Shown piece by piece: positions 1-64,000 of a stretch of DNA of 64,000 bases; the stretch's first letter is position 1, and each line of letters starts with the position of its first letter. Below the pieces are notes generated by a model. That model saw nothing but the letters and a program-made list of their open reading frames with translations. It was not told where the DNA came from and ran no database searches. The translations under genes and the position numbers were made by a program. The DNA is from Bacteroidia bacterium (GTDB lineage Bacteria; Bacteroidota; Ignavibacteria; SZUA-365): positions 449,131 to 513,130 of the forward strand of contig JAOSJT010000001.1 of assembly GCA_027493955.1 (NCBI GenBank). Direction: 5' to 3'.

Positions 1-802
1 AGATCACGTCCTCCTTGCAACGGTTCCCGACACTACTGACTTCGTGACATGGGAAGAGACAGCTCTGTTCCATCCGGAAATCGAATTCATACCCAACGGT
101 CCGGACACTGCCTATACCCGGGAAGCGATCCCGGATTCCGCCGCGTCCAGGACGAGCTTTTCCACGTGGAAAAAATCCCTCGCCGAATGGATTTACCGCG
201 ACTTTGAACGTACCGTCTGGCAATGTCCCGAATTGAAACTACTCTCTTCACCGCAGGAGACGGAAGGACAGTTTCGCGTACGCGTGCAACAGAGGTACCA
301 CGAACAGCGCGATACGGCGATGGAAAAACTTCGTTCGCGTTACGCACCGCGCTATGCGCGTGCACAGGAACGCATCCGTAAAGCGGAACAGCGTGTCGAT
401 CTGCAGGAGGCGCAATACCGGCAGCAGCAGGTATCAACGGCCGTTGATATCGGATCAACGCTTCTCGGAGCGCTGTTCGGGCGCCGCTCGGGTGTGTCCG
501 GTATCGCCCGTCGGGCAGCAACAGGCGTCGGGAAGGCGAGTCGTGCGATGAACGAACGCGCGGATGTCACGCGCGCACAGGAGGATTTGCGGAGCGCGCA
601 GGAAGAACTCGTCATGCTGGAGGAGCAATTCAAAGATGAGGTGGCGCTGCTGCAATCGCAATTTGCCGTGGCGCCCGCCATCGAAGCCGTTGCCATCAAG
701 CCGCGCAAAACCGATCTCTCCGTATCCGATCTCGCTCTTGCCTGGGTGCCCTGGGCGGTGCCAAAGGACCCCGGCGGAGAACCACGCATGTTACTGGAGT
801 GA
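1..802 (+). CDS. C-terminal part of a coiled-coil, possibly HerA/DUF87-type ATP-binding protein (5' end outside window)
   Basis: The reading frame is open from base 2 to the TGA at 800-802, so the start lies upstream; the internal GTG at 44 is probably not the start. The visible 266 residues hold a charged helical region rich in Arg, Glu and Gln (roughly residues 95-150 and 190-235) broken by a short hydrophobic Gly/Leu segment (STLLGALFGRR). This is the kind of tail I associate with large DUF87/HerA-like ATPases, in which the ATPase domain comes first. No Walker motif is visible in this fragment, so the ATPase assignment is inference from tail resemblance only. It converges on the next gene, with a hairpin between them. 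Confidence 0.5.
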   Translation, partial: DHVLLATVPDTTDFVTWEETALFHPEIEFIPNGPDTAYTREAIPDSAASRTSFSTWKKSLAEWIYRDFERTVWQCPELKLLSSPQETEGQFRVRVQQRYHEQRDTAMEKLRSRYAPRYARAQERIRKAEQRVDLQEAQYRQQQVSTAVDIGSTLLGALFGRRSGVSGIARRAATGVGKASRAMNERADVTRAQEDLRSAQEELVMLEEQFKDEVALLQSQFAVAPAIEAVAIKPRKTDLSVSDLALAWVPWAVPKDPGGEPRMLLE

Positions 803-869
803 AATCGCGGCGCATCGAAGGCGAGGGAACGCGACGGGCGCGTAGGTCTGTCGGTCGAATTGCCTGGCG

Positions 870-909
870 ATGAAAAAAAGTAAGGGGATGCGTGTTGTTC
901 GCATCCCCT
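870..909 (-). terminator. rho-independent terminator of the Omp28/T9SS gene
   Basis: A perfect 10 bp stem, AGGGGATGCG (883-892) with CGCATCCCCT (900-909), has a 7-base loop. Read on the minus strand it follows the stop of the 941-3010 gene by about 30 bases and is followed by a T-rich run (TTACTTTTTTTC). On the plus strand no T run follows, so it serves mainly the minus-strand gene. Confidence 0.75.
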
Positions 910-940
910 GTCTGTGTTGGGAGTACTGCCGTACCGGTGC

Positions 941-3010
941 TTAACGTGCCACCAGTATATGACGTTGCAGCGTCTGTCCGCCTTCGCTGAGACGGATGAG
1001 ATACGGTCCGTTTGCCAGTCGGGAGACAGGGATGTTGAGGTTCGAAGTTCCGGCAGATATCTGCGTCGGAGGATGTGCATACACGCATCTGCCCAGCATA
1101 TCGAACACGTCCAGACGCAGCAGTCCTGGTTTGCCGCTGCCGACCTCGATCTGCACCACCTGGTCAGCCGGTTGCGGATGTATACTCCGCATAGTGACAT
1201 CCGGTGTATGCACAGCTTCCACAGCCAGAGGCCGAAGATGTGCCATACCCGCGTTCAGGACCTCGCGGTCAGTTACATCTTCGCTGTGCGTGGTAATGAA
1301 TGCCACGACGCTCAGATTCTCCTCTATACCCTCGGCATCGTAGTCGAAGTGGTAGAGCGCCTCCCATTCGGAGGATGCCGCCGGGGCATCGGGCAGAATG
1401 CTCTCATCGCCCCAACTCCCCGTCGCGGACGCACGCAGTACGTGCCGATGCTCGAAATCAGGAACGGGATTGGGGAGGGAATAGAAGGGATGGTTTCGGT
1501 ATGTCGTATTTCCGCTGAAATAATTTGCCTGGTTCCATCCGCTGCCACTCCCCGTGAGTTTGTCGTGAACCAACCAGCAATGCACACGGTAATCCGCGGG
1601 AGGAGCATAATCACTGAACGTCAGAACCACTCTGGCAGTGATTCTTTTCCTCGCTGCGTCGTAGCTGCTCGTCACATTCACCGACAGGGGAGTGTAGGTC
1701 TGGCGTCGGTCTCCGGTGCGAAGCACCCAGGCTTCATTGCCCCGCGAAATCGCTACTCCTTTCTCACCTTCGAATTTTACCCGATCGATCATGGCTGTCG
1801 GATACGCAGGTGTGAATGCCTGCGCTATGGCCGATCCGGCGGGAATGATCATCGCATCGTTGCCACCCGCATGAATGGCGACCGCGATGGCGTCGGGATA
1901 CGCATCGCGAACACGTTCAACTTGCAGCATGCCGTCCGGGCACCAGCCGCACCATGCACCGGTGAATTCCTCGACAAGCACACGCTTCGGAGAAGTGATA
2001 CCCAGTATCGTGAAAATCGTGGTGCTCAACGTGTTATTCTCCGCGACTTCGTCGTCACCGCCGTTGATGTCGAATATTCTGCATGTCAGTATGTACTCGC
2101 TTCCCGCTGCGTCGGGTGTCCATCGTACGGGATGCACGAATGCGTGCGTCTGATTCGATCGCAGAGTCAGATTGTCGACATCCAGCACCTGCTCCCCGGA
2201 CCCGTTGATACTGTACCCCACGCGGAAAGAGGTTATTGTTTCCGAACCGCTGTTGCGCACAGTTCCGGTGACGCTTACCGATTCCGTGTGACGTATCACC
2301 GCGGGAACGTCGAGCGTTTCGAGCGCGGCATCCAGCGCACTTTGCGACCAAGTGAAAATCGTCCGGATGTCATCGTTCGGGTCCGCAGTCAGGGAAGGGT
2401 ACTCGAGATCAGGGCTGTCGCCGGCCAGAGTCAGCACGCTACCGTCAGCATTGATGGCTCCCATCGTACCCGACATATTCCGCGATGGCTTGCCCGCGAT
2501 CTGCACGATTTCGAAGCCGCCTTTTTCATACAGAACCAGGGCGAAACTCACATTGTGTACCGACCACGAAGAGCCCTTCGGAACAGCGCTCACCCACATA
2601 ATGATATGTCTGCGATCCGGTGCAACACCCGTCGTCTTTGTGCGAACTTCGTTGGACCATATCGAGTGACCGCCCTCGAGGAAGAGGTCATCCCAGAAGG
2701 CGAAGATAGCGTTATGCACGTTTCCCGCGGCATTATCGGGATCGCTGACGGTAGCGGACGGATCAAATGTGATGTACCCATTGTCACTGATGAAATAGCC
2801 ATTGACGCTGGTATCACCAAACATCCAGGAGAAAGGGAGGGTTTGCCATCCTGTCAATACGTCATCCATTGGCCCTGACCCAATCAGGGCGCATCCGTTA
2901 CGGAAGTCACTCATATCCTCTTGCGGACCGGTTGTCGAAGTATAGGTCCAGGTTTGCGCGAGGAGCGGGGAAGTACAGACGATGAGCAAAGCGGTAAGCA
3001 GTGATTTCAT
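941..3010 (-). CDS. secreted Omp28/thioredoxin-like protein with T9SS type A sorting domain
   Basis: The ATG at 3008-3010 is chosen because GGAG lies about 9 bases upstream and a signal peptide follows (MKSLLTALLIVCTSPLLAQ); an in-frame start 27 bases earlier adds nine non-signal residues. The 689-residue protein has an N-terminal beta-rich region, a CARDB-like segment (about 225-330) and an Omp28-type thioredoxin-like domain with EEFTGAWCGWCPDG (Cys 354 and 357). It ends in a typical T9SS sorting tail (VFDMLGRCVYA ... GPYLIRLSEGGQTLQRHILVAR). Predicted destination is the outer surface or medium. The CGWC pair suggests a redox or structural role, but no substrate can be inferred. It is monocistronic, with its own terminator. 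Confidence 0.85.
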   Translation of the reverse strand: MKSLLTALLIVCTSPLLAQTWTYTSTTGPQEDMSDFRNGCALIGSGPMDDVLTGWQTLPFSWMFGDTSVNGYFISDNGYITFDPSATVSDPDNAAGNVHNAIFAFWDDLFLEGGHSIWSNEVRTKTTGVAPDRRHIIMWVSAVPKGSSWSVHNVSFALVLYEKGGFEIVQIAGKPSRNMSGTMGAINADGSVLTLAGDSPDLEYPSLTADPNDDIRTIFTWSQSALDAALETLDVPAVIRHTESVSVTGTVRNSGSETITSFRVGYSINGSGEQVLDVDNLTLRSNQTHAFVHPVRWTPDAAGSEYILTCRIFDINGGDDEVAENNTLSTTIFTILGITSPKRVLVEEFTGAWCGWCPDGMLQVERVRDAYPDAIAVAIHAGGNDAMIIPAGSAIAQAFTPAYPTAMIDRVKFEGEKGVAISRGNEAWVLRTGDRRQTYTPLSVNVTSSYDAARKRITARVVLTFSDYAPPADYRVHCWLVHDKLTGSGSGWNQANYFSGNTTYRNHPFYSLPNPVPDFEHRHVLRASATGSWGDESILPDAPAASSEWEALYHFDYDAEGIEENLSVVAFITTHSEDVTDREVLNAGMAHLRPLAVEAVHTPDVTMRSIHPQPADQVVQIEVGSGKPGLLRLDVFDMLGRCVYAHPPTQISAGTSNLNIPVSRLANGPYLIRLSEGGQTLQRHILVAR

Positions 3011-3224
3011 GCGCAAGACTCCGATATTGCAAAACAAATCAATAAAGATTGACAGTCGTATTCACTGTGAGGTTACTCACGCGACAGTTCATTCGGAGCG
3101 CAATGCCTGCGCCTCTGGGGAAGCGGGCTGTGGATCGCTTGCATTTGATGTCACGCGAGGGAGAGACCGGTGTGCAGCGATGACAGTGTCTCCGAAAATC
3201 GACAGGGGAGAAAATCCGGTGGAA

Positions 3225-3254
3225 AACGCAAGCGGAGGGCATCACCCTCCGCTT
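3225..3254 (-). terminator. terminator of the gatE-gatD operon
   Basis: A perfect 10 bp stem, AAGCGGAGGG (3230-3239) and CCCTCCGCTT (3245-3254), has a 5-base loop. On the minus strand it lies about 65 bases past the gatD stop and is followed by GCGTTTT. The rest of the 3011-3320 gap shows no gene; its left end carries the Shine-Dalgarno of the Omp28 gene. Confidence 0.6.
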
Positions 3255-3320
3255 CGCGAAAACATAATCCGAGCCCTTTTTCTGCCCTTTCAGTCTTTTC
3301 AGTGGTGTATCCTGCGGAGG

Positions 3321-4709
3321 TCAACGATGAATTTCGCTGACGAACTCATCCACCTCGGGAATGCCCCCCTGGAAAATGAGATAGCCATTGTAGGGCTCTC
3401 GCGTCGTTGTTTCACGATTGATGGGCGTGAGCATAATGCGCTTGACTTCTTCGGGATCTTCGCTTTGCCCCATGGCCCAACCAAGTTTGATATAGGCCGA
3501 TTCGGGCAGCATGTTCTCCAAAGGAATCACGCCGAGTTCCATCATTTCGCGACCCGTTTCGTACACGTACATCTGCACATAGCCCCACAGTGTCTGCACT
3601 GTCATGTACACGGCGACACCGGCATCCTGCGCGCGTTTGAGAGCGGGGTACAGCGGTTTGTTGACGTGACCGAGGCCGGTACCGGCGATGATGATACCCC
3701 GATAGCCGTTTTCGACCATCGAGTCGATCATGTCGGCCTTCATGTTCGGATAGTAATACACGATGCCGATGCGATCATCAAAGACGGCGCGGACATCCAC
3801 GTTCCTGTCCTGGCGTCGAGGATTGTAATCGTTGCGCAAATATTTGAAACCGTCACGATTGACGATGGCCAGCGGAATATCGCCGATGGTACGGAAGGTC
3901 GAGCGATAGGACGAGTGCATTTTCCGGACGCGGGTGCCGCAGTGGAGAAGGCCGTAGTCATCGGAGGTCGGTCCGAACATGCAGACCATGACCTCGGCGA
4001 TATCGCAGTCCGCGGCGGTCTTGACGCTATGCATCAGATTCAACGCCGCGTCGGATGACGGGCGGTCGCTGGAGCGCTGCGATCCGACCATCACAATCGG
4101 GACGGGGGAGTTCTGGACCATGTACGACAATGCCGCAGACGTGTGGTGCATGGTGTCCGTACCATGCCCGATAACGATGCCGCGGACGCCTTTCTCAATT
4201 TCCTCGCCGATCTTTTCCGCGAGAATCATGTACTGTTCCGGGCCCATGTTTTCACTGAAGACACCGAAGAGTTTCGTCGTTTCCAGATTGCAGATATCCG
4301 CGAGTTCCGGAACGGAACCGTACAGCTCGCCGGGCGTGAAGGCGGGGATAACCGCGCCGGTACGATAATCCAGTCTGCTCGCGATAGTTCCTCCTGTACC
4401 GAGCAGAACCACTCGAGGCTTCTTGGGATCATACGGGAAGGCCTTTTCCGGAATCTTGTACACCGCTTCTTTGTAGCCGATTTCCTTTCCGGCAATAATT
4501 CTATCCGCCCGGATACCGACGTTGTAGCCGGTCTTCATCTTGATCACGATGTGATCACCGTCAGCAGTTTCGGAGCGCGGCAAAATGATGCCCTCAAAGG
4601 AATCGTCTTCCGTGGTCAGAACTGCGTCGCTCCAGACGCGCACACCGAATTGTTTCAGCGCTTCGAGTGCGGCGCCCTTGTACCCTTTGTATGTATCGTT
4701 GCTGCTCAT
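3321..4709 (-). CDS. gatD: glutamyl-tRNA(Gln) amidotransferase subunit D (archaeal-type GatD)
   Basis: In the archaeal GatDE heterodimer, GatD is the glutaminase/asparaginase-like subunit that releases ammonia to convert Glu-tRNA(Gln) to Gln-tRNA(Gln) in the cytosol. This 462-residue protein has the GatD layout: an N-terminal SH3-like domain (about 20-75, VRVWSDAVLTTEDDSFEG) ahead of a type I asparaginase domain. The catalytic Thr/Thr-Asp/Lys set of the family is visible: T108 in GTGGTIAS, T184-D185 in GHGTDTMHHT and K263 in CGTRVRKMH. The N-terminal domain argues against a plain L-asparaginase. It overlaps gatE by 4 bases (ATGA), giving one operon. GatD is regarded as archaeal; its presence between a T9SS gene and ridA is the odd point. 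Confidence 0.9.
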   Translation of the reverse strand: MSSNDTYKGYKGAALEALKQFGVRVWSDAVLTTEDDSFEGIILPRSETADGDHIVIKMKTGYNVGIRADRIIAGKEIGYKEAVYKIPEKAFPYDPKKPRVVLLGTGGTIASRLDYRTGAVIPAFTPGELYGSVPELADICNLETTKLFGVFSENMGPEQYMILAEKIGEEIEKGVRGIVIGHGTDTMHHTSAALSYMVQNSPVPIVMVGSQRSSDRPSSDAALNLMHSVKTAADCDIAEVMVCMFGPTSDDYGLLHCGTRVRKMHSSYRSTFRTIGDIPLAIVNRDGFKYLRNDYNPRRQDRNVDVRAVFDDRIGIVYYYPNMKADMIDSMVENGYRGIIIAGTGLGHVNKPLYPALKRAQDAGVAVYMTVQTLWGYVQMYVYETGREMMELGVIPLENMLPESAYIKLGWAMGQSEDPEEVKRIMLTPINRETTTREPYNGYLIFQGGIPEVDEFVSEIHR

Positions 4710-6631
4710 GCTGTGCGCTCCTCTTCAAAATATTTCCGAACGGCGTTGGCGACTTCTGCGCCCGGAATGCGTCCGCGCACCTCGTTCATCACGAGGTCGA
4801 GCGTGAGATTCTCTATGTTCTTCTCATCGTGGACGCCGTCGAGAACGATACGCAGTTTCGCATCATGGATGATGTCGTGCAGGTCATCGGGTTGCAGACG
4901 CGGCTTGAGTGTGTCGGAAGACCAGCCGCCATTGAGCGATGCCCGCATCGCGGCGGAAAGGCCGTCGAACGTCATGCGACCTTCCTGGATGGCGGAAAAC
5001 ATAGATCGCAACGTATCGTGATTCCAACTCGTGTAGGCATGCCCTTTACGGTAGAGCCGTCGGGGTATGCGCCATAATGCCACCGCGGCCTGCATCGGAG
5101 TGAAGCCGAATTGTCCGACCGCCTCGTCGTAGAGCGGGGCCAGCGCGGAGTACGCCAAACCATCCACTGCATCGGAAGGTACGCCGTCTGCGATGAAGCG
5201 ACTCCTCCGCTCCCAATACTGCACTGGCATTCCCGCACGAATACGTTCGACGCGCTCAGGCGTGATGCGGAGCGGGGGCAGGTCCGTGTCCGGATACATA
5301 CGCTGCGGACCGGGGAGTATGCGCTCAAAGCCCGTCGTCCCGTCCCGCAACGCTTGCCGGGTCTCCGAAGGAATGCCGATAGTGACTTCCTTGGCACGAA
5401 TGGCAATTTCCTTGACAGCGGTATCCACGTCGGAGGCATCGCCCCAGACGAGCACCACCACATCGGAGGATGTGGCGCCAAGCGCAGCCTTGCACTCTTT
5501 CCATTCGGCGCCGGAGAGTGTTTCACCGGGGCTGTCGGAGTGGATGATGTTCGGGAGAACGGTCAGGCAGGCGATGACGCGAACGCGGTCAGCGATCTCC
5601 CGCGCGAAGGTGGTGCCGTCCTGGGTTTCCCAGCGCAGCAGCCCCGCCCAGCCCGGCAGACGCACGGCTGCGATTTGATGTCCTTTACGGACCGCATTTT
5701 CAATGGGGGTGAATCGAGTGCGCTTGAGAATGCGCGTCACATCCGCAGAGGAATGCGTGAACGTTTCGGTGGTGATGCCGCGGGTAATAAGCTCCTCGCG
5801 AAGGCGCAGGAGATTCCACTGCCGTTGCGCTTCATTGTAGGTAAGCAGTGGCATCAGGCCGATACGCGGTACACCCTTGATTTCGATGCGTGTCCCGCCG
5901 CTGACGCTGACATTCGTATCGGCGCGCGTCGCGCCGATTCCCCGGCGGACATGCCCGGTGGTACGCATCATTTTCCTGAGAATCTGGGCGACATCCGCCA
6001 CTTCCTGCGGTGTGCGCATATCGGGTCCGGTCACGAGCTCGATGAGCGGCATACCCAGTCGATCAGTATTGTACGTTCGTCTGTGGCCGACATCGCTTAT
6101 TTCCCTGCACGAATCCTCCTCCAAACCGAGCTGAATGATCTCGATGTTTCTTTCCCTGTAGGGCACGGAACCGTTGATGCCGCAAATGGCCGTTCGTTGA
6201 AAGCCGGTGGGAATGCTGCCATCGAGATATTGCTTTCTTGCGATGTGCAGTTCGTCCACCAGCGTCAATCCCGCAAGCATGGAGATTTCGAGAGCGAAAT
6301 CGAGCGCTTCCGGATCCACCATGAACGGAGGAGTGTCGTCCATTTCGTAGGTGCAGACGGTTTCGCGATTGACGCGGTAAATAATTTCCTTGCGGGTCTT
6401 GAACTCCATCAAGGCCGTACCGTCGTACTCACCGAGTTCCGAAAGCGTCGGGCGCATGTGACGGAGAATCTCCGCATGAAATTCCTTGCTGTAACGTCCG
6501 GCCGGGCAGCGGCAGAACAGTTTACTGGTGGTCAGCAATTGCTGATGCACTTCCAGTCCGGATCTGAACCCGACAGTGGCATAGTCCTCGGGTGTCATTT
6601 CCTCGAACGGCTTGAATCTGAAATCGTACAT
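4706..6631 (-). CDS. gatE: glutamyl-tRNA(Gln) amidotransferase subunit E (archaeal-type GatE)
   Basis: GatE is the tRNA-binding kinase and transamidase subunit: it phosphorylates Glu-tRNA(Gln) and uses ammonia from GatD. The 641 residues match the usual GatE length of about 620-640, well above GatB (about 480). Visible GatB/E motifs include GLEVHQQLLTTSKLFCRCP (about 26-44), GLEEDSCREI, YNTDRLGMPLIELVTGPD and GATRADTNVSVSGG. A mid-protein insertion (about 300-425) fits the AspRS-like GAD domain that separates GatE from GatB, and PDTDLPPLRI marks re-entry into the catalytic part. The C-terminal helical YqeY/tail domain is intact. It is first in the operon with gatD and no gatC is next to it. 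A sigma70-like promoter candidate lies about 60 bases upstream. Confidence 0.9.
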   Translation of the reverse strand: MYDFRFKPFEEMTPEDYATVGFRSGLEVHQQLLTTSKLFCRCPAGRYSKEFHAEILRHMRPTLSELGEYDGTALMEFKTRKEIIYRVNRETVCTYEMDDTPPFMVDPEALDFALEISMLAGLTLVDELHIARKQYLDGSIPTGFQRTAICGINGSVPYRERNIEIIQLGLEEDSCREISDVGHRRTYNTDRLGMPLIELVTGPDMRTPQEVADVAQILRKMMRTTGHVRRGIGATRADTNVSVSGGTRIEIKGVPRIGLMPLLTYNEAQRQWNLLRLREELITRGITTETFTHSSADVTRILKRTRFTPIENAVRKGHQIAAVRLPGWAGLLRWETQDGTTFAREIADRVRVIACLTVLPNIIHSDSPGETLSGAEWKECKAALGATSSDVVVLVWGDASDVDTAVKEIAIRAKEVTIGIPSETRQALRDGTTGFERILPGPQRMYPDTDLPPLRITPERVERIRAGMPVQYWERRSRFIADGVPSDAVDGLAYSALAPLYDEAVGQFGFTPMQAAVALWRIPRRLYRKGHAYTSWNHDTLRSMFSAIQEGRMTFDGLSAAMRASLNGGWSSDTLKPRLQPDDLHDIIHDAKLRIVLDGVHDEKNIENLTLDLVMNEVRGRIPGAEVANAVRKYFEEERTA

Positions 6632-6692
6632 TTGGAAATACAGAGCTGGTAAGAAAAAAACCGGAAGTCCCGGAGGTCGGTGGTATCACAGT

Positions 6693-6721
6693 AATTTAAG
6701 ACTGTCGTGTACGGGAACCAA
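6693..6721 (-). promoter_or_regulatory. candidate promoter for gatE-gatD
   Basis: On the minus strand, TTGGTT (6716-6721) and TAAATT (6693-6698) are separated by exactly 17 bases, about 62 bases upstream of the gatE ATG. This resembles a sigma70-type promoter. It is a consensus match only. Confidence 0.4.
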
Positions 6722-6752
6722 ATCGAATAGCCCGATTCGGCCCCGCGCTTTT

Positions 6753-6781
6753 TTGGGCGTCTTGCGGAAATTCGGTAGAAT
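6753..6781 (+). promoter_or_regulatory. candidate promoter for ridA
   Basis: TTGGGC (6753-6758), a 17-base spacer and TAGAAT (6776-6781) lie 30 bases before the ridA ATG. The start would be near 6788. Consensus match only. Confidence 0.4.
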
Positions 6782-6810
6782 GTCGGTGGAGAGTTGAAAC
6801 TGAGGTTATC

Positions 6811-7200
6811 ATGAAAACGCGAAAAACTATCAAGAGTCCTACCGCCTGGGAAGATCGTCTCGGGTATTCCCGTGCCGTTCGTGTCGGAAATATGGTGTTC
6901 GTTGCCGGAACAACAGCCGTGAACGAATACGGCGAGGTCGTCGGCCGTGCTGACTCCTACGAACAGGCACGCTACGCCTTCGAAAAAATCGAACGCGCGC
7001 TCAAGGAGGCCGGCGCCGAACTCAAACATGTCGTACGGACACGCATGTATTTGTCGGACATCCGCTGCTGGGAATCCGTCGGCAAAGCGCATGCAGAACT
7101 GTTCGCCGATATCCGGCCGGCCGCGACCATGGTGGAGGTCAACCACCTCATCCATCCGGATCTTATGGTCGAAATCGAAGTCGAAGCCGTTATCCCCTGA
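6811..7200 (+). CDS. ridA: RidA/YjgF/UK114 family protein (enamine/imine deaminase)
   Basis: A 129-residue protein of the usual RidA length. The family forms trimers that hydrolyse reactive enamine/imine intermediates released by PLP enzymes. Visible features are the N-terminal WEDRLGYSRAVRVGNMVFVAGT strand region, the loop NEYGEVVGRADSYEQARYAFEKIERALKEAG and C-terminal TMVEVNHLIHPDLMVEIEVEAV. The family Arg that binds the carboxylate lies in VRTRMYLSDI (about residue 74-84), although the downstream residues differ from canonical RidA, so this may be a Rid subfamily member. The start is supported by GAGG 5 bases upstream. It is divergent from gatE, and mlaF follows 38 bases later on the same strand. 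Confidence 0.85.
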   Translation: MKTRKTIKSPTAWEDRLGYSRAVRVGNMVFVAGTTAVNEYGEVVGRADSYEQARYAFEKIERALKEAGAELKHVVRTRMYLSDIRCWESVGKAHAELFADIRPAATMVEVNHLIHPDLMVEIEVEAVIP

Positions 7201-7238
7201 CGAAGCCACGCTATTCCGAAGACGGGAACTCACGGAGT

Positions 7239-7979
7239 ATGATCGAGATCAGAGGGCTGCGAAAAACCTTCGGAGACGGACAGCCCGTTCTTCAGGGAAT
7301 CGATCTCACTATTCAGACCGGAGAAACCATCGCTATCGTCGGTCAAAGCGGTTGTGGAAAAAGTGTTCTCCTGAAACATATCATCGGCCTGTTGCAACCG
7401 GATGACGGGGAGGTGATCGTCGATGGCCACAATGTGCATACCCTCGACGAGGGAGCTCTCTACCAGCTCCGCGCCCGCTTCGGATTTCTCTTCCAGGGTG
7501 CGGCGCTATTTGATTCCATGACGGTGATGGAAAATGTTGCGCTCGGTCTTGTGGAAAATCGCCAGCTCGGGGAGAACGAAATCCGCCGCATCGTCGCCGA
7601 AAAACTCGCCATGGTCGGGCTCCCGGGTATCGAACAGAAAAAACCCTCTGAACTGTCGGGCGGAATGCGCAAACGCGTCGGTCTCGCCCGCGCGCTCGCA
7701 ACAAATCCGGACTACCTCCTCTACGACGAGCCCACCACCGGCCTCGATCCCGTGATGTCGAATCAAATCGATGCGCTGATCGCCAATATCACCAGACAAC
7801 TCAACGCCACATCCATCGTGGTGACGCATGACATGTTCAGCGTCTATACCATCGTGCACCGCGTTGCCATGATACATGACGGCCGCATCTACTTCACCGG
7901 CACCCCCGACGAATTCAGAAGCACCGGAGACCCGGTGATCAACGATTTCATCGAGCGCTTTTTACCCGCCACAGGATAA
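7239..7979 (+). CDS. mlaF: ABC transporter ATP-binding protein, MlaF-type (MCE/phospholipid transport)
   Basis: The 246 residues carry all ABC motifs: Walker A GQSGCGKS (35-42), Q-loop in FLFQGAALFDSMTV, signature LSGGMRKRVGLARAL and Walker B YLLYDEPTTGLDP followed by the switch His in VVTHD. The phrase FGFLFQGAALFDSMTVMENV and the overall length are characteristic of MlaF/Ttg2A/Mkl ATPases, which power MlaE-MCE lipid transporters between outer and inner membranes. What is missing is the company: no MlaE permease or MCE-domain protein is adjacent, as ridA precedes and a helicase follows. The permease must be elsewhere, or this ATPase serves another importer. Confidence 0.8.
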   Translation: MIEIRGLRKTFGDGQPVLQGIDLTIQTGETIAIVGQSGCGKSVLLKHIIGLLQPDDGEVIVDGHNVHTLDEGALYQLRARFGFLFQGAALFDSMTVMENVALGLVENRQLGENEIRRIVAEKLAMVGLPGIEQKKPSELSGGMRKRVGLARALATNPDYLLYDEPTTGLDPVMSNQIDALIANITRQLNATSIVVTHDMFSVYTIVHRVAMIHDGRIYFTGTPDEFRSTGDPVINDFIERFLPATG

Positions 7980-8137
7980 CCGCGAAAAGACGAGGGCAGA
8001 GCGGGGGAGTGTCCGTCAATTCGGATTGACGAACGCAGACCGCGGGAGCGGGGCGGCGGATGCTGAACATTTCTTCTGTATCATTGCAGTATGATCGCTG
8101 CGCTCTACATCGTGTCCACACTCGTTTCGGCGTGCGC

Positions 8138-10123
8138 ATGAAGAAAATCACACTGAAAAAAACCAGCCTTTCCCTTATTACCGGCGACGAAGCACGCTAC
8201 ACCATACGCTATCGTGACGAGCTGAACGCGGCGCAATACGAAGCCGCCGTGCATGCGGACGGGCCGGCGCTGGTGGTGGCCGGAGCGGGTACCGGAAAAA
8301 CCCGCACGCTGACCTATCGCGTGGCCCGGCTCATCGAATCCGGCGTGCGGCCCGAGTCCGTTCTGTTGCTGACTTTTACCCGCAAGGCGGCGCGCGAGAT
8401 GTTGCGCCGTGCCTCGCTGCTGCTGGATGAACGCACCGAGCGGGTCTCCGGCGGCACCTTCCATTCCTTCGCCAATCTCCAACTCCGGCGTTATGCACCG
8501 GAATTGGGATACGCCGCCAATTTCACCATACTCGATCAGACCGATTCCGAGGACGTCGTGAACCTCCTGCGCTCCCGTCTGGGACTGTCGTCGAAGGAAA
8601 AGCGCTTCCCGAACAAACAGACGCTCCAGCGCATGTACAGCAGCTCGGTCAATACGCTCACACCCATAGACATCATCGTCGCACGGGATTTCCCGCAGTT
8701 CGCGGAGCAGATCGATGAGATCGAACAACTCGCCAAAGCCTACGTCGCCTACAAAAAGCAGAACAACATCATGGATTACGACGATCTGCTCGTCAACCTC
8801 GTCGTTTTGCTTGAAGAGCAGGAAGCCATAAGGTCGAAACTCGCGGCCCATTTCCGCTACGTCATGGTGGATGAGTATCAGGACACGAACAAGCTTCAGG
8901 CCAGAATCGTCCGGGGGCTCGGCGGATCGAACAGGAACATCATGGTCGTCGGCGACGACTCGCAAAGTATTTATTCCTTCCGCGGTGCGAATTTCCGGAA
9001 TATCATGGATTTCCCGAAGGAATTTCCGGACTGCCGGGTTATCACGCTCGAAGAGAACTACCGCAGCACGCAGCCGATTCTCGATCTGACCAACGAGATC
9101 ATCAGTCGATCGGCGGAGAAATACCAGAAAACTCTTTTTACCTCACGAGGGCGGGGCATCATCCCCGCACTGGTCGCCATGGAAGGGGAGAACACGCAAT
9201 CGCGCTACATCGCCCATACCATACTCGAGCTTCGCGAAGAGGGTGTTCCGCTGAAAGAAATCGCTGTGCTCTTCCGTGCCGGTTACCACTCCTTCGATCT
9301 CGAAATCGAACTCGCAAGGGCGAACATCCCTTTTGTGAAATTCGGCGGCCTCAAGCTCATGGAAACCGCCCATGTCAAGGACATCCTTGCCTATCTCCGC
9401 ATCGTCGAGAATCCGCGGGATGTCGTGTCGTGGACGCGCGTGCTGCTTCTGCTCGAAGGTGTGGGCCCGGTCTCCGCCGAGCGGGTCGTTGATGAAATCG
9501 CCTCGGGGTTGAATCCGCTCACTGCGCGATCGGAAGAGCGGCTCGGGCACCTCGTCCGCGGGGACCATCTGCCGGAGCTTCTCGACGTGTTGCGCGATAT
9601 TGCACCTCATGGAATTTCTCCGGCGGATAAAGTCGCGCGCTTGCTCCTCTATTACACCCCCATCCTCAAAGCGCGATACGACGATCATCCCAAGCGCTTG
9701 AAGGATCTCGACATGCTGCAGACTATCGCCGAGCGCTATGCCCAACTCGCCGTGATGCTTGCCGACATGGCCCTGGAGCCACCGAATGAGAGTGTCGAGG
9801 ACCTTGTTCCCGAAGGACAGGAAGAGGAATTCGTCACGCTTTCCACCATTCACAGCGCCAAGGGACTGGAATGGCATTCGGTGTTCGTCATGTACCTCCT
9901 CGACGGTCGCTTTCCGGTAACCGCCGCCGCCGAAAGCGATGAATCCATGGAAGAGGAGAGGAGACTCTTTTATGTTGCCTGTACCCGCGCCCGGGAGCGT
10001 CTCTATCTCACGTATCCGACACGGATATACGACCGAAGCACCGGTACCATACTCAGCAAACCCTCGCGCTTTCTGGACGGACTCCCCGAGCGGTTGCTCG
10101 ACGCCTATGTTGTTGACGATTGA
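8138..10123 (+). CDS. UvrD/Rep/PcrA-type ATP-dependent DNA helicase
   Basis: A superfamily 1A 3'-5' helicase of about 661 residues. Visible motifs in order are Q-motif LNAAQYEAA, Walker A GAGTGKTRTLTYR, motif Ia LLLTFTRKAAREML, motif II MVDEYQDTN, motif III VVGDDSQSIYSFRGA, motif IV EENYRS, motif V VTLSTIHSAKGLEW and motif VI LFYVACTRARERL. It lacks the long C-terminal tail of PcrA, so it is nearer Rep or a shorter UvrD paralogue. The start is uncertain: I use the ATG at 8138, while an upstream in-frame ATG at 8060 would add 26 residues with no conserved content. It converges on yigZ. Confidence 0.88.
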   Translation: MKKITLKKTSLSLITGDEARYTIRYRDELNAAQYEAAVHADGPALVVAGAGTGKTRTLTYRVARLIESGVRPESVLLLTFTRKAAREMLRRASLLLDERTERVSGGTFHSFANLQLRRYAPELGYAANFTILDQTDSEDVVNLLRSRLGLSSKEKRFPNKQTLQRMYSSSVNTLTPIDIIVARDFPQFAEQIDEIEQLAKAYVAYKKQNNIMDYDDLLVNLVVLLEEQEAIRSKLAAHFRYVMVDEYQDTNKLQARIVRGLGGSNRNIMVVGDDSQSIYSFRGANFRNIMDFPKEFPDCRVITLEENYRSTQPILDLTNEIISRSAEKYQKTLFTSRGRGIIPALVAMEGENTQSRYIAHTILELREEGVPLKEIAVLFRAGYHSFDLEIELARANIPFVKFGGLKLMETAHVKDILAYLRIVENPRDVVSWTRVLLLLEGVGPVSAERVVDEIASGLNPLTARSEERLGHLVRGDHLPELLDVLRDIAPHGISPADKVARLLLYYTPILKARYDDHPKRLKDLDMLQTIAERYAQLAVMLADMALEPPNESVEDLVPEGQEEEFVTLSTIHSAKGLEWHSVFVMYLLDGRFPVTAAAESDESMEEERRLFYVACTRARERLYLTYPTRIYDRSTGTILSKPSRFLDGLPERLLDAYVVDD

Positions 10124-10233
10124 AAAATGGTCTTCTGATGCCGGACCCGATTGTGATGGCTGCCTGAATCTTCCAGCTTGTCGCGTTCATCCGTCGCTCC
10201 GGGCGCCGGCTGCCTGAACGCGTGCAAACGTCC

Positions 10234-10905
10234 CTACTTCGCGTCAGGTGTTTCCGTGTTCCTGACCAGCACGACCTGTCTCTGCGTCAGCTCGGCAAGG
10301 TCCTGCAACAACCGCTCTCGTCGCGAACATCGCACGCGGAGGGCATACTCCGCGTTGTCCTGCCAGTTGCGGGAGATGATCTCGGCTTCCTGTCCCTCGA
10401 TGGCATGATGTACCTGGCTGGTGACCTCATACGGAAATGTGATCGTGAACTCGTCGGTCAGGTAGCGCGTCTCGATGGTACAAAGACCGAGTACGGATTC
10501 CGCCGCATCCGTGTAGGCCCTCGCCAGTCCGCCGACGCCGAGTTTTGTGCCGCCGAAATACCGCACGATGATGATACCCGTGTCCGTCAGATGATGCCGG
10601 TCGAGAGCACCGAGAATTCGTTTCCCCGCCGTGCCGCTCGGTTCACCATCGTCGCTGAAGCGGAACGACGTATCATCGTAGCCCGTGCGACAAGCAAAGC
10701 AGTGGTGTGTGGCATCGTAATGCTCCTTGCGCACTGTTTCCAGAATCTCCAGGAATGCCTCCACCGTGCGTACCGGGACGGCATAGGATAAGAAACGCGA
10801 AGCGAGTATTTTTATTTCTGTCTCCCGCCGTTCGGCGATCGTCAGGAAAGCATCGACCTCTGCGGGATGTGTGCTTCCGGGCTTGTTCTGCTGTCCATGA
10901 CTCAT
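10234..10905 (-). CDS. yigZ: YigZ/IMPACT (UPF0029) family protein
   Basis: A 223-residue protein with the N-terminal IMPACT/UPF0029 fold: SRFLSYAVPVRTVEAFLEIL, then HHCFACRTG and the family signature FSDDGEPSGTAGKRIL, followed by IIIVRYFGGTKLGVGGLARAY. A C-terminal DUF1949-like ferredoxin-fold segment follows (about 145-215). The molecular role is not settled; yeast/mammalian IMPACT modulates Gcn2, and bacterial YigZ is linked to ribosome/translation only by inference. It is convergent with the helicase and divergent from bshA, so probably monocistronic. Confidence 0.88.
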   Translation of the reverse strand: MSHGQQNKPGSTHPAEVDAFLTIAERRETEIKILASRFLSYAVPVRTVEAFLEILETVRKEHYDATHHCFACRTGYDDTSFRFSDDGEPSGTAGKRILGALDRHHLTDTGIIIVRYFGGTKLGVGGLARAYTDAAESVLGLCTIETRYLTDEFTITFPYEVTSQVHHAIEGQEAEIISRNWQDNAEYALRVRCSRRERLLQDLAELTQRQVVLVRNTETPDAK

Positions 10906-10972
10906 TGCGGTGCGTCGGCGGGTGAAAAAAGTTTAAGTCACAACCTACGAATTCCCGGCACCTCTTGCACCT

Positions 10973-12094
10973 ATGAATATTGGAATAACGTGTTATCCCA
11001 CCTACGGCGGCAGCGGCGTCGTCGCCACGGAACTCGGCATCGCGCTGGCGGACAAAGGGCATGAAGTCCACTTCGTCACCTATGACCGTCCGTTCCGACT
11101 GGATCATTTTCACGACAGAGTGTACTTCCATGCCGTGGAAATGGCGAACTATCCCTTGTTCGAATTCAATCTGTATTCGCTCGCGCTCACCAGCAAGCTG
11201 GTAGAGGTGGCGCAGTATCAGAAGCTCGACATACTGCACATGCATTATGCCATCCCGCACGCGGTCAGCGCCTATCTGGCCCGGCAGATACTGGGCGAGG
11301 GATCAATACGGACGGTAACGACACTGCACGGTACCGACTCGACTCTGGTAGGTCTCGAGCCGTCCTTTCTGCCACTCATGAAATTTGCCCTCGAACAAAG
11401 CGACGGAGTTACGGCGGTTTCGAGCTTTTTAAAGGAAAAAACACTTAGCACCTATCAGCTGGATACGAGCATCGAGGTGATTCCCAATTTCATTGATTCG
11501 CAGGTGTACGTGCCGAAAGAATCATGTAAATACCGTGAACTCTTTTCTCCCGCCGGTGAAAAAATACTTGTGCATACTTCGAATTTCCGTCCGGTCAAGC
11601 GTGTGACGGACGTCATACGCATGTTCGATCTCGTGTTAAAGCAGCTTCCCGTTCGGTTGCTGCTCATCGGTGATGGTCCCGATCGTTCGGAATGCGAAAA
11701 TCTCTGTCGCGAACTCGATATCTTCGATAAAGTCCGCTTTCTTGGCAAGCAAGACGCCCTGGCCGACATACTCGCCGCCTGCGATCTCTTCGTCCTTCCG
11801 AGCCAATCCGAGAGTTTCGGACTCTCCGCCCTCGAAGCAATGGCTTGCGGAGTGCCAGTTATTTCCACCAGCATCGGCGGTATTCCGGAGGTGAACATTC
11901 ATGCGAAGACCGGCTACATAGCCGAAATCGGCGATGTGGAGCGCATGGCGAAGTATGCGGTGGAACTGCTCACGAATGATGCAAAATACCGCGTATTTTC
12001 GGAAGCCGCGAGGCGGCGCGCCGTCAACGTGTTTGACAAGAGCGCCATCGTGCCGATGTACGAAGCGTATTATGAAAAAATTCTCGCTTCCTGA
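10973..12094 (+). CDS. bshA: N-acetyl-alpha-D-glucosaminyl L-malate synthase BshA
   Basis: BshA is a GT-B fold, GT4-family glycosyltransferase that joins UDP-GlcNAc to L-malate, the first step of bacillithiol synthesis. The 373-residue length and the N-terminus (MNIGITCYPTYGGSGVVATELG) are diagnostic, as are HMHYAIPHAVSAYLAR and TLHGTDSTLVG. The nucleotide-sugar site is seen in LPSQSESFGLSALEAMACGVPVISTSIGGIPE, with the GT4 E-x7-E motif. bshB and bshC are not in this window. The start is the only ATG before the conserved GGSG loop. A plus-strand gene follows after 137 bases, with no clear terminator in between. Confidence 0.92.
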   Translation: MNIGITCYPTYGGSGVVATELGIALADKGHEVHFVTYDRPFRLDHFHDRVYFHAVEMANYPLFEFNLYSLALTSKLVEVAQYQKLDILHMHYAIPHAVSAYLARQILGEGSIRTVTTLHGTDSTLVGLEPSFLPLMKFALEQSDGVTAVSSFLKEKTLSTYQLDTSIEVIPNFIDSQVYVPKESCKYRELFSPAGEKILVHTSNFRPVKRVTDVIRMFDLVLKQLPVRLLLIGDGPDRSECENLCRELDIFDKVRFLGKQDALADILAACDLFVLPSQSESFGLSALEAMACGVPVISTSIGGIPEVNIHAKTGYIAEIGDVERMAKYAVELLTNDAKYRVFSEAARRRAVNVFDKSAIVPMYEAYYEKILAS

Positions 12095-12231
12095 AGTCCT
12101 TCGCGCGACACCGGGCGGGGCTGCGGGAATGACGGTACCGCCATTTGACTTGTTTTTCTTGGCAGGGGCCTGCTAACTTGTTTTCTGGTACAATGTTGAG
12201 TGTCGAAAAGGTGTATTGCTTGTTGAACCGC

Positions 12232-14736
12232 ATGTTGCGTAACCTCACCCCGGCCATACTCGCGCTGATTGCCATGTTGCTTCAGAGCTGCGCGGTATGG
12301 AATTTCGTGGACGTACGCTGGCAAAATGCCACCGGATATTTCAACACGTACTACAATGCCTCGCGTCTGTTCGATGAAGCCGAGGAAGAAATCGCCGAGA
12401 ACCAGTTTACCAAGAGCATCGATCCGACCAAAGGCAGTCTCAGTGTCGCTGCCGCTCCGCGTGGAACAACGTTCGGGGAAGATGAAAGCACAGCGCGCAT
12501 CAAACACGATATGGCGCACATCGAATCCGGCATCCCCTCCTCGGCCATTCAGAAGCTTGATCGCGTCATCGAAAAGTGCTCACGCCTGATCGTGAACTAC
12601 CCCAAGAGCAAATGGGTGGATAACGGGCTGTTGCTTATCGGAAAGAGTTATTTCTACAAGCAGGAATTAACTCGCGCGGAAAGGAAGTTTCAGGAACTTC
12701 TGGACCGCTACCCGGACAGCGATCTGGTGACAGAAGCAATTCTCTGGCTCGGGAAAACCTATGTGAAACTCGAGCAGTACGAACTCGCACACGGTATGTT
12801 TGAACGCGCGATCATGCGCGCCGTCAGCGAATCGGAACCAGATTTGGCTGCCCAGGCACATTTTGAGATGGGGAAAATGTATCTCGCGCTCAAGCAGGGA
12901 GACGCAGCCATCGCCAACTTCGAACGCGCGGCGGAGTTCGATGCGGACAGGTATTTCCGCATCCAGGTACAGATTGCCCTTGCCCGCGAGTACGAACGCA
13001 ACGGCGACAAGAAAAAGGCCGCGCAGGCGTTCCAGGATATTTTCAAACTCGATCCCAATCGTGATCTCGCCTTCATCGCCGAGCTGAACTACGCAAAACT
13101 GCAGCGTGAGATGGGGGAACTCGACGAAGCCAGCAATACCATTATCGACATGCTCGATAATCCGATGTATCTCGACTACGATGCGAAAATACAGCTCGAG
13201 ATCGGGCATCTGTACAGGGAGTACTTCCGGCACTATCAATCCATGGACGACGACATCGCCGGGGATGCATTCACCGCGGCGCTGGAACAATACCGCTACG
13301 TTGATACGACCTTCAAGAGTACGGCCGAAGCGGCTGACGCGCTCTATGCGAAGGGGGAACTGTACGAGCTGGATCTCAAGGACTACGACAACGCCTTCGA
13401 TAACTACAACAATGCGAAACTCGCCTTTCCGGGAGCCGAATCGGCGCAGCTCGCGGGGAAAAAGGCGGGTATATTCGGGGACTACCGGAAACTCCGTCGC
13501 CGTATGTATGATACGGACACCACACTCTTTTATGCGCGAAATCCCGATTCGCTTCGTGTCCGCGATTCGCTTCAGGTCATCACCGACTCCCTCGACCGGG
13601 AAAAGCGTATCGCCGAAGTCGGTCGTGATGCCCTGATGACACCCGAAGAGAAAATGGCGGAACGCTTCCGGCGTCGTAGGCCGCATGGCCGCAACACCGG
13701 CCGCATCAATCCCTGGATGATGGAAAAGGAAAAGGCCCAATCTCCGGCGATGGTGGGACTGATGAATACCGAGCAGGCGGTCGCCTCAGCCGGTCCGGCA
13801 TACCGGCGTCTGAATCTCTCCGCGATCGATAAGGATTCCCTCCAGGCCTCGCTTGCCGTCCTGCAAATGGAGATGGGCTGGATGATGTTCGACAGAATTG
13901 CGAATATTGATTCGGCCCGATACTACTACACCAAAGCCCTGTACAATGGTCTGCCGGATTCGCTGAAACCGCAAGCGTTGTACACCATGGCTGTCATCGA
14001 GCGACGTGCAGGACTGGAGGATGAAGCCCGCGGATACGAAGACCGTCTCATCAATGCGTATCCGAGAAACAAGTACGCCCTCGGTATCATGCGTGCCCGC
14101 GGTCTGGATCCCCCGAAGGACAGTACGCAGATCTATCGTGACGCGTACGCCGAAGCAGCACAGGCGCTGGAACGTGGGGAGATCGAACGCGGGATCGCGC
14201 TCATGAAAAAACTCATCGAGCAATACCCGCATGCGGAAGAAGCACTGCGGGCGAAGCTCGCCATCGCCATGGTGTATGAGGACAAGCGCGGAAGCGAGGC
14301 CTTGGCCATGTACCGGGAAATGGTTGAAAAGCATCCGAACTCTCCGTACTCGAAACGCGGAAAGGAAATACTCGCAGCGATTGATATGGCGGAGAAAAAC
14401 ATCGAAGTCGAAAAAGCAAGGAAGGCGGAAGAGGAGAGCCGACGCGCCGCCGAAGAAGAAGAGCGGAAGCGAAAAGAAGAACGCCTCCGCAACCCGTTGC
14501 TCGACGAGGAACTGAAAGTACTCCGCGACTCCGTGCGCGTGAGTACCGAGCCCCAAAAAGATCCTCCCCGCGACGACGATTTTCCGCTCCGTCCGGGTGG
14601 GGACAAGAAAAAACCGCAACAGCCCGAGAAAAACCTTCCGTTCAGGAATGACCCGGGTTCCGGCCCCGTCAGGGATCTTCCTGTTCCGGGAGATACAGTA
14701 CGAAAGCTTTCACCAGAATTTATCGAACCCGAGTAG
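12232..14736 (+). CDS. TPR lipoprotein resembling SprE/PorW (T9SS/gliding-associated)
   Basis: A lipoprotein signal (MLRNLTPAILALIAMLLQSC) with the lipobox Cys about 20 residues in is followed by FVDVRWQNATGYFNTYYNASRLFDEAEEEI. That opening and the length of about 834 residues recall SprE/PorW of the type IX secretion system. Many TPR-like helical pairs follow (about 110-420 and 560-700), each with Y/F-A-G-type spacing such as AERKFQELLDRYPDS. A charged coiled coil (about 720-760, EKARKAEEESRRAAEEEERKRKEERL) and a Pro/Asp-rich tail close it. Upstream in-frame ATGs at 12193 and 12145 would spoil the signal peptide; none has a good Shine-Dalgarno. The SprE link fits the T9SS cargo in this window but is inference; a generic TPR lipoprotein is the alternative. 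pyrK starts one base after its stop. Confidence 0.65.
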   Translation: MLRNLTPAILALIAMLLQSCAVWNFVDVRWQNATGYFNTYYNASRLFDEAEEEIAENQFTKSIDPTKGSLSVAAAPRGTTFGEDESTARIKHDMAHIESGIPSSAIQKLDRVIEKCSRLIVNYPKSKWVDNGLLLIGKSYFYKQELTRAERKFQELLDRYPDSDLVTEAILWLGKTYVKLEQYELAHGMFERAIMRAVSESEPDLAAQAHFEMGKMYLALKQGDAAIANFERAAEFDADRYFRIQVQIALAREYERNGDKKKAAQAFQDIFKLDPNRDLAFIAELNYAKLQREMGELDEASNTIIDMLDNPMYLDYDAKIQLEIGHLYREYFRHYQSMDDDIAGDAFTAALEQYRYVDTTFKSTAEAADALYAKGELYELDLKDYDNAFDNYNNAKLAFPGAESAQLAGKKAGIFGDYRKLRRRMYDTDTTLFYARNPDSLRVRDSLQVITDSLDREKRIAEVGRDALMTPEEKMAERFRRRRPHGRNTGRINPWMMEKEKAQSPAMVGLMNTEQAVASAGPAYRRLNLSAIDKDSLQASLAVLQMEMGWMMFDRIANIDSARYYYTKALYNGLPDSLKPQALYTMAVIERRAGLEDEARGYEDRLINAYPRNKYALGIMRARGLDPPKDSTQIYRDAYAEAAQALERGEIERGIALMKKLIEQYPHAEEALRAKLAIAMVYEDKRGSEALAMYREMVEKHPNSPYSKRGKEILAAIDMAEKNIEVEKARKAEEESRRAAEEEERKRKEERLRNPLLDEELKVLRDSVRVSTEPQKDPPRDDDFPLRPGGDKKKPQQPEKNLPFRNDPGSGPVRDLPVPGDTVRKLSPEFIEPE

Positions 14737-14737
14737 C

Positions 14738-15526
14738 ATGTCCGTCATCAACACCGATTTCCCCGTCCTGTCCAACGACTGTGTGGCGGACGAGACCTAT
14801 GCCCTGTGCTTCAGAGCTCCCGAACTCGCCTCGCGCATACTCCCCGGCCAGTTCATGAATATCCGCGTCGATGACGCGATGGATCCCCTGCTCCGGCGAC
14901 CGTACAGTATATCCGGCGTTCACGAGGACGTCTGTGAAATTCTGTACACTGTCGTCGGGAAAGGTACGGGCATCCTCGCAAGGAAACGACCGGGAGACCT
15001 CGTCGGCGTGTTTGGTCCGCTCGGTAATACCTTCGGGTATGAAAAGGACTTCGGCACGGCTGTGATCGTTGCCGGCGGGATCGGTGTCGCACCCTTTCCG
15101 TATCTGACGCGGGAACTGCTGAAACGCGAAATCCCCGTGCTGACCTTCCTGGGTGCGCGCAGTGCGTCCCGCGCCGTCACGCGCGGCCTCGCAAATGTCC
15201 ACCTCGCGACGGACGACGGCAGCGGTGGCTTTCATGGCACGGTCATCGCCCGGATGGAAGAGCATTTTTCCGCGCACGTGGTGGAGAATCCGCGCATCTT
15301 TGCGTGTGGTCCCAACCCCATGCTCAAAGCCACGCAGGACTTTGCTGCCGCACACGGTATACCATGCGAATTGTCTCTCGAGTCGGAAATGGCCTGTGGC
15401 ATCGGTATCTGTCAGGGCTGCCCCATCGAACGTACTGAAGGAGAGAGGAAGTACGCACTGGTTTGCACCGACGGACCATGCTTCGATTCCCGCGACATCA
15501 TTTTTCACGAGCATCACCACGCATGA
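14738..15526 (+). CDS. pyrK: dihydroorotate dehydrogenase B electron-transfer subunit PyrK
   Basis: PyrK carries FAD and a 2Fe-2S cluster and passes electrons from dihydroorotate oxidation by PyrDB to NAD+. The 262 residues show the FAD-binding RRPYSISGVHED motif, the NAD-binding GGIGVAPFPYL loop and ACGPNPMLKA. The C-terminal Cys cluster CGIGICQGCP plus ALVCTDGPCFD supplies four ligands for 2Fe-2S. The ATG at 14738 starts one base after the TPR gene's TAG; further upstream the frame has no family content. It overlaps pyrD by 4 bases, so the two are translationally coupled, as expected for a PyrK-PyrDB pair. Confidence 0.93.
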   Translation: MSVINTDFPVLSNDCVADETYALCFRAPELASRILPGQFMNIRVDDAMDPLLRRPYSISGVHEDVCEILYTVVGKGTGILARKRPGDLVGVFGPLGNTFGYEKDFGTAVIVAGGIGVAPFPYLTRELLKREIPVLTFLGARSASRAVTRGLANVHLATDDGSGGFHGTVIARMEEHFSAHVVENPRIFACGPNPMLKATQDFAAAHGIPCELSLESEMACGIGICQGCPIERTEGERKYALVCTDGPCFDSRDIIFHEHHHA

Positions 15527-16470
15527 ACACCTCGTTTACCCTCGCTACGCTGCATCTGAAGAATCGCGTTCTCGTCGCGTCCGGCACCTTCGGCTATGGC
15601 AATGAAGCCGCACCCTACACTGACGTCAGCGCAATCGGCGGCATAGTCACGAAGTCGGTAAGCTTGCTGCCGCGGCAGGGAAATGCTCCGACCCGCATCG
15701 CCGAAACACCGGCGGGAATGCTTAATTCCATCGGACTCGCTAATGTGGGTCTCGATGCGTTCATCGCGGACAAACTCCCTTTCCTTCGCGGCATCGGTAC
15801 TTCCATCATCGTGAATATAGCCGCCAGTTCGGTGGAGGAATATTGCGAGGTACTCGAACGCCTCGAAGATGAAGAGGGAATAGAAGGCTATGAGATCAAC
15901 GTCTCTTGTCCCAACGTCAAGGAAGGCGGTCTCAACTTCGGGACGCGTTGCGACATGACGGAGATGATTACACGCGAGATGCGCAAACGTACGCGCAGAG
16001 CACTGATCATCAAGCTCACACCGAATGTGACGCACATCGGCGATTTCGCGAAGGCTTGTGAGGCGGAGGGAGCGGATTCCGTCTCCCTGATCAACACGCT
16101 GGTCGGTATGGCGGTGGATATTAAAACACGCCGTCCCAGGCTGTCCACCATCACGGGTGGACTGTCCGGTCCGGCCATCAAGCCCGTCGCATTAGCCAAA
16201 GTCTTCGAGGTGTCAAAAGCCGTCAGCATTCCCATCATCGGTATTGGCGGCATCATGACCTGGGAAGACGCCATAGAGTTTCTTCTCGTCGGCGCAAGCG
16301 CGATACAGGTAGGCACCGCCAGCTTCCGGGATCCGGACGCGGCCGTGAAAATCGTGCATGGCATGGAGCGCTGGTGCGCCGAGCAGGGGATTGAGGATAT
16401 GCAGGAAATCGTCGGCGGCCTGCGCGTGGATTCCGGTGTAGCCGCCCCGGGATTTGTGAAAAACAGGTAA
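15523..16470 (+). CDS. pyrD: dihydroorotate dehydrogenase, class 1B catalytic subunit
   Basis: A 315-residue FMN TIM barrel oxidising dihydroorotate to orotate in pyrimidine synthesis. Motifs are VASGTFGYGNE, GGIVTKSV, ETPAGMLNSIGLAN, EINVSCPNVKEGG (with the class 1B catalytic Cys), KLTPNV, GLSGPAIKPVALA and IIGIGGIMTWEDAIEFLLVGASAIQVGTA. The catalytic Cys and partner PyrK place it in class 1B (NAD-linked, cytosolic). The ATG at 15523 overlaps the pyrK stop. An upstream in-frame ATG at 15463 lies inside pyrK and is rejected. Confidence 0.95.
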   Translation: MNTSFTLATLHLKNRVLVASGTFGYGNEAAPYTDVSAIGGIVTKSVSLLPRQGNAPTRIAETPAGMLNSIGLANVGLDAFIADKLPFLRGIGTSIIVNIAASSVEEYCEVLERLEDEEGIEGYEINVSCPNVKEGGLNFGTRCDMTEMITREMRKRTRRALIIKLTPNVTHIGDFAKACEAEGADSVSLINTLVGMAVDIKTRRPRLSTITGGLSGPAIKPVALAKVFEVSKAVSIPIIGIGGIMTWEDAIEFLLVGASAIQVGTASFRDPDAAVKIVHGMERWCAEQGIEDMQEIVGGLRVDSGVAAPGFVKNR

Positions 16471-16475
16471 CGATT

Positions 16476-17444
16476 ATGGACGATACAATGGACGCTGAAA
16501 TCACGTTGGACGAATTGAAGGCGGCCCGTAGTGGCGCCTTCGTTCATATTGCGGAGAATCTGGGTGTTCTCCGTGTGGATGGCAGGGACACGCTCGACCT
16601 GCTGAACCGCCTTGGCACGAACAAGGTGGATGCCTTACGGCCGGGAGAGCTGCGTGAAACGCTGTTCACCACGGAAAAGGGTCGCGTGATCGATGCCGTG
16701 ATCGTTGTCGCTTCAGCGCGCGGTGCTCGCGTCCTCGTGTCGTCGGGCAAAGCCGCGGTCGTCCGCGAGTGGCTGGAGCGGTACACCATCATGGATGATT
16801 GCGAGTATACCGACGTGAGCGCGATGTATCAGCACATTCTGCTGTATAATGCGCCTCGCATGCCCGCGCTGTTCGCTATTCCGGAGCCGGGTGTGTCGGT
16901 ACGAACGGAGCTCGCCGACGCTGAAATTGAGTTGATGCATGTCCCAAGCGTCGTTGGCACGCACGTCCGCCTCCTCTGCAAAGCGCAGGATGCCGCGACC
17001 GTCCTGCGTGTCCTTGAGGACGGAGGCCTTCGTGTCATTCACGATCGGGCGTTTTCCCTGTGGCGCTGCGAAACTCTGACGCCCGCAGTCGGACACGAAC
17101 TGACGGAGAACAGCAATCCCCTCGAGTCGGGAGCGGCGGCAGCCGTGGATTTCAACAAGGGGTGTTACATCGGCCAGGAAGTCATCGCCCGCCTCGACAG
17201 CTACGACAAAGTGCAGCGCCACCTTGCCCGCATCACCATTGAAGCCGAAGCACAGCTGCGTATCCCGTCCGGCACGCCGCTTACCTCCGATGAGCGTGAC
17301 GCCGGCTTCATCACCACCGCTGCATATCATCCCGGTGAAGGCCGCTGGCTTGGCATCGCCTGCATACGCAACGCCTTCAGCGCTTCCGGCACCATCCTGC
17401 GTCTCAAAACTGACATCGTGAGCGCCGATGTGACGGTGACCTGA
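16476..17444 (+). CDS. ygfZ: YgfZ/CAF17 (IBA57-like) folate-binding Fe-S assembly protein
   Basis: A 322-residue GcvT-like protein. Family function (known): folate-dependent help in assembling or repairing certain 4Fe-4S enzymes. The diagnostic motif is KGCYIGQEVIARLDS (around residues 228-242), with the catalytic-type Cys of YgfZ. The N-terminal VDGRDTLDLLNRLGTNKVDALRPGE and EKGRVIDAV stretches match the folate-binding barrel. The start ATG is 5 bases after the pyrD stop, so it is likely co-transcribed with pyrK-pyrD. It lacks the residues expected of a real glycine cleavage T protein, and no gcvP/H is nearby. Confidence 0.88.
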   Translation: MDDTMDAEITLDELKAARSGAFVHIAENLGVLRVDGRDTLDLLNRLGTNKVDALRPGELRETLFTTEKGRVIDAVIVVASARGARVLVSSGKAAVVREWLERYTIMDDCEYTDVSAMYQHILLYNAPRMPALFAIPEPGVSVRTELADAEIELMHVPSVVGTHVRLLCKAQDAATVLRVLEDGGLRVIHDRAFSLWRCETLTPAVGHELTENSNPLESGAAAAVDFNKGCYIGQEVIARLDSYDKVQRHLARITIEAEAQLRIPSGTPLTSDERDAGFITTAAYHPGEGRWLGIACIRNAFSASGTILRLKTDIVSADVTVT

Positions 17445-18350
17445 GGGGGGGATGTACCGTGATGGACGGAGGCGTCATGCAGCAACGGAAGTGCCTTTGT
17501 CTCTTCCACCGTTACCTTCCTGTCGCTTGCGGACACAACTTACGAGACGCCCTGTAGCCGGGCGCTGTCACTCCTCGTGGACGATTACGGCTATGGGCAA
17601 GACTCGAATGTGCGTCGGCGTTTTCATGACGATAGAGATCAACTGACCGGCATTGTATTAGGAGCGGGAGCCTGTACTACCCTATGCGTACGGATATTCT
17701 CCGGATCCACAGACGGGAGAGTGGAAAATCACAAGTGTTCGCAGTGCATTCGGATCAACGGCTATGCGGATATGGTGACCATCCGGCAACGTTGTGCAGA
17801 GGGAGAAGCACGGATAGCTGCGTATGGATAGCAATGGCGTACGCGGGAGGGACGCAGCCGACGGTGTACTGAGAGTAATGGGGTAGAAGGCATGCCATAA
17901 TGCATGACCGTTCTCCATGTACGGCCCTGACCGCGGTACTGGATTTCCTGATGCGGATGCATCTCTGAACGCTCGCGCTCCGAGCGATGTACCGTCGTCC
18001 CGCGGTAGCGACGCATCGGATGTGTTGTCCTTCGTACCCGTACTCCCTGTGCCGCATCAGGAGGACGAAAGAAGGAAACGTAGAGCGGGAGGACGCATAG
18101 TGTCTGATTTGCACGCATAATAAATTATTTTAGGAAATACAGCTCTGCACTTGCGTGAAAAGTCTGCGGATAGTACATTTTCGAGTCGTTTCATCGAACC
18201 CTGTACGCAAACGCATGACTCATATCCGCTACATGCCGTCATCCGTCTGGTAATAGTGGTATTACGGTCCGATATTCTGTTCTGATGCGCTGAATGTGCG
18301 GGCGTTGCCCGTGTGTAATACATCATTCAACTTATCAAGAAGAGGTACGT
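17445..18350 (+). other. 906 bp stretch without a recognisable gene
   Basis: Several short open frames exist on both strands (up to about 119 codons), but they overlap one another, lack ribosome-binding sites and have no recognisable motif. No tRNA-like fold, tandem repeat or T-tailed hairpin was seen. The last 20 bases contain the Shine-Dalgarno (AAGAGG) of the next gene. It may hold decayed coding sequence or an RNA I cannot recognise. Confidence 0.5.
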
Positions 18351-18920
18351 ATGCGTTCTCTCGCCCTGACACTCGTCTTCCTCGCGGTCGTCCTTGTTGG
18401 ATGTAGCGAAGACCAGAATCCGCTGAGCAACAACACGAGCGGAGAGCAACCAACGACAACACTGCAGAAGCCGGCGCTGCCATTCCAGGGTTCCGCGACA
18501 GGAATGTCGACCACACACCAGAGCCCCACCTGCGTTTGGCCGTATACGCTGGAGCAGTCGGCCAGCGGTACAGGTGATTTTTCTCACATGGGACACTGTA
18601 CCGCCACAGCTACATACTGCGTAGGGTGGTACTGGACGCCCGGAGTGAGCCCGCTGCCTTGGAGCGGCCCTGTCATCGGTACCGGAACCATCAAGGCAGC
18701 CAATGGAGATGAAGTGTACTTCTCAACCACAAGTACGTATACGGTACCCAACGCCATGCCGCTCATGAATTACTCTACGGGAACGTACACCATCACTGGC
18801 GGGACCGGTAGATTTGCGGGCGCGACGGGTACAGGGACCCTGACTGGTGTGCAGGAGCTTGCCCAGTTTGGTACGCAGCATGTTACGACGTTCACCGTAA
18901 ACGGGACGATTGTCTACTAA
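18351..18920 (+). CDS. lipoprotein with beta-barrel (allene-oxide-cyclase-like) domain
   Basis: Starts at the ATG 18351 with AGAGG 6 bases upstream. The signal MRSLALTLVFLAVVLVGC has a lipobox Cys at residue 18, so it is a lipidated, periplasm- or surface-exposed protein of 189 residues. After a low-complexity linker the mature part is Thr/Gly/Tyr-rich. The segment STGTYTITGGTGRFAGATGTGTLTG is typical of dirigent/allene-oxide-cyclase-like eight-stranded barrels in bacterial secreted proteins. Two Cys pairs (CVWP, CTATATYC) may form disulfides. No enzymatic role can be inferred. A strong hairpin terminator follows. Confidence 0.7.
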   Translation: MRSLALTLVFLAVVLVGCSEDQNPLSNNTSGEQPTTTLQKPALPFQGSATGMSTTHQSPTCVWPYTLEQSASGTGDFSHMGHCTATATYCVGWYWTPGVSPLPWSGPVIGTGTIKAANGDEVYFSTTSTYTVPNAMPLMNYSTGTYTITGGTGRFAGATGTGTLTGVQELAQFGTQHVTTFTVNGTIVY

Positions 18921-18942
18921 TAGGGCCCTTTGCGGTACAGCA

Positions 18943-18972
18943 GCACACCCGGGCCTTACGGCCCGGGTGTGC
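18943..18972 (+). terminator. terminator-like hairpin after the lipoprotein gene
   Basis: A perfect 13 bp stem, GCACACCCGGGCC with GGCCCGGGTGTGC, has a TTAC loop 22 bases after the stop. The following sequence (ATTACTTTG) is only weakly T-rich. Confidence 0.65.
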
Positions 18973-19250
18973 ATTACTTTGTTCATCCCTCTTTTGTCAG
19001 CTTCGACGATCCATTCTCCGGTCATTCCATAATTCATGTCCGCGACGGTTTCCGGCACGGATAGCGTGTTCCTCACTCTGCGCGGAGCGTCCCGGAATGT
19101 GTGGCGACTTGTCTGCCGCGAGGATGCACGTCCTCGTTCGAGCAGGACGCTTCCCGTCGCTCTGTTCAAGCATACCGATCATGGCGCGAAGGTGTCGCCG
19201 CATCGTCAATGCTTCACGACGTATTTCTTCACTGCGCTTTCTATGCGATT

Positions 19251-19439
19251 CTATGTGCCCGTCGGTTTTTTGTACACATTCAAACCGATTTTTTTATCCT
19301 CGGCGCCTTCAACCGAAACGTTTCCTTCTGTGGTCGCGATGATGATGGTCTTCCCGGATGAGGAAGGTCCGAATTCTTTGCTCAGATCCACCGTAATGGT
19401 CAGGATGTTGCCTTCGACGCGCATTTCAACGTTTTTCAT
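19251..19439 (-). CDS. small conserved hypothetical protein (about 62 aa)
   Basis: A short protein reading MKMKNVEMRVEGNILTITVDL followed by SKEFGPSSSGKTIIIATTEGNVSVEG and KIGLNVYKK. I recognise this pattern (a beta-rich unit around SKEFG-SSSGKT and GLNVYKK) from small uncharacterised proteins in many bacterial phyla, which is why a 60-codon frame is accepted as real. Two in-frame ATGs 6 and 15 bases upstream are alternatives. There is no signal peptide; it is likely cytoplasmic, function unknown. It lies downstream of the DUF1579-like gene on the same strand. Confidence 0.65.
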   Translation of the reverse strand: MKNVEMRVEGNILTITVDLSKEFGPSSSGKTIIIATTEGNVSVEGAEDKKIGLNVYKKPTGT

Positions 19440-19561
19440 TTTCATTTCCTTCAACGTATGACTGATGTTCTACAAGGTACTGCATCAGTCGTTCTGTCGC
19501 GAATCGAAGCGACGCTGTGGCGTGGCCGGGCCGTCCTGTGCGGAGAAAATGGGTTCGCCAC

Positions 19562-20095
19562 TTACCGTTTGGTGAATGTACCCTCGTAGGTCCCCATCGC
19601 GCCGCCGTTCTTGGTCGAGATCGCGCGCCACAGCAATTTATTGCCGTCATGAAAAATCAGCGTGTGTTCGACGTCGAAGCGATCATTGTTGACGACTTTC
19701 GATTCCTGGAGTTTCAGGGTGGTCTTGGTACCCACAACCCAATCGCCGGTGTACTTTCCGACCTCACCGAAACTGGAGACCGTCAGCATCGTTACCTGTT
19801 CGAGCATGGGGTCCCAAGGCAAGCAGACTTTTTCGCGATAGGGTCCCATATCTTTGACATCCGCTGAGGGATCAATTTCGATGGCCTTGCCATTGACAAT
19901 GGACTTGCCGGAAAACTTCATCGTGAATTCCCATTTCTTGCCGTCACCCTCGTAGTAGCCGCTTCCGGTCCACGATCCAAGAAACAAATCGAGCTGTGAC
20001 TGGGACACGGGAGGATCGGATGCGGGCATGTTCTGAGCGATGCACGGGGAGGCGAGAAGGAACAAGAGAACGATGTATGTCAACGCGAATTTCAT
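19562..20095 (-). CDS. secreted DUF1579-like protein
   Basis: A 177-residue protein with a clear signal peptide (MKFALTYIVLLFLLASPCIAQ) and a strong GGAGG 6 bases before the ATG. The mature part is a lipocalin-like beta fold of the DUF1579 kind: LDLFLGSWTGSGYYEGDG, then EFTMKFSGKSIVNGKAIEI, VGTKTTLKLQESKVVNNDRFDVEHTLIFHDGNKLLWRAISTKNGG. Family function is unknown. Upstream lies the 73-74 bp repeat locus, whose conserved leader begins about 150 bases before this start codon. Confidence 0.75.
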   Translation of the reverse strand: MKFALTYIVLLFLLASPCIAQNMPASDPPVSQSQLDLFLGSWTGSGYYEGDGKKWEFTMKFSGKSIVNGKAIEIDPSADVKDMGPYREKVCLPWDPMLEQVTMLTVSSFGEVGKYTGDWVVGTKTTLKLQESKVVNNDRFDVEHTLIFHDGNKLLWRAISTKNGGAMGTYEGTFTKR

Positions 20096-20247
20096 ATTTC
20101 CTCCGGAAAAAATCCGACGGCTGCTACCCTTCGAGGGCGATCAAACCGGGATGGTGACGGAAAAAGGGGAATGTCGGCACAGAATAGAAATAATTTCCCG
20201 GAGATGCAACAATGTGCGGTATCACAAGAAGCATCGCAAGAGCAAAG

Positions 20248-20430
20248 AAGGAGCGGTCAAAGATGGATCGGTCACAATACGGATCTGTCGTGTGAGCTCC
20301 GATAATTGTTCCGTTTTAGGCTGAAAAATCGTTATGCCTGAGTGTGCCTGACAGTATCGCGCACTTGCCCATTTCGTGCGTGACATCTTGGTTTCTGGAA
20401 GTGTCGTCCTTCGGACTATGAGAGCGGGTG
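20248..20430. repeat. leader copy A of the hairpin-repeat locus
   Basis: About 180 bp nearly identical to 26324-26509 (copy B). Both contain GGATCGGTCAC, TCCGATAATTGTTCCGTTT, GGCTGAAAAATCGTT, TGAGTGTGCCTGACAGTA and an unbroken identical run from CCCATTTCGTGCGTGACATC into GAGCGGGTGGGTTGCGCGTG. I count roughly 15 differences. In both places it separates a minus-strand secreted-protein gene from the array of 73-74 bp units, so it may carry the promoter of that gene (inference). Confidence 0.8.
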
Positions 20431-21521
20431 GGTTGCGCGTGCCCCCCGGCTGAAGCTGGGGTTGGAGGAAGTTGCGCCCTCCGGGCTTGCTACGGTCTGT
20501 GCTGGTCGCGCGTGGCCCCCAGCTGAAGCTGGGTGTTGGAGGGAGTGGCGCCCTCCGGGCTTGCTACGGTCTGTGCTGGTCGCGCGTGGCCCCCAGCTGA
20601 AGCTGGGGGTTGGAGGAAGTGGCGCCCTCCGGGCTTGCTACGGTCTGTGCTGGTTGCGCGTGGCCCCCAGCTGAAGCTGGGGTTGGAGGAAGTGGCGCCC
20701 TCCGGGCTTGCTACGGTCTGTGCTGGTCGCGCGTGCCCCCCAGCTGAAGCTGGGGGTTGGAGGAAGTTGCGCCCTCCGGGCTTGCTACGGTCTGTGCTGG
20801 TCGCGCGTGGCCCCCAGCTGAAGCTGGGGGTTGGAGGGAGTGGCGCCCTCCGGGCTTGCTACGGTCTGTGCTGGTCGCGCGTGGCCCCCGGCTGAAGCTG
20901 GGGGTTGGAGGAAGTGGCGCCCTCCGGGCTTGCTACGGTCTGTGCTGGTTGCGCGTGGCCCCCAGCTGAAGCTGGGGTTGGAGGAAGTGGCGCCCTCCGG
21001 GCTTGCTACGGTCTGTGCTGGTTGCGCGTGGCCCCCAGCTGAAGCTGGGGTTGGAGGAAGTGGCGCCCTCCGGGCTTGCTACGGTCTGTGCTGGTCGCGC
21101 GTGCCCCCCAGCTGAAGCTGGGGGTTGGAGGAAGTGGCGCCCTCCGGGCTTGCTACGGTCTGTGCTGGTCGCGCGTGGCCCCCGGCTGAAGCTGGGGGTT
21201 GGAGGAAGTGGCGCCCACCGGGCTTGCTACGGTCTGTGCTGGTTGCGCGTGGCCCCCGGCTGAAGCTGGGGTTGGAGGAAGCGGCGCCCTCCGGGCTTGC
21301 TACGGTCTGTGCTGGTCGCGCGTGCCCCCCAGCTGAAGCTGGGGGTTGGAGGAAGTGGCGCCCTCCGGGCTTGCTACGGTCTGTGCTGGTCGCGCGTGCC
21401 CCCCAGCTGAAGCTGGGGGTTGGAGGAAGTGGCGCCCTTCGGGTTTGCTAAGGTCTGTGCTGGTTGCGCGTGGTCCCCAGCTGAAGCTGGGGGTTGGAGG
21501 AAGTGGCGCCCTCCGGGCTTG
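20431..21521. repeat. 73-74 bp tandem hairpin repeat, array A left part (15 units)
   Basis: Fifteen near-identical units, counted by the core TGAAGCTGGG. Each has a perfect or near-perfect hairpin CCCCCAGCT-GA-AGCTGGGGG, a second potential stem GGAGgaagtggcgcCCTCC, and the linker GGGCTTGCTACGGTCTGTGCTGGTCGCGCGTG. Variation is confined mainly to CAGCTG/CGGCTG, GTGGCC/GTGCCC and the length of the G run. Units alternate between 73 and 74 bp, so any reading frame slips from unit to unit, which argues against a coding role despite long open frames. The array is cut by an IS element at 21522. Confidence 0.92.
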
Positions 21522-21561
21522 TGGAGTGTACCGCAAAAAATGGACAGTGAGTTCCCCCCGG
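21522..21561. repeat. IS3 terminal inverted repeat (orfB side)
   Basis: Reads TGGAGTGTACCGCAAAAAAT then GGACAGTGAGTTCCCCCCGG. About 33 of 40 positions match the complement of the other end. Confidence 0.9.
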
Positions 21562-21714
21562 ATTGAAATGACAGTGTGCTTGTAGTGGTCGCGTTCGCAG
21601 TCGCGCAGAGGAACCGCGGGGTGGCGCCGGGGCGGCCCTGAGCTCTCTTGGGGGCTCCAGTCGCCCCGACTGCCAGCGCGGTTCGCTGCGCGCCTTGCTC
21701 TCGCTCATATCGTT

Positions 21715-22596
21715 TCATGCCGCCTGCTCCATGTCATTGCCGAGACGTTTCTTCGACCAATACAGATTCTCGTGTTCCTGCGGCGTATGATAGCCCAGCG
21801 TGCTGTGCAGACGCTGATTATTGTATTCAAGTTCAATGTACTCGAAGAGGTATCGCCGGGCATCCGTCACCGACGCGAAGAGAAGTCCTTCCGGCATTTC
21901 CTTCTTCAACGTGGCAAAAAATGACTCGGCGACGGCGTTATCCCAGCAATCACCCTTCCTGCTCATGCTCTGAATGCTGCCGTAAGGGCGCAGGGCACTG
22001 CGGAATCCCTCGCAGCAGTATTGCACACCGCGATCAGAATGCACGATAAGCCCCGCACGTATGCTTCGCGTCCAAGCCGCGCGTTTGAACGCGGTCACAA
22101 CCATTGTATGGCGCAACGATGTGCTGACCTCCCAGCCGACGATCTTCCGGGAAAACAGGTCGATAAACACGCACAAGTACAACCATCCGGAGGTGCTGCG
22201 CAAATACGTGATATCACTCACCCACACCGTATCAGGTGCATCGACCGAAAACTGGCGTTCGAGCATATTTGGCGAGACAGTATACGAATGCTTCGAATCT
22301 GTCGTGGTAATGAAACGGCGACGATGCTTGACCTTCAATCCCTGCCGACGCATGCTGGCCGCCACGCGGCTCCGCCCGCACGCGAAACCGCGCTTGCGTA
22401 ATGCTTTGACGAGACGACGTACGCCGTAGCTGGATTTCCTGCGCAGGAATTCCTCCCGGACCGCCATATCGAAGGCTGCGGTGCGCTCGGCGCGTGCATG
22501 CTCGCCACGACGACGCCATGCATAATAGCCTGAGCACGATACGTTGAGCACGCTGGCCATCCTTTCGATGCTAAACTCGTTCCGATATGCGTTCAT
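21715..22596 (-). CDS. IS3-family transposase OrfB (DDE catalytic domain)
   Basis: A 293-residue integrase-fold transposase. An HTH_21-like N-terminus (ERMASVLNVSCSGYYAWRRR, then SSYGVRRLVKALRKRG) leads into the rve domain. The DDE residues are seen in VWVSDITYL (first Asp), IVHSDRGVQY (second Asp) and DNAVAESFFATLKKE (Glu), followed by the usual YIELEYNNQRLHSTLGYHTPQE. Its ATG overlaps the orfA stop (ATGA). A -1 frameshift upstream would fuse it to OrfA. Confidence 0.95.
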   Translation of the reverse strand: MNAYRNEFSIERMASVLNVSCSGYYAWRRRGEHARAERTAAFDMAVREEFLRRKSSYGVRRLVKALRKRGFACGRSRVAASMRRQGLKVKHRRRFITTTDSKHSYTVSPNMLERQFSVDAPDTVWVSDITYLRSTSGWLYLCVFIDLFSRKIVGWEVSTSLRHTMVVTAFKRAAWTRSIRAGLIVHSDRGVQYCCEGFRSALRPYGSIQSMSRKGDCWDNAVAESFFATLKKEMPEGLLFASVTDARRYLFEYIELEYNNQRLHSTLGYHTPQEHENLYWSKKRLGNDMEQAA

Positions 22597-22907
22597 AAAC
22601 CGGAACCGGGCTTCGTGGGTAGCGAGAAGATGGCCACTGCTTTTTTTAATATTTCGCGCTCCTGACGGAGAATCTCGTTCTCTCGACGAAGACGATGCAG
22701 TTCAGAATCACTGGCGGGAAGATTTCCGTTGCCGGGAAAGGCCTCTGACTTCTGTGTCAGAAGCTGACGGCGCCAAGTGCGTATCGCACCATCATAGAGG
22801 TCGAACTCCTCCTCAAGCGCGGAGTCGGGTCGATCGGTGCTGTCAGCCAACTCGATCACGGATCGTTTGAATGCAGCATCATATTTCTTGTGGGTTCGTT
22901 TTACCAT
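22593..22907 (-). CDS. IS3-family transposase OrfA (HTH, leucine-zipper)
   Basis: 104 residues from the ATG at 22907 (MVKRTHKKYDAAFKRSVIEL). This is a helix-turn-helix_Tnp_1 domain (AAFKRSVIELAD ... LYDGAIRTWRRQ) followed by a leucine-zipper-like heptad segment (LHRLRRENEILRQEREILKKAVAIF) that allows dimerisation. The frame extends 54 bases further upstream, but those residues fall in the terminal repeat region and are unlikely to be translated. Confidence 0.92.
   Translation of the reverse strand: MVKRTHKKYDAAFKRSVIELADSTDRPDSALEEEFDLYDGAIRTWRRQLLTQKSEAFPGNGNLPASDSELHRLRRENEILRQEREILKKAVAIFSLPTKPGSGL
22641..22647 (-). promoter_or_regulatory. programmed -1 frameshift site (A7) in the IS3 element
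   Basis: On the coding strand the sequence reads TTA AAA AAA GCA, which contains the slippery heptamer A-AAA-AAA in the orfA frame. A -1 slip continues as SSGHLLATHEARFRFMNAYR, joining smoothly to the OrfB start. This is the usual IS3 way of making OrfAB. Confidence 0.7.
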
Positions 22908-22939
22908 GACAGAGTCTCCGGTGATTTTTGAAAAGGTAA

Positions 22940-22979
22940 CCGGGGGGAACTCTCTGTGCAATTTCTTCGGGACACTCCA
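22940..22979. repeat. IS3 terminal inverted repeat (orfA side)
   Basis: The complement reads TGGAGTGTCCCGAAGAAATT then GCACAGAGAGTTCCCCCCGG, matching the opposite end. It is followed by the TTG target duplicate. Confidence 0.9.
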
Positions 22980-23278
22980 TTGCTACGGTCTGTGCTGGTC
23001 GCGAGTGGCCCCCGGCTGAAGCTGGGGGTTGGAGGAAGTGGCGCCCTCCGGGCTTGCTACGGTCTGTGCTGGTCGCGCGTGCCCCCCGGCTGAAGCTGGG
23101 GGTTGGAGGAAGTGGCGCCCACCGAGCTTGCTACGGTCTGTGCTGGTCGCGCGTGGCCCCCAGCTGAAGCAGGGGGTTGGAGGAAGTGGCGCCCTCCGGG
23201 CTTGCTACGCTCGGTGCTGGTCGCGCGTGCCCCCAGCTGAAGCTGGGGGTTGGAGGAAGTGGCGCCCTCCGGGCTTGT
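22980..23278. repeat. 73-74 bp hairpin repeat, array A right part (4 units)
   Basis: Continuation of array A beyond the IS insertion, with four more units (cores at about 23012, 23090, 23164 and 23239), giving 19 units in locus A. One unit has CTGAAGCAGGGGG, a stem mismatch. The array ends at CTCCGGGCTTGTGAAGG, just before the stop of a T9SS protein gene read on the opposite strand. Confidence 0.9.
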
Positions 23279-23353
23279 GAAGGGTGTGGTTTACCGCCCG
23301 CACCCTTCACGATCGAATAATTCGGGTTCTGAACAACTGTACCGTTCGTGACT

Positions 23354-24139
23354 TCACCGCCGCACGACGAAAGGCCGTAGCAGACATAAATCACCGGAAC
23401 GAAGCTTGAGTATATATCCGCCCGGCGAAAGGGCGGATATGTTTACGGAAAGTATATACTCGCCTCTGTCCATAAATTCGCCATCTCCGAAGGAGAGCAA
23501 TTGCTGCCCGGTCATCGCATACACAGCGATGCGTGCTGACCCGGCATCCGGCAGCGAATATCGCACGGTGATGCGGTCTGTCGCGGGATTGGGATAGGCG
23601 GCATGGAGTGCCACCGTCCGGGGTGCTGTGTCAACGCTGACGTTCACTACGGGCGAGTAAGTCCATGCGCCGTCGAAGTCCACCTGCCTGAGACGATAGA
23701 ACAACGTCCCAATGGTCATGAGGCTGACAGGGAGAGCATCCTCATGGATGTAGCAGTGCTCTTGCATGGTCGTGCCATGGCCCGGGACGTAGCCCACGTG
23801 CTGCCATAACGCCTGGTCGGTCGAACGCTGCACCTCGAAGCCCGCGCAGTGCGCTTCGGACGCCGTTTGCCATCGGAGTGTGACAATGCCGTCGTGATGC
23901 GATGCCGAGAGACTCAGAAAATCTACAGGAATCACGGAGCCGCAGATGCGCGCGGGATCGTTCCCGTAGCTCAATGTGCCGTAACCGGGATTGTTCGCAT
24001 AGTAGCGGTCCGCGCAAAGCTGCGCCCGTGTAGGAATGGAGATTTGCGCACCGATGGGGATGGTTATTTGGCCTCGCTGGGCGAAGGCAGTACACATCGC
24101 AAGCAACGCGCATATACAAATCAGTGAGAGCGTTTTCAT
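23354..24139 (-). CDS. secreted T9SS type A sorting-domain protein
   Basis: 261 residues from the ATG at 24139. The signal peptide is MKTLSLICICALLAMCTAFAQ, followed by a short region with Cys-flanked YYANNPGYGTLSYGNDPARIC. A fibronectin-like module common before T9SS tails comes next (VDFLSLSASHHDGIVTLRWQTASEAHCAGFEVQRS ... FYRLRQVDFDGAWTYSPVVNV). It ends with the sorting domain YPNPATDRITVRYSLPDAGSARIAVY ... GGYILKLRSG. It lies 13 bases after the S74-type gene on the same strand, so the pair is probably one operon of surface proteins. The longer frame to 24178 overlaps the upstream gene and has no ribosome site. Confidence 0.85.
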   Translation of the reverse strand: MKTLSLICICALLAMCTAFAQRGQITIPIGAQISIPTRAQLCADRYYANNPGYGTLSYGNDPARICGSVIPVDFLSLSASHHDGIVTLRWQTASEAHCAGFEVQRSTDQALWQHVGYVPGHGTTMQEHCYIHEDALPVSLMTIGTLFYRLRQVDFDGAWTYSPVVNVSVDTAPRTVALHAAYPNPATDRITVRYSLPDAGSARIAVYAMTGQQLLSFGDGEFMDRGEYILSVNISALSPGGYILKLRSGDLCLLRPFVVRR

Positions 24140-24152
24140 GACAGGCCTCCGT

Positions 24153-26234
24153 TTATTTGCCCGTCTCAAGAGAAGCATGCTTCACGCTCTCCGGGAGTGA
24201 TGGTCCCGTGAGAAGCGCTTTGAGGGTGCTGATCTCGTTTTTGAGTTGATCCACTTCCGCCCGTTGGATGGCAAACTGTGCCAACGCTTTTTCAAGCGTC
24301 GCTATGGTTGCTTTGAGCGATGAGATTTCTTCCGATTTCCGCTGCAATTCCGCCGTTCTTTTCTCCAGCGCCTGTACGGCGATGCACAGTACACCGTCCA
24401 CATCAGCGGAGGCGAGAGTGGTGTCGTTGCCTATGGTGCCAATGCCATCATGTCCAAACGCAGCAAACCATTCCTGCGCCATGGGTCCGTAGTGCCTATC
24501 CTGCTCCGGAGTGAGCTTCAGATGCCAGGATCCAAGTCGGAGATCACGGAATCGTCGCAGAAGTGCCTCCGCGTTGACCCTCTGAAATCCGTCTTTGCGG
24601 GTACTATCGGATATGGTGCTCCACGATGTACCGTTACCCGCGATCTGTACTCCGACATTGTTCGTGGAATGCGTGTACAGATAGTACCCGTTGTCGAAAC
24701 AGGCTTTGAAGGAGCGGGTTAAGGCATTTGTCCTCATGGCGCCTGTGTAACTGTCGCCGATGATGAAATTGGAATTTATCGCCTCTACAGACGAACCGAT
24801 AGCCACCGAGTGCGAATTGCGCGCGATGGTATTGTATCCGATCGCGGTCGTGTAATTGCTGATATTGCTGTCGTCCCACTCCGTGCCGCTGACATATCCT
24901 GCCCGGAAAGCAGCTTTCCTGGGATAAAACATCATACGCGCACCCGCACCCGTCGCAGGGATGGAACCCGCGCCAAAGTTGCCGGAAACAACGAGGCCAT
25001 CTGTGCCGCCGATGACCACGGCGCCAGCGTTCGCGGTGATCGTCCGGCCTGCTCCCGCACCGCCCTCATCATATGCTTCGTCGAGTGTGTTACCGGCGGG
25101 AGACGTCCAGGAAGCGAGACCATTCGCGTCCGAGGTAAGGACTTTCCCGTTGGCAGGGGATCCACCGGTGATTTTCACTGTACCTTCAACATGCAGAGTA
25201 GCATCGGGAGCTGCGGTGCCAAGGCCCACTCTCCCATTTTTCAGGACTGTCACAGCGTTGGCCGTGTACACCGTATTCGAGCCGATCCCAATCTCGAAAA
25301 TAGGATCGCCCGGCACCCAGCTTCCGGCACTGCCGCCTCCGATGTTGTACCTTCCCAGCGCGGTACAGGCATAGCTTTCGGCCTTTGTAAAGTGACCGAG
25401 GGCCGTCGCCCGGCTGCCACTTGCAGTGGTATTCGAACCCATCGCGACAGCGCTTGTACCACTGGCGATCGTATTCACGCCAATTCCGCACGATTCTTCG
25501 CCGATATTCGGCTCGTCCCATTGCGTCCCTGCCACATACCCGCTTCTCAAGGCCGACTTCCTCGGATAGAACATCAGCCGGGTTCCCGCCGATGTTGCGG
25601 GGATTGTTCCCGAGGTCGTACTACCCGTGACCAGAAAGCCATCCACCCCCTGAATTCGTACGGCACCAGCGTCTGCTGTAATCGTGCGGCCCGCTCCCGC
25701 TCCGCCGCAGTCGTAGGCCTGATCGAGCGTGAAACCACTTGCGACAGGTGTGCCCCATATGACCTTTGTGCCGTCGAACTGAATAACCTGACCCGAGGAC
25801 GCTCCAGTGTAATTCATCTTAATAGGTGCCACAGCCCCGTCGGCGATTTTGGCTGTGGTGACGGCGTAGTTTGCTATCGTTGGATTCGGGTACGTTCCGA
25901 GCAGATCCCCGCCCGCCGGCCCGCTCGGCGGCAGCGACGAAAGCATCGTCCATGTCGCCAGACCGCTGGCGTCGGAAGTGAGCAGTTTGCCCGGGCCGGG
26001 CGAGCCGCCGGTGATTTTCACTTGTCCCGCCACGTGCAGCAACGCGTCGGGATTGAGAATGCCAAGTCCGATTTTCCCGTCCGCCCGAACGGTGAACAGC
26101 GGTGTACCCGCGTAATTTTTGACTGTGAAACCTTGACTGTTGGTGTTGCCGGATAGTGTTGTTTCGATGTCCTGTCCGTTTGTGACGGTGCTGAGGACAA
26201 GCAACAGGCAGGTGCAGACGATGAAGCGCTTCAT
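24153..26234 (-). CDS. secreted trimeric surface protein with YadA-like head repeats and peptidase S74 (intramolecular chaperone) domain
   Basis: 693 residues: signal peptide (MKRFIVCTCLLLVLSTVTNG), then two long internal duplicates (about 165-350 and 355-500). Each duplicate contains AYD-GGAGAGRTITA-AGAV, RMMFYPRKAA-R-GYV-GT-WD and YadA-head-like left-handed repeats (TIASGTSAVAMGSNTTASGSRATALG). An endosialidase-type chaperone domain follows, starting at S542-D543 (ISDSTRKDGF) with GPMAQEWFAAFG and GVLCIAVQALEK. A leucine-rich coiled coil ends it (about 625-680). In phage relatives this C-terminal domain trimerises the fibre and cleaves itself at the Ser of the SD motif. In Bacteroidota it occurs in surface proteins. 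No sorting tail is visible. The gene starts about 90 bases from leader copy B. Confidence 0.85.
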   Translation of the reverse strand: MKRFIVCTCLLLVLSTVTNGQDIETTLSGNTNSQGFTVKNYAGTPLFTVRADGKIGLGILNPDALLHVAGQVKITGGSPGPGKLLTSDASGLATWTMLSSLPPSGPAGGDLLGTYPNPTIANYAVTTAKIADGAVAPIKMNYTGASSGQVIQFDGTKVIWGTPVASGFTLDQAYDCGGAGAGRTITADAGAVRIQGVDGFLVTGSTTSGTIPATSAGTRLMFYPRKSALRSGYVAGTQWDEPNIGEESCGIGVNTIASGTSAVAMGSNTTASGSRATALGHFTKAESYACTALGRYNIGGGSAGSWVPGDPIFEIGIGSNTVYTANAVTVLKNGRVGLGTAAPDATLHVEGTVKITGGSPANGKVLTSDANGLASWTSPAGNTLDEAYDEGGAGAGRTITANAGAVVIGGTDGLVVSGNFGAGSIPATGAGARMMFYPRKAAFRAGYVSGTEWDDSNISNYTTAIGYNTIARNSHSVAIGSSVEAINSNFIIGDSYTGAMRTNALTRSFKACFDNGYYLYTHSTNNVGVQIAGNGTSWSTISDSTRKDGFQRVNAEALLRRFRDLRLGSWHLKLTPEQDRHYGPMAQEWFAAFGHDGIGTIGNDTTLASADVDGVLCIAVQALEKRTAELQRKSEEISSLKATIATLEKALAQFAIQRAEVDQLKNEISTLKALLTGPSLPESVKHASLETGK

Positions 26235-26323
26235 GACTTCAGCCCTCGCGAGGTTGTAGCTGTGATGTATGGGATTTCTCCAGCGAAGCTATATCTTTTC
26301 CTGCTCAGAGTCAATACTGACGA

Positions 26324-26509
26324 AAGAGAATGATCGGTCCATGAAGGATCGGTCACAAAAACGGGTCTGTCATGTGAGATCCGATAATTGTTCCGTTTAA
26401 GGCTGAAAAATCGTTCCGCCTGAGTGTGCCTGACAGTACCGCGCACTGGCCCATTTCGTGCGTGACATCTTGGTTTCTGGAAGTGTCGTCCTTCGGACTA
26501 TGAGAGCGG
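26324..26509. repeat. leader copy B of the hairpin-repeat locus
   Basis: Near-identical counterpart of 20248-20430, placed before a second, shorter array. GATCGGTC occurs twice, at 26333-26340 and 26347-26354, and also in copy A. It lies directly upstream of the S74-type surface protein gene, as copy A lies upstream of the DUF1579-like gene. Confidence 0.8.
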
Positions 26510-26790
26510 GTGGGTTGCGCGTGCCCCCCAGCTGAAGCTGGGGGTTGGAGGAAGTGGCGCCCTCCGGGCTTGCTACGGTCTGTGCTGGTCGCGCGTGCCC
26601 CCCAGCTGAAGCTGGGGTTGGAGGAAGCGGCGCCCTCCGGGCTTGCTACGGTCTGTGCTGGTCGCGCGTGCCCCCCAGCTGAAGCTGGGGGTTGGAGGAA
26701 GTGGCGCCCTCCGGGCTTGCTACGGTCTGTGCTGGTCGCGCGTGCCCCCCGGCTGAAGCTGGGGTTGGAGGAAGTGGCGCCCTCCGGGCT
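26510..26790. repeat. 73-74 bp hairpin repeat, array B (4 units)
   Basis: Four units with the same hairpin CCCCCCAGCTGAAGCTGGGG and linker as array A. The array stops abruptly after CTCCGGGCT, about 100 bases before the prmC stop codon. Confidence 0.92.
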
Positions 26791-26888
26791 GAGGTAAATC
26801 GTCGTACGTCGTCCCGCCTGCGCTCTCATGTACCGACGATTGTGTCATTGTTCTATGATGCTTCGGCGGGCAGGCAATTCGTACGTCG

Positions 26889-27761
26889 TTACTCTGCTCT
26901 GCCGGCGAGCAGCACGCGCGCTATCCCGGAATAATCCTGAATGATGCTTTGCACGCTAAGGTTGTGGCTGAGGAAAATGCGCTGCACCGCCTCGGATTGA
27001 CCATAACCGACTTCCACGGCCAGCAAGCCGCCGGGCGTAAGCAGGGTGGAAGCACCGCCGGCAATTCGGCGGTAAAAGGTCAATCCGTCGCCATTGTCCG
27101 TAATGGCGAGCATCGGTTCGTGGAGGCGGATTTCCGGTTGCAGCTCGGCGATGTCCGCTTCCGCAACGTACGGCGGATTGGAGACGATGATATCGAAACG
27201 CTGTTCGTCCGGCAGTGCGCCGTTGAGCATATCATGGCGCAGAAAATTGATACGGTCCTCGACGCCATGCCGCATCGCATTGCGTCGCGCAATGTCCAGC
27301 GCGGCTTCGCTGACGTCGAGAGCCGTGCATGTACACGAGGGAAGCTGTGCCGCGATGGCAATGGGGATGCATCCGCTCCCGGTGCCTATATCGAGAAGTT
27401 TCGGATTGTCAAGAGCAGCATTCGCACGTACCCAGTCCACGACGGCCTCCACGAGATGTTCGGTCTCGGGTCTGGGGATGAGTACGTCGGGAGTGAGCTC
27501 GAATTCCATGCCGTAGAATTCGGTGGTACCGACGATGTACTGCACGGGTTCGTTTGCCAGACGGCGGCGCACAAAGGAGCGAAAAAGCTCGAGTTCTTCG
27601 TCGCCGACGGGCTGATCGAAGCGCAAGTACAGTTGTATGCGCTTTTGCCCAAGCGCATGGGCCAGCAGATGTTCCGCCGAGCGCTTCGCCTCGCTGACGC
27701 CTCTCTCGTTGAAAAACTCCGTCGCCTTTTTCAGCAGCGACAGCACCGTCTCGCTGTTCAT
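26889..27761 (-). CDS. prmC: peptide chain release factor N5-glutamine methyltransferase PrmC (HemK)
   Basis: A 290-residue SAM-dependent enzyme that methylates the Gln of the GGQ motif of RF1/RF2. A helical N-terminal domain (1-80) with RSAEHLLAHALG is followed by the Rossmann methyltransferase. The SAM motif is LLDIGTGSGCIPIAI (about 122-136), acidic LDVSEAAL, and the substrate-Gln motif is NPPY at 195-198. RPETEHLVE (97-105) is also conserved. The start overlaps the lon stop by 4 bases, giving a lon-prmC operon. Confidence 0.94.
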   Translation of the reverse strand: MNSETVLSLLKKATEFFNERGVSEAKRSAEHLLAHALGQKRIQLYLRFDQPVGDEELELFRSFVRRRLANEPVQYIVGTTEFYGMEFELTPDVLIPRPETEHLVEAVVDWVRANAALDNPKLLDIGTGSGCIPIAIAAQLPSCTCTALDVSEAALDIARRNAMRHGVEDRINFLRHDMLNGALPDEQRFDIIVSNPPYVAEADIAELQPEIRLHEPMLAITDNGDGLTFYRRIAGGASTLLTPGGLLAVEVGYGQSEAVQRIFLSHNLSVQSIIQDYSGIARVLLAGRAE

Positions 27762-30175
27762 TTCCGGCGTTTCCTCGCGGGCGCCTTTTCTCCGTCGCCG
27801 AAGACCAACGGAATTGCCTCGTCTATGGTTGCGACGGGAATGATCGTCAACCCCTTCAGAATGCGTTTCGGCACCTCTTTGAGATCTTTTTCATTGTCGA
27901 GAGGAATGATCACACGCGTGATGCCGTGCCGCTGCGCCGCGAGTAGTTTCTCATTCAGACCGCCTATCGCCAACACGTTGCCGTGCAGATCGATTTCTCC
28001 GGTCATCGCGATGTCGCCGTTGGGTGCTTTGGAAAGTATTGCGGACAGCATTGCCAGCGTCATGGTGATGCCTGCAGAGGGGCCGTCTTTCGGAATGGCA
28101 CCCTCGGGAAGATGGATATGAATTTCCTTTTTCTCGAAGGCATCATCGCTGATTCCCAGGCGCCCGGCGTTGCTGCGCAAGAAACTCAAAGCCGCCTGGG
28201 CGCTTTCTTTCATGACATCGCCAAGCTGTCCCGTCAGCGTCAGTTTTTCGCTGCCTTTCATCAGGCTGACGCCGACGCGGAGAATATCGCCGCCGACGCT
28301 GGTCCAGGCCAATCCCGTCATGGAGCCGACGATTCCCACCTTGTGGAATTGTTTGCTGCGGTATTTGGCCACGCCGAGAAATCCTTCGATGCGTCCCTCG
28401 GTGACGACAAAAGACGGATCGCCGCCGTTTTTACGCCGCTTGGGATCCGCCGCGGATACGACTTCGCGCGCGAGCTTGCGGCATACCGTGGCGATGTTGC
28501 GCTCGAGATTCCGGACCCCCGCTTCGAGCGTGTATTCACGGATGATTTTCAACAGGGCTTCGTCCTCGAAGCGGACATCGAAAGAAGCCAGACCATGCTC
28601 CGCGATCTGTTTTTTCAACAAATGGCGCTTGGCGATTTCCAGCTTTTCGTGTTCCAGGTAGCCCGGGAGTTCGATGATTTCCATGCGATCCTGCAGCGGC
28701 AGGGGAATCTGATACTGCACATTGGCCGTCGTGATGAACATCACTTTCGACAGATCGAAATCCACGTCGAGATAATGATCGTTGAAGGTGTTGTTCTGTT
28801 CCGGATCCAGGACTTCCAGCATGGCAGAAGTCGGGTCGCCATGAAAGTCATGGGTCATCTTGTCTATTTCGTCCAGTAGAATGACAGGATTCGCGGAGCC
28901 CGCCTTGCGTATCGCTTGAATGATCTTTCCGGGCATGGAGCCGATGTAGGTGCGACGATGCCCGCGGATTTCGGCCTCGTCATGCACGCCTCCGAGCGCG
29001 ATGCGTCCAAACTTGCGGTTCAATGCGCGCGCGATGGATTTGCCGAGTGACGTTTTTCCCACCCCGGGAGGGCCGACGAAACAGAGAATCTGGCCTTTCA
29101 TCTCCCGGACCAGGTTCAGCACGGCGATGTGTTCGAGGATGCGCTCCTTCGGTTTCTCCAGACCGTAGTGGTCGGCGTTCAGCACGCGCTTCGCGTTCTC
29201 TATACTGAGCACATCTTCCGTGGTGACGTTCCAGGGCATGGCCAGCATCCAGTCGAGATAGTTGCGGATCACGGACGCCTCGGGCGACATGGATGGTGTT
29301 TTTCGGAGTTTATCGAACTCCTCCATGGCCTTGGTCTTCACCGCTTCCGGCATGCCGGCTTCCAGGATACGCTGCCGCAGAACCTCGAACTCTCCGGTAT
29401 CCACTTCGTCATCTTCACCCAGCTCCCGCTGAAGAATACGAATCTGTTCCTGTATGAAGAACTTGCGCTGTGACCGCTGGATGTTATCATTGACTTTCTC
29501 GTCAATCTCGAATTCGACCTTCAGAATCGCGAGTTCATCGGTGATAATGCCTATGACGTGATAGTATTGCTGCACCACGTCGTGCATCGCCAGTATGCTT
29601 TGACGCACGTCGAGCGGTACCAACAGGTTTGCGCCCGCGTAATACACTTTGCGCGAGGGTTCATCTATGCCTTCAAAGCCGAGCAGCGTCTCGTTCGGAA
29701 TATCGCGATGCGCCTTGACGTATTCGGCGAACACCGTGTCGAGCTGTCGCATCAGGGCTTTCTGCTCGGTGGTGAGGCGTACCGGCGGCGCGACAATGTC
29801 GATGTCGGCGAGGTAGAACGAACTGCGCTCCCGCCGGATGTTGACCGCCCGCGCCTGAAACAACCCGTCTACCAGCACCTTCATCAGGCCGTTCGGGAGT
29901 TTGAGCACCTGCAGAATCCGTGCTACGGTGCCGTCGTGATACAGTCCGTCGGAGCCCGGGTCTTCATCTTCGGGACTTTTTTGTGCAGCGACGAAAATGA
30001 ATTTGTCCTTCTCAATCGCGGCGGTCACCGCGAGGATGGAAGATTCTCGTCCCACGAGGACGGGAAAAATCATATAGGGAAAAATGACAACGTCGCGCAG
30101 CGGAATGACAGGCAGTCTGGAAGGAATGTCCGCCGGCGTCGCGTCGGGTATGATGTCTTCAGGATTCTGGTACAT
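27758..30175 (-). CDS. lon: ATP-dependent protease Lon (LonA type)
   Basis: 805 residues with the three LonA parts: an N-terminal LON substrate domain (about 22-215, LPVIPLRDVVIFPYMIFPVLVGR), an AAA+ module with Walker A GPPGVGKT (368-375) and VILLDEIDKM as Walker B, and a C-terminal Ser-Lys protease domain with catalytic S700 (PKDGPSAG) and K743 (GLNEKLLAA). Cytosolic hexamer degrading misfolded and regulatory proteins. It is first gene of the lon-prmC pair, with a promoter candidate 80-108 bases upstream. No heat-shock CIRCE element was found. Confidence 0.96.
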   Translation of the reverse strand: MYQNPEDIIPDATPADIPSRLPVIPLRDVVIFPYMIFPVLVGRESSILAVTAAIEKDKFIFVAAQKSPEDEDPGSDGLYHDGTVARILQVLKLPNGLMKVLVDGLFQARAVNIRRERSSFYLADIDIVAPPVRLTTEQKALMRQLDTVFAEYVKAHRDIPNETLLGFEGIDEPSRKVYYAGANLLVPLDVRQSILAMHDVVQQYYHVIGIITDELAILKVEFEIDEKVNDNIQRSQRKFFIQEQIRILQRELGEDDEVDTGEFEVLRQRILEAGMPEAVKTKAMEEFDKLRKTPSMSPEASVIRNYLDWMLAMPWNVTTEDVLSIENAKRVLNADHYGLEKPKERILEHIAVLNLVREMKGQILCFVGPPGVGKTSLGKSIARALNRKFGRIALGGVHDEAEIRGHRRTYIGSMPGKIIQAIRKAGSANPVILLDEIDKMTHDFHGDPTSAMLEVLDPEQNNTFNDHYLDVDFDLSKVMFITTANVQYQIPLPLQDRMEIIELPGYLEHEKLEIAKRHLLKKQIAEHGLASFDVRFEDEALLKIIREYTLEAGVRNLERNIATVCRKLAREVVSAADPKRRKNGGDPSFVVTEGRIEGFLGVAKYRSKQFHKVGIVGSMTGLAWTSVGGDILRVGVSLMKGSEKLTLTGQLGDVMKESAQAALSFLRSNAGRLGISDDAFEKKEIHIHLPEGAIPKDGPSAGITMTLAMLSAILSKAPNGDIAMTGEIDLHGNVLAIGGLNEKLLAAQRHGITRVIIPLDNEKDLKEVPKRILKGLTIIPVATIDEAIPLVFGDGEKAPARKRRK

Positions 30176-30254
30176 GGATGCTCCGATATGTTCCCGTAAC
30201 GCTGCTCACCTGAGGCAGCGCCTTTCGCAATGTGCCGCAAAGGCGACATCTCAT

Positions 30255-30283
30255 AAAATAGATTCCCTGCCGGCGTAAATCAA
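30255..30283 (-). promoter_or_regulatory. candidate lon promoter
   Basis: On the minus strand TTGATT (30278-30283), a 17-base spacer and TATTTT (30255-30260) would start transcription near 30248, giving a leader of about 70 bases before the lon ATG. Consensus match only. Confidence 0.4.
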
Positions 30284-30437
30284 TGACATATTCAGCGACC
30301 TGCTCGTGCGTCGAGGTCTGTGAGTATATCCTCACGTTCGTGGACTTCGAACGCGGCATGCAGCGTCCGCTGTGCCCGTCTGCTCCGACCTTGTCCCATG
30401 CCGCGAATCAGTGGCGGGCTTTCGTCTGGCGGTGGGA

Positions 30438-30474
30438 CACAAAAAAGAACAGCCGTCGCAGGCAACGGCTGTTC
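30438..30474 (-). terminator. rho-independent terminator after the E2 gene
   Basis: The stem GAACAGCCGT (30447-30456) and ACGGCTGTTC (30465-30474) is perfect over 10 bp. On the minus strand it starts 21 bases after the E2 stop and is followed by TTTTTTGTG. Confidence 0.85.
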
Positions 30475-30494
30475 CATACTGCATGTGCCTGGAC

Positions 30495-31850
30495 TCAGAT
30501 CGCGTCGAGCGAAAACTCCTCGAGGTACTGCTTGACGCGTTCGAGGAAACGGCCGCCGAGCGCACCGTCGATGATGCGATGGTCGAAGGAAAGCGAAATG
30601 TACATCATGGACCGCACAGCGATGACGTCCTCGCCGTCGCGCTCGAGTACCACGGCTTTTTTCTGCAGCGCGCCGACGCCGAGTATGCCCACCTGCGGCT
30701 GATTGATGATGGGTGTGCCGAAGATATTGCCGAACACGCCGAAATTGGTGATGGTGAACGTGCCGTCCTGAATTTCTTCGGGCTGCAGGCGGCGCTTACG
30801 CGCGCGGCCGGCGATATCGGCGATGGAGCGGCCGAGACCCACGACGTTGAGCGTGTCCGCATGTTTCACCACGGGAACGATGAGTCCGCCGTCGTCCATG
30901 GCCACGGCGATACCGAGATTGACGGCCTTCTTGAGAATGATGGAGTTGCCGTCCACAGAGGAATTCATCCACGGAAAATCCTTCAGCGCGCGCACGACGG
31001 CTTCGGCGATAAAGGGCATGAAGGTCAGGGAGAAGCCCTCGCGCTCCTTGAAGGCCGCGGCGAACTTGTCGCGGAATTTCACGATGTTTGTCATATCCAC
31101 TTCAGACACTACGCCGACATGCGGCGAGATCTGCACGCTCTTCACCATGTGTTCGGCCATGAGCCGGTGCATGTTGCTCATCTCGATGACTTCGAAGCCC
31201 TCGCCGGCAACGCGCGCGGGTGCGGCTGCTGCTGCCAGACCCGGACCGGACGATGCGGGTGCTGCTGCCGGCGCAGCCGCTGGGGCTGCCGGACGGGACG
31301 CCCTTGTCTCGAGCCACGAAAGCACATCGTTTTTGGATACCCGTCCGCCCAGTCCGCTGCCGGGAATTTGCTCGAGTTCCGCCATGCCGATGTTCTTTTC
31401 CGCCGCGATACGCATCACAACGGGGGAATAGAAGCGGGGAGCGCCGGACGGTTGCGCTGTCGGGCGCGCGGCTGCCGGGGGAGGTGTCGTCTCTGCCTTG
31501 GGAGCCTGTGCCGGAGTGCTGGGTGCGGGCTCGGCTGCCGCGGGAGCCGCGGATTTTTCCGCCGGCGCCGGCGCTTCGGCGGGTGCCGCCGCGACGACCT
31601 GTGCCGCTCCCGCCTCGGTTTCCAGTATGCCGATCGGCTTGCCTACTTCCACGACCTCGCCTTCCTGCGCGAGTATCTGCACGAGAATACCGGCATTCGG
31701 CGCGGGCACTTCCGTGTCCACCTTGTCGGTGGCGATTTCGAGAATGGTTTCATCCCTGTCCACCGCATCACCAGGCTGCTTCAGCCATTTGAGAATGCGG
31801 CCTTCAGTGATGCTTTCGCCCATCTTGGGCATGAGGACTTCGACTTTCAT
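30495..31850 (-). CDS. 2-oxoacid dehydrogenase complex E2 (dihydrolipoamide acyltransferase)
   Basis: 451 residues in the standard E2 order. A lipoyl domain (1-78) has the lipoylated Lys in IATDKVDTEV (K43). An Ala/Pro-rich linker leads to the peripheral-subunit-binding domain (about 140-176, YSPVVMRIAAEKNIGMAELEQIPGSGLGGRVSKNDVLSWLE), then a second flexible linker and the CAT acyltransferase core. The active-site motif is SFDHRIIDGALGG with H424 and D428. The substrate class (pyruvate, branched-chain or 2-oxoglutarate) cannot be fixed; pairing with a fused alpha-beta E1 favours a branched-chain or pyruvate type. E1 lies upstream on the same strand, separated by 260 bp of heptamer repeats. 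Confidence 0.92.
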   Translation of the reverse strand: MKVEVLMPKMGESITEGRILKWLKQPGDAVDRDETILEIATDKVDTEVPAPNAGILVQILAQEGEVVEVGKPIGILETEAGAAQVVAAAPAEAPAPAEKSAAPAAAEPAPSTPAQAPKAETTPPPAAARPTAQPSGAPRFYSPVVMRIAAEKNIGMAELEQIPGSGLGGRVSKNDVLSWLETRASRPAAPAAAPAAAPASSGPGLAAAAAPARVAGEGFEVIEMSNMHRLMAEHMVKSVQISPHVGVVSEVDMTNIVKFRDKFAAAFKEREGFSLTFMPFIAEAVVRALKDFPWMNSSVDGNSIILKKAVNLGIAVAMDDGGLIVPVVKHADTLNVVGLGRSIADIAGRARKRRLQPEEIQDGTFTITNFGVFGNIFGTPIINQPQVGILGVGALQKKAVVLERDGEDVIAVRSMMYISLSFDHRIIDGALGGRFLERVKQYLEEFSLDAI

Positions 31851-31898
31851 GTCAGGGGATCCTTGTATGATTCTGAACTATTTGTGTGTCGTTTGTAC

Positions 31899-32018
31899 GG
31901 GTAAAGGGTAAAGGGTAAAGGGTAAAGGGTAAAGGGTAAAGGGTAAAGGGTAAAGGGTAAAGGGTAAAGGGTAAAGGGTAAAGGGTAAAGGGTAAAGGGT
32001 AAAGGGTAAAGGGTAAAG
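31899..32018. repeat. heptanucleotide tandem array (GGGTAAA)17
   Basis: Seventeen perfect, uninterrupted copies of GGGTAAA plus one base. It lies in the E1-E2 intergenic gap, 49-168 bases upstream of the E2 start. Because the unit is 7 bp, all frames stay open across it, so the open frames here are artefacts. Confidence 0.97.
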
Positions 32019-32044
32019 ATTGCTGAGTACTCGTAAAGAGCTTG

Positions 32045-32113
32045 GCTCTGTGCTCTCCGCTCTCCGCTCTACGCTCTCCGCTCTCTGCTCTCCGCTCTCC
32101 GCTCTTTGCTCTA
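32045..32113. repeat. second heptanucleotide array, (GCTCTCC)n, imperfect
   Basis: About ten 7 bp units of GCTCTNN (mostly GCTCTCC; variants GT, AC, CT, TT) run into the stop codon of the E1 gene. On the transcript strand it reads as repeated GGAGAGC, a purine-rich tract containing GGAG. Confidence 0.92.
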
Positions 32114-34201
32114 GTACTCCGCCAATTTCCGTATGGCCGCGATGACGTCCTTGTCCTGCGGGAGGATTTCCGGTTCGAGCGACCACGCGTAGGGGATATG
32201 GCAATCCTTCGCGCCGAGACGCATGATGGGAGCGTCGAGCAGATCGAAGCCCTGCTCGGCAATGCGCGAAGCCACTTCGCCGCCGAAGCCGCCTGTGAGA
32301 TTGTCTTCATGCGCGACGAGTACGCGACTGGTCTTTGCGACGGAGGCGAGCACCGTGTCCATGTCCAGCGGGACGAGCGTGCGCAGGTCAACGACTTCGA
32401 CGCTCAAACCTTCCTTGTCGAGTATGCGGGCCGCTTCGAGGGCTTTGTACACGATCGATCCCCAGGTCACGACGGTGACGTCGCTGCCTTCGCGACGAAT
32501 GGACGCCTTGCCGAAGGGGAGCAGGAATTCGGGATCCGGTTCCAGCGACGCGGCATAGCCCTGGCGATACATGCCCTTGTGTTCAAGGAAGAGCACGGGA
32601 TCGTCCATGCGGCAGGCCGTTTTCAACAGCGCTTTCGCATCCGCCGCGGTGGAGGGATACAGGACGTACAGACCCGGTATATGCGTGAAGTACCCGTCGA
32701 TGCTCTGGCTGTGGCACAGACCGCCGTGTATGTAGCCTCCCACGGGCACGCGCATGACCACCGGAGCGGAAAACGCATTGTTGGATCTGTACCGCATGGT
32801 GGAGACCTCGTTGCGGATATGCATCATCGCGGTCCAGATATAGTCGCCGAACTGAATCTCCACCACGGGTTTGAGCCCCTGCACAGCCAAACCGACGGCG
32901 GTGCCGACGATACTCGATTCGGCAAGGGGAGAATTGAAGACGCGGCTGAGGCCGAATTTCGTGGAGAGTCCTTTCGTGGCCGTGAATACGCCGCCTTTGC
33001 CGTCTTCAACATCCTGACCGTAAACGATGATCTTTTCGTTGCGCTCCATTTCTTCGTGCAGCGCGTGATTGATGGCATCGACGATGACAGTCTTGGTGCC
33101 TATGGGCAGATCCTGCTCGAAACGCAGATCGAGCTGCTTCGGGGAGTACAGGAAGTCCGAGGCGGTGGAGGGATCGGGCAAGGGCTTTTCCTCCGCCTTG
33201 TCCGTGGCGGCGTTGACCTCTTCGAGGACATCTTTTTCCATTTGCTCGAATTCTTCTTCCGTAAGCATGCCCGCGTTGATCATCGCATCTTTGAGACGAT
33301 TGATCGGATCGCGCTGGCGATCGCGCTCCAGCTCTTCCTTGCTGCGGTACTTGGTCTGATCGTCGGAAGAAGAGTGGGGGAGCAGGCGCACGACGTCCGT
33401 GACGATGACCGTGGGACCCTCGCCGCGGCGCGCGCGCGCAACGGCTTTACGGAAGGCCTCATGCGTTTCGAAAAGATTCGTGCCGTCCACCTCCATGCGG
33501 TCGAGGTTCACATAGCCCGACACCATGTCGTACACCGAGCCGCCGGTTTGCTGCGAGATATGCACCGAGATCGCGTATTTGTTGTCCTGCACGCAGAAAA
33601 TTACCGGAAGTTTTGCGCGGCTGGCCCAGTTCAGCGCTTCGTGGAAGTCGCCCTGGCTGGTGGTGCCTTCGCCGCTGGACACATACACGACTTCGTCCGT
33701 GCCGCGCAGTTTGGCGCCCTTGGCCGTGCCGACGGCGTGCAGGTACTGCGTGCCGGTGGGTGAGGATTGCGACACGACACGCGCCGAGGCCATACCGTAG
33801 TGCTGCGGCATTTGCCGGCCACCCGAGTTCACATCCTCCGCGCGGGCAAGAAAGTTGGTCATGATGCCTTCGGCGTCCATACCCATGCCGAGCATATACG
33901 AGAGGTCGCGGTAATACGGATAGGACCAGTCCTTGCCCGGCGCGAAGGCCATCGCCGCGGCAATCTGCGCGGCTTCGTGTCCCGATGCGCCGATGTGGAA
34001 AAAGCTCTTTCCCTGTTTGAGCAGCGTGAGCATTTTCTGATCGAGCCTGCGCGAGGTCATCATCAGCTTGAGGATGCGCCGCAGTTCGGCGGCATCGAAG
34101 GGGGAATTTTTCGGAATGCTCAGGGCGAAGGGATTACCCGCAGGTGCGTCGGAAGTATCAACCGGCGGACGCATATCGTCGTTGCTCCGGGACTTTGCCA
34201 T
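32111..34201 (-). CDS. 2-oxoacid dehydrogenase E1, fused alpha-beta subunits
   Basis: 696 residues from the ATG at 34201, chosen for GGAGAG 8 bases upstream; an extension to 34354 has no family content. The alpha half (about 30-345) contains the ThDP-binding region GEGTTSQGDFHEALNWASR ... FCVQDN and the phosphorylation-loop-like SSSDDQTKYRS. The beta half (about 370-696) contains VDAINHALHEEMERNEKIIVYGQDV, FNSPLAESSIVGTAVGLA and VVDLRTLVPLDMDTV. Fusion of alpha and beta in one chain is common in Bacteroidota. It decarboxylates the 2-oxoacid and transfers the acyl group to the E2 lipoyl arm. The gene is likely co-transcribed with E2 through the repeat-filled gap. Confidence 0.92.
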   Translation of the reverse strand: MAKSRSNDDMRPPVDTSDAPAGNPFALSIPKNSPFDAAELRRILKLMMTSRRLDQKMLTLLKQGKSFFHIGASGHEAAQIAAAMAFAPGKDWSYPYYRDLSYMLGMGMDAEGIMTNFLARAEDVNSGGRQMPQHYGMASARVVSQSSPTGTQYLHAVGTAKGAKLRGTDEVVYVSSGEGTTSQGDFHEALNWASRAKLPVIFCVQDNKYAISVHISQQTGGSVYDMVSGYVNLDRMEVDGTNLFETHEAFRKAVARARRGEGPTVIVTDVVRLLPHSSSDDQTKYRSKEELERDRQRDPINRLKDAMINAGMLTEEEFEQMEKDVLEEVNAATDKAEEKPLPDPSTASDFLYSPKQLDLRFEQDLPIGTKTVIVDAINHALHEEMERNEKIIVYGQDVEDGKGGVFTATKGLSTKFGLSRVFNSPLAESSIVGTAVGLAVQGLKPVVEIQFGDYIWTAMMHIRNEVSTMRYRSNNAFSAPVVMRVPVGGYIHGGLCHSQSIDGYFTHIPGLYVLYPSTAADAKALLKTACRMDDPVLFLEHKGMYRQGYAASLEPDPEFLLPFGKASIRREGSDVTVVTWGSIVYKALEAARILDKEGLSVEVVDLRTLVPLDMDTVLASVAKTSRVLVAHEDNLTGGFGGEVASRIAEQGFDLLDAPIMRLGAKDCHIPYAWSLEPEILPQDKDVIAAIRKLAEY

Positions 34202-34756
34202 GTATGTTTCTCTCCAGGGACAGATTTTGTGAGACTCGGGGCCTTTGAAGTAACTCCCGTTCGAGGGGAAAAATTCCCTCCATGGAAGCTTTCTGCTCAA
34301 AATCCCTCGCTTTCGGGGAAACCGAAATGTACACTTGCCGTATCGGAATTGCAATGCTGTGTCGCGCTATCGTGTCGCAAGCTATCGTGTCGCAAGCGAA
34401 GGGATCCCCGAAATGGACTTCGCGGGATTCCCAAGGCAGATTCGGCCGCACTACATCAGGGAAGGCTCACGGCCGACAGCCGAGATGCAAGCATCAACAC
34501 TTTCACGCGTCGGCATGTGCACTTCGATGTTGGTTCCATGTTCCTCAACGGAGTCCTATCTGTTGAGACTGCAATACTGGGCAAGTATCGAATGTTGCAT
34601 TTCTCTCGAGAGCATCGGCATGTTGCGACAAGACGCCCATATGTACTCGGGCTGATTTCGTCTCACGTGGAGTGTAGAACAGATTTGCATGAAACGGTGG
34701 ATCGTTCTATTACTTTGCGGTTTTTTCTCTCCCCCCATTTCCGTAGTTTTCTCCCC
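34202..34756. other. 555 bp divergent intergenic region without a gene
   Basis: Lies between the starts of E1 (minus) and the PfkB kinase (plus). Open frames here are short and unrecognisable. It contains the E1 Shine-Dalgarno at its left end and a perfect 15 bp tandem duplication at 34366-34395. Presumably holds both promoters; I cannot place them convincingly. Confidence 0.5.
34366..34395. repeat. 15 bp perfect tandem duplication
   Basis: GCTATCGTGTCGCAA occurs twice head to tail, preceded by a partial copy (GCTGTGTCGC). Confidence 0.85.
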
Positions 34757-35665
34757 ATGCTCACCATCATCGCACCCTCGCCTGATCATAAGCGCATCTA
34801 TCGTGTCGCCTCGCTCGCCGCCGGCACAGTGCATCGGGCGTCGGAGGTGCTTGCGGTTGCGTCGGGCAAGGGCGTCAACGCCGTGCGGGCGTTGGGCTGC
34901 ATCGGCGCCGAGGTGAAGCTCGTCACTCCGGCCGGACAAGCCTTCCATGACGCCCTGCTGCAAGACGCATCCCTGGAGGGCGCGCAGCTCGAGGTCATAA
35001 AGGTTGCGCTACCCACGCGCTGCTGCGTCACCTTGCTCAGCGAGGACGGCATGGCAACGGAAATCGTGCAGGAGGCCGCGCCGATGTCCGAGGATGAGGC
35101 CGCGCAGTTCGTCGCACACAGTCTCGCCGCCGTAAACAAAGCTTCCGCGCTGCTGCTGGCTGGCTCCATCCCATCGGGCGTGCCGGGGGATCTCTACGAA
35201 CAGTGCGGGCGGCTTGCTAGCGAGCGGGGCATTTACGCGGTCGTGGATGCGCATGGCGTGGCGCTGCAATCCGCGCTGCGCGGCGGACCGTCTGTGGTGA
35301 AGATTACGCGATCCGAGCTTGCCGATACACTAGAACTGCGGCGTGAAGATCTGGACGTCCCATCCGCCTGCTCCGCGCTGCGCGGCCTGGGAGCCCGCCA
35401 CATCGTGCTTACCGACGGCGGCGGACCCGTGACCATCGTGGAGGAGGACGGCACGGTGTTCTCTCTTGCTCCGGAAACTGTAAAGGTGGTCAACGCGGTC
35501 GGCTCGGGTGATGCAATGAGCGCCGGTATTACGCTGGCCCTGGGTCGGGGGCAGGATTTGCGGCATGCCATCGAACTCGGAATGCGCATGGGATCCGCCA
35601 ATGCGGCGACGCTCATACCAGGAGAGCTGCCGGTGGATTTCACCGAGATCACAAGCCCGGAGTGA
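34757..35665 (+). CDS. PfkB-family sugar kinase (1-phosphofructokinase/tagatose-6-phosphate kinase type)
   Basis: 302 residues of the ribokinase-like fold. Visible features are the GKGVNAVRALGCIG substrate loop near the N-terminus (about 38-52), LLAGSIPSGVPGDLYEQC, VVKITRSELAD and the ATP/catalytic signature VNAVGSGDAMSAGITLALG, whose Asp is the base. The GKG(V/I)N loop and SIP-GVP are typical of LacC/FruK-type kinases acting on sugar phosphates; the exact substrate is not decidable. The ATG at 34757 has no Shine-Dalgarno, but no better start is in frame. It is not accompanied by sugar transport genes. Confidence 0.8.
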   Translation: MLTIIAPSPDHKRIYRVASLAAGTVHRASEVLAVASGKGVNAVRALGCIGAEVKLVTPAGQAFHDALLQDASLEGAQLEVIKVALPTRCCVTLLSEDGMATEIVQEAAPMSEDEAAQFVAHSLAAVNKASALLLAGSIPSGVPGDLYEQCGRLASERGIYAVVDAHGVALQSALRGGPSVVKITRSELADTLELRREDLDVPSACSALRGLGARHIVLTDGGGPVTIVEEDGTVFSLAPETVKVVNAVGSGDAMSAGITLALGRGQDLRHAIELGMRMGSANAATLIPGELPVDFTEITSPE

Positions 35666-35739
35666 TCACCCCGAGTCCCGGTGACAGAACTATTCGTCCA
35701 TCACGGACGTTGTGCTAGATTGTGCAGAAAGGATACGGA

Positions 35740-37554
35740 ATGCAGGAAGACGAAATTCTCGGAAAAGCGTACGACAGCCGTTTGATGAAGCGTCTGCTGA
35801 TTTACGCACGGCCGTACGCACCGCATATTGTGGGCGCGATTTTGCTCACGATATTTATCTCGGCGCTGAGCCCCCTGCGTCCTTACCTCACAAAAATCGC
35901 AATCGACGATTACATCAGCGTGGGGGACAGCGACGGCCTGCTGCTCATTGTCATGCTGCTGTTCGCATCATTGCTCGTTCAGGGTGCGGCGCAGTATTTC
36001 ATGACGTACTTCACGCAGTGGATCGGTCAGCGCATTATCGTGGATGTGCGCATGCAGATTTTCACCAAGCTGCAGCGGCTGGCTTTGCGTTTTTTCGATC
36101 GCAATCCCGTCGGACGCCTCGTGACACGCGTCACCAACGATGTGGAAGTGCTCAACGAGATGTTCTCCTCCGGTCTCGTGACGGTATTCGCCGATGTGTT
36201 CATCCTCATCTGGATTGTGGTGTTCATGTTCAGCATCAACTGGGTGTTGGCGCTGGTCACGCTCAGTGTCATTCCGTTTCTGGTGTACGGAACATTTCTC
36301 TTCCGCCGCAAGGTGCGCGAGACGTATCGGGCCGTGCGCTACGAAGTGGCCAGACTGAACAGCTTCATGCAGGAGCGCGTGTCGGGGATATCCACGATGC
36401 AGCTTTTCGGAAAGGAGAAAAAGGAGTATGATACCTTTGACGGCATCAACAAGGCCCATGCCGAAGCGAATATCAAATCCGTGTTTTACTACGCGGTGTT
36501 TTTCCCGGGGGTGGAATTCATCAGCTCGCTCGCGGTTGCGTTGATAGTATGGTATGCCGGCGGTGAGATTCTCGCGGGTCTTATGAGCGTCGGTACGATG
36601 ATATCCTTCATCCAGTACACGGAAATGTTTTTCCGTCCCATACGCGATTTGTCGGAAAAGTATAACATCATGCAGACGGCCATGGCGTCGTCCGAGCGCA
36701 TTTTCAAGATGCTTGATGATGACACCATCATTCCGGAACCCGCGGCGGATCGCGCGCGTCCGCTGCCGCGTATCGAGGACATAGCGTTCACCAACGTCAG
36801 GTTCGCCTACAACAAGGACGAATGGGTGCTGCGGGATGTGTCGTTCAGCATTCCGCGCGGCAGCACGATAGCCATTGTCGGCGCTACCGGAGCGGGGAAG
36901 AGTACCATCATCAATCTTCTTTGCCGCTTCTACGATATACAGGAAGGGAGTATTACCGTTGGCGGCACGGACATACGCGATGTGTATATCGCGGATCTTC
37001 GCCAGCATATCGGCATTGTGCTTCAGGATGTGTTTCTGTTCGCGGGAAGTATGCGCAACAATATCACGCTCGGCGACGAGAGTATCAGCGGCGAACGCGT
37101 GGAGGAGGTGTCGCGACTGGTCGGTATCGACCGCTTCATCGAGCGCTTGCCGGATCGTTACGAGTCGGAGATCAGGGAAAGGGGCGGTTCCCTTTCCGTC
37201 GGTCAGAAGCAATTGCTCGCTTTTGCACGCGCACTCGCGTTTGACCCGGAGCTGCTGATCCTCGACGAAGCGACATCGAGCGTTGACACGGAATCCGAAC
37301 TGCTTATTCAACAAGCCATCGCCACACTGCTCAAGGGTCGCACATCCGTCGTCATCGCACACCGCCTCTCCACTATACAAAACGCTGACATTATTCTCGT
37401 GATGCACAAGGGCCAGATACGCGAGCGCGGTACGCATCAGGAATTGCTGGCGCAGAAGGGGATATATTACCGGCTGTATCAGCTGCAATACAAAGACCAG
37501 GAGACCACAGAAAAGACAGAAAAAACAGAAAAGAGGGAGGTGCTGTCGTCATGA
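35740..37554 (+). CDS. ABC exporter (fused permease-ATPase, MsbA/multidrug type)
   Basis: 604 residues from the ATG at 35740, with AAAGGA 6 bases upstream. A six-helix transmembrane domain (about 20-310; FFDRNPVGRLVTRVTNDVEVLNE is the type IV exporter coupling region) precedes an ATPase domain with Walker A GATGAGKST (about 390), Q-loop VLQDVFLF, signature LSVGQKQLLAFARAL, Walker B LLILDEATSSVD and switch His in VIAHRLST. It probably works as a homodimer or with a partner and exports lipids or drugs. The C-terminus is unusual: the last 22 residues (ETTEKTEKTEKREVLSS and before) are encoded by the first copy of a CACAGA-type repeat array that continues past the stop. Confidence 0.92.
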   Translation: MQEDEILGKAYDSRLMKRLLIYARPYAPHIVGAILLTIFISALSPLRPYLTKIAIDDYISVGDSDGLLLIVMLLFASLLVQGAAQYFMTYFTQWIGQRIIVDVRMQIFTKLQRLALRFFDRNPVGRLVTRVTNDVEVLNEMFSSGLVTVFADVFILIWIVVFMFSINWVLALVTLSVIPFLVYGTFLFRRKVRETYRAVRYEVARLNSFMQERVSGISTMQLFGKEKKEYDTFDGINKAHAEANIKSVFYYAVFFPGVEFISSLAVALIVWYAGGEILAGLMSVGTMISFIQYTEMFFRPIRDLSEKYNIMQTAMASSERIFKMLDDDTIIPEPAADRARPLPRIEDIAFTNVRFAYNKDEWVLRDVSFSIPRGSTIAIVGATGAGKSTIINLLCRFYDIQEGSITVGGTDIRDVYIADLRQHIGIVLQDVFLFAGSMRNNITLGDESISGERVEEVSRLVGIDRFIERLPDRYESEIRERGGSLSVGQKQLLAFARALAFDPELLILDEATSSVDTESELLIQQAIATLLKGRTSVVIAHRLSTIQNADIILVMHKGQIRERGTHQELLAQKGIYYRLYQLQYKDQETTEKTEKTEKREVLSS

Positions 37555-38050
37555 GTTATGCAGATTCGTGAGATGTTACGGGTGCATCATCGTGGACAAG
37601 CTTCGAAGAAAGTGTGACCACAGAAGGGACAGAAAAAACAGTGACCACAGAAAAGACAGAAGAAACAGTGACCACAGAAAAGACAGAAGAAACAGTGACC
37701 ACAGAAAAGACAGAAAAAACAGAAAAGAGGGAGGTGCTGTCGTCATGAGTTATGCAGATTCGTGAGATGTTACGGGTGCATCATCGTGGACAAGCTTCGA
37801 AGAAAGAGTGACCACAGAAGGGACAGAAAAAACAGTGACCACAGAAAAGACAGAAGAAACAGTGACCACAGAAAGGACAGAAAAAGCAGAAAAGAGGGAG
37901 GTGCTGTCGTCATGAGTTATGCAGATTCGTGAGATGTTACGGGTGCATCATCGTGGACAAGCTTCGAAGAAAGAGTGACCACAGAAGGGACAGAAAAAAC
38001 AGTGACCACAGAAAAAACAGAAAAAGCAGAAAAGAGGGAGGTGCTGCCGT
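37502..38050. repeat. nested tandem repeat: 27 bp units inside 140-194 bp macro-units
   Basis: The block GAGGGAGGTGCTGYCGTCATGAGTT starts at 37533, 37727, 37894 and 38034, so macro-units are 194, 167 and 140 bp long. The steps are exactly 27 bp, the length of the micro-unit GTGACCACAGAAAAGACAGA plus AGAAACA. Each macro-unit thus has one micro-unit fewer than the one before. Between them is a constant segment (CAGATTCGTGAGATGTTACG and following, to CAAGCTTCGAAGAAAG). The first copy encodes the end of the ABC exporter. Confidence 0.93.
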
Positions 38051-38252
38051 CATGAGTTCATTGGTGAGATCTTACATGTGCATCATCGTGGACAAGCTTC
38101 GGAGTCAGTAAGCCCCATCTTGTCCATTCTCGTGGCGATGAATTTCTGCATTTGAGAGACAGGTGATTACGGTTATCTTTTCCGTACTGCAGCCACAGAA
38201 GGGGATTATCGGTGGTTACATCAAGAATTCATTTTGCAGAGGGAGATTTGTG

Positions 38253-38645
38253 ATGACGGATGAAGAGTATTTTCCCTATAAGGACGAGGGCTACCGTATT
38301 CTGGGAGCCGCATTTGAAGTCTACAGGAGGATCGGAAACGGATTCGGAGAAGGGGTGTATCAGGAAGCACTTGCTATAGAATTCAGTCTTCGAGACATTC
38401 CCTTCGAGGAGCAGCCGCGGCTCCATATCGAGTACAAGGGTACACAGCTTCGACGGACGTTTGTACCGGATTTCATTTGTTTTGATGCCATCATCGTTGA
38501 AATCAAAGCGGTTACCCTGCTCAACGATTTGCATCGGTCTCAGCTTTTCAACTATCTGAAGGCTTCACGATTCATTCTGGGCTATGTGCTAAATTTTGGT
38601 CATGAACCACTTCTCGAACATGACAGAAAGCTTTGTACCTGGTAA
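38253..38645 (+). CDS. GxxExxY protein (PD-(D/E)XK nuclease superfamily)
   Basis: 130 residues with GAGGGAG before the ATG at 38253. The name-giving motif is in GNGFGEGVYQEALAIEF (about 29-45), and the nuclease-fold core is FVPDFICFDAIIVEIKAV (Asp, then E-x-K). HRSQLFNYLKASRFILGYVLNFG completes the family. Function is unknown; the fold suggests a nuclease or a nuclease-derived protein. The gene lies between two convergent genes and is bracketed by CACAGA-type repeat arrays of opposite orientation (37502-38050 and 38827-38948). A frame extending 90 bases upstream lacks family content. Confidence 0.9.
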   Translation: MTDEEYFPYKDEGYRILGAAFEVYRRIGNGFGEGVYQEALAIEFSLRDIPFEEQPRLHIEYKGTQLRRTFVPDFICFDAIIVEIKAVTLLNDLHRSQLFNYLKASRFILGYVLNFGHEPLLEHDRKLCTW

Positions 38646-38826
38646 ACCCGAGTCGCGCATGGCGTAGGGACGGGCCAACATTCTGTTCCGATAGGATTGA
38701 GTGAGGATAGCTGGAAAGCCGTGTCGCAAAACGGTGGGGAACCGTCTCATTCCTACCCCGAATCACCTAATGGACAGTAGCTCGATCAATGCCGTGCTTT
38801 AATGACAGTACTTTTCCTGATTCCAG

Positions 38827-38948
38827 CATATTCTGTCCTCTTCTGTTCTTATTCTCTTCTTTTCTCTTCTTTTCTCTTCTTTTCTCTTCTTTTCTGTCTT
38901 TTCTGTCTTTTCTGTCTTTTCTGTGGTTTCTGTGGTTTCTGTGGTCTC
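38827..38948. repeat. TTTTCTGT/TTTTCTCTTC microrepeat array (inverse of the left array)
   Basis: About 120 bp of TTTTCTCTTC (x4), TTTTCTGTC (x3) and TTTCTGTGG (x3) units. The complement reads GACCACAGAAACCACAGAAACC then ACAGAAAAGACAGAAAAGAC, the same vocabulary as the array at 37502-38050 but in the opposite orientation. It reaches the stop codon of the GWxTD gene. Confidence 0.9.
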
Positions 38949-40275
38949 AGCGGAGGCGATTCCTGTCGTCCCAGATCGGATACAGCAGGCGATAGTCTCC
39001 GAAGCCGGACTCGTCGATGAAGACGAAGCGCCGGTTGATGTCGTAATACTCCCACACCTCGTAGGGGCGTTCGTCGGCGCTGAGAGGGTTACGATCGATG
39101 TAATCGGGTGCGCCATACATGATATAGGTCATGCCGCGATCGGTTTTCCAGCCGTCGAGGTAATGGCCGAACTGCTGATTTGCGAATGCGACACGGTTGT
39201 AGTACTCGATCATAGCGGTGTTGGTCTTCGAACCGGGCGCGGGATTGCGGCGTTCCCAGAACTCCTCGAAGCGCCGGCGCTTTTCCTGCTCGTCTTCAGC
39301 GTCGCGTATGAAGCGGAGTTCCTCACTCGTTGCATAATAACGCAATTGATCTATGGCCACATCCAGATCGACAGCGGAAATGGGAGCGCCGGCGGTGAGC
39401 CACTCGATGATGAATTGCCGTTCCACTGCGGCCAATACACTCGTACCCGCGCTGTCGTCACCGCGGCGCAGTGTGGCCTTCAGTATATAACTGCCTATGC
39501 CGAGTCCGGAACTTCCGATGTTTGCGAGAAAGGTGTTCCTTCCCTGCTTGAGCGGTTGTGTATCGCGTTTGGAAAAGACCTCGCGACCCTGCCGCGTGAT
39601 GGAATAGGTGATATCCACCGCGTTCAGTTTGAAGGGATTGTACACTTCGTAAAACAAGTCGAAACCATTCTCGAGTGCGGCTACATTGGGATTGATCTGT
39701 GGGGAAATCTGCCTCTTGATGCCGACGTTTTCCACATTACGAACGAGCATGAGATCGCTGATGCCGAGGAGATTCTGATCATAGCGCTGCACGGTGAAAC
39801 TACGGGACTGACGGAATTCCTTGCGCGATTCCCTATCCTCGAACAGCACTTCGATCTGGTACTTACCCGGGTCGAGTTTCAGTGTGCGCTGGCTGAGGTC
39901 ATAATGCGCCGAGCTGGTCGTGCGCTCAAAACTCAGAAGCTCCACCTTGCGCTCCCAGGTCTCCTCTCGGACCAGACGCGCATTGTCCGGTTCATACACC
40001 AGCACGGTGATGGTATACCCGCTTATATAGAATTCCTGGTTCTTCACGAAGGTGAGCAGATCATTCGGAACATGCACATAGACGTCCACGCGCCCATGAA
40101 GACCGAACTCATCGTATTCCGCAAAATTCAGAATATCGAAATAAAACGGCTGAACGCGCATGCTATGGACCGTTTTGGCTTCGCTGCTCCCTGAGTCCTG
40201 CGCGTGCAAGAGATGCCCGCACGCAGTGATGATGAGCAAGGCTACGAGAAGGGAAATCGTGTGCCGACGGGGCAT
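38947..40275 (-). CDS. GWxTD domain-containing secreted protein
   Basis: 442 residues from the ATG at 40275 (GGAGG 6 bases upstream; a GTG two codons earlier overlaps that site). The signal region MPRRHTISLLVALLIITACG could also be a lipoprotein signal (ITAC-G). A beta-rich first half follows (about 40-270, extracellular-matrix-like strands such as YQIEVLFEDRESRKEF). The C-terminal GWxTD domain (about 300-440) contains EEFWERRNPAPGSKTNTA, the motif DGWKTDRGMTYIMYGAPDYIDRNP and YEVWEYYD. GWxTD proteins are frequent in the FCB group and Acidobacteria; function unknown. The start is 2 bases after the rimO stop, so rimO and this gene are one transcript. Confidence 0.88.
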   Translation of the reverse strand: MPRRHTISLLVALLIITACGHLLHAQDSGSSEAKTVHSMRVQPFYFDILNFAEYDEFGLHGRVDVYVHVPNDLLTFVKNQEFYISGYTITVLVYEPDNARLVREETWERKVELLSFERTTSSAHYDLSQRTLKLDPGKYQIEVLFEDRESRKEFRQSRSFTVQRYDQNLLGISDLMLVRNVENVGIKRQISPQINPNVAALENGFDLFYEVYNPFKLNAVDITYSITRQGREVFSKRDTQPLKQGRNTFLANIGSSGLGIGSYILKATLRRGDDSAGTSVLAAVERQFIIEWLTAGAPISAVDLDVAIDQLRYYATSEELRFIRDAEDEQEKRRRFEEFWERRNPAPGSKTNTAMIEYYNRVAFANQQFGHYLDGWKTDRGMTYIMYGAPDYIDRNPLSADERPYEVWEYYDINRRFVFIDESGFGDYRLLYPIWDDRNRLR

Positions 40276-40277
40276 AT

Positions 40278-41585
40278 TCACCTCCGGAGTGTCGCGACGA
40301 GATCGTATTCCGCCGCTTCAGTGATGACCGCATCGACGAAATCTCCAATGGGTGGAGGTCCGTCAAATTCGTTGACTGAAATGAGAACTTCATTGTCCAC
40401 CTCGGGCGCATCGAACTCGGTACGGCCGATGGCGAATTCTCCTTCCACCGCGTCGAGGAGGATACGGAGTTGCTGCCCGATGCGCTGGTCGTTTTTCTTC
40501 GCCGAAATACCACTTTGCAGATCCATGATAGCGTCGCGACGTTCTTCCTTGACGGAGCGCGGGACAGGATCGCCGAGTATCCAGGACGAGGTATTTTCCT
40601 CCTGGGAATAGAGAAAAACACCGAGCCGATCAAATTCGGTTTGACGCACGAAATCGTAGAGCGTCTCGAAAGCGGCATCCGTTTCACCGGGATACCCGAC
40701 GATCAGCGTGGTCCTGATGGCGATGCCGGGGACGCGCTTGCGCATTTCCTCCAGCAGTTCTTCGGTGGCACGACGAGTGATACCGCGCCGCATGGACTTG
40801 AGAACGGCGTCGTCGATGTGCTGTATCGGTATGTCAATGTAGCGGCACAGCGCGTCGCGCTCTCTGATGATATCGAGCGTCCCGAGCGGAAAATGTGAGG
40901 GATACGCGTACATCAGGCGTATCCATTCGAGACCCTGTATGGCGGAAAGCTCGTCGAGCAGTGTGGGAAGACGCCGCTCTCCGTACAGATCGAGACCGTA
41001 TGACGTGGTGTCCTGAGCTATGAGTACGAGTTCTTTGGTACCAAGGGTGCGGAGGAATTTCGCTTCATGCACAATCTCCTCCATGCGTTTCGAAACATGA
41101 CCGCCCCGCATGAGAGGAATGGAGCAGAAAGAGCACGGACGGTCGCAACCTTCGGAAATTTTGAGATAGGCAGTATGCGACGGTGTGCTGAGATGCCGCT
41201 CACCGAGCAATTCCCGTTTGAAACTGCCCCCCAGTGTTTCGAGAATTGCGGCAAAATCCGTGACGCCGAAGAATTTATCCACCTCCGGAAGCTCGGCTTC
41301 GAGATCGCTGCGGTAGCGTTCCGAGAGGCAACCGGCTACGTAGAGCTGCTGTATGGTGCCGGCTTTCTTCAGTTCGGAGGCTTCGAGTATGGTATTGACC
41401 GATTCCTCTTTCGCCGCATCGATAAAGCCACAGGTGTTGATGATCACCGTATCGGCGTCGTTGGGATCATCGACAATGCTGAGTCCGTTGACGTCGAGCT
41501 GATGCATCAATACTTCTGAATCCACCGTATTTTTCGAGCAGCCGAGGGTGACGATAGAAATACGCTGGCGGGGGGATCGGGCCAT
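40278..41585 (-). CDS. rimO: ribosomal protein S12 methylthiotransferase RimO
   Basis: A 435-residue radical-SAM methylthiotransferase modifying the conserved Asp of ribosomal protein S12. The UPF0004 domain has the three cluster-binding Cys C16 (TLGCSKN), C52 (NTCGFI) and C86 (VAGCLSER). The radical SAM CxxxCxxC is CDRPCSFC (C147, C151, C154). The TRAM domain forms the C-terminus (about 370-435). TLGCSKN with VDSE and FIDAAKEES distinguishes RimO from MiaB. Expressed with the GWxTD gene downstream. Confidence 0.94.
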   Translation of the reverse strand: MARSPRQRISIVTLGCSKNTVDSEVLMHQLDVNGLSIVDDPNDADTVIINTCGFIDAAKEESVNTILEASELKKAGTIQQLYVAGCLSERYRSDLEAELPEVDKFFGVTDFAAILETLGGSFKRELLGERHLSTPSHTAYLKISEGCDRPCSFCSIPLMRGGHVSKRMEEIVHEAKFLRTLGTKELVLIAQDTTSYGLDLYGERRLPTLLDELSAIQGLEWIRLMYAYPSHFPLGTLDIIRERDALCRYIDIPIQHIDDAVLKSMRRGITRRATEELLEEMRKRVPGIAIRTTLIVGYPGETDAAFETLYDFVRQTEFDRLGVFLYSQEENTSSWILGDPVPRSVKEERRDAIMDLQSGISAKKNDQRIGQQLRILLDAVEGEFAIGRTEFDAPEVDNEVLISVNEFDGPPPIGDFVDAVITEAAEYDLVATLRR

Positions 41586-41727
41586 GGAATACTCGTTGTT
41601 ATGGAAGCGGTAAAACGGAAGCTGCCTCAGGTTCCGTCAACAGATATGCGATCGTGGCAGAACACCGTGACGCCACTGCGCTGATTGCATAACACCCAAT
41701 GTTGCAGTTTTTATTCCCGGACGCAAG

Positions 41728-42462
41728 TCATAAGCACATCGCCCTCACCCGTTCGAGGTCGGCAGGTGTATCCACCGCCTGGGAGAGTTGCGTCGTGATA
41801 CCCACGCCGATGCTCATGCCATGCTCGAGAGCGCGAAGCTGTTCGAGTTTTTCCAGCAGCTCGAGCCGTCCCTGGGGCAGAGCCGCAAAACGTAGCAGTG
41901 CCTCGCGCCGGAACGCGTAAATTCCCACATGCCTGAACCAGGGTGCCTCTGCGGCGTCTGCGTCCCGAACGTGCGGAATGGGCGCGCGCGAAAAATACAT
42001 CGCGCGTCCACGTCCGTCCATCACCACCTTGACAACATTGGGATCGGCGACGTCCGCCGGTGCGTCGAGCGCGCATGCAGCGGTGCCGATGTCCACCTCC
42101 GGGTCGGCGAGAAGCGGCGCGATTGCCGCATCGAGCGTTTCCGCCGGGAGCAGTGGTTCGTCTCCCTGGACATTGACGACGATAGAGTGGGGCAGATCCC
42201 TGGCAACCCAGGCGGCGCGTTCCGATCCGGATTGCAGCGACTCGGGCGTCATGACCACTTCTCCGCCGAACGAACGGACCACGCTTTCGATGCGCATATC
42301 ATCGGTTGCGACGAGTACCTGCGCGTCCGGTTGCGCGGCGATACAGCGATCGTACACATGCTGAATCATCGGCTTACCGTGGATGTCCGCCAGCGGCTTT
42401 CCAGGAAAGCGCGACGAGGCATAGCGGGCTGGAATCACGATGAGCAATGTCTGCGTGCTCAT
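41728..42462 (-). CDS. kdsB: 3-deoxy-manno-octulosonate cytidylyltransferase KdsB
   Basis: A 244-residue nucleotidyltransferase that makes CMP-Kdo for the LPS inner core. Motifs are [29 protein letters not shown] (CTP-binding loop), VATDD, [26 protein letters not shown] and [12 protein letters not shown] ... [15 protein letters not shown]. The start overlaps the preceding small gene's stop by 4 bases (ATGA), making it the last gene of the spt operon. It indicates a lipid A/Kdo-containing outer membrane. Confidence 0.95.
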   Translation of the reverse strand: [244 protein letters not shown]

Positions 42463-42824
42463 GGGTTCGTTCCGTCATGTTGCAGGGTGTCGTCGGTTTG
42501 TTGCAGAGGATTATGCCGCGACTCATGCTTCTCCCCGGCGACATGTATCCAGCGGGGCGCGGGCACGTGCGCGGCGCGTTGGAGAATATCTTCCAGGTCG
42601 GCCACGCGGGTTGGACGCGGTTCGTCCTCGCGCATTGCGGGGGAGCCCGGGGCGTGAGCAACCGCTGTGTCGCCGCCCGTCAGAGGCACGGAACGCAAAG
42701 CTTCGATGGCCTGGCGCATATCCTCCATGTCGGCACGCGTCTGGGAAAGTTCGCCGTCCGCGATGATCAGCTTCGCCAACGCAGCGGCCCGACGGGCTGC
42801 TTCATGGGAGATGGGCTGTGCCAT
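42459..42824 (-). CDS. small hypothetical protein in the spt-kdsB operon
   Basis: 121 residues, not recognised. The N-terminal half is helical and charged (HEAARRAAALAKLIIADGELSQTRADMEDMRQAIEALRS), with heptad-like spacing that could form a coiled coil. The C-terminal half is Pro/His/Asp-rich and probably disordered. No signal peptide. Acceptance rests on context: the start codon overlaps the GNAT gene's stop by one base (TGATG) and its own stop overlaps the kdsB start by four (ATGA), so ribosomes pass straight through all three. Confidence 0.6.
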   Translation of the reverse strand: MAQPISHEAARRAAALAKLIIADGELSQTRADMEDMRQAIEALRSVPLTGGDTAVAHAPGSPAMREDEPRPTRVADLEDILQRAAHVPAPRWIHVAGEKHESRHNPLQQTDDTLQHDGTNP

Positions 42825-43945
42825 CAGATGGACACGTCGTAAATGCGATACGTCTTGTACCGCTCTGCGTTCATCATTTTCGCTCCTCGGTTCATCATTT
42901 CGTTGTCCTCCAGAACCCAGGAGGCCTCACCGAGAAAGATACCATGCGCAGCGGCGCGTTTGAGCACCTCATAGTACATCACCGAATCCAGTCCTTTGCC
43001 GCGATATTGCGGGAGGACGCCGAGAGCGATAATTCTCCCGAGATTGATGGACTTGGTTTTGGTGGCGATGTGGTACAGCGCCGGCAGAATCGCTCCACTG
43101 CTGTTGTGTATAAGCACCTGGTTCAAGTCCGGGAGAAAGAGGGTGAAGCCGATGGGCTCACCGTCCTTCAGGAGATAGAACACCAGATCCTTGAATTTGC
43201 CGACCGCTTGTTTCAGATCGTTTGCGAGAAAATCGAACTCCGCGTCAGTCATTGCCACCGCGCCCCAATTCGCCTCCCAGATGCGATTGTAGAGGTCCTT
43301 GAGCGTCGCGGTTTCGCGTGCGAGATTACGAAAATCCACATCGCGGACACTGACGCCGTATCGATCGCGGACGATCTGTTGTCCCCGTTCCAGTTTCGGC
43401 GTAAGGACGTCGTCGTGCCGCAGGAGATACGCGTAGAGATCTTTCTCCTTTTTGAAACCGTAGGTCTCGACGAGCAGGGGATAGTAGCGGGGATTGTAGG
43501 TCATGAGGAGCACGGGGGGGCGGTCGAAACCGTCCACGAGCATCCCGATTTCATCATTGACCGAAGGATTCATCGGTCCGCGCATGGTATCCATGCCTTT
43601 TGCGCGCAGCCAGTTCGCGGCGGCGTCGAATAGCGCATCGGCGACTTCCTGCACGTTGATACACTCGAAGAAGCCGAAGAATCCCACCTTGTCGCCGTGC
43701 GTCTGGTTATGATTTCGATTCACGATGGCGGCGATGCGTCCGACAGCTTCGCCGTTGCGCTCGGCAATGAAGAGCTGCATATCCGAATGTCGGAAGAAAG
43801 GATTCTTCCTGGTATTGAGCACCTTTTTTCTGTCCATCAGGAGCGGGGGTACCCAATTCCGGTCGCCCTGATAGAATTTCCATTGCAGTTTAATGAACTT
43901 TCGTGTCCCGGCGCTGCCGGAGACGGGTTGCACAGTAATACTCAT
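42824..43945 (-). CDS. GNAT-fold N-acyltransferase, likely bacterial ceramide synthase-like (bCerS/YghO type)
   Basis: 373 residues from the ATG at 43945 (GGGAG 7 bases upstream; an ATG five codons earlier overlaps the spt stop). The start region reads FIKLQWKFYQGDRNWVPPLL and RKNPFFRHSDMQLFIAERNG, then GRIAAIVNRNHN. A DUF-like N-terminal half precedes a C-terminal GNAT core with LNLGRII-type ALGVLPQYRGKGLDSVMYYEVL (the Q/R-x-x-G-x-G/A acyl-CoA loop). This architecture matches, from memory, the YghO/bCerS group, which acylates a sphingoid precursor. Immediate coupling to a serine palmitoyltransferase-like gene is the main support. It could instead act on another amine. Confidence 0.7.
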   Translation of the reverse strand: MSITVQPVSGSAGTRKFIKLQWKFYQGDRNWVPPLLMDRKKVLNTRKNPFFRHSDMQLFIAERNGEAVGRIAAIVNRNHNQTHGDKVGFFGFFECINVQEVADALFDAAANWLRAKGMDTMRGPMNPSVNDEIGMLVDGFDRPPVLLMTYNPRYYPLLVETYGFKKEKDLYAYLLRHDDVLTPKLERGQQIVRDRYGVSVRDVDFRNLARETATLKDLYNRIWEANWGAVAMTDAEFDFLANDLKQAVGKFKDLVFYLLKDGEPIGFTLFLPDLNQVLIHNSSGAILPALYHIATKTKSINLGRIIALGVLPQYRGKGLDSVMYYEVLKRAAAHGIFLGEASWVLEDNEMMNRGAKMMNAERYKTYRIYDVSI

Positions 43946-43959
43946 GACGTTCTCCCACA

Positions 43960-45153
43960 TTAGTCAATGATACCGAGCTTCTTCCCGATGTCGCCGCAGA
44001 TTTCAAGAATGCGGTCGAGATGCTCTTTCTCGTGCGTTGCCATGAAACTGGTACGGAGCATCTGCATGCCCTGCGGCACGCCCGGGCTTATGAACACATT
44101 GACGAAGACCCCGGCATCGAACAGTTCTTTCCAGAAAATGAAGCTCTTCATATCGTCGCCGATGATGACGGGAACGACACCGGTTTGTCCGTGCAGCACG
44201 TTGAAGCCGAGCCTCGTGAATCCGTCGCGCATGTACTGGGCGTTCGCCTGGAGCATGCCGACCAGTTCCGGTTTTTCTTCCAGAATGTCGAGTGCGGCGA
44301 GTGCGGCAGCCACACTGGCGGGCGTGGGACTGGCGCTGAAAATCAGTGCGGGGGAGTGATGCTTGATGTAGTTGATGACCGCCCGTTCCCCCACGACGAA
44401 GCCGCCGAGACTGGCGAAGGTTTTCGAGAACGTACCCATCGTCATGTCCACATCTTTTTCGAGGTCGAAATGACTCGCCGTGCCTCGTCCCCCGACACCG
44501 ATAACGCCTGTCGAGTGTGCGTCGTCGATGAGAATGCGGGCATTGTACTTTTTGGCGATTTCAACGAGACGCGGCAGTTCCACGATCTCTCCGGTGGTAC
44601 TGAACACGCCGTCGGAGACAATCAGCTTGCCCTTTTCCAACGGTAGTTTCGCAATGACGCGTTCGAGGTCATCCATTTCGTTGTGCTTATAACGCTCGAA
44701 ATTCGCGAAAGCGCCTTTCGCCATCAGATTGCCGGCGACGATGCAGGCATGATTGTCCTTATCGGACACCACGTACTCCCCGCGCTGCACCAGCGTTGGG
44801 ATAATGCCCTGCGCAGTCTGATACCCTGTGGAGAACAGCAGACAGGTCTCGGCGTTGAGGAATTTCGCCAGTCGCTCTTCAAGCTCATTGTGCAGGACGA
44901 GCGTGCCGGTGAGATAGCGGGAGCCGGAGCAGCCGGTGCCGTAGCGGCTGACCGCATCCAGTGCGGCCTGCTTGACTTTCGGATGCGCTGTGAGCCCCAG
45001 ATAATTGTTCGAACCGGCCATGATGACTTTGCGTCCCTCGATGCTGACGATGGGGCCTTCGTTTTCTTCGATAGCACGAAAGTACGGGTACAGGCCGGAA
45101 GCCTTCACCTCATCCGCCCGAGTGAACGCTCTGCATTTGTCAAATAGATCCAC
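43960..45153 (-). CDS. spt: serine palmitoyltransferase-like PLP enzyme (alpha-oxoamine synthase family)
   Basis: The GTG at 45153 is chosen because AGGAG sits 5 bases upstream and the resulting 397 residues match bacterial Spt length; a longer frame to 45294 has no family content. Fold-type I PLP residues are visible: DNHACI (H135), [11 protein letters not shown], and the Schiff-base Lys K244 in [13 protein letters not shown]. The opening [21 protein letters not shown] and [22 protein letters not shown] resemble Bacteroides Spt more than KBL or BioF, which normally lie with tdh or bio genes. Predicted reaction: L-serine plus palmitoyl-CoA to 3-ketodihydrosphingosine. First gene of the four-gene operon. 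Confidence 0.8.
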
Positions 45154-45593
45154 GGAAACTCCTGGGAAAAATCTTGTAGTGGTCTTAACGATTCCTTCCA
45201 TGCCCGCCTGAGGAAATAGCGGCTGTAAGATGAATCGTGATTCATTTATACGTCCAACGATTTTCAATATAGCAACGACAGAGTCGGAAATCAATGAGGA
45301 GTTGCACGATGCGTCTTGCTGTGTATTGTTGCGTCTTGGGCTTCATTCATACATCTTTTCCTGCGTCTCGTTACCCGACGGTATGATAGCCACTATCGCG
45401 GCAGGAAGTGCTCTTGCGTGGATGCGGGGAGGGCACTCCTACAGGCAGGAAATGATGTTCGTCGTGATATCCTTGTCCGGCAGCTTCGATGCTCTGCGAC
45501 GGAGCACGTCCACTGCGGAGCGTGCCAGCATGCTGTGTGCCGTTGATCAGGTTCCGGAAAAATACCCGCTTGCTTCATACCCACGGACCTGAC
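45154..45593. other. intergenic region between spt and tRNA-Thr
   Basis: About 440 bp with promoters at each end and no convincing gene. A 120-codon plus-strand frame (45230-45592) lacks a ribosome-binding site, runs against the spt leader and has no recognisable features. Confidence 0.5.
45245..45275 (-). promoter_or_regulatory. weak candidate promoter for the spt operon
   Basis: On the minus strand TTGCTA (45270-45275) and TATAAA (45245-45250) are separated by 19 bases, in an AT-rich patch about 90 bases before the spt GTG. The spacing is long, so confidence is low. Confidence 0.28.
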
Positions 45594-45601
45594 TATATTT
45601 G
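45570..45601 (+). promoter_or_regulatory. promoter of tRNA-Thr
   Basis: TTGCTT (45570-45575), an 18-base spacer and TATATT (45594-45599). The -10 region TATATTTG also matches the Bacteroidota -7 consensus TAnnTTTG in full. The predicted start falls within a few bases of the mature tRNA 5' end. Confidence 0.55.
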
Positions 45602-45608
45602 TTTCTCC

Positions 45609-45684
45609 GCCATCCTAGCTCAGTTGGTAGAGCAGCTCACTCGTAATGAGCAGGTCGTCGGTTCGAGTCCGATGGATGGCTCCA
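45609..45684 (+). tRNA. tRNA-Thr (anticodon CGT)
   Basis: 76 nt cloverleaf with a perfect acceptor stem GCCATCC/GGATGGC, D stem GCTC/GAGC, anticodon stem GCTCA/TGAGC enclosing CTCGTAA (anticodon CGT at 45642-45644, reading ACG), T stem GTCGG/CCGAT with loop TTCGAGT, discriminator T and an encoded CCA. A terminator follows directly. Confidence 0.97.
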
Positions 45685-45686
45685 GG

Positions 45687-45709
45687 CCCCGCGAATGCGG
45701 GGTTTTTTT
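45687..45709 (+). terminator. rho-independent terminator of tRNA-Thr
   Basis: Stem CCCCGC (45687-45692), loop GAAT, stem GCGGGG (45697-45702), then seven T. It begins 3 bases after the tRNA CCA. Confidence 0.92.
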
Positions 45710-45786
45710 ATGCTGCGCTGCCGCGATTGCCCGAGACTTCCTATATTACCACTACGCTATCGTTGTACCATCCGAGAAGTACGCAC

Positions 45787-46458
45787 ATGCCAGAAGTGAT
45801 TCTTCGTTCCGCCACTCACCCCGTTTCCATTGGAAGCATGTACTGTATCGGGAGGAATTACCTACGACATATTCAGGAACTGGAAAACGAGGTGAACGCC
45901 GAACCAGTGCTTTTCCTCAAGCCCGCAGCCTCGTTGATCACCGAAGGACGCATGATAGAACTGCCTGCGTACAGCAGTGATGTGCATCACGAAACGGAAC
46001 TGGTGCTGCTCATCGGACGGGAAGGACGACATATAGCGGAGGAGCAGGCCTTGGACTACCTGGCCGGCGCGGGTATCGGTCTGGATCTCACCGCGCGTGA
46101 TACGCAGCAGAAGCTCAAGGAAAAGGGGTTACCGTGGACGCTCGCGAAGGGCTTTGAAACAGCGGCCTGCGTGTCGGATTTTCTTCCGCTTTCCATGCTG
46201 CCTCCCCTGGACTCGCTGCGCTTCACGTTGCAGGTAAACGGCGCGCTACGGCAAGAGGGTGATACGTCGCTCATGATATTCAGCGTACCGCGTATACTCG
46301 CCTTCATCAGTTCCATCGTGACGCTCCTTCCGGGCGACCTCATTTTTACCGGTACGCCGCATGGCGTGGCCGCGATACATGAAGGAGACGTGCTTGACCT
46401 GCGTCTGGGCGATGCGCTGCTGGCGACGTTCCGCGTGCGCGGGGAGGGGAACGAATGA
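45787..46458 (+). CDS. fumarylacetoacetate hydrolase (FAH) family protein
   Basis: 223 residues, the short single-domain FAH type. It opens with SMYCIGRNYLRHIQELENE. Metal-binding acidic residues are visible in HHETELVLLIGREGRHI (E-x-E) and GLDLTARDTQQ (Asp), followed by the conserved WTLAKGFETAACVSDFLP, LQVNGALRQEGDTSLMIFSVPRI and GDLIFTGTPHGVAAIHEGDVL. Members act as acylpyruvate hydrolases or oxaloacetate decarboxylases/tautomerases; which one is not decidable. The ATG at 45787 is preferred over an in-frame ATG inside the tRNA. Its stop overlaps the M23 gene start (ATGA). Confidence 0.88.
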   Translation: MPEVILRSATHPVSIGSMYCIGRNYLRHIQELENEVNAEPVLFLKPAASLITEGRMIELPAYSSDVHHETELVLLIGREGRHIAEEQALDYLAGAGIGLDLTARDTQQKLKEKGLPWTLAKGFETAACVSDFLPLSMLPPLDSLRFTLQVNGALRQEGDTSLMIFSVPRILAFISSIVTLLPGDLIFTGTPHGVAAIHEGDVLDLRLGDALLATFRVRGEGNE

Positions 46459-48713
46459 ACCTGCGTGCTCTGCGTGCCGGGACGACCCGCGCCCGGGTGC
46501 TCTTCGGCGTGATGATAGCCGCTCTCGCAGCCGCGCTGCTGCTGCGACCGACGCAGACCACCAGCACGGCCGGGGAGGATCCACCACCAGTGGTCTACAA
46601 TCCCGCCGAGACCGAATGGGATGATTACCTCTGGCCCACCGACGCGGGCACAAAGCGCACGTCGGATTTCGCCGAGTTTCGCAAGACACATTTTCACGCC
46701 GGCATCGATGTCAGTACCGGCGGACAAATCGGATACAAGGTCTTCGCCGCACGTGATGGGTGGCTGCACGCACTGAGTTTTGAACCGGGAGGGTATGGCT
46801 GGTTTCTCGTGTTGCGCCACTACGATGGCTACTACACCTGCTATGCGCATCTCGACAGACCTGTTGAGGGTATTCTCAACGCCTGGTATCAGAAATTGAG
46901 CGCCGCGGGGCGCTCTTTCGGAGAGATCGTTTGGGCCGGTGACACGGTGCACGTGAAACGCGGAGAGTTGATCGCCTACACCGGCGATACCGGTGCCGGA
47001 CCTCCGCATCTCCATTTCGAAGTGCGGGACCGCGACTATAATCCGGTGAATCCGGGTCTGTCCCGGCATTTGCGTCCTGTGGATTCGCTGCCACCGGAAG
47101 TGAAGGGCATTATGCTTGTCCCGCTCGACGCCGGCGCGACGATTGACGGGAAGTGGACCTCCAAATTGCTGACTCCGTCCGGTGCGGGAAGTGCCACGAC
47201 CGTGAAAGGATTGCCGGTGTTGCGCGGGCGGGTGGGGATTCTGCTGCGCGCGCATGACCGGGCAAATGGCGCGACGGACTATCCGACGCCGTACCGCATT
47301 CGATTACTGGTGGACGGGAAGGAGTATTTTTCGTCCACCGCTCGTCGTTTTGCCGACACGCTGGGATTTCATATACGCATAGATCGCGATCATTCGCTCA
47401 TGCAGGCGATGAAGGGGGAGTTCCGAAAGCTGTACCGAGAAGAGGGAAACCTGCTCGAATTCTATCTGCCCCAGTCACTCGATGCGGGAGTTCTGACCGC
47501 AGAGCGGCTCGGAGGCGGGCGGAAGGCACTGCGAATTATCGCAGAAGATCTCGCGGGGAATCAGACCTCGGTATTGATGAATGTGTCGCTTGCCTTCGAT
47601 AACGCAATGCATATTGGCGGTACTGACAACCGACTCTCGCTGCGCTTACAGCGTTCTGCGGGCTGTAGCGGGATTTCCCTCGAGGATGCCTCGTCCAAAG
47701 GGAGCGCACGGCTCGCGGGTTGGAACGCACGCGAAGCGAGTGAGGGAGTGACGGTGGATCTGCAGAAATACCGCGACCGAACGTTGCGAGTCGTCAGTAC
47801 GGATTCATCCGGGCATCAGCAGCTTCACGCGGTGTTTGTCGCGGGTCGTGCGGCGCCGACAGCGAGTCGGCTGAACGTCCGGCGGGAGTTCCATTTTGAT
47901 GAGCTCGTCCTGGAGCTTCGACTCGCGACGCCCTTTGCTTCACCACCGGAGGTGCTGCTTTTACAGGGTGGAAGATCGGAGCGTGGCAGGGTGTATCCCC
48001 TCGACGCCGCACGGTATCGCGCCACAGTGCCTGCCTGGGAAGGACTCGACGGTATGGCGATCGTACAGGTCCGCTACGCGACGGGCGGAGAATCCCACAC
48101 GTACACCGATTCACTGCGAATGACACTTGTCAGTGCCAGGAGAGGCGGCGTGTTGCGCTCCGCCGATGGCGCGTTTGCGCTCCGCTTCGCTCCCGGGGAT
48201 GTGCTGCGATCCACGCTGTACACCGTTGCGCGCGTTGGAGCCGACAGCATACCAGGATATCGGGTGTATCCATCCGATATACCTCTTACGGGGAGACCGA
48301 GGGCGGAATTTGCGCGCGTCGCAGATGCCGATCACGCGTTCGTTGCCGTGCAGGCGCCGATGCGAAAGTACACCGAAGAGCGAAGGCCCGGAGTCGTTAC
48401 AGCGCGCATCGGCCGCTTCGCGGGCGATTATACGCTCCTGCGGGACATGAGCGGACCATCCGTCAGCATCGACGTAGCGATGAAAAGTCGCGAACCCATA
48501 CGTATCGCCGTGCGGGATTCACTTTCCGGAGTGGATCTAGCCAGTGTCATAGCGCGCATTGACGGCGTGATTGTGCCGCTGCAATTCGACGAACGTCGTT
48601 ATCAGCTTTACGTACCTGCGGAGGTGTTCAAGCGACACGGCGGGAAGGAATTGACCGTCTCCGCGAGGGACAGGGTGGGGAATGAAACGAAGGTGAGCCG
48701 GAAGTTCCGTTGA
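46455..48713 (+). CDS. M23/LytM-family metallopeptidase, membrane-anchored or secreted
   Basis: 752 residues. An N-terminal hydrophobic segment (about 14-31, VLFGVMIAALAAALLL) serves as signal anchor. The M23 domain (about 60-205) has a complete zinc site: H81 and D85 in HFHAGID and H187 in HLHFEVRD, plus H132 (YAHLD) as the expected catalytic His. A long beta-rich C-terminal region (about 225-750) of probable Ig-like modules follows, ending in SARDRVGNETKVSRKFR. Peptidases of this type cleave peptidoglycan cross-links in the periplasm. An intact site favours an active enzyme rather than an EnvC-like activator. Confidence 0.88.
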   Translation: MNLRALRAGTTRARVLFGVMIAALAAALLLRPTQTTSTAGEDPPPVVYNPAETEWDDYLWPTDAGTKRTSDFAEFRKTHFHAGIDVSTGGQIGYKVFAARDGWLHALSFEPGGYGWFLVLRHYDGYYTCYAHLDRPVEGILNAWYQKLSAAGRSFGEIVWAGDTVHVKRGELIAYTGDTGAGPPHLHFEVRDRDYNPVNPGLSRHLRPVDSLPPEVKGIMLVPLDAGATIDGKWTSKLLTPSGAGSATTVKGLPVLRGRVGILLRAHDRANGATDYPTPYRIRLLVDGKEYFSSTARRFADTLGFHIRIDRDHSLMQAMKGEFRKLYREEGNLLEFYLPQSLDAGVLTAERLGGGRKALRIIAEDLAGNQTSVLMNVSLAFDNAMHIGGTDNRLSLRLQRSAGCSGISLEDASSKGSARLAGWNAREASEGVTVDLQKYRDRTLRVVSTDSSGHQQLHAVFVAGRAAPTASRLNVRREFHFDELVLELRLATPFASPPEVLLLQGGRSERGRVYPLDAARYRATVPAWEGLDGMAIVQVRYATGGESHTYTDSLRMTLVSARRGGVLRSADGAFALRFAPGDVLRSTLYTVARVGADSIPGYRVYPSDIPLTGRPRAEFARVADADHAFVAVQAPMRKYTEERRPGVVTARIGRFAGDYTLLRDMSGPSVSIDVAMKSREPIRIAVRDSLSGVDLASVIARIDGVIVPLQFDERRYQLYVPAEVFKRHGGKELTVSARDRVGNETKVSRKFR

Positions 48714-48834
48714 TTTATTCCCATTGAATTACGATTCTCGATGAAGCTGAGGAGCGAACAGGGGGATTCGTCAGTCCCGGCATCTCCCTCCCGAAGCATT
48801 CAGGCAAAATTCGTCCTGGCACATATCACCCGCC

Positions 48835-48864
48835 TTTAAAAAAGAAGGCCGCACACGGCGGCCT
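48835..48864 (-). terminator. terminator of the beta-barrel gene
   Basis: Stem AGGCCGC (48846-48852) and GCGGCCT (48858-48864). On the minus strand it is followed by TTCTTTTTTTAAA. It lies about 30 bases past the stop of the 48896-49654 gene. Confidence 0.75.
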
Positions 48865-48895
48865 GGGGAGGGAAGGGTTTGGCAGGCTAAACAAC

Positions 48896-49654
48896 TCAGG
48901 GGATGGGGAAGGTGAGGTCGATGAGTAAGCGGAGGTTGTTTACATTCCAGGAATCCGCATACGTGGCGTTGCTCACCGGATTGAGCCCGAATTCGTAACT
49001 CAGCATTGGTGTGACAAAACCATAGCGGTGAAAAAAGTCATAGCCAAGCCCCAGCTGTAACGCGTAGCGGAGGTTATTCGCGTCGGGAATATCTCCGCTC
49101 TGTGTTGCCGAAACGGAGCCGCGCGCCCAATCGGGTTCGCTGATTGTCGCGGTATGAGCGAAGTCCCCCTTGAGCAGGGCACCAAGATTGGCGCCGCCGA
49201 GCACAAAGAATCCGGGGCCACCCATGGGGTAGAGCTTGGAGTAGAATCCAAAGCTCAGGTAATTCAACGTGTAGTCCGCCGCATGGTCACGATTGACAGT
49301 GTATACGGCACCGTTGTCGTCCGCGATGCGATAGGGTTCGGTGAAGTTTCCCTCCACCTCGCCGGACATCTGATCGAAGGCCGCACGCACGCCGAGAACG
49401 ACATAGCGCGTGACGGCCTTTTCACCGTGGACGCCGAAGACGAGATTCGTGTTTCCGGCGTCGCCGTAATAGCTGTTTTCCTGCGTCGGAAGGAGAGGGA
49501 CATCACCATTGTGGAAACTTTGATTCAGTCCGACAAACAGACCGCCTCGAATGGTGTACCAGGCTCGTTCGCCCATGCGGATACCTTGTGCCTGTGCGAT
49601 ATGCAGCCCGGCCAGCAGCAGAGCCGTTGCGAAGAAAATGCTTGTGCGTTTCAT
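48896..49654 (-). CDS. outer-membrane beta-barrel protein
   Basis: 252 residues with a signal peptide (MKRTSIFFATALLLAGLHIAQAQ). The mature protein alternates polar and hydrophobic residues in strands with Tyr/Phe girdles, e.g. YTLNYLSFGFYSKLYPMGG, FVLGGANLGALLKGDF, LRYALQLGLGYDFFHRYGFVTPMLSYEFGLNPVS. It ends in a C-terminal strand NVNNLRLLIDLTFPIP, typical of the PorT/OMP_b-brl superfamily. The number of strands is probably 8-10. No ligand is suggested. It lies 12 bases after the large T9SS cargo gene, so both are on one transcript ending at the hairpin near 48850. Confidence 0.82.
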   Translation of the reverse strand: MKRTSIFFATALLLAGLHIAQAQGIRMGERAWYTIRGGLFVGLNQSFHNGDVPLLPTQENSYYGDAGNTNLVFGVHGEKAVTRYVVLGVRAAFDQMSGEVEGNFTEPYRIADDNGAVYTVNRDHAADYTLNYLSFGFYSKLYPMGGPGFFVLGGANLGALLKGDFAHTATISEPDWARGSVSATQSGDIPDANNLRYALQLGLGYDFFHRYGFVTPMLSYEFGLNPVSNATYADSWNVNNLRLLIDLTFPIP

Positions 49655-49666
49655 GCTTCTGTCTCC

Positions 49667-52600
49667 TTACCTGGCTACGATCAGTTTCTGCATACCGCGG
49701 TATCCGGCCGCAGTCATGACGACAAAGTAGACACCGGGTCGCAGCGTCTCGGGTGTGTATCGAATGCTATGCGAGCCGCGTTTGAAACTACCGCTGTGAA
49801 TAACCGCAACCTCCACGCCGAGTATGTCGAAGACTTTCAGTTCCACAGAGCTTTCCTGTTTGAGACTGAAGCTCAGCACGGTTTGTCCGTTGCCGCTGCC
49901 GCCTCCGATGACGTTGGGGCGGGGGGGATTCAGCGTAGTGATTCCGAGGTCGCTCAGTGTCGCCACGCCGTTTCTCGGACGCACGGTGATGGTTCCGCTG
50001 CACGTGGCATCGGTTGTCAGCAGTGCGAGGTCGGGAGTGAACATCGGAGCGGAGACGGTCCACTGTGTGGATGTTGTGCGACCAACCAGGACTTCCATCA
50101 CGATTTTCGCTATTTCGCCGGATGTGAAAGAAGCGTTGGTGATTTTCACGAGAAGTTTGTCGGGGGACGGACGGGTAAAGCTTGCCGTGCCCTGTGAGGA
50201 CAGCACTTTGTCCGGGGTCAATGCGCGTCTGTCGAAGGTCAGCTCGAATTGCAGCGATACCCCTGTGGCGGGGCAGGTAAGTGCCTCGTTGAGGAGCACC
50301 GGAATTTCAATGAAGTCGCCCGGTCGTGCCGAGATCGCAGGGGCAGTGCCGGCACTGTTACAGGAAAGTGTGAGTTCCGGGCGGGACAGTGTCACTGCCA
50401 GGACGGTTGATTGTTGGGTTCCGCATTGCGATTCGGAAGCGATAAGCGTCGCAACGGGTGACACGCCGGCCGCGGGGGTAAAGCGCAGCGCAATTTGCTT
50501 GCGTTGTGCCGGTTGTATGGTCACAGGCTGTGCTTCAATGAGGGTGAAGGCCGGGGATCCTTCGACGCGCAAGTCGAGCGTTATCGGTGCGATGCCGGCG
50601 TTCTCGATTTCGGCGGTGAGCTCCACCGGTTCGGTACTGCAGGTAATCGTTGCGCGCACACTGTCGCTGACGAAAGCGTAGGACAGATGGTTCAGCTGTC
50701 CGCTGAAGGGAATCGAGCGGGTTTCCGTAACACAGCGGGTATCACGTGTGACGTTAAGCTCGACGACACCGTTGAAATTGCGTGCCACCTCGTTGAACGG
50801 TGGAGTCAATTCCACGGTGATCGTCAGAACCTGTCCGGCGGGTACGATAACCGGCCAGGTCAGGGGAGCGAGAATGCGCAGAGGTGCCGCCGCGGGCTTG
50901 ACTGTTCCATTCAGCGTGAGTGGAAATTCGCCGGTATTGCGGAATTCGATTTGCTGTCGCAGTCGGGGAACATCACCGGGACGAACCATACCTCCCGGAC
51001 ATACCGTGATCATACCGAAGTCCAGCGCCTCGGGTGCCGTGGCGTAGGTGCTTCTGACAATGCGTGCCTGTATCGGGAAGGCGTCTGTTACATCACACGG
51101 TTCGCCAAAGAGCGTGACCATGCCGCTGTATGTTCCGGGTTCGGTACCGACGAAACGGACCACGACGTCGCGGGTCTGTCCCGGTTGCAATGTGAACGGG
51201 AACTGAGCAGGCGGATCATATTCAAAGCCGCGGGGAAGCAACGAGCCGTCGCTGATGGTGATGGGTGAGGCGCCGGTATTCTCGACTGTCGCGCGTATCT
51301 GACGCGAGAGTGAAGTCTCGCAGGTGAGGATATCGATGACGCCGGGAGGCATGACGGCATTGATTGCGAATGCCGGCTGGACGCCACGACCGCGCAGGGT
51401 AAAGACCACGGTGTCGGAGCAGACATCCGAGGTGAAGAATACCGCTGCGACATCCGCGCCGTTGAGCATCGGTGAGTAGCGTACCGGAAATTCACGGTAA
51501 GTGCCGGGTTCCAGGGTGATGCGGAAGGGCTTGCTCAGGAGCTGGAAGGGGGAGAAATCCGCGAATCCGTCGGAGGAAATGGTCATGCGGCGATCACCGG
51601 TGTTCTCGATTATGAAGCCGCGTACCGCGCTCGATCCCACGCAAACATCACCGAAGTTGCTGCTGTACCCATTTTCCCGCACGCTGAAGCGTGGCTCGTA
51701 GCGCTCACCCGTGAGGACGATCGGGAAAATTTCCCGACAGTAGCCACCTGTGCCGGCAATGATTTCCAGCGTCAGCGTGTCGTTGAACACACCACCGGAT
51801 CCCGGAAGTGCGAACACATCCACGTCCACGGACGAGGCAGCGGGAACGATGACACCTTGCGTCGGGAAGGGGACCGCGCCATAGCGTAATTCGTATTTCG
51901 ATGTCGAGGCGATGGCGTTCAGTGTCAATGGAAGAGGACTGTTGTTTTCCACCGTGATCACGCGGCCGGGGTTTGCGCCTCCGGTTCCGCAGTAAATCAC
52001 CTGTCCGAAATCGACGCGGCTGGGTGTGATGGACACCTGCGGGAGTATGCGTTCACCGGAGAGCGTGAAGTACACCGTTGATCCACAGGGTGCGCCAAAC
52101 CACTGCACACTGCCTCCGAACGATCCACCCTCGCCAAGCGGCGGCTGGAAGATAATGTAGGCTTCGAAAGGCGACGTTGCATCGGCAGGGATGGTGATTG
52201 GGGTTCGCACCGCGGGATCCCAGGCGAAGCCGGCCGGCAAGTCGGGCAACTCGGTAAAGCGAACGGGTTCGAGGCCCTGATTCGTGATCTGGAGCAATAT
52301 CTTGCTGCTCGGTTCGCAGTTCGCCAGCGTGACATGCGTCGGTGCCACTACCGAAGCCAACACCTGTTGACTAAAGGTTGAGCCGCGCAGCATGACTCGC
52401 GCTTCGAGGTCGCACAGATTGGCGCTGATGGTCAGTTCTTCTTCGAACGTCCCGCTGACAGTGGGATTGAAGCGGATAGGAACAATACGCTCGTCACCCG
52501 GTCGCAGAGGAAACGTGTTGCTGAAGGCATCGACGATGAACGGAAGCGCCACATCCACGGTCATGAGGAGTTCGGCTGTGCCGTTGTTGTACAAACGAAT

Positions 52601-54418
52601 CAGTTTCGCGGCGGAATAGCTGCCGACACAAGTGGTGTCGTACAATTGCGGCGGCAGGGAGCCTGGTGTGTCCACGGCCTCGGCGGTGAACGACGGATTC
52701 TGCCGTTGTCCGAACAGGCGGACGCTGAAGCGTTCTGCGCACAAACCGAAATCAGCTTCGATTTCCAGTACTGCATCGAAATCCGTTGCACCTGTTCGCG
52801 CAGGTTCCACCACGACATCTGCGGTAGTGCCACCGAAGATGGAATCCGGAGCATTGACGAGGGTAAAACCGGAGGGCAGCGTGTACCGCAATCGTGCCGC
52901 CTGCGTGAAGTCATTGTCCAGTCGAATTGTGCGCTGCGGCAACGGGTCCACAGTGCAGGAATTGACGAGACCAAAGTCCATTTCCGTCACGTCCGCTGTG
53001 ACGGTGGGTGCAATGCGGGAGGCCGTCAGTTTGAACAGAATCTCCTGCCCACAGGCATCGGCTGACATAATCACGTTTTCGACGATGGTCCCGCGCTGCG
53101 AAGGAGTGGGGGCGAACTCCACATATAACACCGCACTGTCGCGTGCCTGAACCGTCAAGGGGAAGATGCCGGGATTCTTCAACACGAATCCCTCGCCGAG
53201 ATTCGGGACATTCGAGAACAGTATGTCGTTCAGTCCTGCGTTGGCAATGGTCACGGAAATCAGATCCGTCGCCTTGTTCTGGCAGCTCAGGATGGATGGT
53301 TCACCGACAACGGTTGCGGTCAGCTCCGATTTGCCGATCCTGACGATCACCGGAATCCGAATCGTGTTTGGTGAAGAGAACGGCGATGTAAGATCTATCG
53401 TCGCCGCATGCGTACCCGGGCAGGGGATGGCGGAGGTGATGATCTCGACATCGATAGAGTCGTTGCCCGTGCCCTGGGATTTGGACAGTCGCAGCCAGGG
53501 AACGCTCGGCGTTGCGGTCCATGCATAGCACGCCAGGCCGCTGTTGCTGATATAGAGCCGCTGCCTAGGCGGGGGATTCAGATCCACCACGAAGGTGTCC
53601 AGAGAGGAGATCGTGACCGGGAAGGTGCGGGGCGCATAATTCGCGGTGATGACCTTATTCTTCGTCATGGAAATGTTCAGAATCTGATTCGTTCCCGTAG
53701 CATCCCCGGACCAGTGGGAGAACGCATAACAGGTATCGGGCGCGGGGAGATTCACCGCAACGAGCGCGACGGGATCACCCGGAGCATAGTCCAGTTGGAA
53801 GGGGACGCGGAACACCTGCCCTTTACCGGGGGGATTGATCTCCACGTTCAGAGTGTAGCGCGTCGGCGGCGGATCGCCGTACACGGCGTATATGAAGTAC
53901 CGGTTTGTTCCAGGAGGCAGCAGCACCTGGGCGGTTCCGGACATGTCAACATCCAGAATAGTCGGATCCGGGTGTGAGACCAGGCGCATGCTCGAAATTC
54001 CTGTCGCGAGAGGGATATCCCAGCGAAGCCAGGTATTGCTCGCAAGCGGATCGCGCCTCAGCCGAATTTCAAACGTCTGCGAAATCGGCGGCCCGGTGAA
54101 AACACCACGGAAATCGCGTAAGACCCCATTGCCCAAAATGGACGGGCTGCGGAAATCCGTATCTATGAGACGCGCATCCCACGTGTTGGGCACCGGTGGC
54201 GCCAGTACTGCTTCGCCCAGTGCGGGATCGATGCCGTCCGATGCGGACGCAACGATGCCAATACGTAAATCTGTGCTATTTCCTACGTTGTCGAAGGCCG
54301 TCAGCCGCGTGCGGATATCCTGACCGCGGCTGTCCTGAACTCCCGCAACGAGAAGAAGCAGGAATACGAATGGGACGACCAACAGGGAGTAGGTTTTCGG
54401 TGTAGCGGTAGCTGGCAT
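49667..54418 (-). CDS. giant T9SS cargo with repeated Cys-paired ASH-like modules and a cohesin-like domain
   Basis: 1583 residues from the ATG at 54418 (AGAGG upstream; the frame's TTG two codons earlier is less likely). Signal peptide SLLVVPFVFLLLLVAGVQDSRGQ. An N-terminal region (about 30-270) with an InlB-like NPPGKG-VFRVPF/ITANYAPR end is followed by about nine modules of roughly 100-115 residues (about 380-1330). Each has an early Cys (e.g. SCTVDPLPQRTIRL, VCVGSSAVRGFII) and a late Cys before a terminal strand (CAERFSVRLFG, CSDTVVFTLRG), with IENTG/ITNQG in between, the mark of choice-of-anchor D/ASH folds. A cohesin-like domain (about 1365-1490, FIEIPVLLNEAL ... LQFELTFDRRALTPDKV) precedes the sorting tail (SVELKVFDILGVEVAVIHSG ... 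GYRGMQKLIVAR). Probably a surface adhesin or matrix protein. Confidence 0.85.
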   Translation of the reverse strand: MPATATPKTYSLLVVPFVFLLLLVAGVQDSRGQDIRTRLTAFDNVGNSTDLRIGIVASASDGIDPALGEAVLAPPVPNTWDARLIDTDFRSPSILGNGVLRDFRGVFTGPPISQTFEIRLRRDPLASNTWLRWDIPLATGISSMRLVSHPDPTILDVDMSGTAQVLLPPGTNRYFIYAVYGDPPPTRYTLNVEINPPGKGQVFRVPFQLDYAPGDPVALVAVNLPAPDTCYAFSHWSGDATGTNQILNISMTKNKVITANYAPRTFPVTISSLDTFVVDLNPPPRQRLYISNSGLACYAWTATPSVPWLRLSKSQGTGNDSIDVEIITSAIPCPGTHAATIDLTSPFSSPNTIRIPVIVRIGKSELTATVVGEPSILSCQNKATDLISVTIANAGLNDILFSNVPNLGEGFVLKNPGIFPLTVQARDSAVLYVEFAPTPSQRGTIVENVIMSADACGQEILFKLTASRIAPTVTADVTEMDFGLVNSCTVDPLPQRTIRLDNDFTQAARLRYTLPSGFTLVNAPDSIFGGTTADVVVEPARTGATDFDAVLEIEADFGLCAERFSVRLFGQRQNPSFTAEAVDTPGSLPPQLYDTTCVGSYSAAKLIRLYNNGTAELLMTVDVALPFIVDAFSNTFPLRPGDERIVPIRFNPTVSGTFEEELTISANLCDLEARVMLRGSTFSQQVLASVVAPTHVTLANCEPSSKILLQITNQGLEPVRFTELPDLPAGFAWDPAVRTPITIPADATSPFEAYIIFQPPLGEGGSFGGSVQWFGAPCGSTVYFTLSGERILPQVSITPSRVDFGQVIYCGTGGANPGRVITVENNSPLPLTLNAIASTSKYELRYGAVPFPTQGVIVPAASSVDVDVFALPGSGGVFNDTLTLEIIAGTGGYCREIFPIVLTGERYEPRFSVRENGYSSNFGDVCVGSSAVRGFIIENTGDRRMTISSDGFADFSPFQLLSKPFRITLEPGTYREFPVRYSPMLNGADVAAVFFTSDVCSDTVVFTLRGRGVQPAFAINAVMPPGVIDILTCETSLSRQIRATVENTGASPITISDGSLLPRGFEYDPPAQFPFTLQPGQTRDVVVRFVGTEPGTYSGMVTLFGEPCDVTDAFPIQARIVRSTYATAPEALDFGMITVCPGGMVRPGDVPRLRQQIEFRNTGEFPLTLNGTVKPAAAPLRILAPLTWPVIVPAGQVLTITVELTPPFNEVARNFNGVVELNVTRDTRCVTETRSIPFSGQLNHLSYAFVSDSVRATITCSTEPVELTAEIENAGIAPITLDLRVEGSPAFTLIEAQPVTIQPAQRKQIALRFTPAAGVSPVATLIASESQCGTQQSTVLAVTLSRPELTLSCNSAGTAPAISARPGDFIEIPVLLNEALTCPATGVSLQFELTFDRRALTPDKVLSSQGTASFTRPSPDKLLVKITNASFTSGEIAKIVMEVLVGRTTSTQWTVSAPMFTPDLALLTTDATCSGTITVRPRNGVATLSDLGITTLNPPRPNVIGGGSGNGQTVLSFSLKQESSVELKVFDILGVEVAVIHSGSFKRGSHSIRYTPETLRPGVYFVVMTAAGYRGMQKLIVAR

Positions 54419-54456
54419 GGTCAACCTCTTAACCCGTTGCTATTAAAGAGACTACT

Positions 54457-54476
54457 AACTTTAACTTAAGTAAGTT
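54457..54476. promoter_or_regulatory. palindrome upstream of the giant T9SS gene
   Basis: AACTT-TA-ACTTAAGT-AAGTT, a nested palindrome 39-58 bases before the ATG, in the AT-rich divergent region shared with the NfeD gene. Possible operator; it could also be chance in AT-rich DNA. Confidence 0.25.
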
Positions 54477-54704
54477 ATCAATAAAATGCAGTAAAAATCA
54501 CAATCTCGGTATTTTTTTTTTAAGACGGTCGTCTGAAGCGAGCACTTCAAGAATCGGGAATCCATCTGCCTGGGTAGAGGGAATCGCTTCAACGGGTATC
54601 GTGCGTTTTTCCTCATGTTAAAAATTTACATACATTATATGTGAGATTTCACCCCGTTTTCATCTTGTAATGAAGATTTAATATTCCTTACCTGAGGAGC
54701 TGCC

Positions 54705-55427
54705 ATGTTGACGCTGTACCTGGCGTGCCTGATCAGCGGAGCGATTCTGCTTATCATTTCCCTGTTTTCCGGCGGGGACGCGGAAATGGATCACGGTCTT
54801 GAGGCGCATACGGATTTCGATCATGGTCTGGCGGCGCATGGCGATATGGGGCACAGCATCGAGGCTCACGTTGACGTCGCAACGGATACGGACGTCGGGG
54901 GTGCAGTCGTACACGCAGGAGGAGCGCACGATTCCGTCGTTGAGGCGCATGGTGGAGAAATGGAATCCGGGAGCGGTGGTGCTCTGGCTGCGGCCTTTCA
55001 ATTTTTCAGCTTTCGTAACATTGTCTACCTCACTACATTTTTCGGTCTTACCGGCAGCGCACTGACATGGCTCGGCACGGGGACGCTGCTCACTTTCCTG
55101 AGTTCGATCGGCATGGGAGGATTTGCCATGATGATCGGACACAAATTCATGCGCTATTTGAAGGACACCGAAAGCGGCCAGTCGCTGCATGAGCGCGATT
55201 TGGTGGGTCATGTCGGTGTCATCACTCTTCCGCCGACAAAAGAAAGGAAGGGAAAGATCCGCGTCACGATAGGGGGCCAGACGCTCGAACTGCTGGCGAT
55301 CATTCATGCGGACAGCACACGCGAGGAGTTCCGCTATGCGGAGCAGGTGCTGATACTCGAGTTCGAACACAACATTGCGGAGATAGATGAGGCGGATTTT
55401 CTCCGGGAGCTTCCATCGGATACTTAG
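54705..55427 (+). CDS. NfeD/OB-fold membrane protein with a long His/Asp-rich loop
   Basis: 240 residues. A first hydrophobic helix (1-21) is followed by an unusual acidic, His-rich stretch (about 26-92; MDHGLEAHTDFDHGLAAHGD, MGHSIEAHVD, VVHAGGAHDSVVEAHGGEME). Two or three helices follow (about 100-150), then an OB-fold-like domain (about 162-235, LVGHVGVITLPPTKERKGKIRVTIGGQTLELLAIIHAD). NfeD-type proteins are usually encoded beside flotillins, and here the flotillin starts 71 bases downstream. The His/Asp loop could bind metal. AGGAG precedes the ATG. Confidence 0.8.
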   Translation: MLTLYLACLISGAILLIISLFSGGDAEMDHGLEAHTDFDHGLAAHGDMGHSIEAHVDVATDTDVGGAVVHAGGAHDSVVEAHGGEMESGSGGALAAAFQFFSFRNIVYLTTFFGLTGSALTWLGTGTLLTFLSSIGMGGFAMMIGHKFMRYLKDTESGQSLHERDLVGHVGVITLPPTKERKGKIRVTIGGQTLELLAIIHADSTREEFRYAEQVLILEFEHNIAEIDEADFLRELPSDT

Positions 55428-55498
55428 CTCCACGACGGTACGCCGCCTGGCATTATACGCGAATACATCATCCGACACAGAATAAGGAATCGGACATC

Positions 55499-56851
55499 AT
55501 GGAAGAATTCATTGTCACCATTTTCGGTATCGCGGTATTTGCGATCATCGTTATCATGATCACGATCAGCCGGCTGTTGCTGATTTGCCATCCCAACGAG
55601 GTTATTATTTTATCCGGCCGCAAACGTCGCCTCGCTGACGGAAGCATGGTCGGATACCGCATGATTCGCGGTGGGCGTGCGATTCGTGTTCCACTCATCG
55701 AGCGTGCTGCGCGAATGTCACTGGAGACGATCCCCCTCGATTTGAGCGTCTATAACGCGTATTCGAAGGGCGGCATCCCCTTGAAAGTCGAGGCCATCGC
55801 CAACATCAAGGTCGACAGCAACGAGCCCGTGTTCGGCAATGCCGTCGAACGCTTTCTGGGCAAGAAGCGGGAGGAAATACACGAGATAGCCAAGGACACT
55901 CTTGAAGGCAATCTCCGTGGCGTTCTTGCGACACTGACACCCGAGGAAGTGAATGAGGATCGCCTGAAGTTCGCTTCGAGTCTCATCGAAGAAGCCGATA
56001 ACGATTTGAAAGCGCTTGGACTTCAGCTCGACACATTGAAAATCCAGAACGTATCAGACGATGCGGGGTATCTGGATTCCATCGGTCGCCGCAAGACCGC
56101 CGAAGTACTTTCCCAGGCCAGAACCGCCGAGGCAAGCCGCAAATCCGAGGCCGAACAAGCCGAAGCCACCGCCGAACGTCTGGCGGAGATGGCGAAAGCC
56201 GATGCGAAGAAAGATGTGGAATCCGCACGCATCGAAGCCGAGAGAAACATTCTCGTGAACAAAGCCCGCGCACAGCAGGACATTGAAACGGAAAACAATC
56301 TTCTGCGCATCAAAAAAGCCGAGCTGGAACGCGAAGCCATCATAAAGGAAAAAGAAGCGGAAATCGCCGGCGAGAAAGCACGCGTCATGTTCGAGCAGGA
56401 TGTCGAGCAGCAGCGCATCATTCTTCAGCAAAAGCGTTTGATGGCGGATGTGATCGAACCGGCACGCGCGAATAAAGAGGCCAGGGAACTCGAGGCCAAA
56501 GGCGCCGCGGCGTCCATCATCGAGAACGGCATGGCCAACCTCAACGTGCTCAACAAGATGATCGAGACCTACAAAAGCGCCGAAGGTGAGGGCGAGAAAA
56601 TTTTCGTGCTCAACATGCTGCCCGATATCATCGAACAGCTCGTTCAGACAGTCGGTCATATGAAAATTGACAAAATCAGCGTCGTCGACAACGGCAGCGG
56701 ACGCAGCGTGTCCGGTCTCGTCGGACAGCTCCCCAACGCAGTGATTTCTCTCAACGAAATCATCGAGAACGCCACAGGAGTCAACATCCTCAGTAGTCTC
56801 CAGCGGGACAAGCTTGCGCAGGCCACGAAATCGCTCGAAGAGAGTGCCTGA
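55499..56851 (+). CDS. flotillin (SPFH/band 7 domain) membrane scaffold protein
   Basis: 450 residues. An N-terminal membrane segment (about 7-29, TIFGIAVFAIIVIMITISRLLL) is followed by the SPFH domain (about 30-200; HPNEVIILSGRKRRLADG, PLKVEAIANIKVDS, EIHEIAKDTLEGNLRGVLATLTPEEVNEDR). A long Ala/Glu/Lys coiled coil (about 205-350, e.g. AEASRKSEAEQAEATAERLAEMAKADAKKD) leads to a C-terminal oligomerisation region (GEKIFVLNMLPDIIEQLVQT). Flotillins organise membrane microdomains; pairing with NfeD is the classical FloT/YuaF arrangement. A hairpin terminator follows 29 bases after the stop. Confidence 0.93.
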   Translation: MEEFIVTIFGIAVFAIIVIMITISRLLLICHPNEVIILSGRKRRLADGSMVGYRMIRGGRAIRVPLIERAARMSLETIPLDLSVYNAYSKGGIPLKVEAIANIKVDSNEPVFGNAVERFLGKKREEIHEIAKDTLEGNLRGVLATLTPEEVNEDRLKFASSLIEEADNDLKALGLQLDTLKIQNVSDDAGYLDSIGRRKTAEVLSQARTAEASRKSEAEQAEATAERLAEMAKADAKKDVESARIEAERNILVNKARAQQDIETENNLLRIKKAELEREAIIKEKEAEIAGEKARVMFEQDVEQQRIILQQKRLMADVIEPARANKEARELEAKGAAASIIENGMANLNVLNKMIETYKSAEGEGEKIFVLNMLPDIIEQLVQTVGHMKIDKISVVDNGSGRSVSGLVGQLPNAVISLNEIIENATGVNILSSLQRDKLAQATKSLEESA

Positions 56852-56879
56852 TTCGGTGTCGCTTGCAACGGAAAGCAGG

Positions 56880-56909
56880 AAGGATCGCGGATATCAATGC
56901 GCGATCCTT
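56880..56909 (+). terminator. terminator-like hairpin after flotillin
   Basis: Stem AAGGATCGCG (56880-56889) and CGCGATCCTT (56900-56909), perfect over 10 bp, 10-base loop, followed by CTTCCATT. The remaining gap to 57238 shows no gene. Confidence 0.65.
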
Positions 56910-57238
56910 CTTCCATTACTGGCGAACTCGTGAACTGCCGTACTCCGGAAACAATGGGCGATTCATGAAACGCCCATTTTCTTCGGGGAATGCGCTTGCG
57001 GATGAGAGCGGGCGTGCTTGTACCATCGTTTCCGGGGAGAGTCCATGCTGAACCCTCTCCCCATGCGCTGCATCGTTCATCGTTCCGCCAGAGACGGATA
57101 CGTCGTCAACCAGAAGCCGATCGTGTGACGCATTCGCCCTTTCCTGAAATCATGCGTCGCGAATCGTCGCCGGAAATCGTATCTTACGCACGATAACGGC
57201 GTAGGAAGCGTTTCTTTTTCACAAACTTACTCGTGCAC

Positions 57239-57817
57239 ATGATGCGTCAACATAGTATCGTTCTCACCGTAGTGTCTCTCCTTTTCATCGCCTGCGGGAA
57301 CAAGGAAAAGCCCGTACCCCATCCCTCTGCGATGCAGCCGATGAATCTGCCACCGCAAACCGAACAACATTACGCCGCGGATGTGGACGTCTCCGGGCTG
57401 GATAGCATCCCCGGATTCTCGAAACTTCCTGAAGTCGAACGCGAAATATTCAGCAGAACAGTACAGTTACAGGTAAAGCATTACGAGAATCTCGAGCGCT
57501 GGGCCGATGAGGCCAATACTGCAAAGACCGGACGTGACGCCTCCGTCTCCATGCGCCTGTACATCGCCTACCTCGAGGATTTCGAGCAGAAAATGAAAGC
57601 CCTGGATCAGGAATTCAGCGGCAAGCTCTCTCCCAAATATGCGGAATCGAAAAACTTCAACTCCGTCGTAGACGCCTATATGGAGAATCCGGATCTGCAG
57701 CGCCGGGTGGAATACATCATGAATTCTTTCGTTTCACTCATGCAGCGCTTCCAGGACGATCCTGCCTGCCGCGACGTTTTCGCGGAACTGCAGCGCATGG
57801 TGGGGCAGGCGCAGTAG
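57239..57817 (+). CDS. hypothetical lipoprotein
   Basis: About 192 residues. The two adjacent ATGs at 57239 and 57242 are equivalent starts. The signal MRQHSIVLTVVSLLFIACG has the lipobox Cys about 20 residues in, with GNKEK following, so outer-membrane sorting is plausible. After a Pro-rich linker the mature protein is helical and charged (FSKLPEVEREIFSRTVQLQVKHYENLERWADEAN, YIAYLEDFEQKMKALDQEFSG, VFAELQRMVGQ), with no recognisable domain. It stands alone between the flotillin terminator and the convergent acyltransferase gene. Confidence 0.65.
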   Translation: MMRQHSIVLTVVSLLFIACGNKEKPVPHPSAMQPMNLPPQTEQHYAADVDVSGLDSIPGFSKLPEVEREIFSRTVQLQVKHYENLERWADEANTAKTGRDASVSMRLYIAYLEDFEQKMKALDQEFSGKLSPKYAESKNFNSVVDAYMENPDLQRRVEYIMNSFVSLMQRFQDDPACRDVFAELQRMVGQAQ

Positions 57818-57988
57818 TCACGTTTCGTGTTCTGAGCCACCGTGTCGCCGCGTCAGCACCAGGTGGTCCCGCGGAATCCGGCATGTCATGCTTTCCGGAA
57901 TGACACGGCTGACACCAAGCGTATGGATTTTCCATGCTGTGACGCGCACTTCCTCTCCGTCGCGCCTCTGCTGTGCAGCAATGCGCAG

Positions 57989-59776
57989 TCACTGACAGTG
58001 ACGAAGGAAGGCATCCGCGCCTTCCGCGCCCATGTAGCGCTCCAGCATTCGTCTGTCGGTTTTTGTCAGGTCCACGAGAATGAGCCCGTCGAGCACGTTG
58101 CTGAAATCGGGGTCAATATTGAAACCGAGGAGGACGCCACCAAGCTTGAGATACTGCTTTAAGAGAATTGGGACATCCTTTTGATCCTGCTCAATTTCGC
58201 TGACCAGGGATGAAAGATCGGACAGGTCGCGCAGCACGGTGGACATCGTCCGTGGATCGAATCCTCTGAGACGCTCGGCATTCGGCGGAGTTTTCGGTCG
58301 CACGAGGTGCGCACGTTCATCCATCGCATGTTCCTTGAGGAATTCCATCATCAGTTTTTGTGAAACAGCGCTGTATGCGCTGTTAATGCTCACGGGACCG
58401 AACAACCTCGTGTACCGCGGATTGCGCCGGACATAGGTTCCGATACCACGCCAGAGCAGGAGTAAGGGAAGAAATTGCTTCTGGTATTCCTGGCGGACGA
58501 AGCTCCTTCCCATCTCCAGAGCGGGGGAGATCTGCTTCAGGAGTTTTTTTCTGATGTTGAACAGCGAATGCGTGTACAGTCCCTTCTTTCCATGCTCGCG
58601 CAGTATGACGTCCGTTGGACCAAGGCGATACGCGGCCGCGATCTCTCCGGCAGTCTCGTCCCAGAGGAAGAGGTGCAGATACCACGCATCATAGCGGTCC
58701 AGGTCTATTGATCTGCCCGTGCCTTCGTTATTGGCGCGGAAGGTGATCTCCCGTAAACGTCCGATCTCGCGGAGGACGACAGGAATATCTCTCGCATCGG
58801 CTATGTAGACACCGAATCGTTCATGCTGAACAAGAAGAGCGCTTTCGGGGAGGGCGGAGATTTCATGGCGCAACAACACCTTGTCCGCCGCATCCACCAC
58901 CGCTTCCGGGAGAGGTTCAGAACGCATCAACGGAGCGGGAGTGCTTCCGCTGCGCTGAAGGTAGGTCCGGATTCGCAGATATGCGATCAAATCACCGGAC
59001 GTTTTGAATTGACGGATGCGCGTCGGCGAAATGACATGTCCGATGCGCATCGTCACTGTGCTGTCGCATTTATTGACGAATTCATGCGGCAGCCGTGCGG
59101 TGCGGAGACGCGGATGGAGCAGACCCATGAGCTGGAAAAGGGGGCCGTTGCATCCCTCGATGAAAATCGGCAACACCGCGGCCCCACTGTGCATGGCGAT
59201 GCGGGCTATCGTATCGCTCCAGGCGGGATCGCTGATTTCACCTCGTCGAACATCGGCATGCGATACCTCACCGGCCGGGAATACTCCGAGAACCCCACCC
59301 TCTCCCAGCCAGCGCAATGCCTCTTTCAGCGGCGCGGAGTTGGAACGCACCGCCAGCTCTCCTCCAAAAGGATTGACGAGAATGAACAGATCGCGAAGAG
59401 AAGGTATGTGTCCGAGCATTCGATTTGCCATAATCCTGACATCTGTCCGCCGTCTGTGCAAAAGCGAGGCAAGGAGCAGTCCTTCGACACCGCCGAACGG
59501 ATGATTCGCCACGACGATAAGCGGCCCTGTGTCCGGTATCCGTTCGAGCGCCCCGCCGTCAACATCGAGTCCCACCCGCATGGCACGTAAAATCCGATCC
59601 TCCGCGCTGTACTCCTCCTGACGGCATTCGGCGGCGGCATTGATCTCGTTGAGTTGCGGAAAGGCGAGAGCCCGCTCCACACTGCCGCGGAACAGCCGGA
59701 GTAGCCCTCCCACAGCCGGATGCGAATGCTGAACCTGAAGTTGGAAACGGTTTTCTTGTGTTGATAGTGTGTACAT
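57989..59776 (-). CDS. olsF: OlsF-like bifunctional acyltransferase (PlsC-type plus GNAT/OlsB-type)
   Basis: 595 residues, the length of OlsF. The N-terminal half (about 60-290) is a lysophospholipid-acyltransferase fold with LIVVANHPFGGVEGLLLASLL (His at 92 with the acidic residue five beyond) and GVLGVFPAGEVSH. The C-terminal half (about 320-560) is the OlsB/hemolysin-type GNAT domain: LVQHERFGVYIADARDIPVVLREIGRLREITFR, YDAWYLHLFLWDETAGEIAAAYRLG and LYTHSLFNI. In OlsF the GNAT half attaches a 3-hydroxyacyl chain to an amino acid (ornithine) and the PlsC half adds the second chain. Glycine or other amino-acid lipids are equally possible. GAGG precedes the ATG, and an 8 bp inverted repeat lies 18 bases upstream. 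Confidence 0.8.
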   Translation of the reverse strand: MYTLSTQENRFQLQVQHSHPAVGGLLRLFRGSVERALAFPQLNEINAAAECRQEEYSAEDRILRAMRVGLDVDGGALERIPDTGPLIVVANHPFGGVEGLLLASLLHRRRTDVRIMANRMLGHIPSLRDLFILVNPFGGELAVRSNSAPLKEALRWLGEGGVLGVFPAGEVSHADVRRGEISDPAWSDTIARIAMHSGAAVLPIFIEGCNGPLFQLMGLLHPRLRTARLPHEFVNKCDSTVTMRIGHVISPTRIRQFKTSGDLIAYLRIRTYLQRSGSTPAPLMRSEPLPEAVVDAADKVLLRHEISALPESALLVQHERFGVYIADARDIPVVLREIGRLREITFRANNEGTGRSIDLDRYDAWYLHLFLWDETAGEIAAAYRLGPTDVILREHGKKGLYTHSLFNIRKKLLKQISPALEMGRSFVRQEYQKQFLPLLLLWRGIGTYVRRNPRYTRLFGPVSINSAYSAVSQKLMMEFLKEHAMDERAHLVRPKTPPNAERLRGFDPRTMSTVLRDLSDLSSLVSEIEQDQKDVPILLKQYLKLGGVLLGFNIDPDFSNVLDGLILVDLTKTDRRMLERYMGAEGADAFLRHCQ

Positions 59777-59793
59777 GGCCGAATCCTCGATGG

Positions 59794-59818
59794 ATGATGC
59801 GTCTCAATATCGCATCAT
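59794..59818 (-). promoter_or_regulatory. perfect inverted repeat in the olsF leader, overlapping a possible -10
   Basis: ATGATGCG-N9-CGCATCAT (59794-59801 and 59811-59818). On the minus strand its outer arm overlaps TATGAT (59814-59819), a -10-like hexamer, 40 bases from the olsF ATG. It could be an operator or a leader hairpin; no good -35 was seen. Confidence 0.35.
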
Positions 59819-60018
59819 AAAAATGCCGACGGGATTTGAGCGCACTGTTTACATATCATGAGAATTGGATGAGGGTGGTACACGAGGACTTCTCGACGGA
59901 AGCATCTCACTCTTGTCGCAGCTGCCGCGAAAATGACATTTTTCGGCGGCAGACACACCCCGGCATGCGGAAGAATCGCCGTTATGTGTGTAGATTTGAG
60001 AGAACACAGGAGAACAGT

Positions 60019-61944
60019 ATGAAATCCAGCCTACTACTTTTGCTTTCTTGTATCGCGATGTCTTTTGTGCATGCTCAGCCACGTGCCGGTACGCCATCGC
60101 CTCTGGACGCGGCATCCATCAGCACGAAACCCTATGTGCGCTGGTGGTGGTTTGCTGATGAGATCAAACCGTCCGACACACGCGCACAATTGCAGTGGCT
60201 GCGCGACAACGGTTTCGGCGGCGTGGAAGTGGCGTGGGTATATCCGCTGTCCGGAGACAGCACGCGCAAAAGGCCGGAGTGGCTTTCGAAGCAATGGAGC
60301 AAGGCCGTGGCGGAAGCCGCGAAGCAATGCGATGAATTGGGACTCGGTTTTGACATGACTTTCGGTACCTTGTGGCCCTTCGGAGACAGCAAGGTCCCCG
60401 TCGCCGATGGCGCCATGACGTACGGCAGCAAGGAATCGCCGGCCAGCATGCGTCTGACCTGGGAGCATCCAAAGCGTGGTCGGGTGCTCAACCATCTTGA
60501 CAGCGAAGCGTTGGGGCGCTACTCCAAGCGCCTGTTCAAGGCCATGGAGCCGGCGCTGAAAGGAAAAAACCGCGGTCTGTTCTGCGATTCATGGGAAGTC
60601 GAAACGCGCAAGCTTTGGACGAGCGGCTTTGCCGAACGCTTCAGGGACACATACGGTTACGACATCGAACCATTGATGGACAGTCTCTACCTGCCGGGCT
60701 ATGGTGACGTCCATTACGATTACATGTCTTTGCTTTCCTCCTTCGTTGTGGACGAATTCTACGGACCGTTTACATCTCTTGCACACAGCCGGGGCGCATA
60801 CACGCGGGTTCAATGCGCGGGGGCGCCGGCGGATCTCATCGAGGCGTATCGGCGGGTGGATATTCCTGAAACGGAAGCTATGCTCTTCGAGCCCGACTTC
60901 GCGCGTATCGCCGCAAGCGCCGCAGCGTTGGATGGGAAGCCGCTGGTCTCGGCCGAAGCGTTTACCTGTTTGTACGGCTGGAAGGGTTGGCCTGGACCGG
61001 GCCCGCATCAGGGAGATGAGAAAATTGCGGACCTCAAGCTCGTGGCGGATGCGTTGTTCGCCAACGGCGTCAATCACTTCATCTGGCATGGCATGCCCTA
61101 CAATCCGCCGGGGCGAGATGAAAAATTCTACGCGTCTGTGCATGTTTCGCCGAAGGCCCCGCTTGCACAGCATATCTTGCCGTTCAATGATTACATCTCC
61201 GAGATTTCCCGGGCGATGCGCAGGGGGAAGACCTACGCCGACATGGCCGTGTACCTGCCCACGGAGGATGCCTGGACGCGTGTGGAGCTGCCTGACTCCC
61301 TGCAGTTCCCGTGGGCATGGGGGCATTACGAAATGCGCTACATCAAAGTCCCTGAGGAATTGAAGCGGCGGCATGCACTATGGATCAACGGACGTGCCTT
61401 GCGGGAGGCGCGTGTCGTCAGTAACAGATTGCACACGGGGCAGGCGGTGTTCAATTCGCTCCTCGTCAATGTGCAGTATATGGACGTCGCAACGCTGGAG
61501 GCGCTTGTGCGTGTCGTCGAGCAAGGTGTACCCGTCGTGCTGCTGCAGGTACCGGTGGAGGCGGGACGCACGCGATCGCCCCAATGGTCGAAGCTGCTCG
61601 GTCGCCTGCTCACGAATGAAGGATTACTGCGCTCGCCCATGGGATTGCCTTCCGCTCCTTTGGTTGATGGTGCCACCGTGCCTGATTTCTGGTGCAGAGA
61701 AGATGGTGAAGAGCTGTATCTCTTTCTCGCGAATCCCGCGTCGAAGGGGCTGCGCTATCCGCTCAGGCACAAGCAGGCGACGGAGATGAAGCATGAAAGG
61801 ATGGATGTAACCCTTCGCTGGCGCGGTTTTCAGGTGAGTACGACGCTGGATTTTCTGCCCGGAAAATCGGTGCTGCTTCTGCTGCGTCCGGACGGGTATG
61901 CGGATGAGATCCCGCTGCCGTTCTTCGATCCGGCGTTGGACTGA
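60019..61944 (+). CDS. secreted GH106-like glycoside hydrolase (alpha-L-rhamnosidase-related)
   Basis: 641 residues from the ATG at 60019 (AGGAG 6 bases upstream); the frame extends further but the signal peptide MKSSLLLLLSCIAMSFVHAQ fixes the start. It opens with KPYVRWWWFADEIKPSDTRAQLQWLRDNGFGGVEV, close to the N-terminal barrel signature of GH106 (R-x-WWHW-G/N-x-I-T). Further barrel features are LGLGFDMTFGTLWPFGD, GLFCDSWEVE and LVSAEAFTCL. It is shorter than usual GH106 enzymes (often near 1000 residues), apparently lacking most accessory beta domains. Predicted secreted or periplasmic; substrate uncertain. Upstream, TAGATTTG (59991-59998) matches the Bacteroidota -7 element. Confidence 0.75.
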   Translation: MKSSLLLLLSCIAMSFVHAQPRAGTPSPLDAASISTKPYVRWWWFADEIKPSDTRAQLQWLRDNGFGGVEVAWVYPLSGDSTRKRPEWLSKQWSKAVAEAAKQCDELGLGFDMTFGTLWPFGDSKVPVADGAMTYGSKESPASMRLTWEHPKRGRVLNHLDSEALGRYSKRLFKAMEPALKGKNRGLFCDSWEVETRKLWTSGFAERFRDTYGYDIEPLMDSLYLPGYGDVHYDYMSLLSSFVVDEFYGPFTSLAHSRGAYTRVQCAGAPADLIEAYRRVDIPETEAMLFEPDFARIAASAAALDGKPLVSAEAFTCLYGWKGWPGPGPHQGDEKIADLKLVADALFANGVNHFIWHGMPYNPPGRDEKFYASVHVSPKAPLAQHILPFNDYISEISRAMRRGKTYADMAVYLPTEDAWTRVELPDSLQFPWAWGHYEMRYIKVPEELKRRHALWINGRALREARVVSNRLHTGQAVFNSLLVNVQYMDVATLEALVRVVEQGVPVVLLQVPVEAGRTRSPQWSKLLGRLLTNEGLLRSPMGLPSAPLVDGATVPDFWCREDGEELYLFLANPASKGLRYPLRHKQATEMKHERMDVTLRWRGFQVSTTLDFLPGKSVLLLLRPDGYADEIPLPFFDPALD

Positions 61945-62085
61945 GTTTCGACTCCTCAATTACGTACTCGTGCATCCGGATTACTTGCATCTGGATGCGG
62001 AAATCCGTATTGTGCGCGGTGAAACGAAACCCGTCTTGCCGGACGTCTGACGGCGAAGCGGAACCCGGAGGCAGAAGGAGTGTCC

Positions 62086-64000
62086 ATGAGATCATTTTTT
62101 CGATTCTTCTCATTTTCGGCCGCGCTTGCAGGAACGGTGCTCTGCGCCGGTGCGGTCGCATTTGCGCAGCTCACCGGCGATGTGACGCGCGTTCTCGTGC
62201 GTCCCGCCAATGTGAAAGCGGAATTCACGACATTTTGCGGGGGGCAGCGCTATGAGTCGTTGACGCAGAATGATGTTACAACCATCGTGGACGGGGCTCC
62301 GGTGGAGATACTGGGCTTCCGCTGCCCGGATCCCGGGACGAGGCCGTATTCCGCTGTGTTGCTGCTGGATGTGAGCGAAGATGTAGGACAAATGCGTGCG
62401 CAAATCATGCGCGATGCGGCCCGCAGTTTTGTCGACAGTCTCGACGGCGTGCTCGACGAGGCCTCGGTCATGATGTACAATGCGCACTCCGAGGTCATTC
62501 AGCAGATGACCACGATAAAGCCGATGCTGTACAGCGCGCTGGAGCGTCAATCCGGGATTGGCGAACGGCATACCTATGACGCCTTGTACCACGCGGTGGA
62601 GGAGGTTTCCCTGATGCCGTCGCACAACACGACGGCGGTGATTCATTTTGTCGCCGGTCCGGAGCAGGGTAGCAGCGAACATTACGGCAAACTGCTCTCC
62701 CTCGCTCGTCAGCGCGGTGTACGGATTTATAGTATCGCTTTCGCGGGATGGTCGGTTTCCGGCCTTGAGAGTCTCGTGAATTCCACGGGAGGGAGTCTTT
62801 TCCGAACCGATGACGTTTCGCGTATGCGCGCGAAGCTGACGGAGATACGGGATTCCCTTCGGCGCTATGCGGAACAATGCTCGGTGGTGCTTCCGTTGCT
62901 CTGTACCGATGGAGACGCGCATGCGCTTACCCTGCATGTCAGCGGATGCAATGACACAAGTTCCTTGCACGCATCGTACATCGCACCGGAGAATGGGGTC
63001 CCGTCCCAAAACCTGTTCTTTTCCATGGGAAAAACGATGACGCGCGGGCTCGACACTTTCCGCGTCCCGATCACCCTGCACACCGTGCCGAAGACGGGCG
63101 TGCTGTATCCGGCGCTCTTCTGGTTCGGGTGCGATCCCGCACGGCTGACCTTCATCGACGCCGAGGCGCCTCCGGGCGGTCTCCTGCACGGCGTCCCGCT
63201 GCACGTGGAACGCGGCAACGATTACATCAAGATCTCGACGGACCGGCCTGTGCCGGTGTCTTCAGAAGGCCTCTGCCTGATGCTTACGCTGGCGGCACGA
63301 GGTACGCTCAAAACCGTGGAAACAACGATTCGCACGGTGAGTGCGCGCAGTCTCAGCGGCTGCGGGAATCTCTCCCTTAACGGATCGAATGTTACGATTT
63401 ATCCGAATAATGCCGCTTCGGTCCTCCATCTGCGATCGGGCCAGATCACGGCATCGGGCATGACGGTGGAATTCTCCGCTTTGTGCGACGGCAATTCGCT
63501 CTTGGCAGCGGACAGTGCGAACGTGCGTGTGGTGATTGACGGTGTGCCGCAGACGCTTGCGTCGCCTCCGAAGTCCCTCGGTGAAGGAGTGTGGGAATGT
63601 GCGCTCCTGTATTCCTGTACCGACGGCCGTTCGCATCATGTGCAGCTGACGCTGGAGAATACGTGTTCGGAGATGATCAGCGACACGCTGACCATTCCTT
63701 CACCCTTGATCGCCCGGCACATTGTTTTCGAGGGGCCGGAGCACATCTGCGCGGGAGATTCGACCGTGCTGGACGCCGGCGCCGGATACGCGGCGTATCG
63801 CTGGAGCACAGGGGAGACCAGCAGGCGCATCGTCGTTCACAAGCCCGATGTGTACATCGTCGCCGTGGAAAGCGCAACGGACGTCTGCGATGTCTACATC
63901 GCCCCTGCCATTGTCAGCGGACCGGTGCAGCCACGCATTCAGCCGCCGGGCCCATACACCTTGTGCAGGGGAGCGACCCGCACACTCACGCTGCCGTTGA
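62086..64000 (+). CDS. secreted VWA-domain protein (3' end outside window)
   Basis: The frame is open from the ATG at 62086 (AAGGAG 7 bases upstream) to the window end, 638 residues seen. Signal peptide MRSFFRFFSFSAALAGTVLCAGAVAFAQ. A VWFA-like domain follows (about 55-270), starting with SLTQNDVTTIVDGAPVEI and VLLLDVSEDVGQM, where the MIDAS motif is degenerate (DVSED rather than DxSxS). Cys-containing beta modules come next (about 275-540). The visible end is an Ig/PKD-like repeat (CAGDSTVLDAGAGYAAYRWSTGETSRRIVV) of the type often placed before T9SS tails. The sorting tail itself would lie beyond the window. 141 bases separate it from the GH106-like gene. Confidence 0.85.
   Translation, partial: MRSFFRFFSFSAALAGTVLCAGAVAFAQLTGDVTRVLVRPANVKAEFTTFCGGQRYESLTQNDVTTIVDGAPVEILGFRCPDPGTRPYSAVLLLDVSEDVGQMRAQIMRDAARSFVDSLDGVLDEASVMMYNAHSEVIQQMTTIKPMLYSALERQSGIGERHTYDALYHAVEEVSLMPSHNTTAVIHFVAGPEQGSSEHYGKLLSLARQRGVRIYSIAFAGWSVSGLESLVNSTGGSLFRTDDVSRMRAKLTEIRDSLRRYAEQCSVVLPLLCTDGDAHALTLHVSGCNDTSSLHASYIAPENGVPSQNLFFSMGKTMTRGLDTFRVPITLHTVPKTGVLYPALFWFGCDPARLTFIDAEAPPGGLLHGVPLHVERGNDYIKISTDRPVPVSSEGLCLMLTLAARGTLKTVETTIRTVSARSLSGCGNLSLNGSNVTIYPNNAASVLHLRSGQITASGMTVEFSALCDGNSLLAADSANVRVVIDGVPQTLASPPKSLGEGVWECALLYSCTDGRSHHVQLTLENTCSEMISDTLTIPSPLIARHIVFEGPEHICAGDSTVLDAGAGYAAYRWSTGETSRRIVVHKPDVYIVAVESATDVCDVYIAPAIVSGPVQPRIQPPGPYTLCRGATRTLTLPL

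What the first reader, a model, noticed from the sequence alone, without database searches (positions are those of the whole stretch)
3321..6631. Archaeal-type GatDE amidotransferase in a bacterial chromosome
Both subunits are full length, overlap by 4 bases and keep their key features (GatD T108, T184-D185, K263 plus the SH3-like N-domain; GatE length and mid-protein GAD-like insertion). Established knowledge: GatDE is treated as the archaeal route to Gln-tRNA(Gln), while bacteria use GatCAB or GlnRS. Here the operon has its own promoter and terminator and lies between a T9SS cargo and ridA, which are clearly bacterial. This suggests an ancient or lateral acquisition that may have replaced GatCAB or GlnRS.
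Basis: partly seen in the sequence, partly recalled or inferred. Interest (0 to 1): 0.82.

Follow-up and report, generated by a model that had tools for sequence, protein, structure and literature searches.

The report
Archaeal-type GatDE enzyme in bacteria
This bacterium carries an intact copy of a two-part enzyme, GatDE, that reviews call archaea-only, but it is old and common in this bacterial class and in many other phyla, and it sits beside the usual bacterial route to glutamine-tRNA instead of replacing it.

Summary
gatD (3321-4709, -) and gatE (4706-6631, -) are full length, overlap by 4 bases, pass the curated GatD and GatE cut-offs, and keep every catalytic residue checked. GatDE has replaced nothing here: the same 5.24 Mb single-contig genome encodes GlnRS, AsnRS, GatA, GatB and two GluRSs. 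It is not a recent transfer either. All 16 sampled genomes of the order have gatE, as do about a quarter of 197 class genomes, in one tree clade; the 80 best public matches are all bacterial, from many phyla, including the isolate Marinifilum flexuosum. Two 2022 reviews still call GatDE exclusive to archaea. The surprise is the company it keeps: among class genomes at least 90% complete, 43 of 46 with GatDE also have GlnRS (58 of 134 without), often without GatB, and none relies on GatDE alone. The tRNA-Gln genes here are bacterial (U1-A72), not the A1-U72 type archaeal GatDE reads. Most likely GatDE amidates Glu-tRNA(Gln) as an auxiliary or repair step beside GlnRS, in this order probably fed by a tRNA-Gln-charging GluRS1. 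That mechanism is inferred; no activity was tested.

The parts
3321..4709 (-). gatD: glutaminase subunit (GatD_N + asparaginase fold; T108, T184, D185, K263)
4706..6631 (-). gatE: kinase/amidotransferase and tRNA-binding subunit (GatB_N, GAD insertion, helical and tail domains)
3230..3254 (-). hairpin AAGCGGAGGG-CATCA-CCCTCCGCTT followed on the - strand by GCGTTTTCC; likely terminator of gatED
   Evidence: read from sequence; the consensus scan did not list it
6632..6810 (.). intergenic region between divergent gatED and ridA; must hold the gatED promoter, none recognised
6811..7200 (+). ridA (PF01042), divergent neighbour, not part of the system
941..3037 (-). Omp28 protein with T9SS sorting tail, downstream neighbour, not part of the system

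Best explanation
The pair is a bacterial branch of the GatDE family, old in this class. SHOWN: intact genes and catalytic residues, conserved across many bacterial phyla, usually with GlnRS; bacterial-type tRNA-Gln in this genome. INFERRED: GatD releases ammonia from glutamine, GatE phosphorylates the side chain of Glu on Glu-tRNA(Gln) and amidates it to Gln-tRNA(Gln), as in archaea. It is not the sole supplier of Gln-tRNA(Gln), which GlnRS also makes, but an auxiliary or repair route that removes Glu-tRNA(Gln). In this order the likely source is GluRS1, a member of a GluRS clade that includes the only GluRS of GlnRS-less relatives.
For: Equivalog-level matches to both subunits. Catalytic and metal-site residues essentially invariant in 108 bacterial GatE and 86 GatD; GatD averages 73% identity between bacteria, so it is under strong selection. 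GatDE is linked to GlnRS (46 of 51 against 62 of 146, p 1e-9; genus level p 1e-5; 41 of 50 GatDE genomes from other groups, two of these as fragments) and never stands alone in a class genome at least 90% complete. Neighbourhood links to the same pathway: glnS-gatE-gatD overlapping in Planctomycetota L167, glnS convergent with gatED in L288, tRNA-Gln(CTG) about 120 bp from gatE in L162. GluRS1 of this order has Tyr or His (Arg in f2) where T. thermophilus D-GluRS has Arg358 and groups (SH-aLRT 100) with the only GluRS found in GlnRS-less family f7 members, which must glutamylate tRNA-Gln.
Against: Outside this order most class GatDE genomes have an Arg-type GluRS of the same clade as genomes with GlnRS and no amidotransferase found, where GluRS must discriminate; in one genus two genomes with 92% identical GluRS differ in having GatDE. 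There the substrate is unclear. The tRNA-Gln genes lack the A1-U72 pair read by archaeal GatDE (PMC9499178). The GatE helical and tail region is only 23% identical to other bacterial members against 68% for the cradle, so tRNA choice may have changed.
Confidence: 0.55

Rival explanations
1. GatDE is the main route to Gln-tRNA(Gln) here and has made GatCAB or GlnRS redundant.
For: GatDE is in all order members, while GatB is diverged (418 bits against about 550-600) and undetected in three family f1 genomes.
Against: GlnRS is intact (763.8 bits) here and present in every sampled f1 genome, and GatB and GatA are still present here. No class genome at least 90% complete depends on GatDE alone.
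Confidence: 0.1
2. Bacterial GatDE has been turned to a substrate other than Glu-tRNA(Gln), for example another misacylated tRNA or a non-tRNA carboxylate.
For: Tail region diverged; bacterial tRNA-Gln differs from the archaeal one; many carriers have a GluRS that looks discriminating.
Against: Where neighbours point anywhere they point to glnS and tRNA-Gln; active-site residues are unchanged; the predicted model still matches archaeal GatE best.
Confidence: 0.15
3. Recent lateral transfer from an archaeon, selectively neutral or decaying.
For: Patchy presence in the class.
Against: Order-wide presence, 100-supported order clade, 99-supported class clade, about 33% identity to the two archaeal GatEs, conserved catalysis.
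Confidence: 0.03
4. A full indirect route is run in parallel with GlnRS for bulk supply, or for one tRNA-Gln isoacceptor only.
For: Two tRNA-Gln isoacceptors with different bodies, a GluRS1 of the tRNA-Gln-charging clade, GatDE and GlnRS all present; tRNA-Gln(CTG) next to gatE in L162.
Against: No data on which enzyme charges which isoacceptor; most other GatDE genomes in the class lack such a GluRS.
Confidence: 0.17

Closest known systems
Archaeal GatDE Glu-tRNA(Gln) amidotransferase (Methanothermobacter 2d6f, Pyrococcus 1zq1)
   Same: Two-gene pair, domain order, catalytic residues, full-length profile match
   Different: Bacterial host; GlnRS present; bacterial U1-A72 tRNA-Gln; own long branch; about 33% (GatE) and 44% (GatD) identity; diverged tail
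Bacterial GatCAB
   Same: Same chemistry; GatE and GatB share the kinase fold and tail; GatB also in this genome
   Different: Glutaminase is an asparaginase-type GatD, not amidase GatA; GAD insertion; no GatC
GlnRS + GatCAB coexistence (Deinococcus, Thermus, Bdellovibrio; PMC4206432)
   Same: A direct Gln-tRNA synthetase beside an amidotransferase
   Different: There GatCAB serves Asn-tRNA(Asn); here the second enzyme is GatDE, which in archaea is specific for Gln
GluRS1/GluRS2 pairs (Helicobacter, Acidithiobacillus; PMC3927822)
   Same: Two GluRSs, one likely serving tRNA-Gln
   Different: Here with GlnRS, GatB and GatDE in one genome

Membership tests
GatDE protein family | GatD: GatD_N plus type I asparaginase fold with Thr-Thr-Asp-Lys catalytic set | tested here: met
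GatDE protein family | GatE: GatB_N kinase fold with GAD insertion and C-terminal helical/tail domain | tested here: met
   the tail is modelled with confidence as all-helical but is diverged
GatDE protein family | gatE and gatD as a gene pair | tested here: met
   exception in family f2, where gatD was not found next to gatE
GatDE protein family | Glu-tRNA(Gln) amidation activity and complex formation | not testable with these tools
   needs biochemistry
Archaeal GatDE pathway | Restricted to archaea | tested here: not met
Archaeal GatDE pathway | No GlnRS in the cell; GatDE is the only route | tested here: not met
Archaeal GatDE pathway | tRNA-Gln with A1-U72 | tested here: not met
   both tRNA-Gln genes are U1-A72 with G73
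Archaeal GatDE pathway | Partner GluRS is non-discriminating | tested here: inconclusive
   likely for GluRS1 by orthology; position 358 alone is not diagnostic

The most novel reading that the evidence does not exclude
Bacteria hold a widespread GatDE that is not a Gln-tRNA supply enzyme but a fidelity enzyme of GlnRS-using cells, repairing Glu-tRNA(Gln) whatever synthetase made it, with tRNA recognition re-tuned to bacterial tRNA-Gln.
Probability: 0.3. Interest if true: 0.8.

Novelty: new variant of a known kind. Interest (0 to 1): 0.6.

Why it matters
Two 2022 reviews state that GatDE exists only in archaea (PMC8762117, PMC9499178), and the argument that GatDE was in LUCA and lost in bacteria, and that it kept GlnRS out of archaea, leans on that. 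An intact GatDE that co-occurs with GlnRS in many bacterial phyla contradicts the first point and makes the second testable in cultured bacteria such as Marinifilum. It also affects genome-based rules that read 'GlnRS present, GatCAB absent' as proof of a discriminating GluRS and a defunct indirect route (PMC3927822).

Tried and rejected
GatE-GatD fusion in Acidobacteria L164/L165: a read-through frame in high-GC DNA, not real. Conserved neighbourhood across phyla: none except gatE-gatD. Arg358 as a test of GluRS discrimination: not diagnostic alone, since single Arg-type GluRSs occur in GlnRS-less genomes. tRNAs near gatED: of five ARAGORN calls, two (L139, L165; 94-95 nt, odd sequence) are doubtful, so no enrichment is claimed. 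Paper on bacterial GatDE: none found in eight library searches, but the library lacks most subscription journals, and Sheppard and Soll 2008 itself was not held. The structure model has low confidence over the cradle and is used only as a check.

Full report
OBSERVATION. The window holds gatD (3321-4709, -, 462 aa) and gatE (4706-6631, -, 641 aa) overlapping by four bases. Both exceed the curated cut-offs of the GatD and GatE equivalog models (GatD 493.6 bits against 310; GatE 504 against 456) and match Pyrococcus and Methanothermobacter GatDE in the PDB. Domains are GatD_N and asparaginase in GatD, and GatB_N interrupted by GAD in GatE. The named catalytic residues are present and invariant in 86 bacterial GatDs; eleven catalytic or metal-site positions of GatE (chosen from established knowledge of the GatB/GatE fold and from the alignment) are essentially invariant in 108 bacterial GatEs. 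A model of GatE is of low confidence over the cradle but high over the C-terminal helical region, and Foldseek ranks archaeal GatE first.

IS IT AN ARTEFACT? The genome is one contig of 5.24 Mb, 100% complete by the tool's estimate. A relative in the same family carries the pair at 75% (GatE) and 84% (GatD) identity, and it occurs in the isolates Marinifilum flexuosum DSM 21950 and Labilibaculum sp. K2S and in complete chromosomes. A chimera is excluded for practical purposes.

IS IT REPLACING ANYTHING? No. The same genome encodes GlnRS (763.8 bits), GatB (418 bits), GatA (481.9 bits), AsnRS (466 bits) and two GluRSs. It has two tRNA-Gln genes (TTG, CTG), both U1-A72 with G73, and a U1-A72 tRNA-Asn. 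Archaeal GatDE is reported to read A1-U72 and the D-loop of tRNA-Gln (PMC9499178), so the archaeal cognate is absent here.

DISTRIBUTION. gatE is over cut-off in 49 of 197 class genomes and in all 16 genomes of the window's order. In public genomes at least 569 stretches encode a relative; the best 80 are all bacterial and span Ignavibacteria/Chlorobiota, Bacteroidota, Calditrichota, Aminicenantes, Planctomycetota, Cloacimonadota, Neomarinimicrobiota, Krumholzibacteriota, Fermentibacteria, Myxococcota, Gemmatimonadota, Acidobacteriota, Caldisericota, Electryoneota, KSB1 and Stahlbacteria (most are metagenome-assembled). The other hits were not individually identified; archaea are expected among them. 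In the GatE tree the bacterial sequences lie on one side of a fully supported long branch from two archaeal sequences; the window order is a 100 clade, and the class with Calditrichota and two Aminicenantes a 99 clade (quick search, SH-aLRT). Divergence of GatDE between phyla is of the same order as that of GlnRS. This is an old bacterial gene pair, mostly inherited within groups and often lost. Whether it came from archaea or predates the split is not resolved, because only two archaeal sequences were available.

COMPANY. Class genotypes at least 90% complete: GatDE+GlnRS+GatB 27; GatDE+GlnRS 16; GatDE+GatB 3; GatDE alone 0; GlnRS+GatB 49; GlnRS alone 9; GatB alone 75; none found 1. GatDE goes with GlnRS (p 4e-10; genus level p 1e-5) and against GatB (p 3e-5). 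Within family f7 the contrast is clean: 7 of 7 GatDE genomes have GlnRS and 6 of 7 lack GatB, while 12 of 13 without GatDE have GatB and no GlnRS. In 50 GatDE genomes from other groups, GlnRS is over cut-off in 39 (two more as fragments) and GatB in 17. Related genomes are not independent, so the p values are indicative.

MECHANISM. The chemistry is inferred from homology: GatD makes ammonia, GatE activates and amidates Glu on tRNA. The open question is where Glu-tRNA(Gln) comes from when GlnRS is present. In this order GluRS1 (beside glnS) has Tyr or His (Arg in f2) at the position of T. thermophilus Arg358 and belongs to a 100-supported clade with the only GluRS found in GlnRS-less f7 genomes, which must charge tRNA-Gln. 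So here a source is likely. In other carriers of the class GluRS is mostly of the Arg type also used by GlnRS genomes in which no amidotransferase was found; in one genus the GluRSs of a carrier and a non-carrier are 92% identical. There GatDE would act on occasional misacylation, or on something else. Links to the same pathway exist but are few: glnS-gatE-gatD in L167, glnS convergent in L288, tRNA-Gln beside gatE in L162. The helical/tail region of GatE is far less conserved than the cradle (23% against 68%), which would fit changed tRNA recognition.

VERDICT. The protein-family assignment is firm. The pathway role is not the archaeal one as tested by host, GlnRS and tRNA. What remains interesting is that a supposed archaeal signature enzyme is common in bacteria that already have GlnRS. 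Profile libraries already name these proteins, and no bacterial study was found in the open library, which cannot exclude one elsewhere.

Noticed in passing
G000 C1:4745195-4746598 (L079) and C1:824860-826200 (L080): GatB of the window's genome is unusually diverged (418 bits against about 550-600 in most of the class), GatA is barely over its cut-off, and GatB was not detected in three genomes of the same family; GatCAB may be under relaxed selection here.
   Followed up: partly
L077 8450-9892 (-) and L078 5666-7099 (+): Two GluRS paralogues of different clades, one beside glnS, coexist with GlnRS, GatB and GatDE, an unusual full set.
   Followed up: yes
L131 (G209, Neomarinimicrobiota) and L138 (G215, Fermentibacteria): Draft genomes with GatDE in which neither GlnRS nor GatB was found: possible bacteria that depend on GatDE alone.
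   Followed up: partly
L099 and L013 (family f2 of the window's order): gatE without gatD next to it although 1.5-1.7 kb of downstream sequence is present.
   Followed up: no
L132 5756-5832 (+): tRNA-Glu(CTC) with a U1-A72 pair about 165 bp upstream of gatE; U1-A72 is the pair seen in both tRNA-Gln genes of the window's genome.
   Followed up: no
G229 C264:5680-6189, G241 C78:262760-263263: GatB-tail-like domain directly after GlnRS, resembling the Yqey-appended GlnRS of Deinococcus.
   Followed up: no
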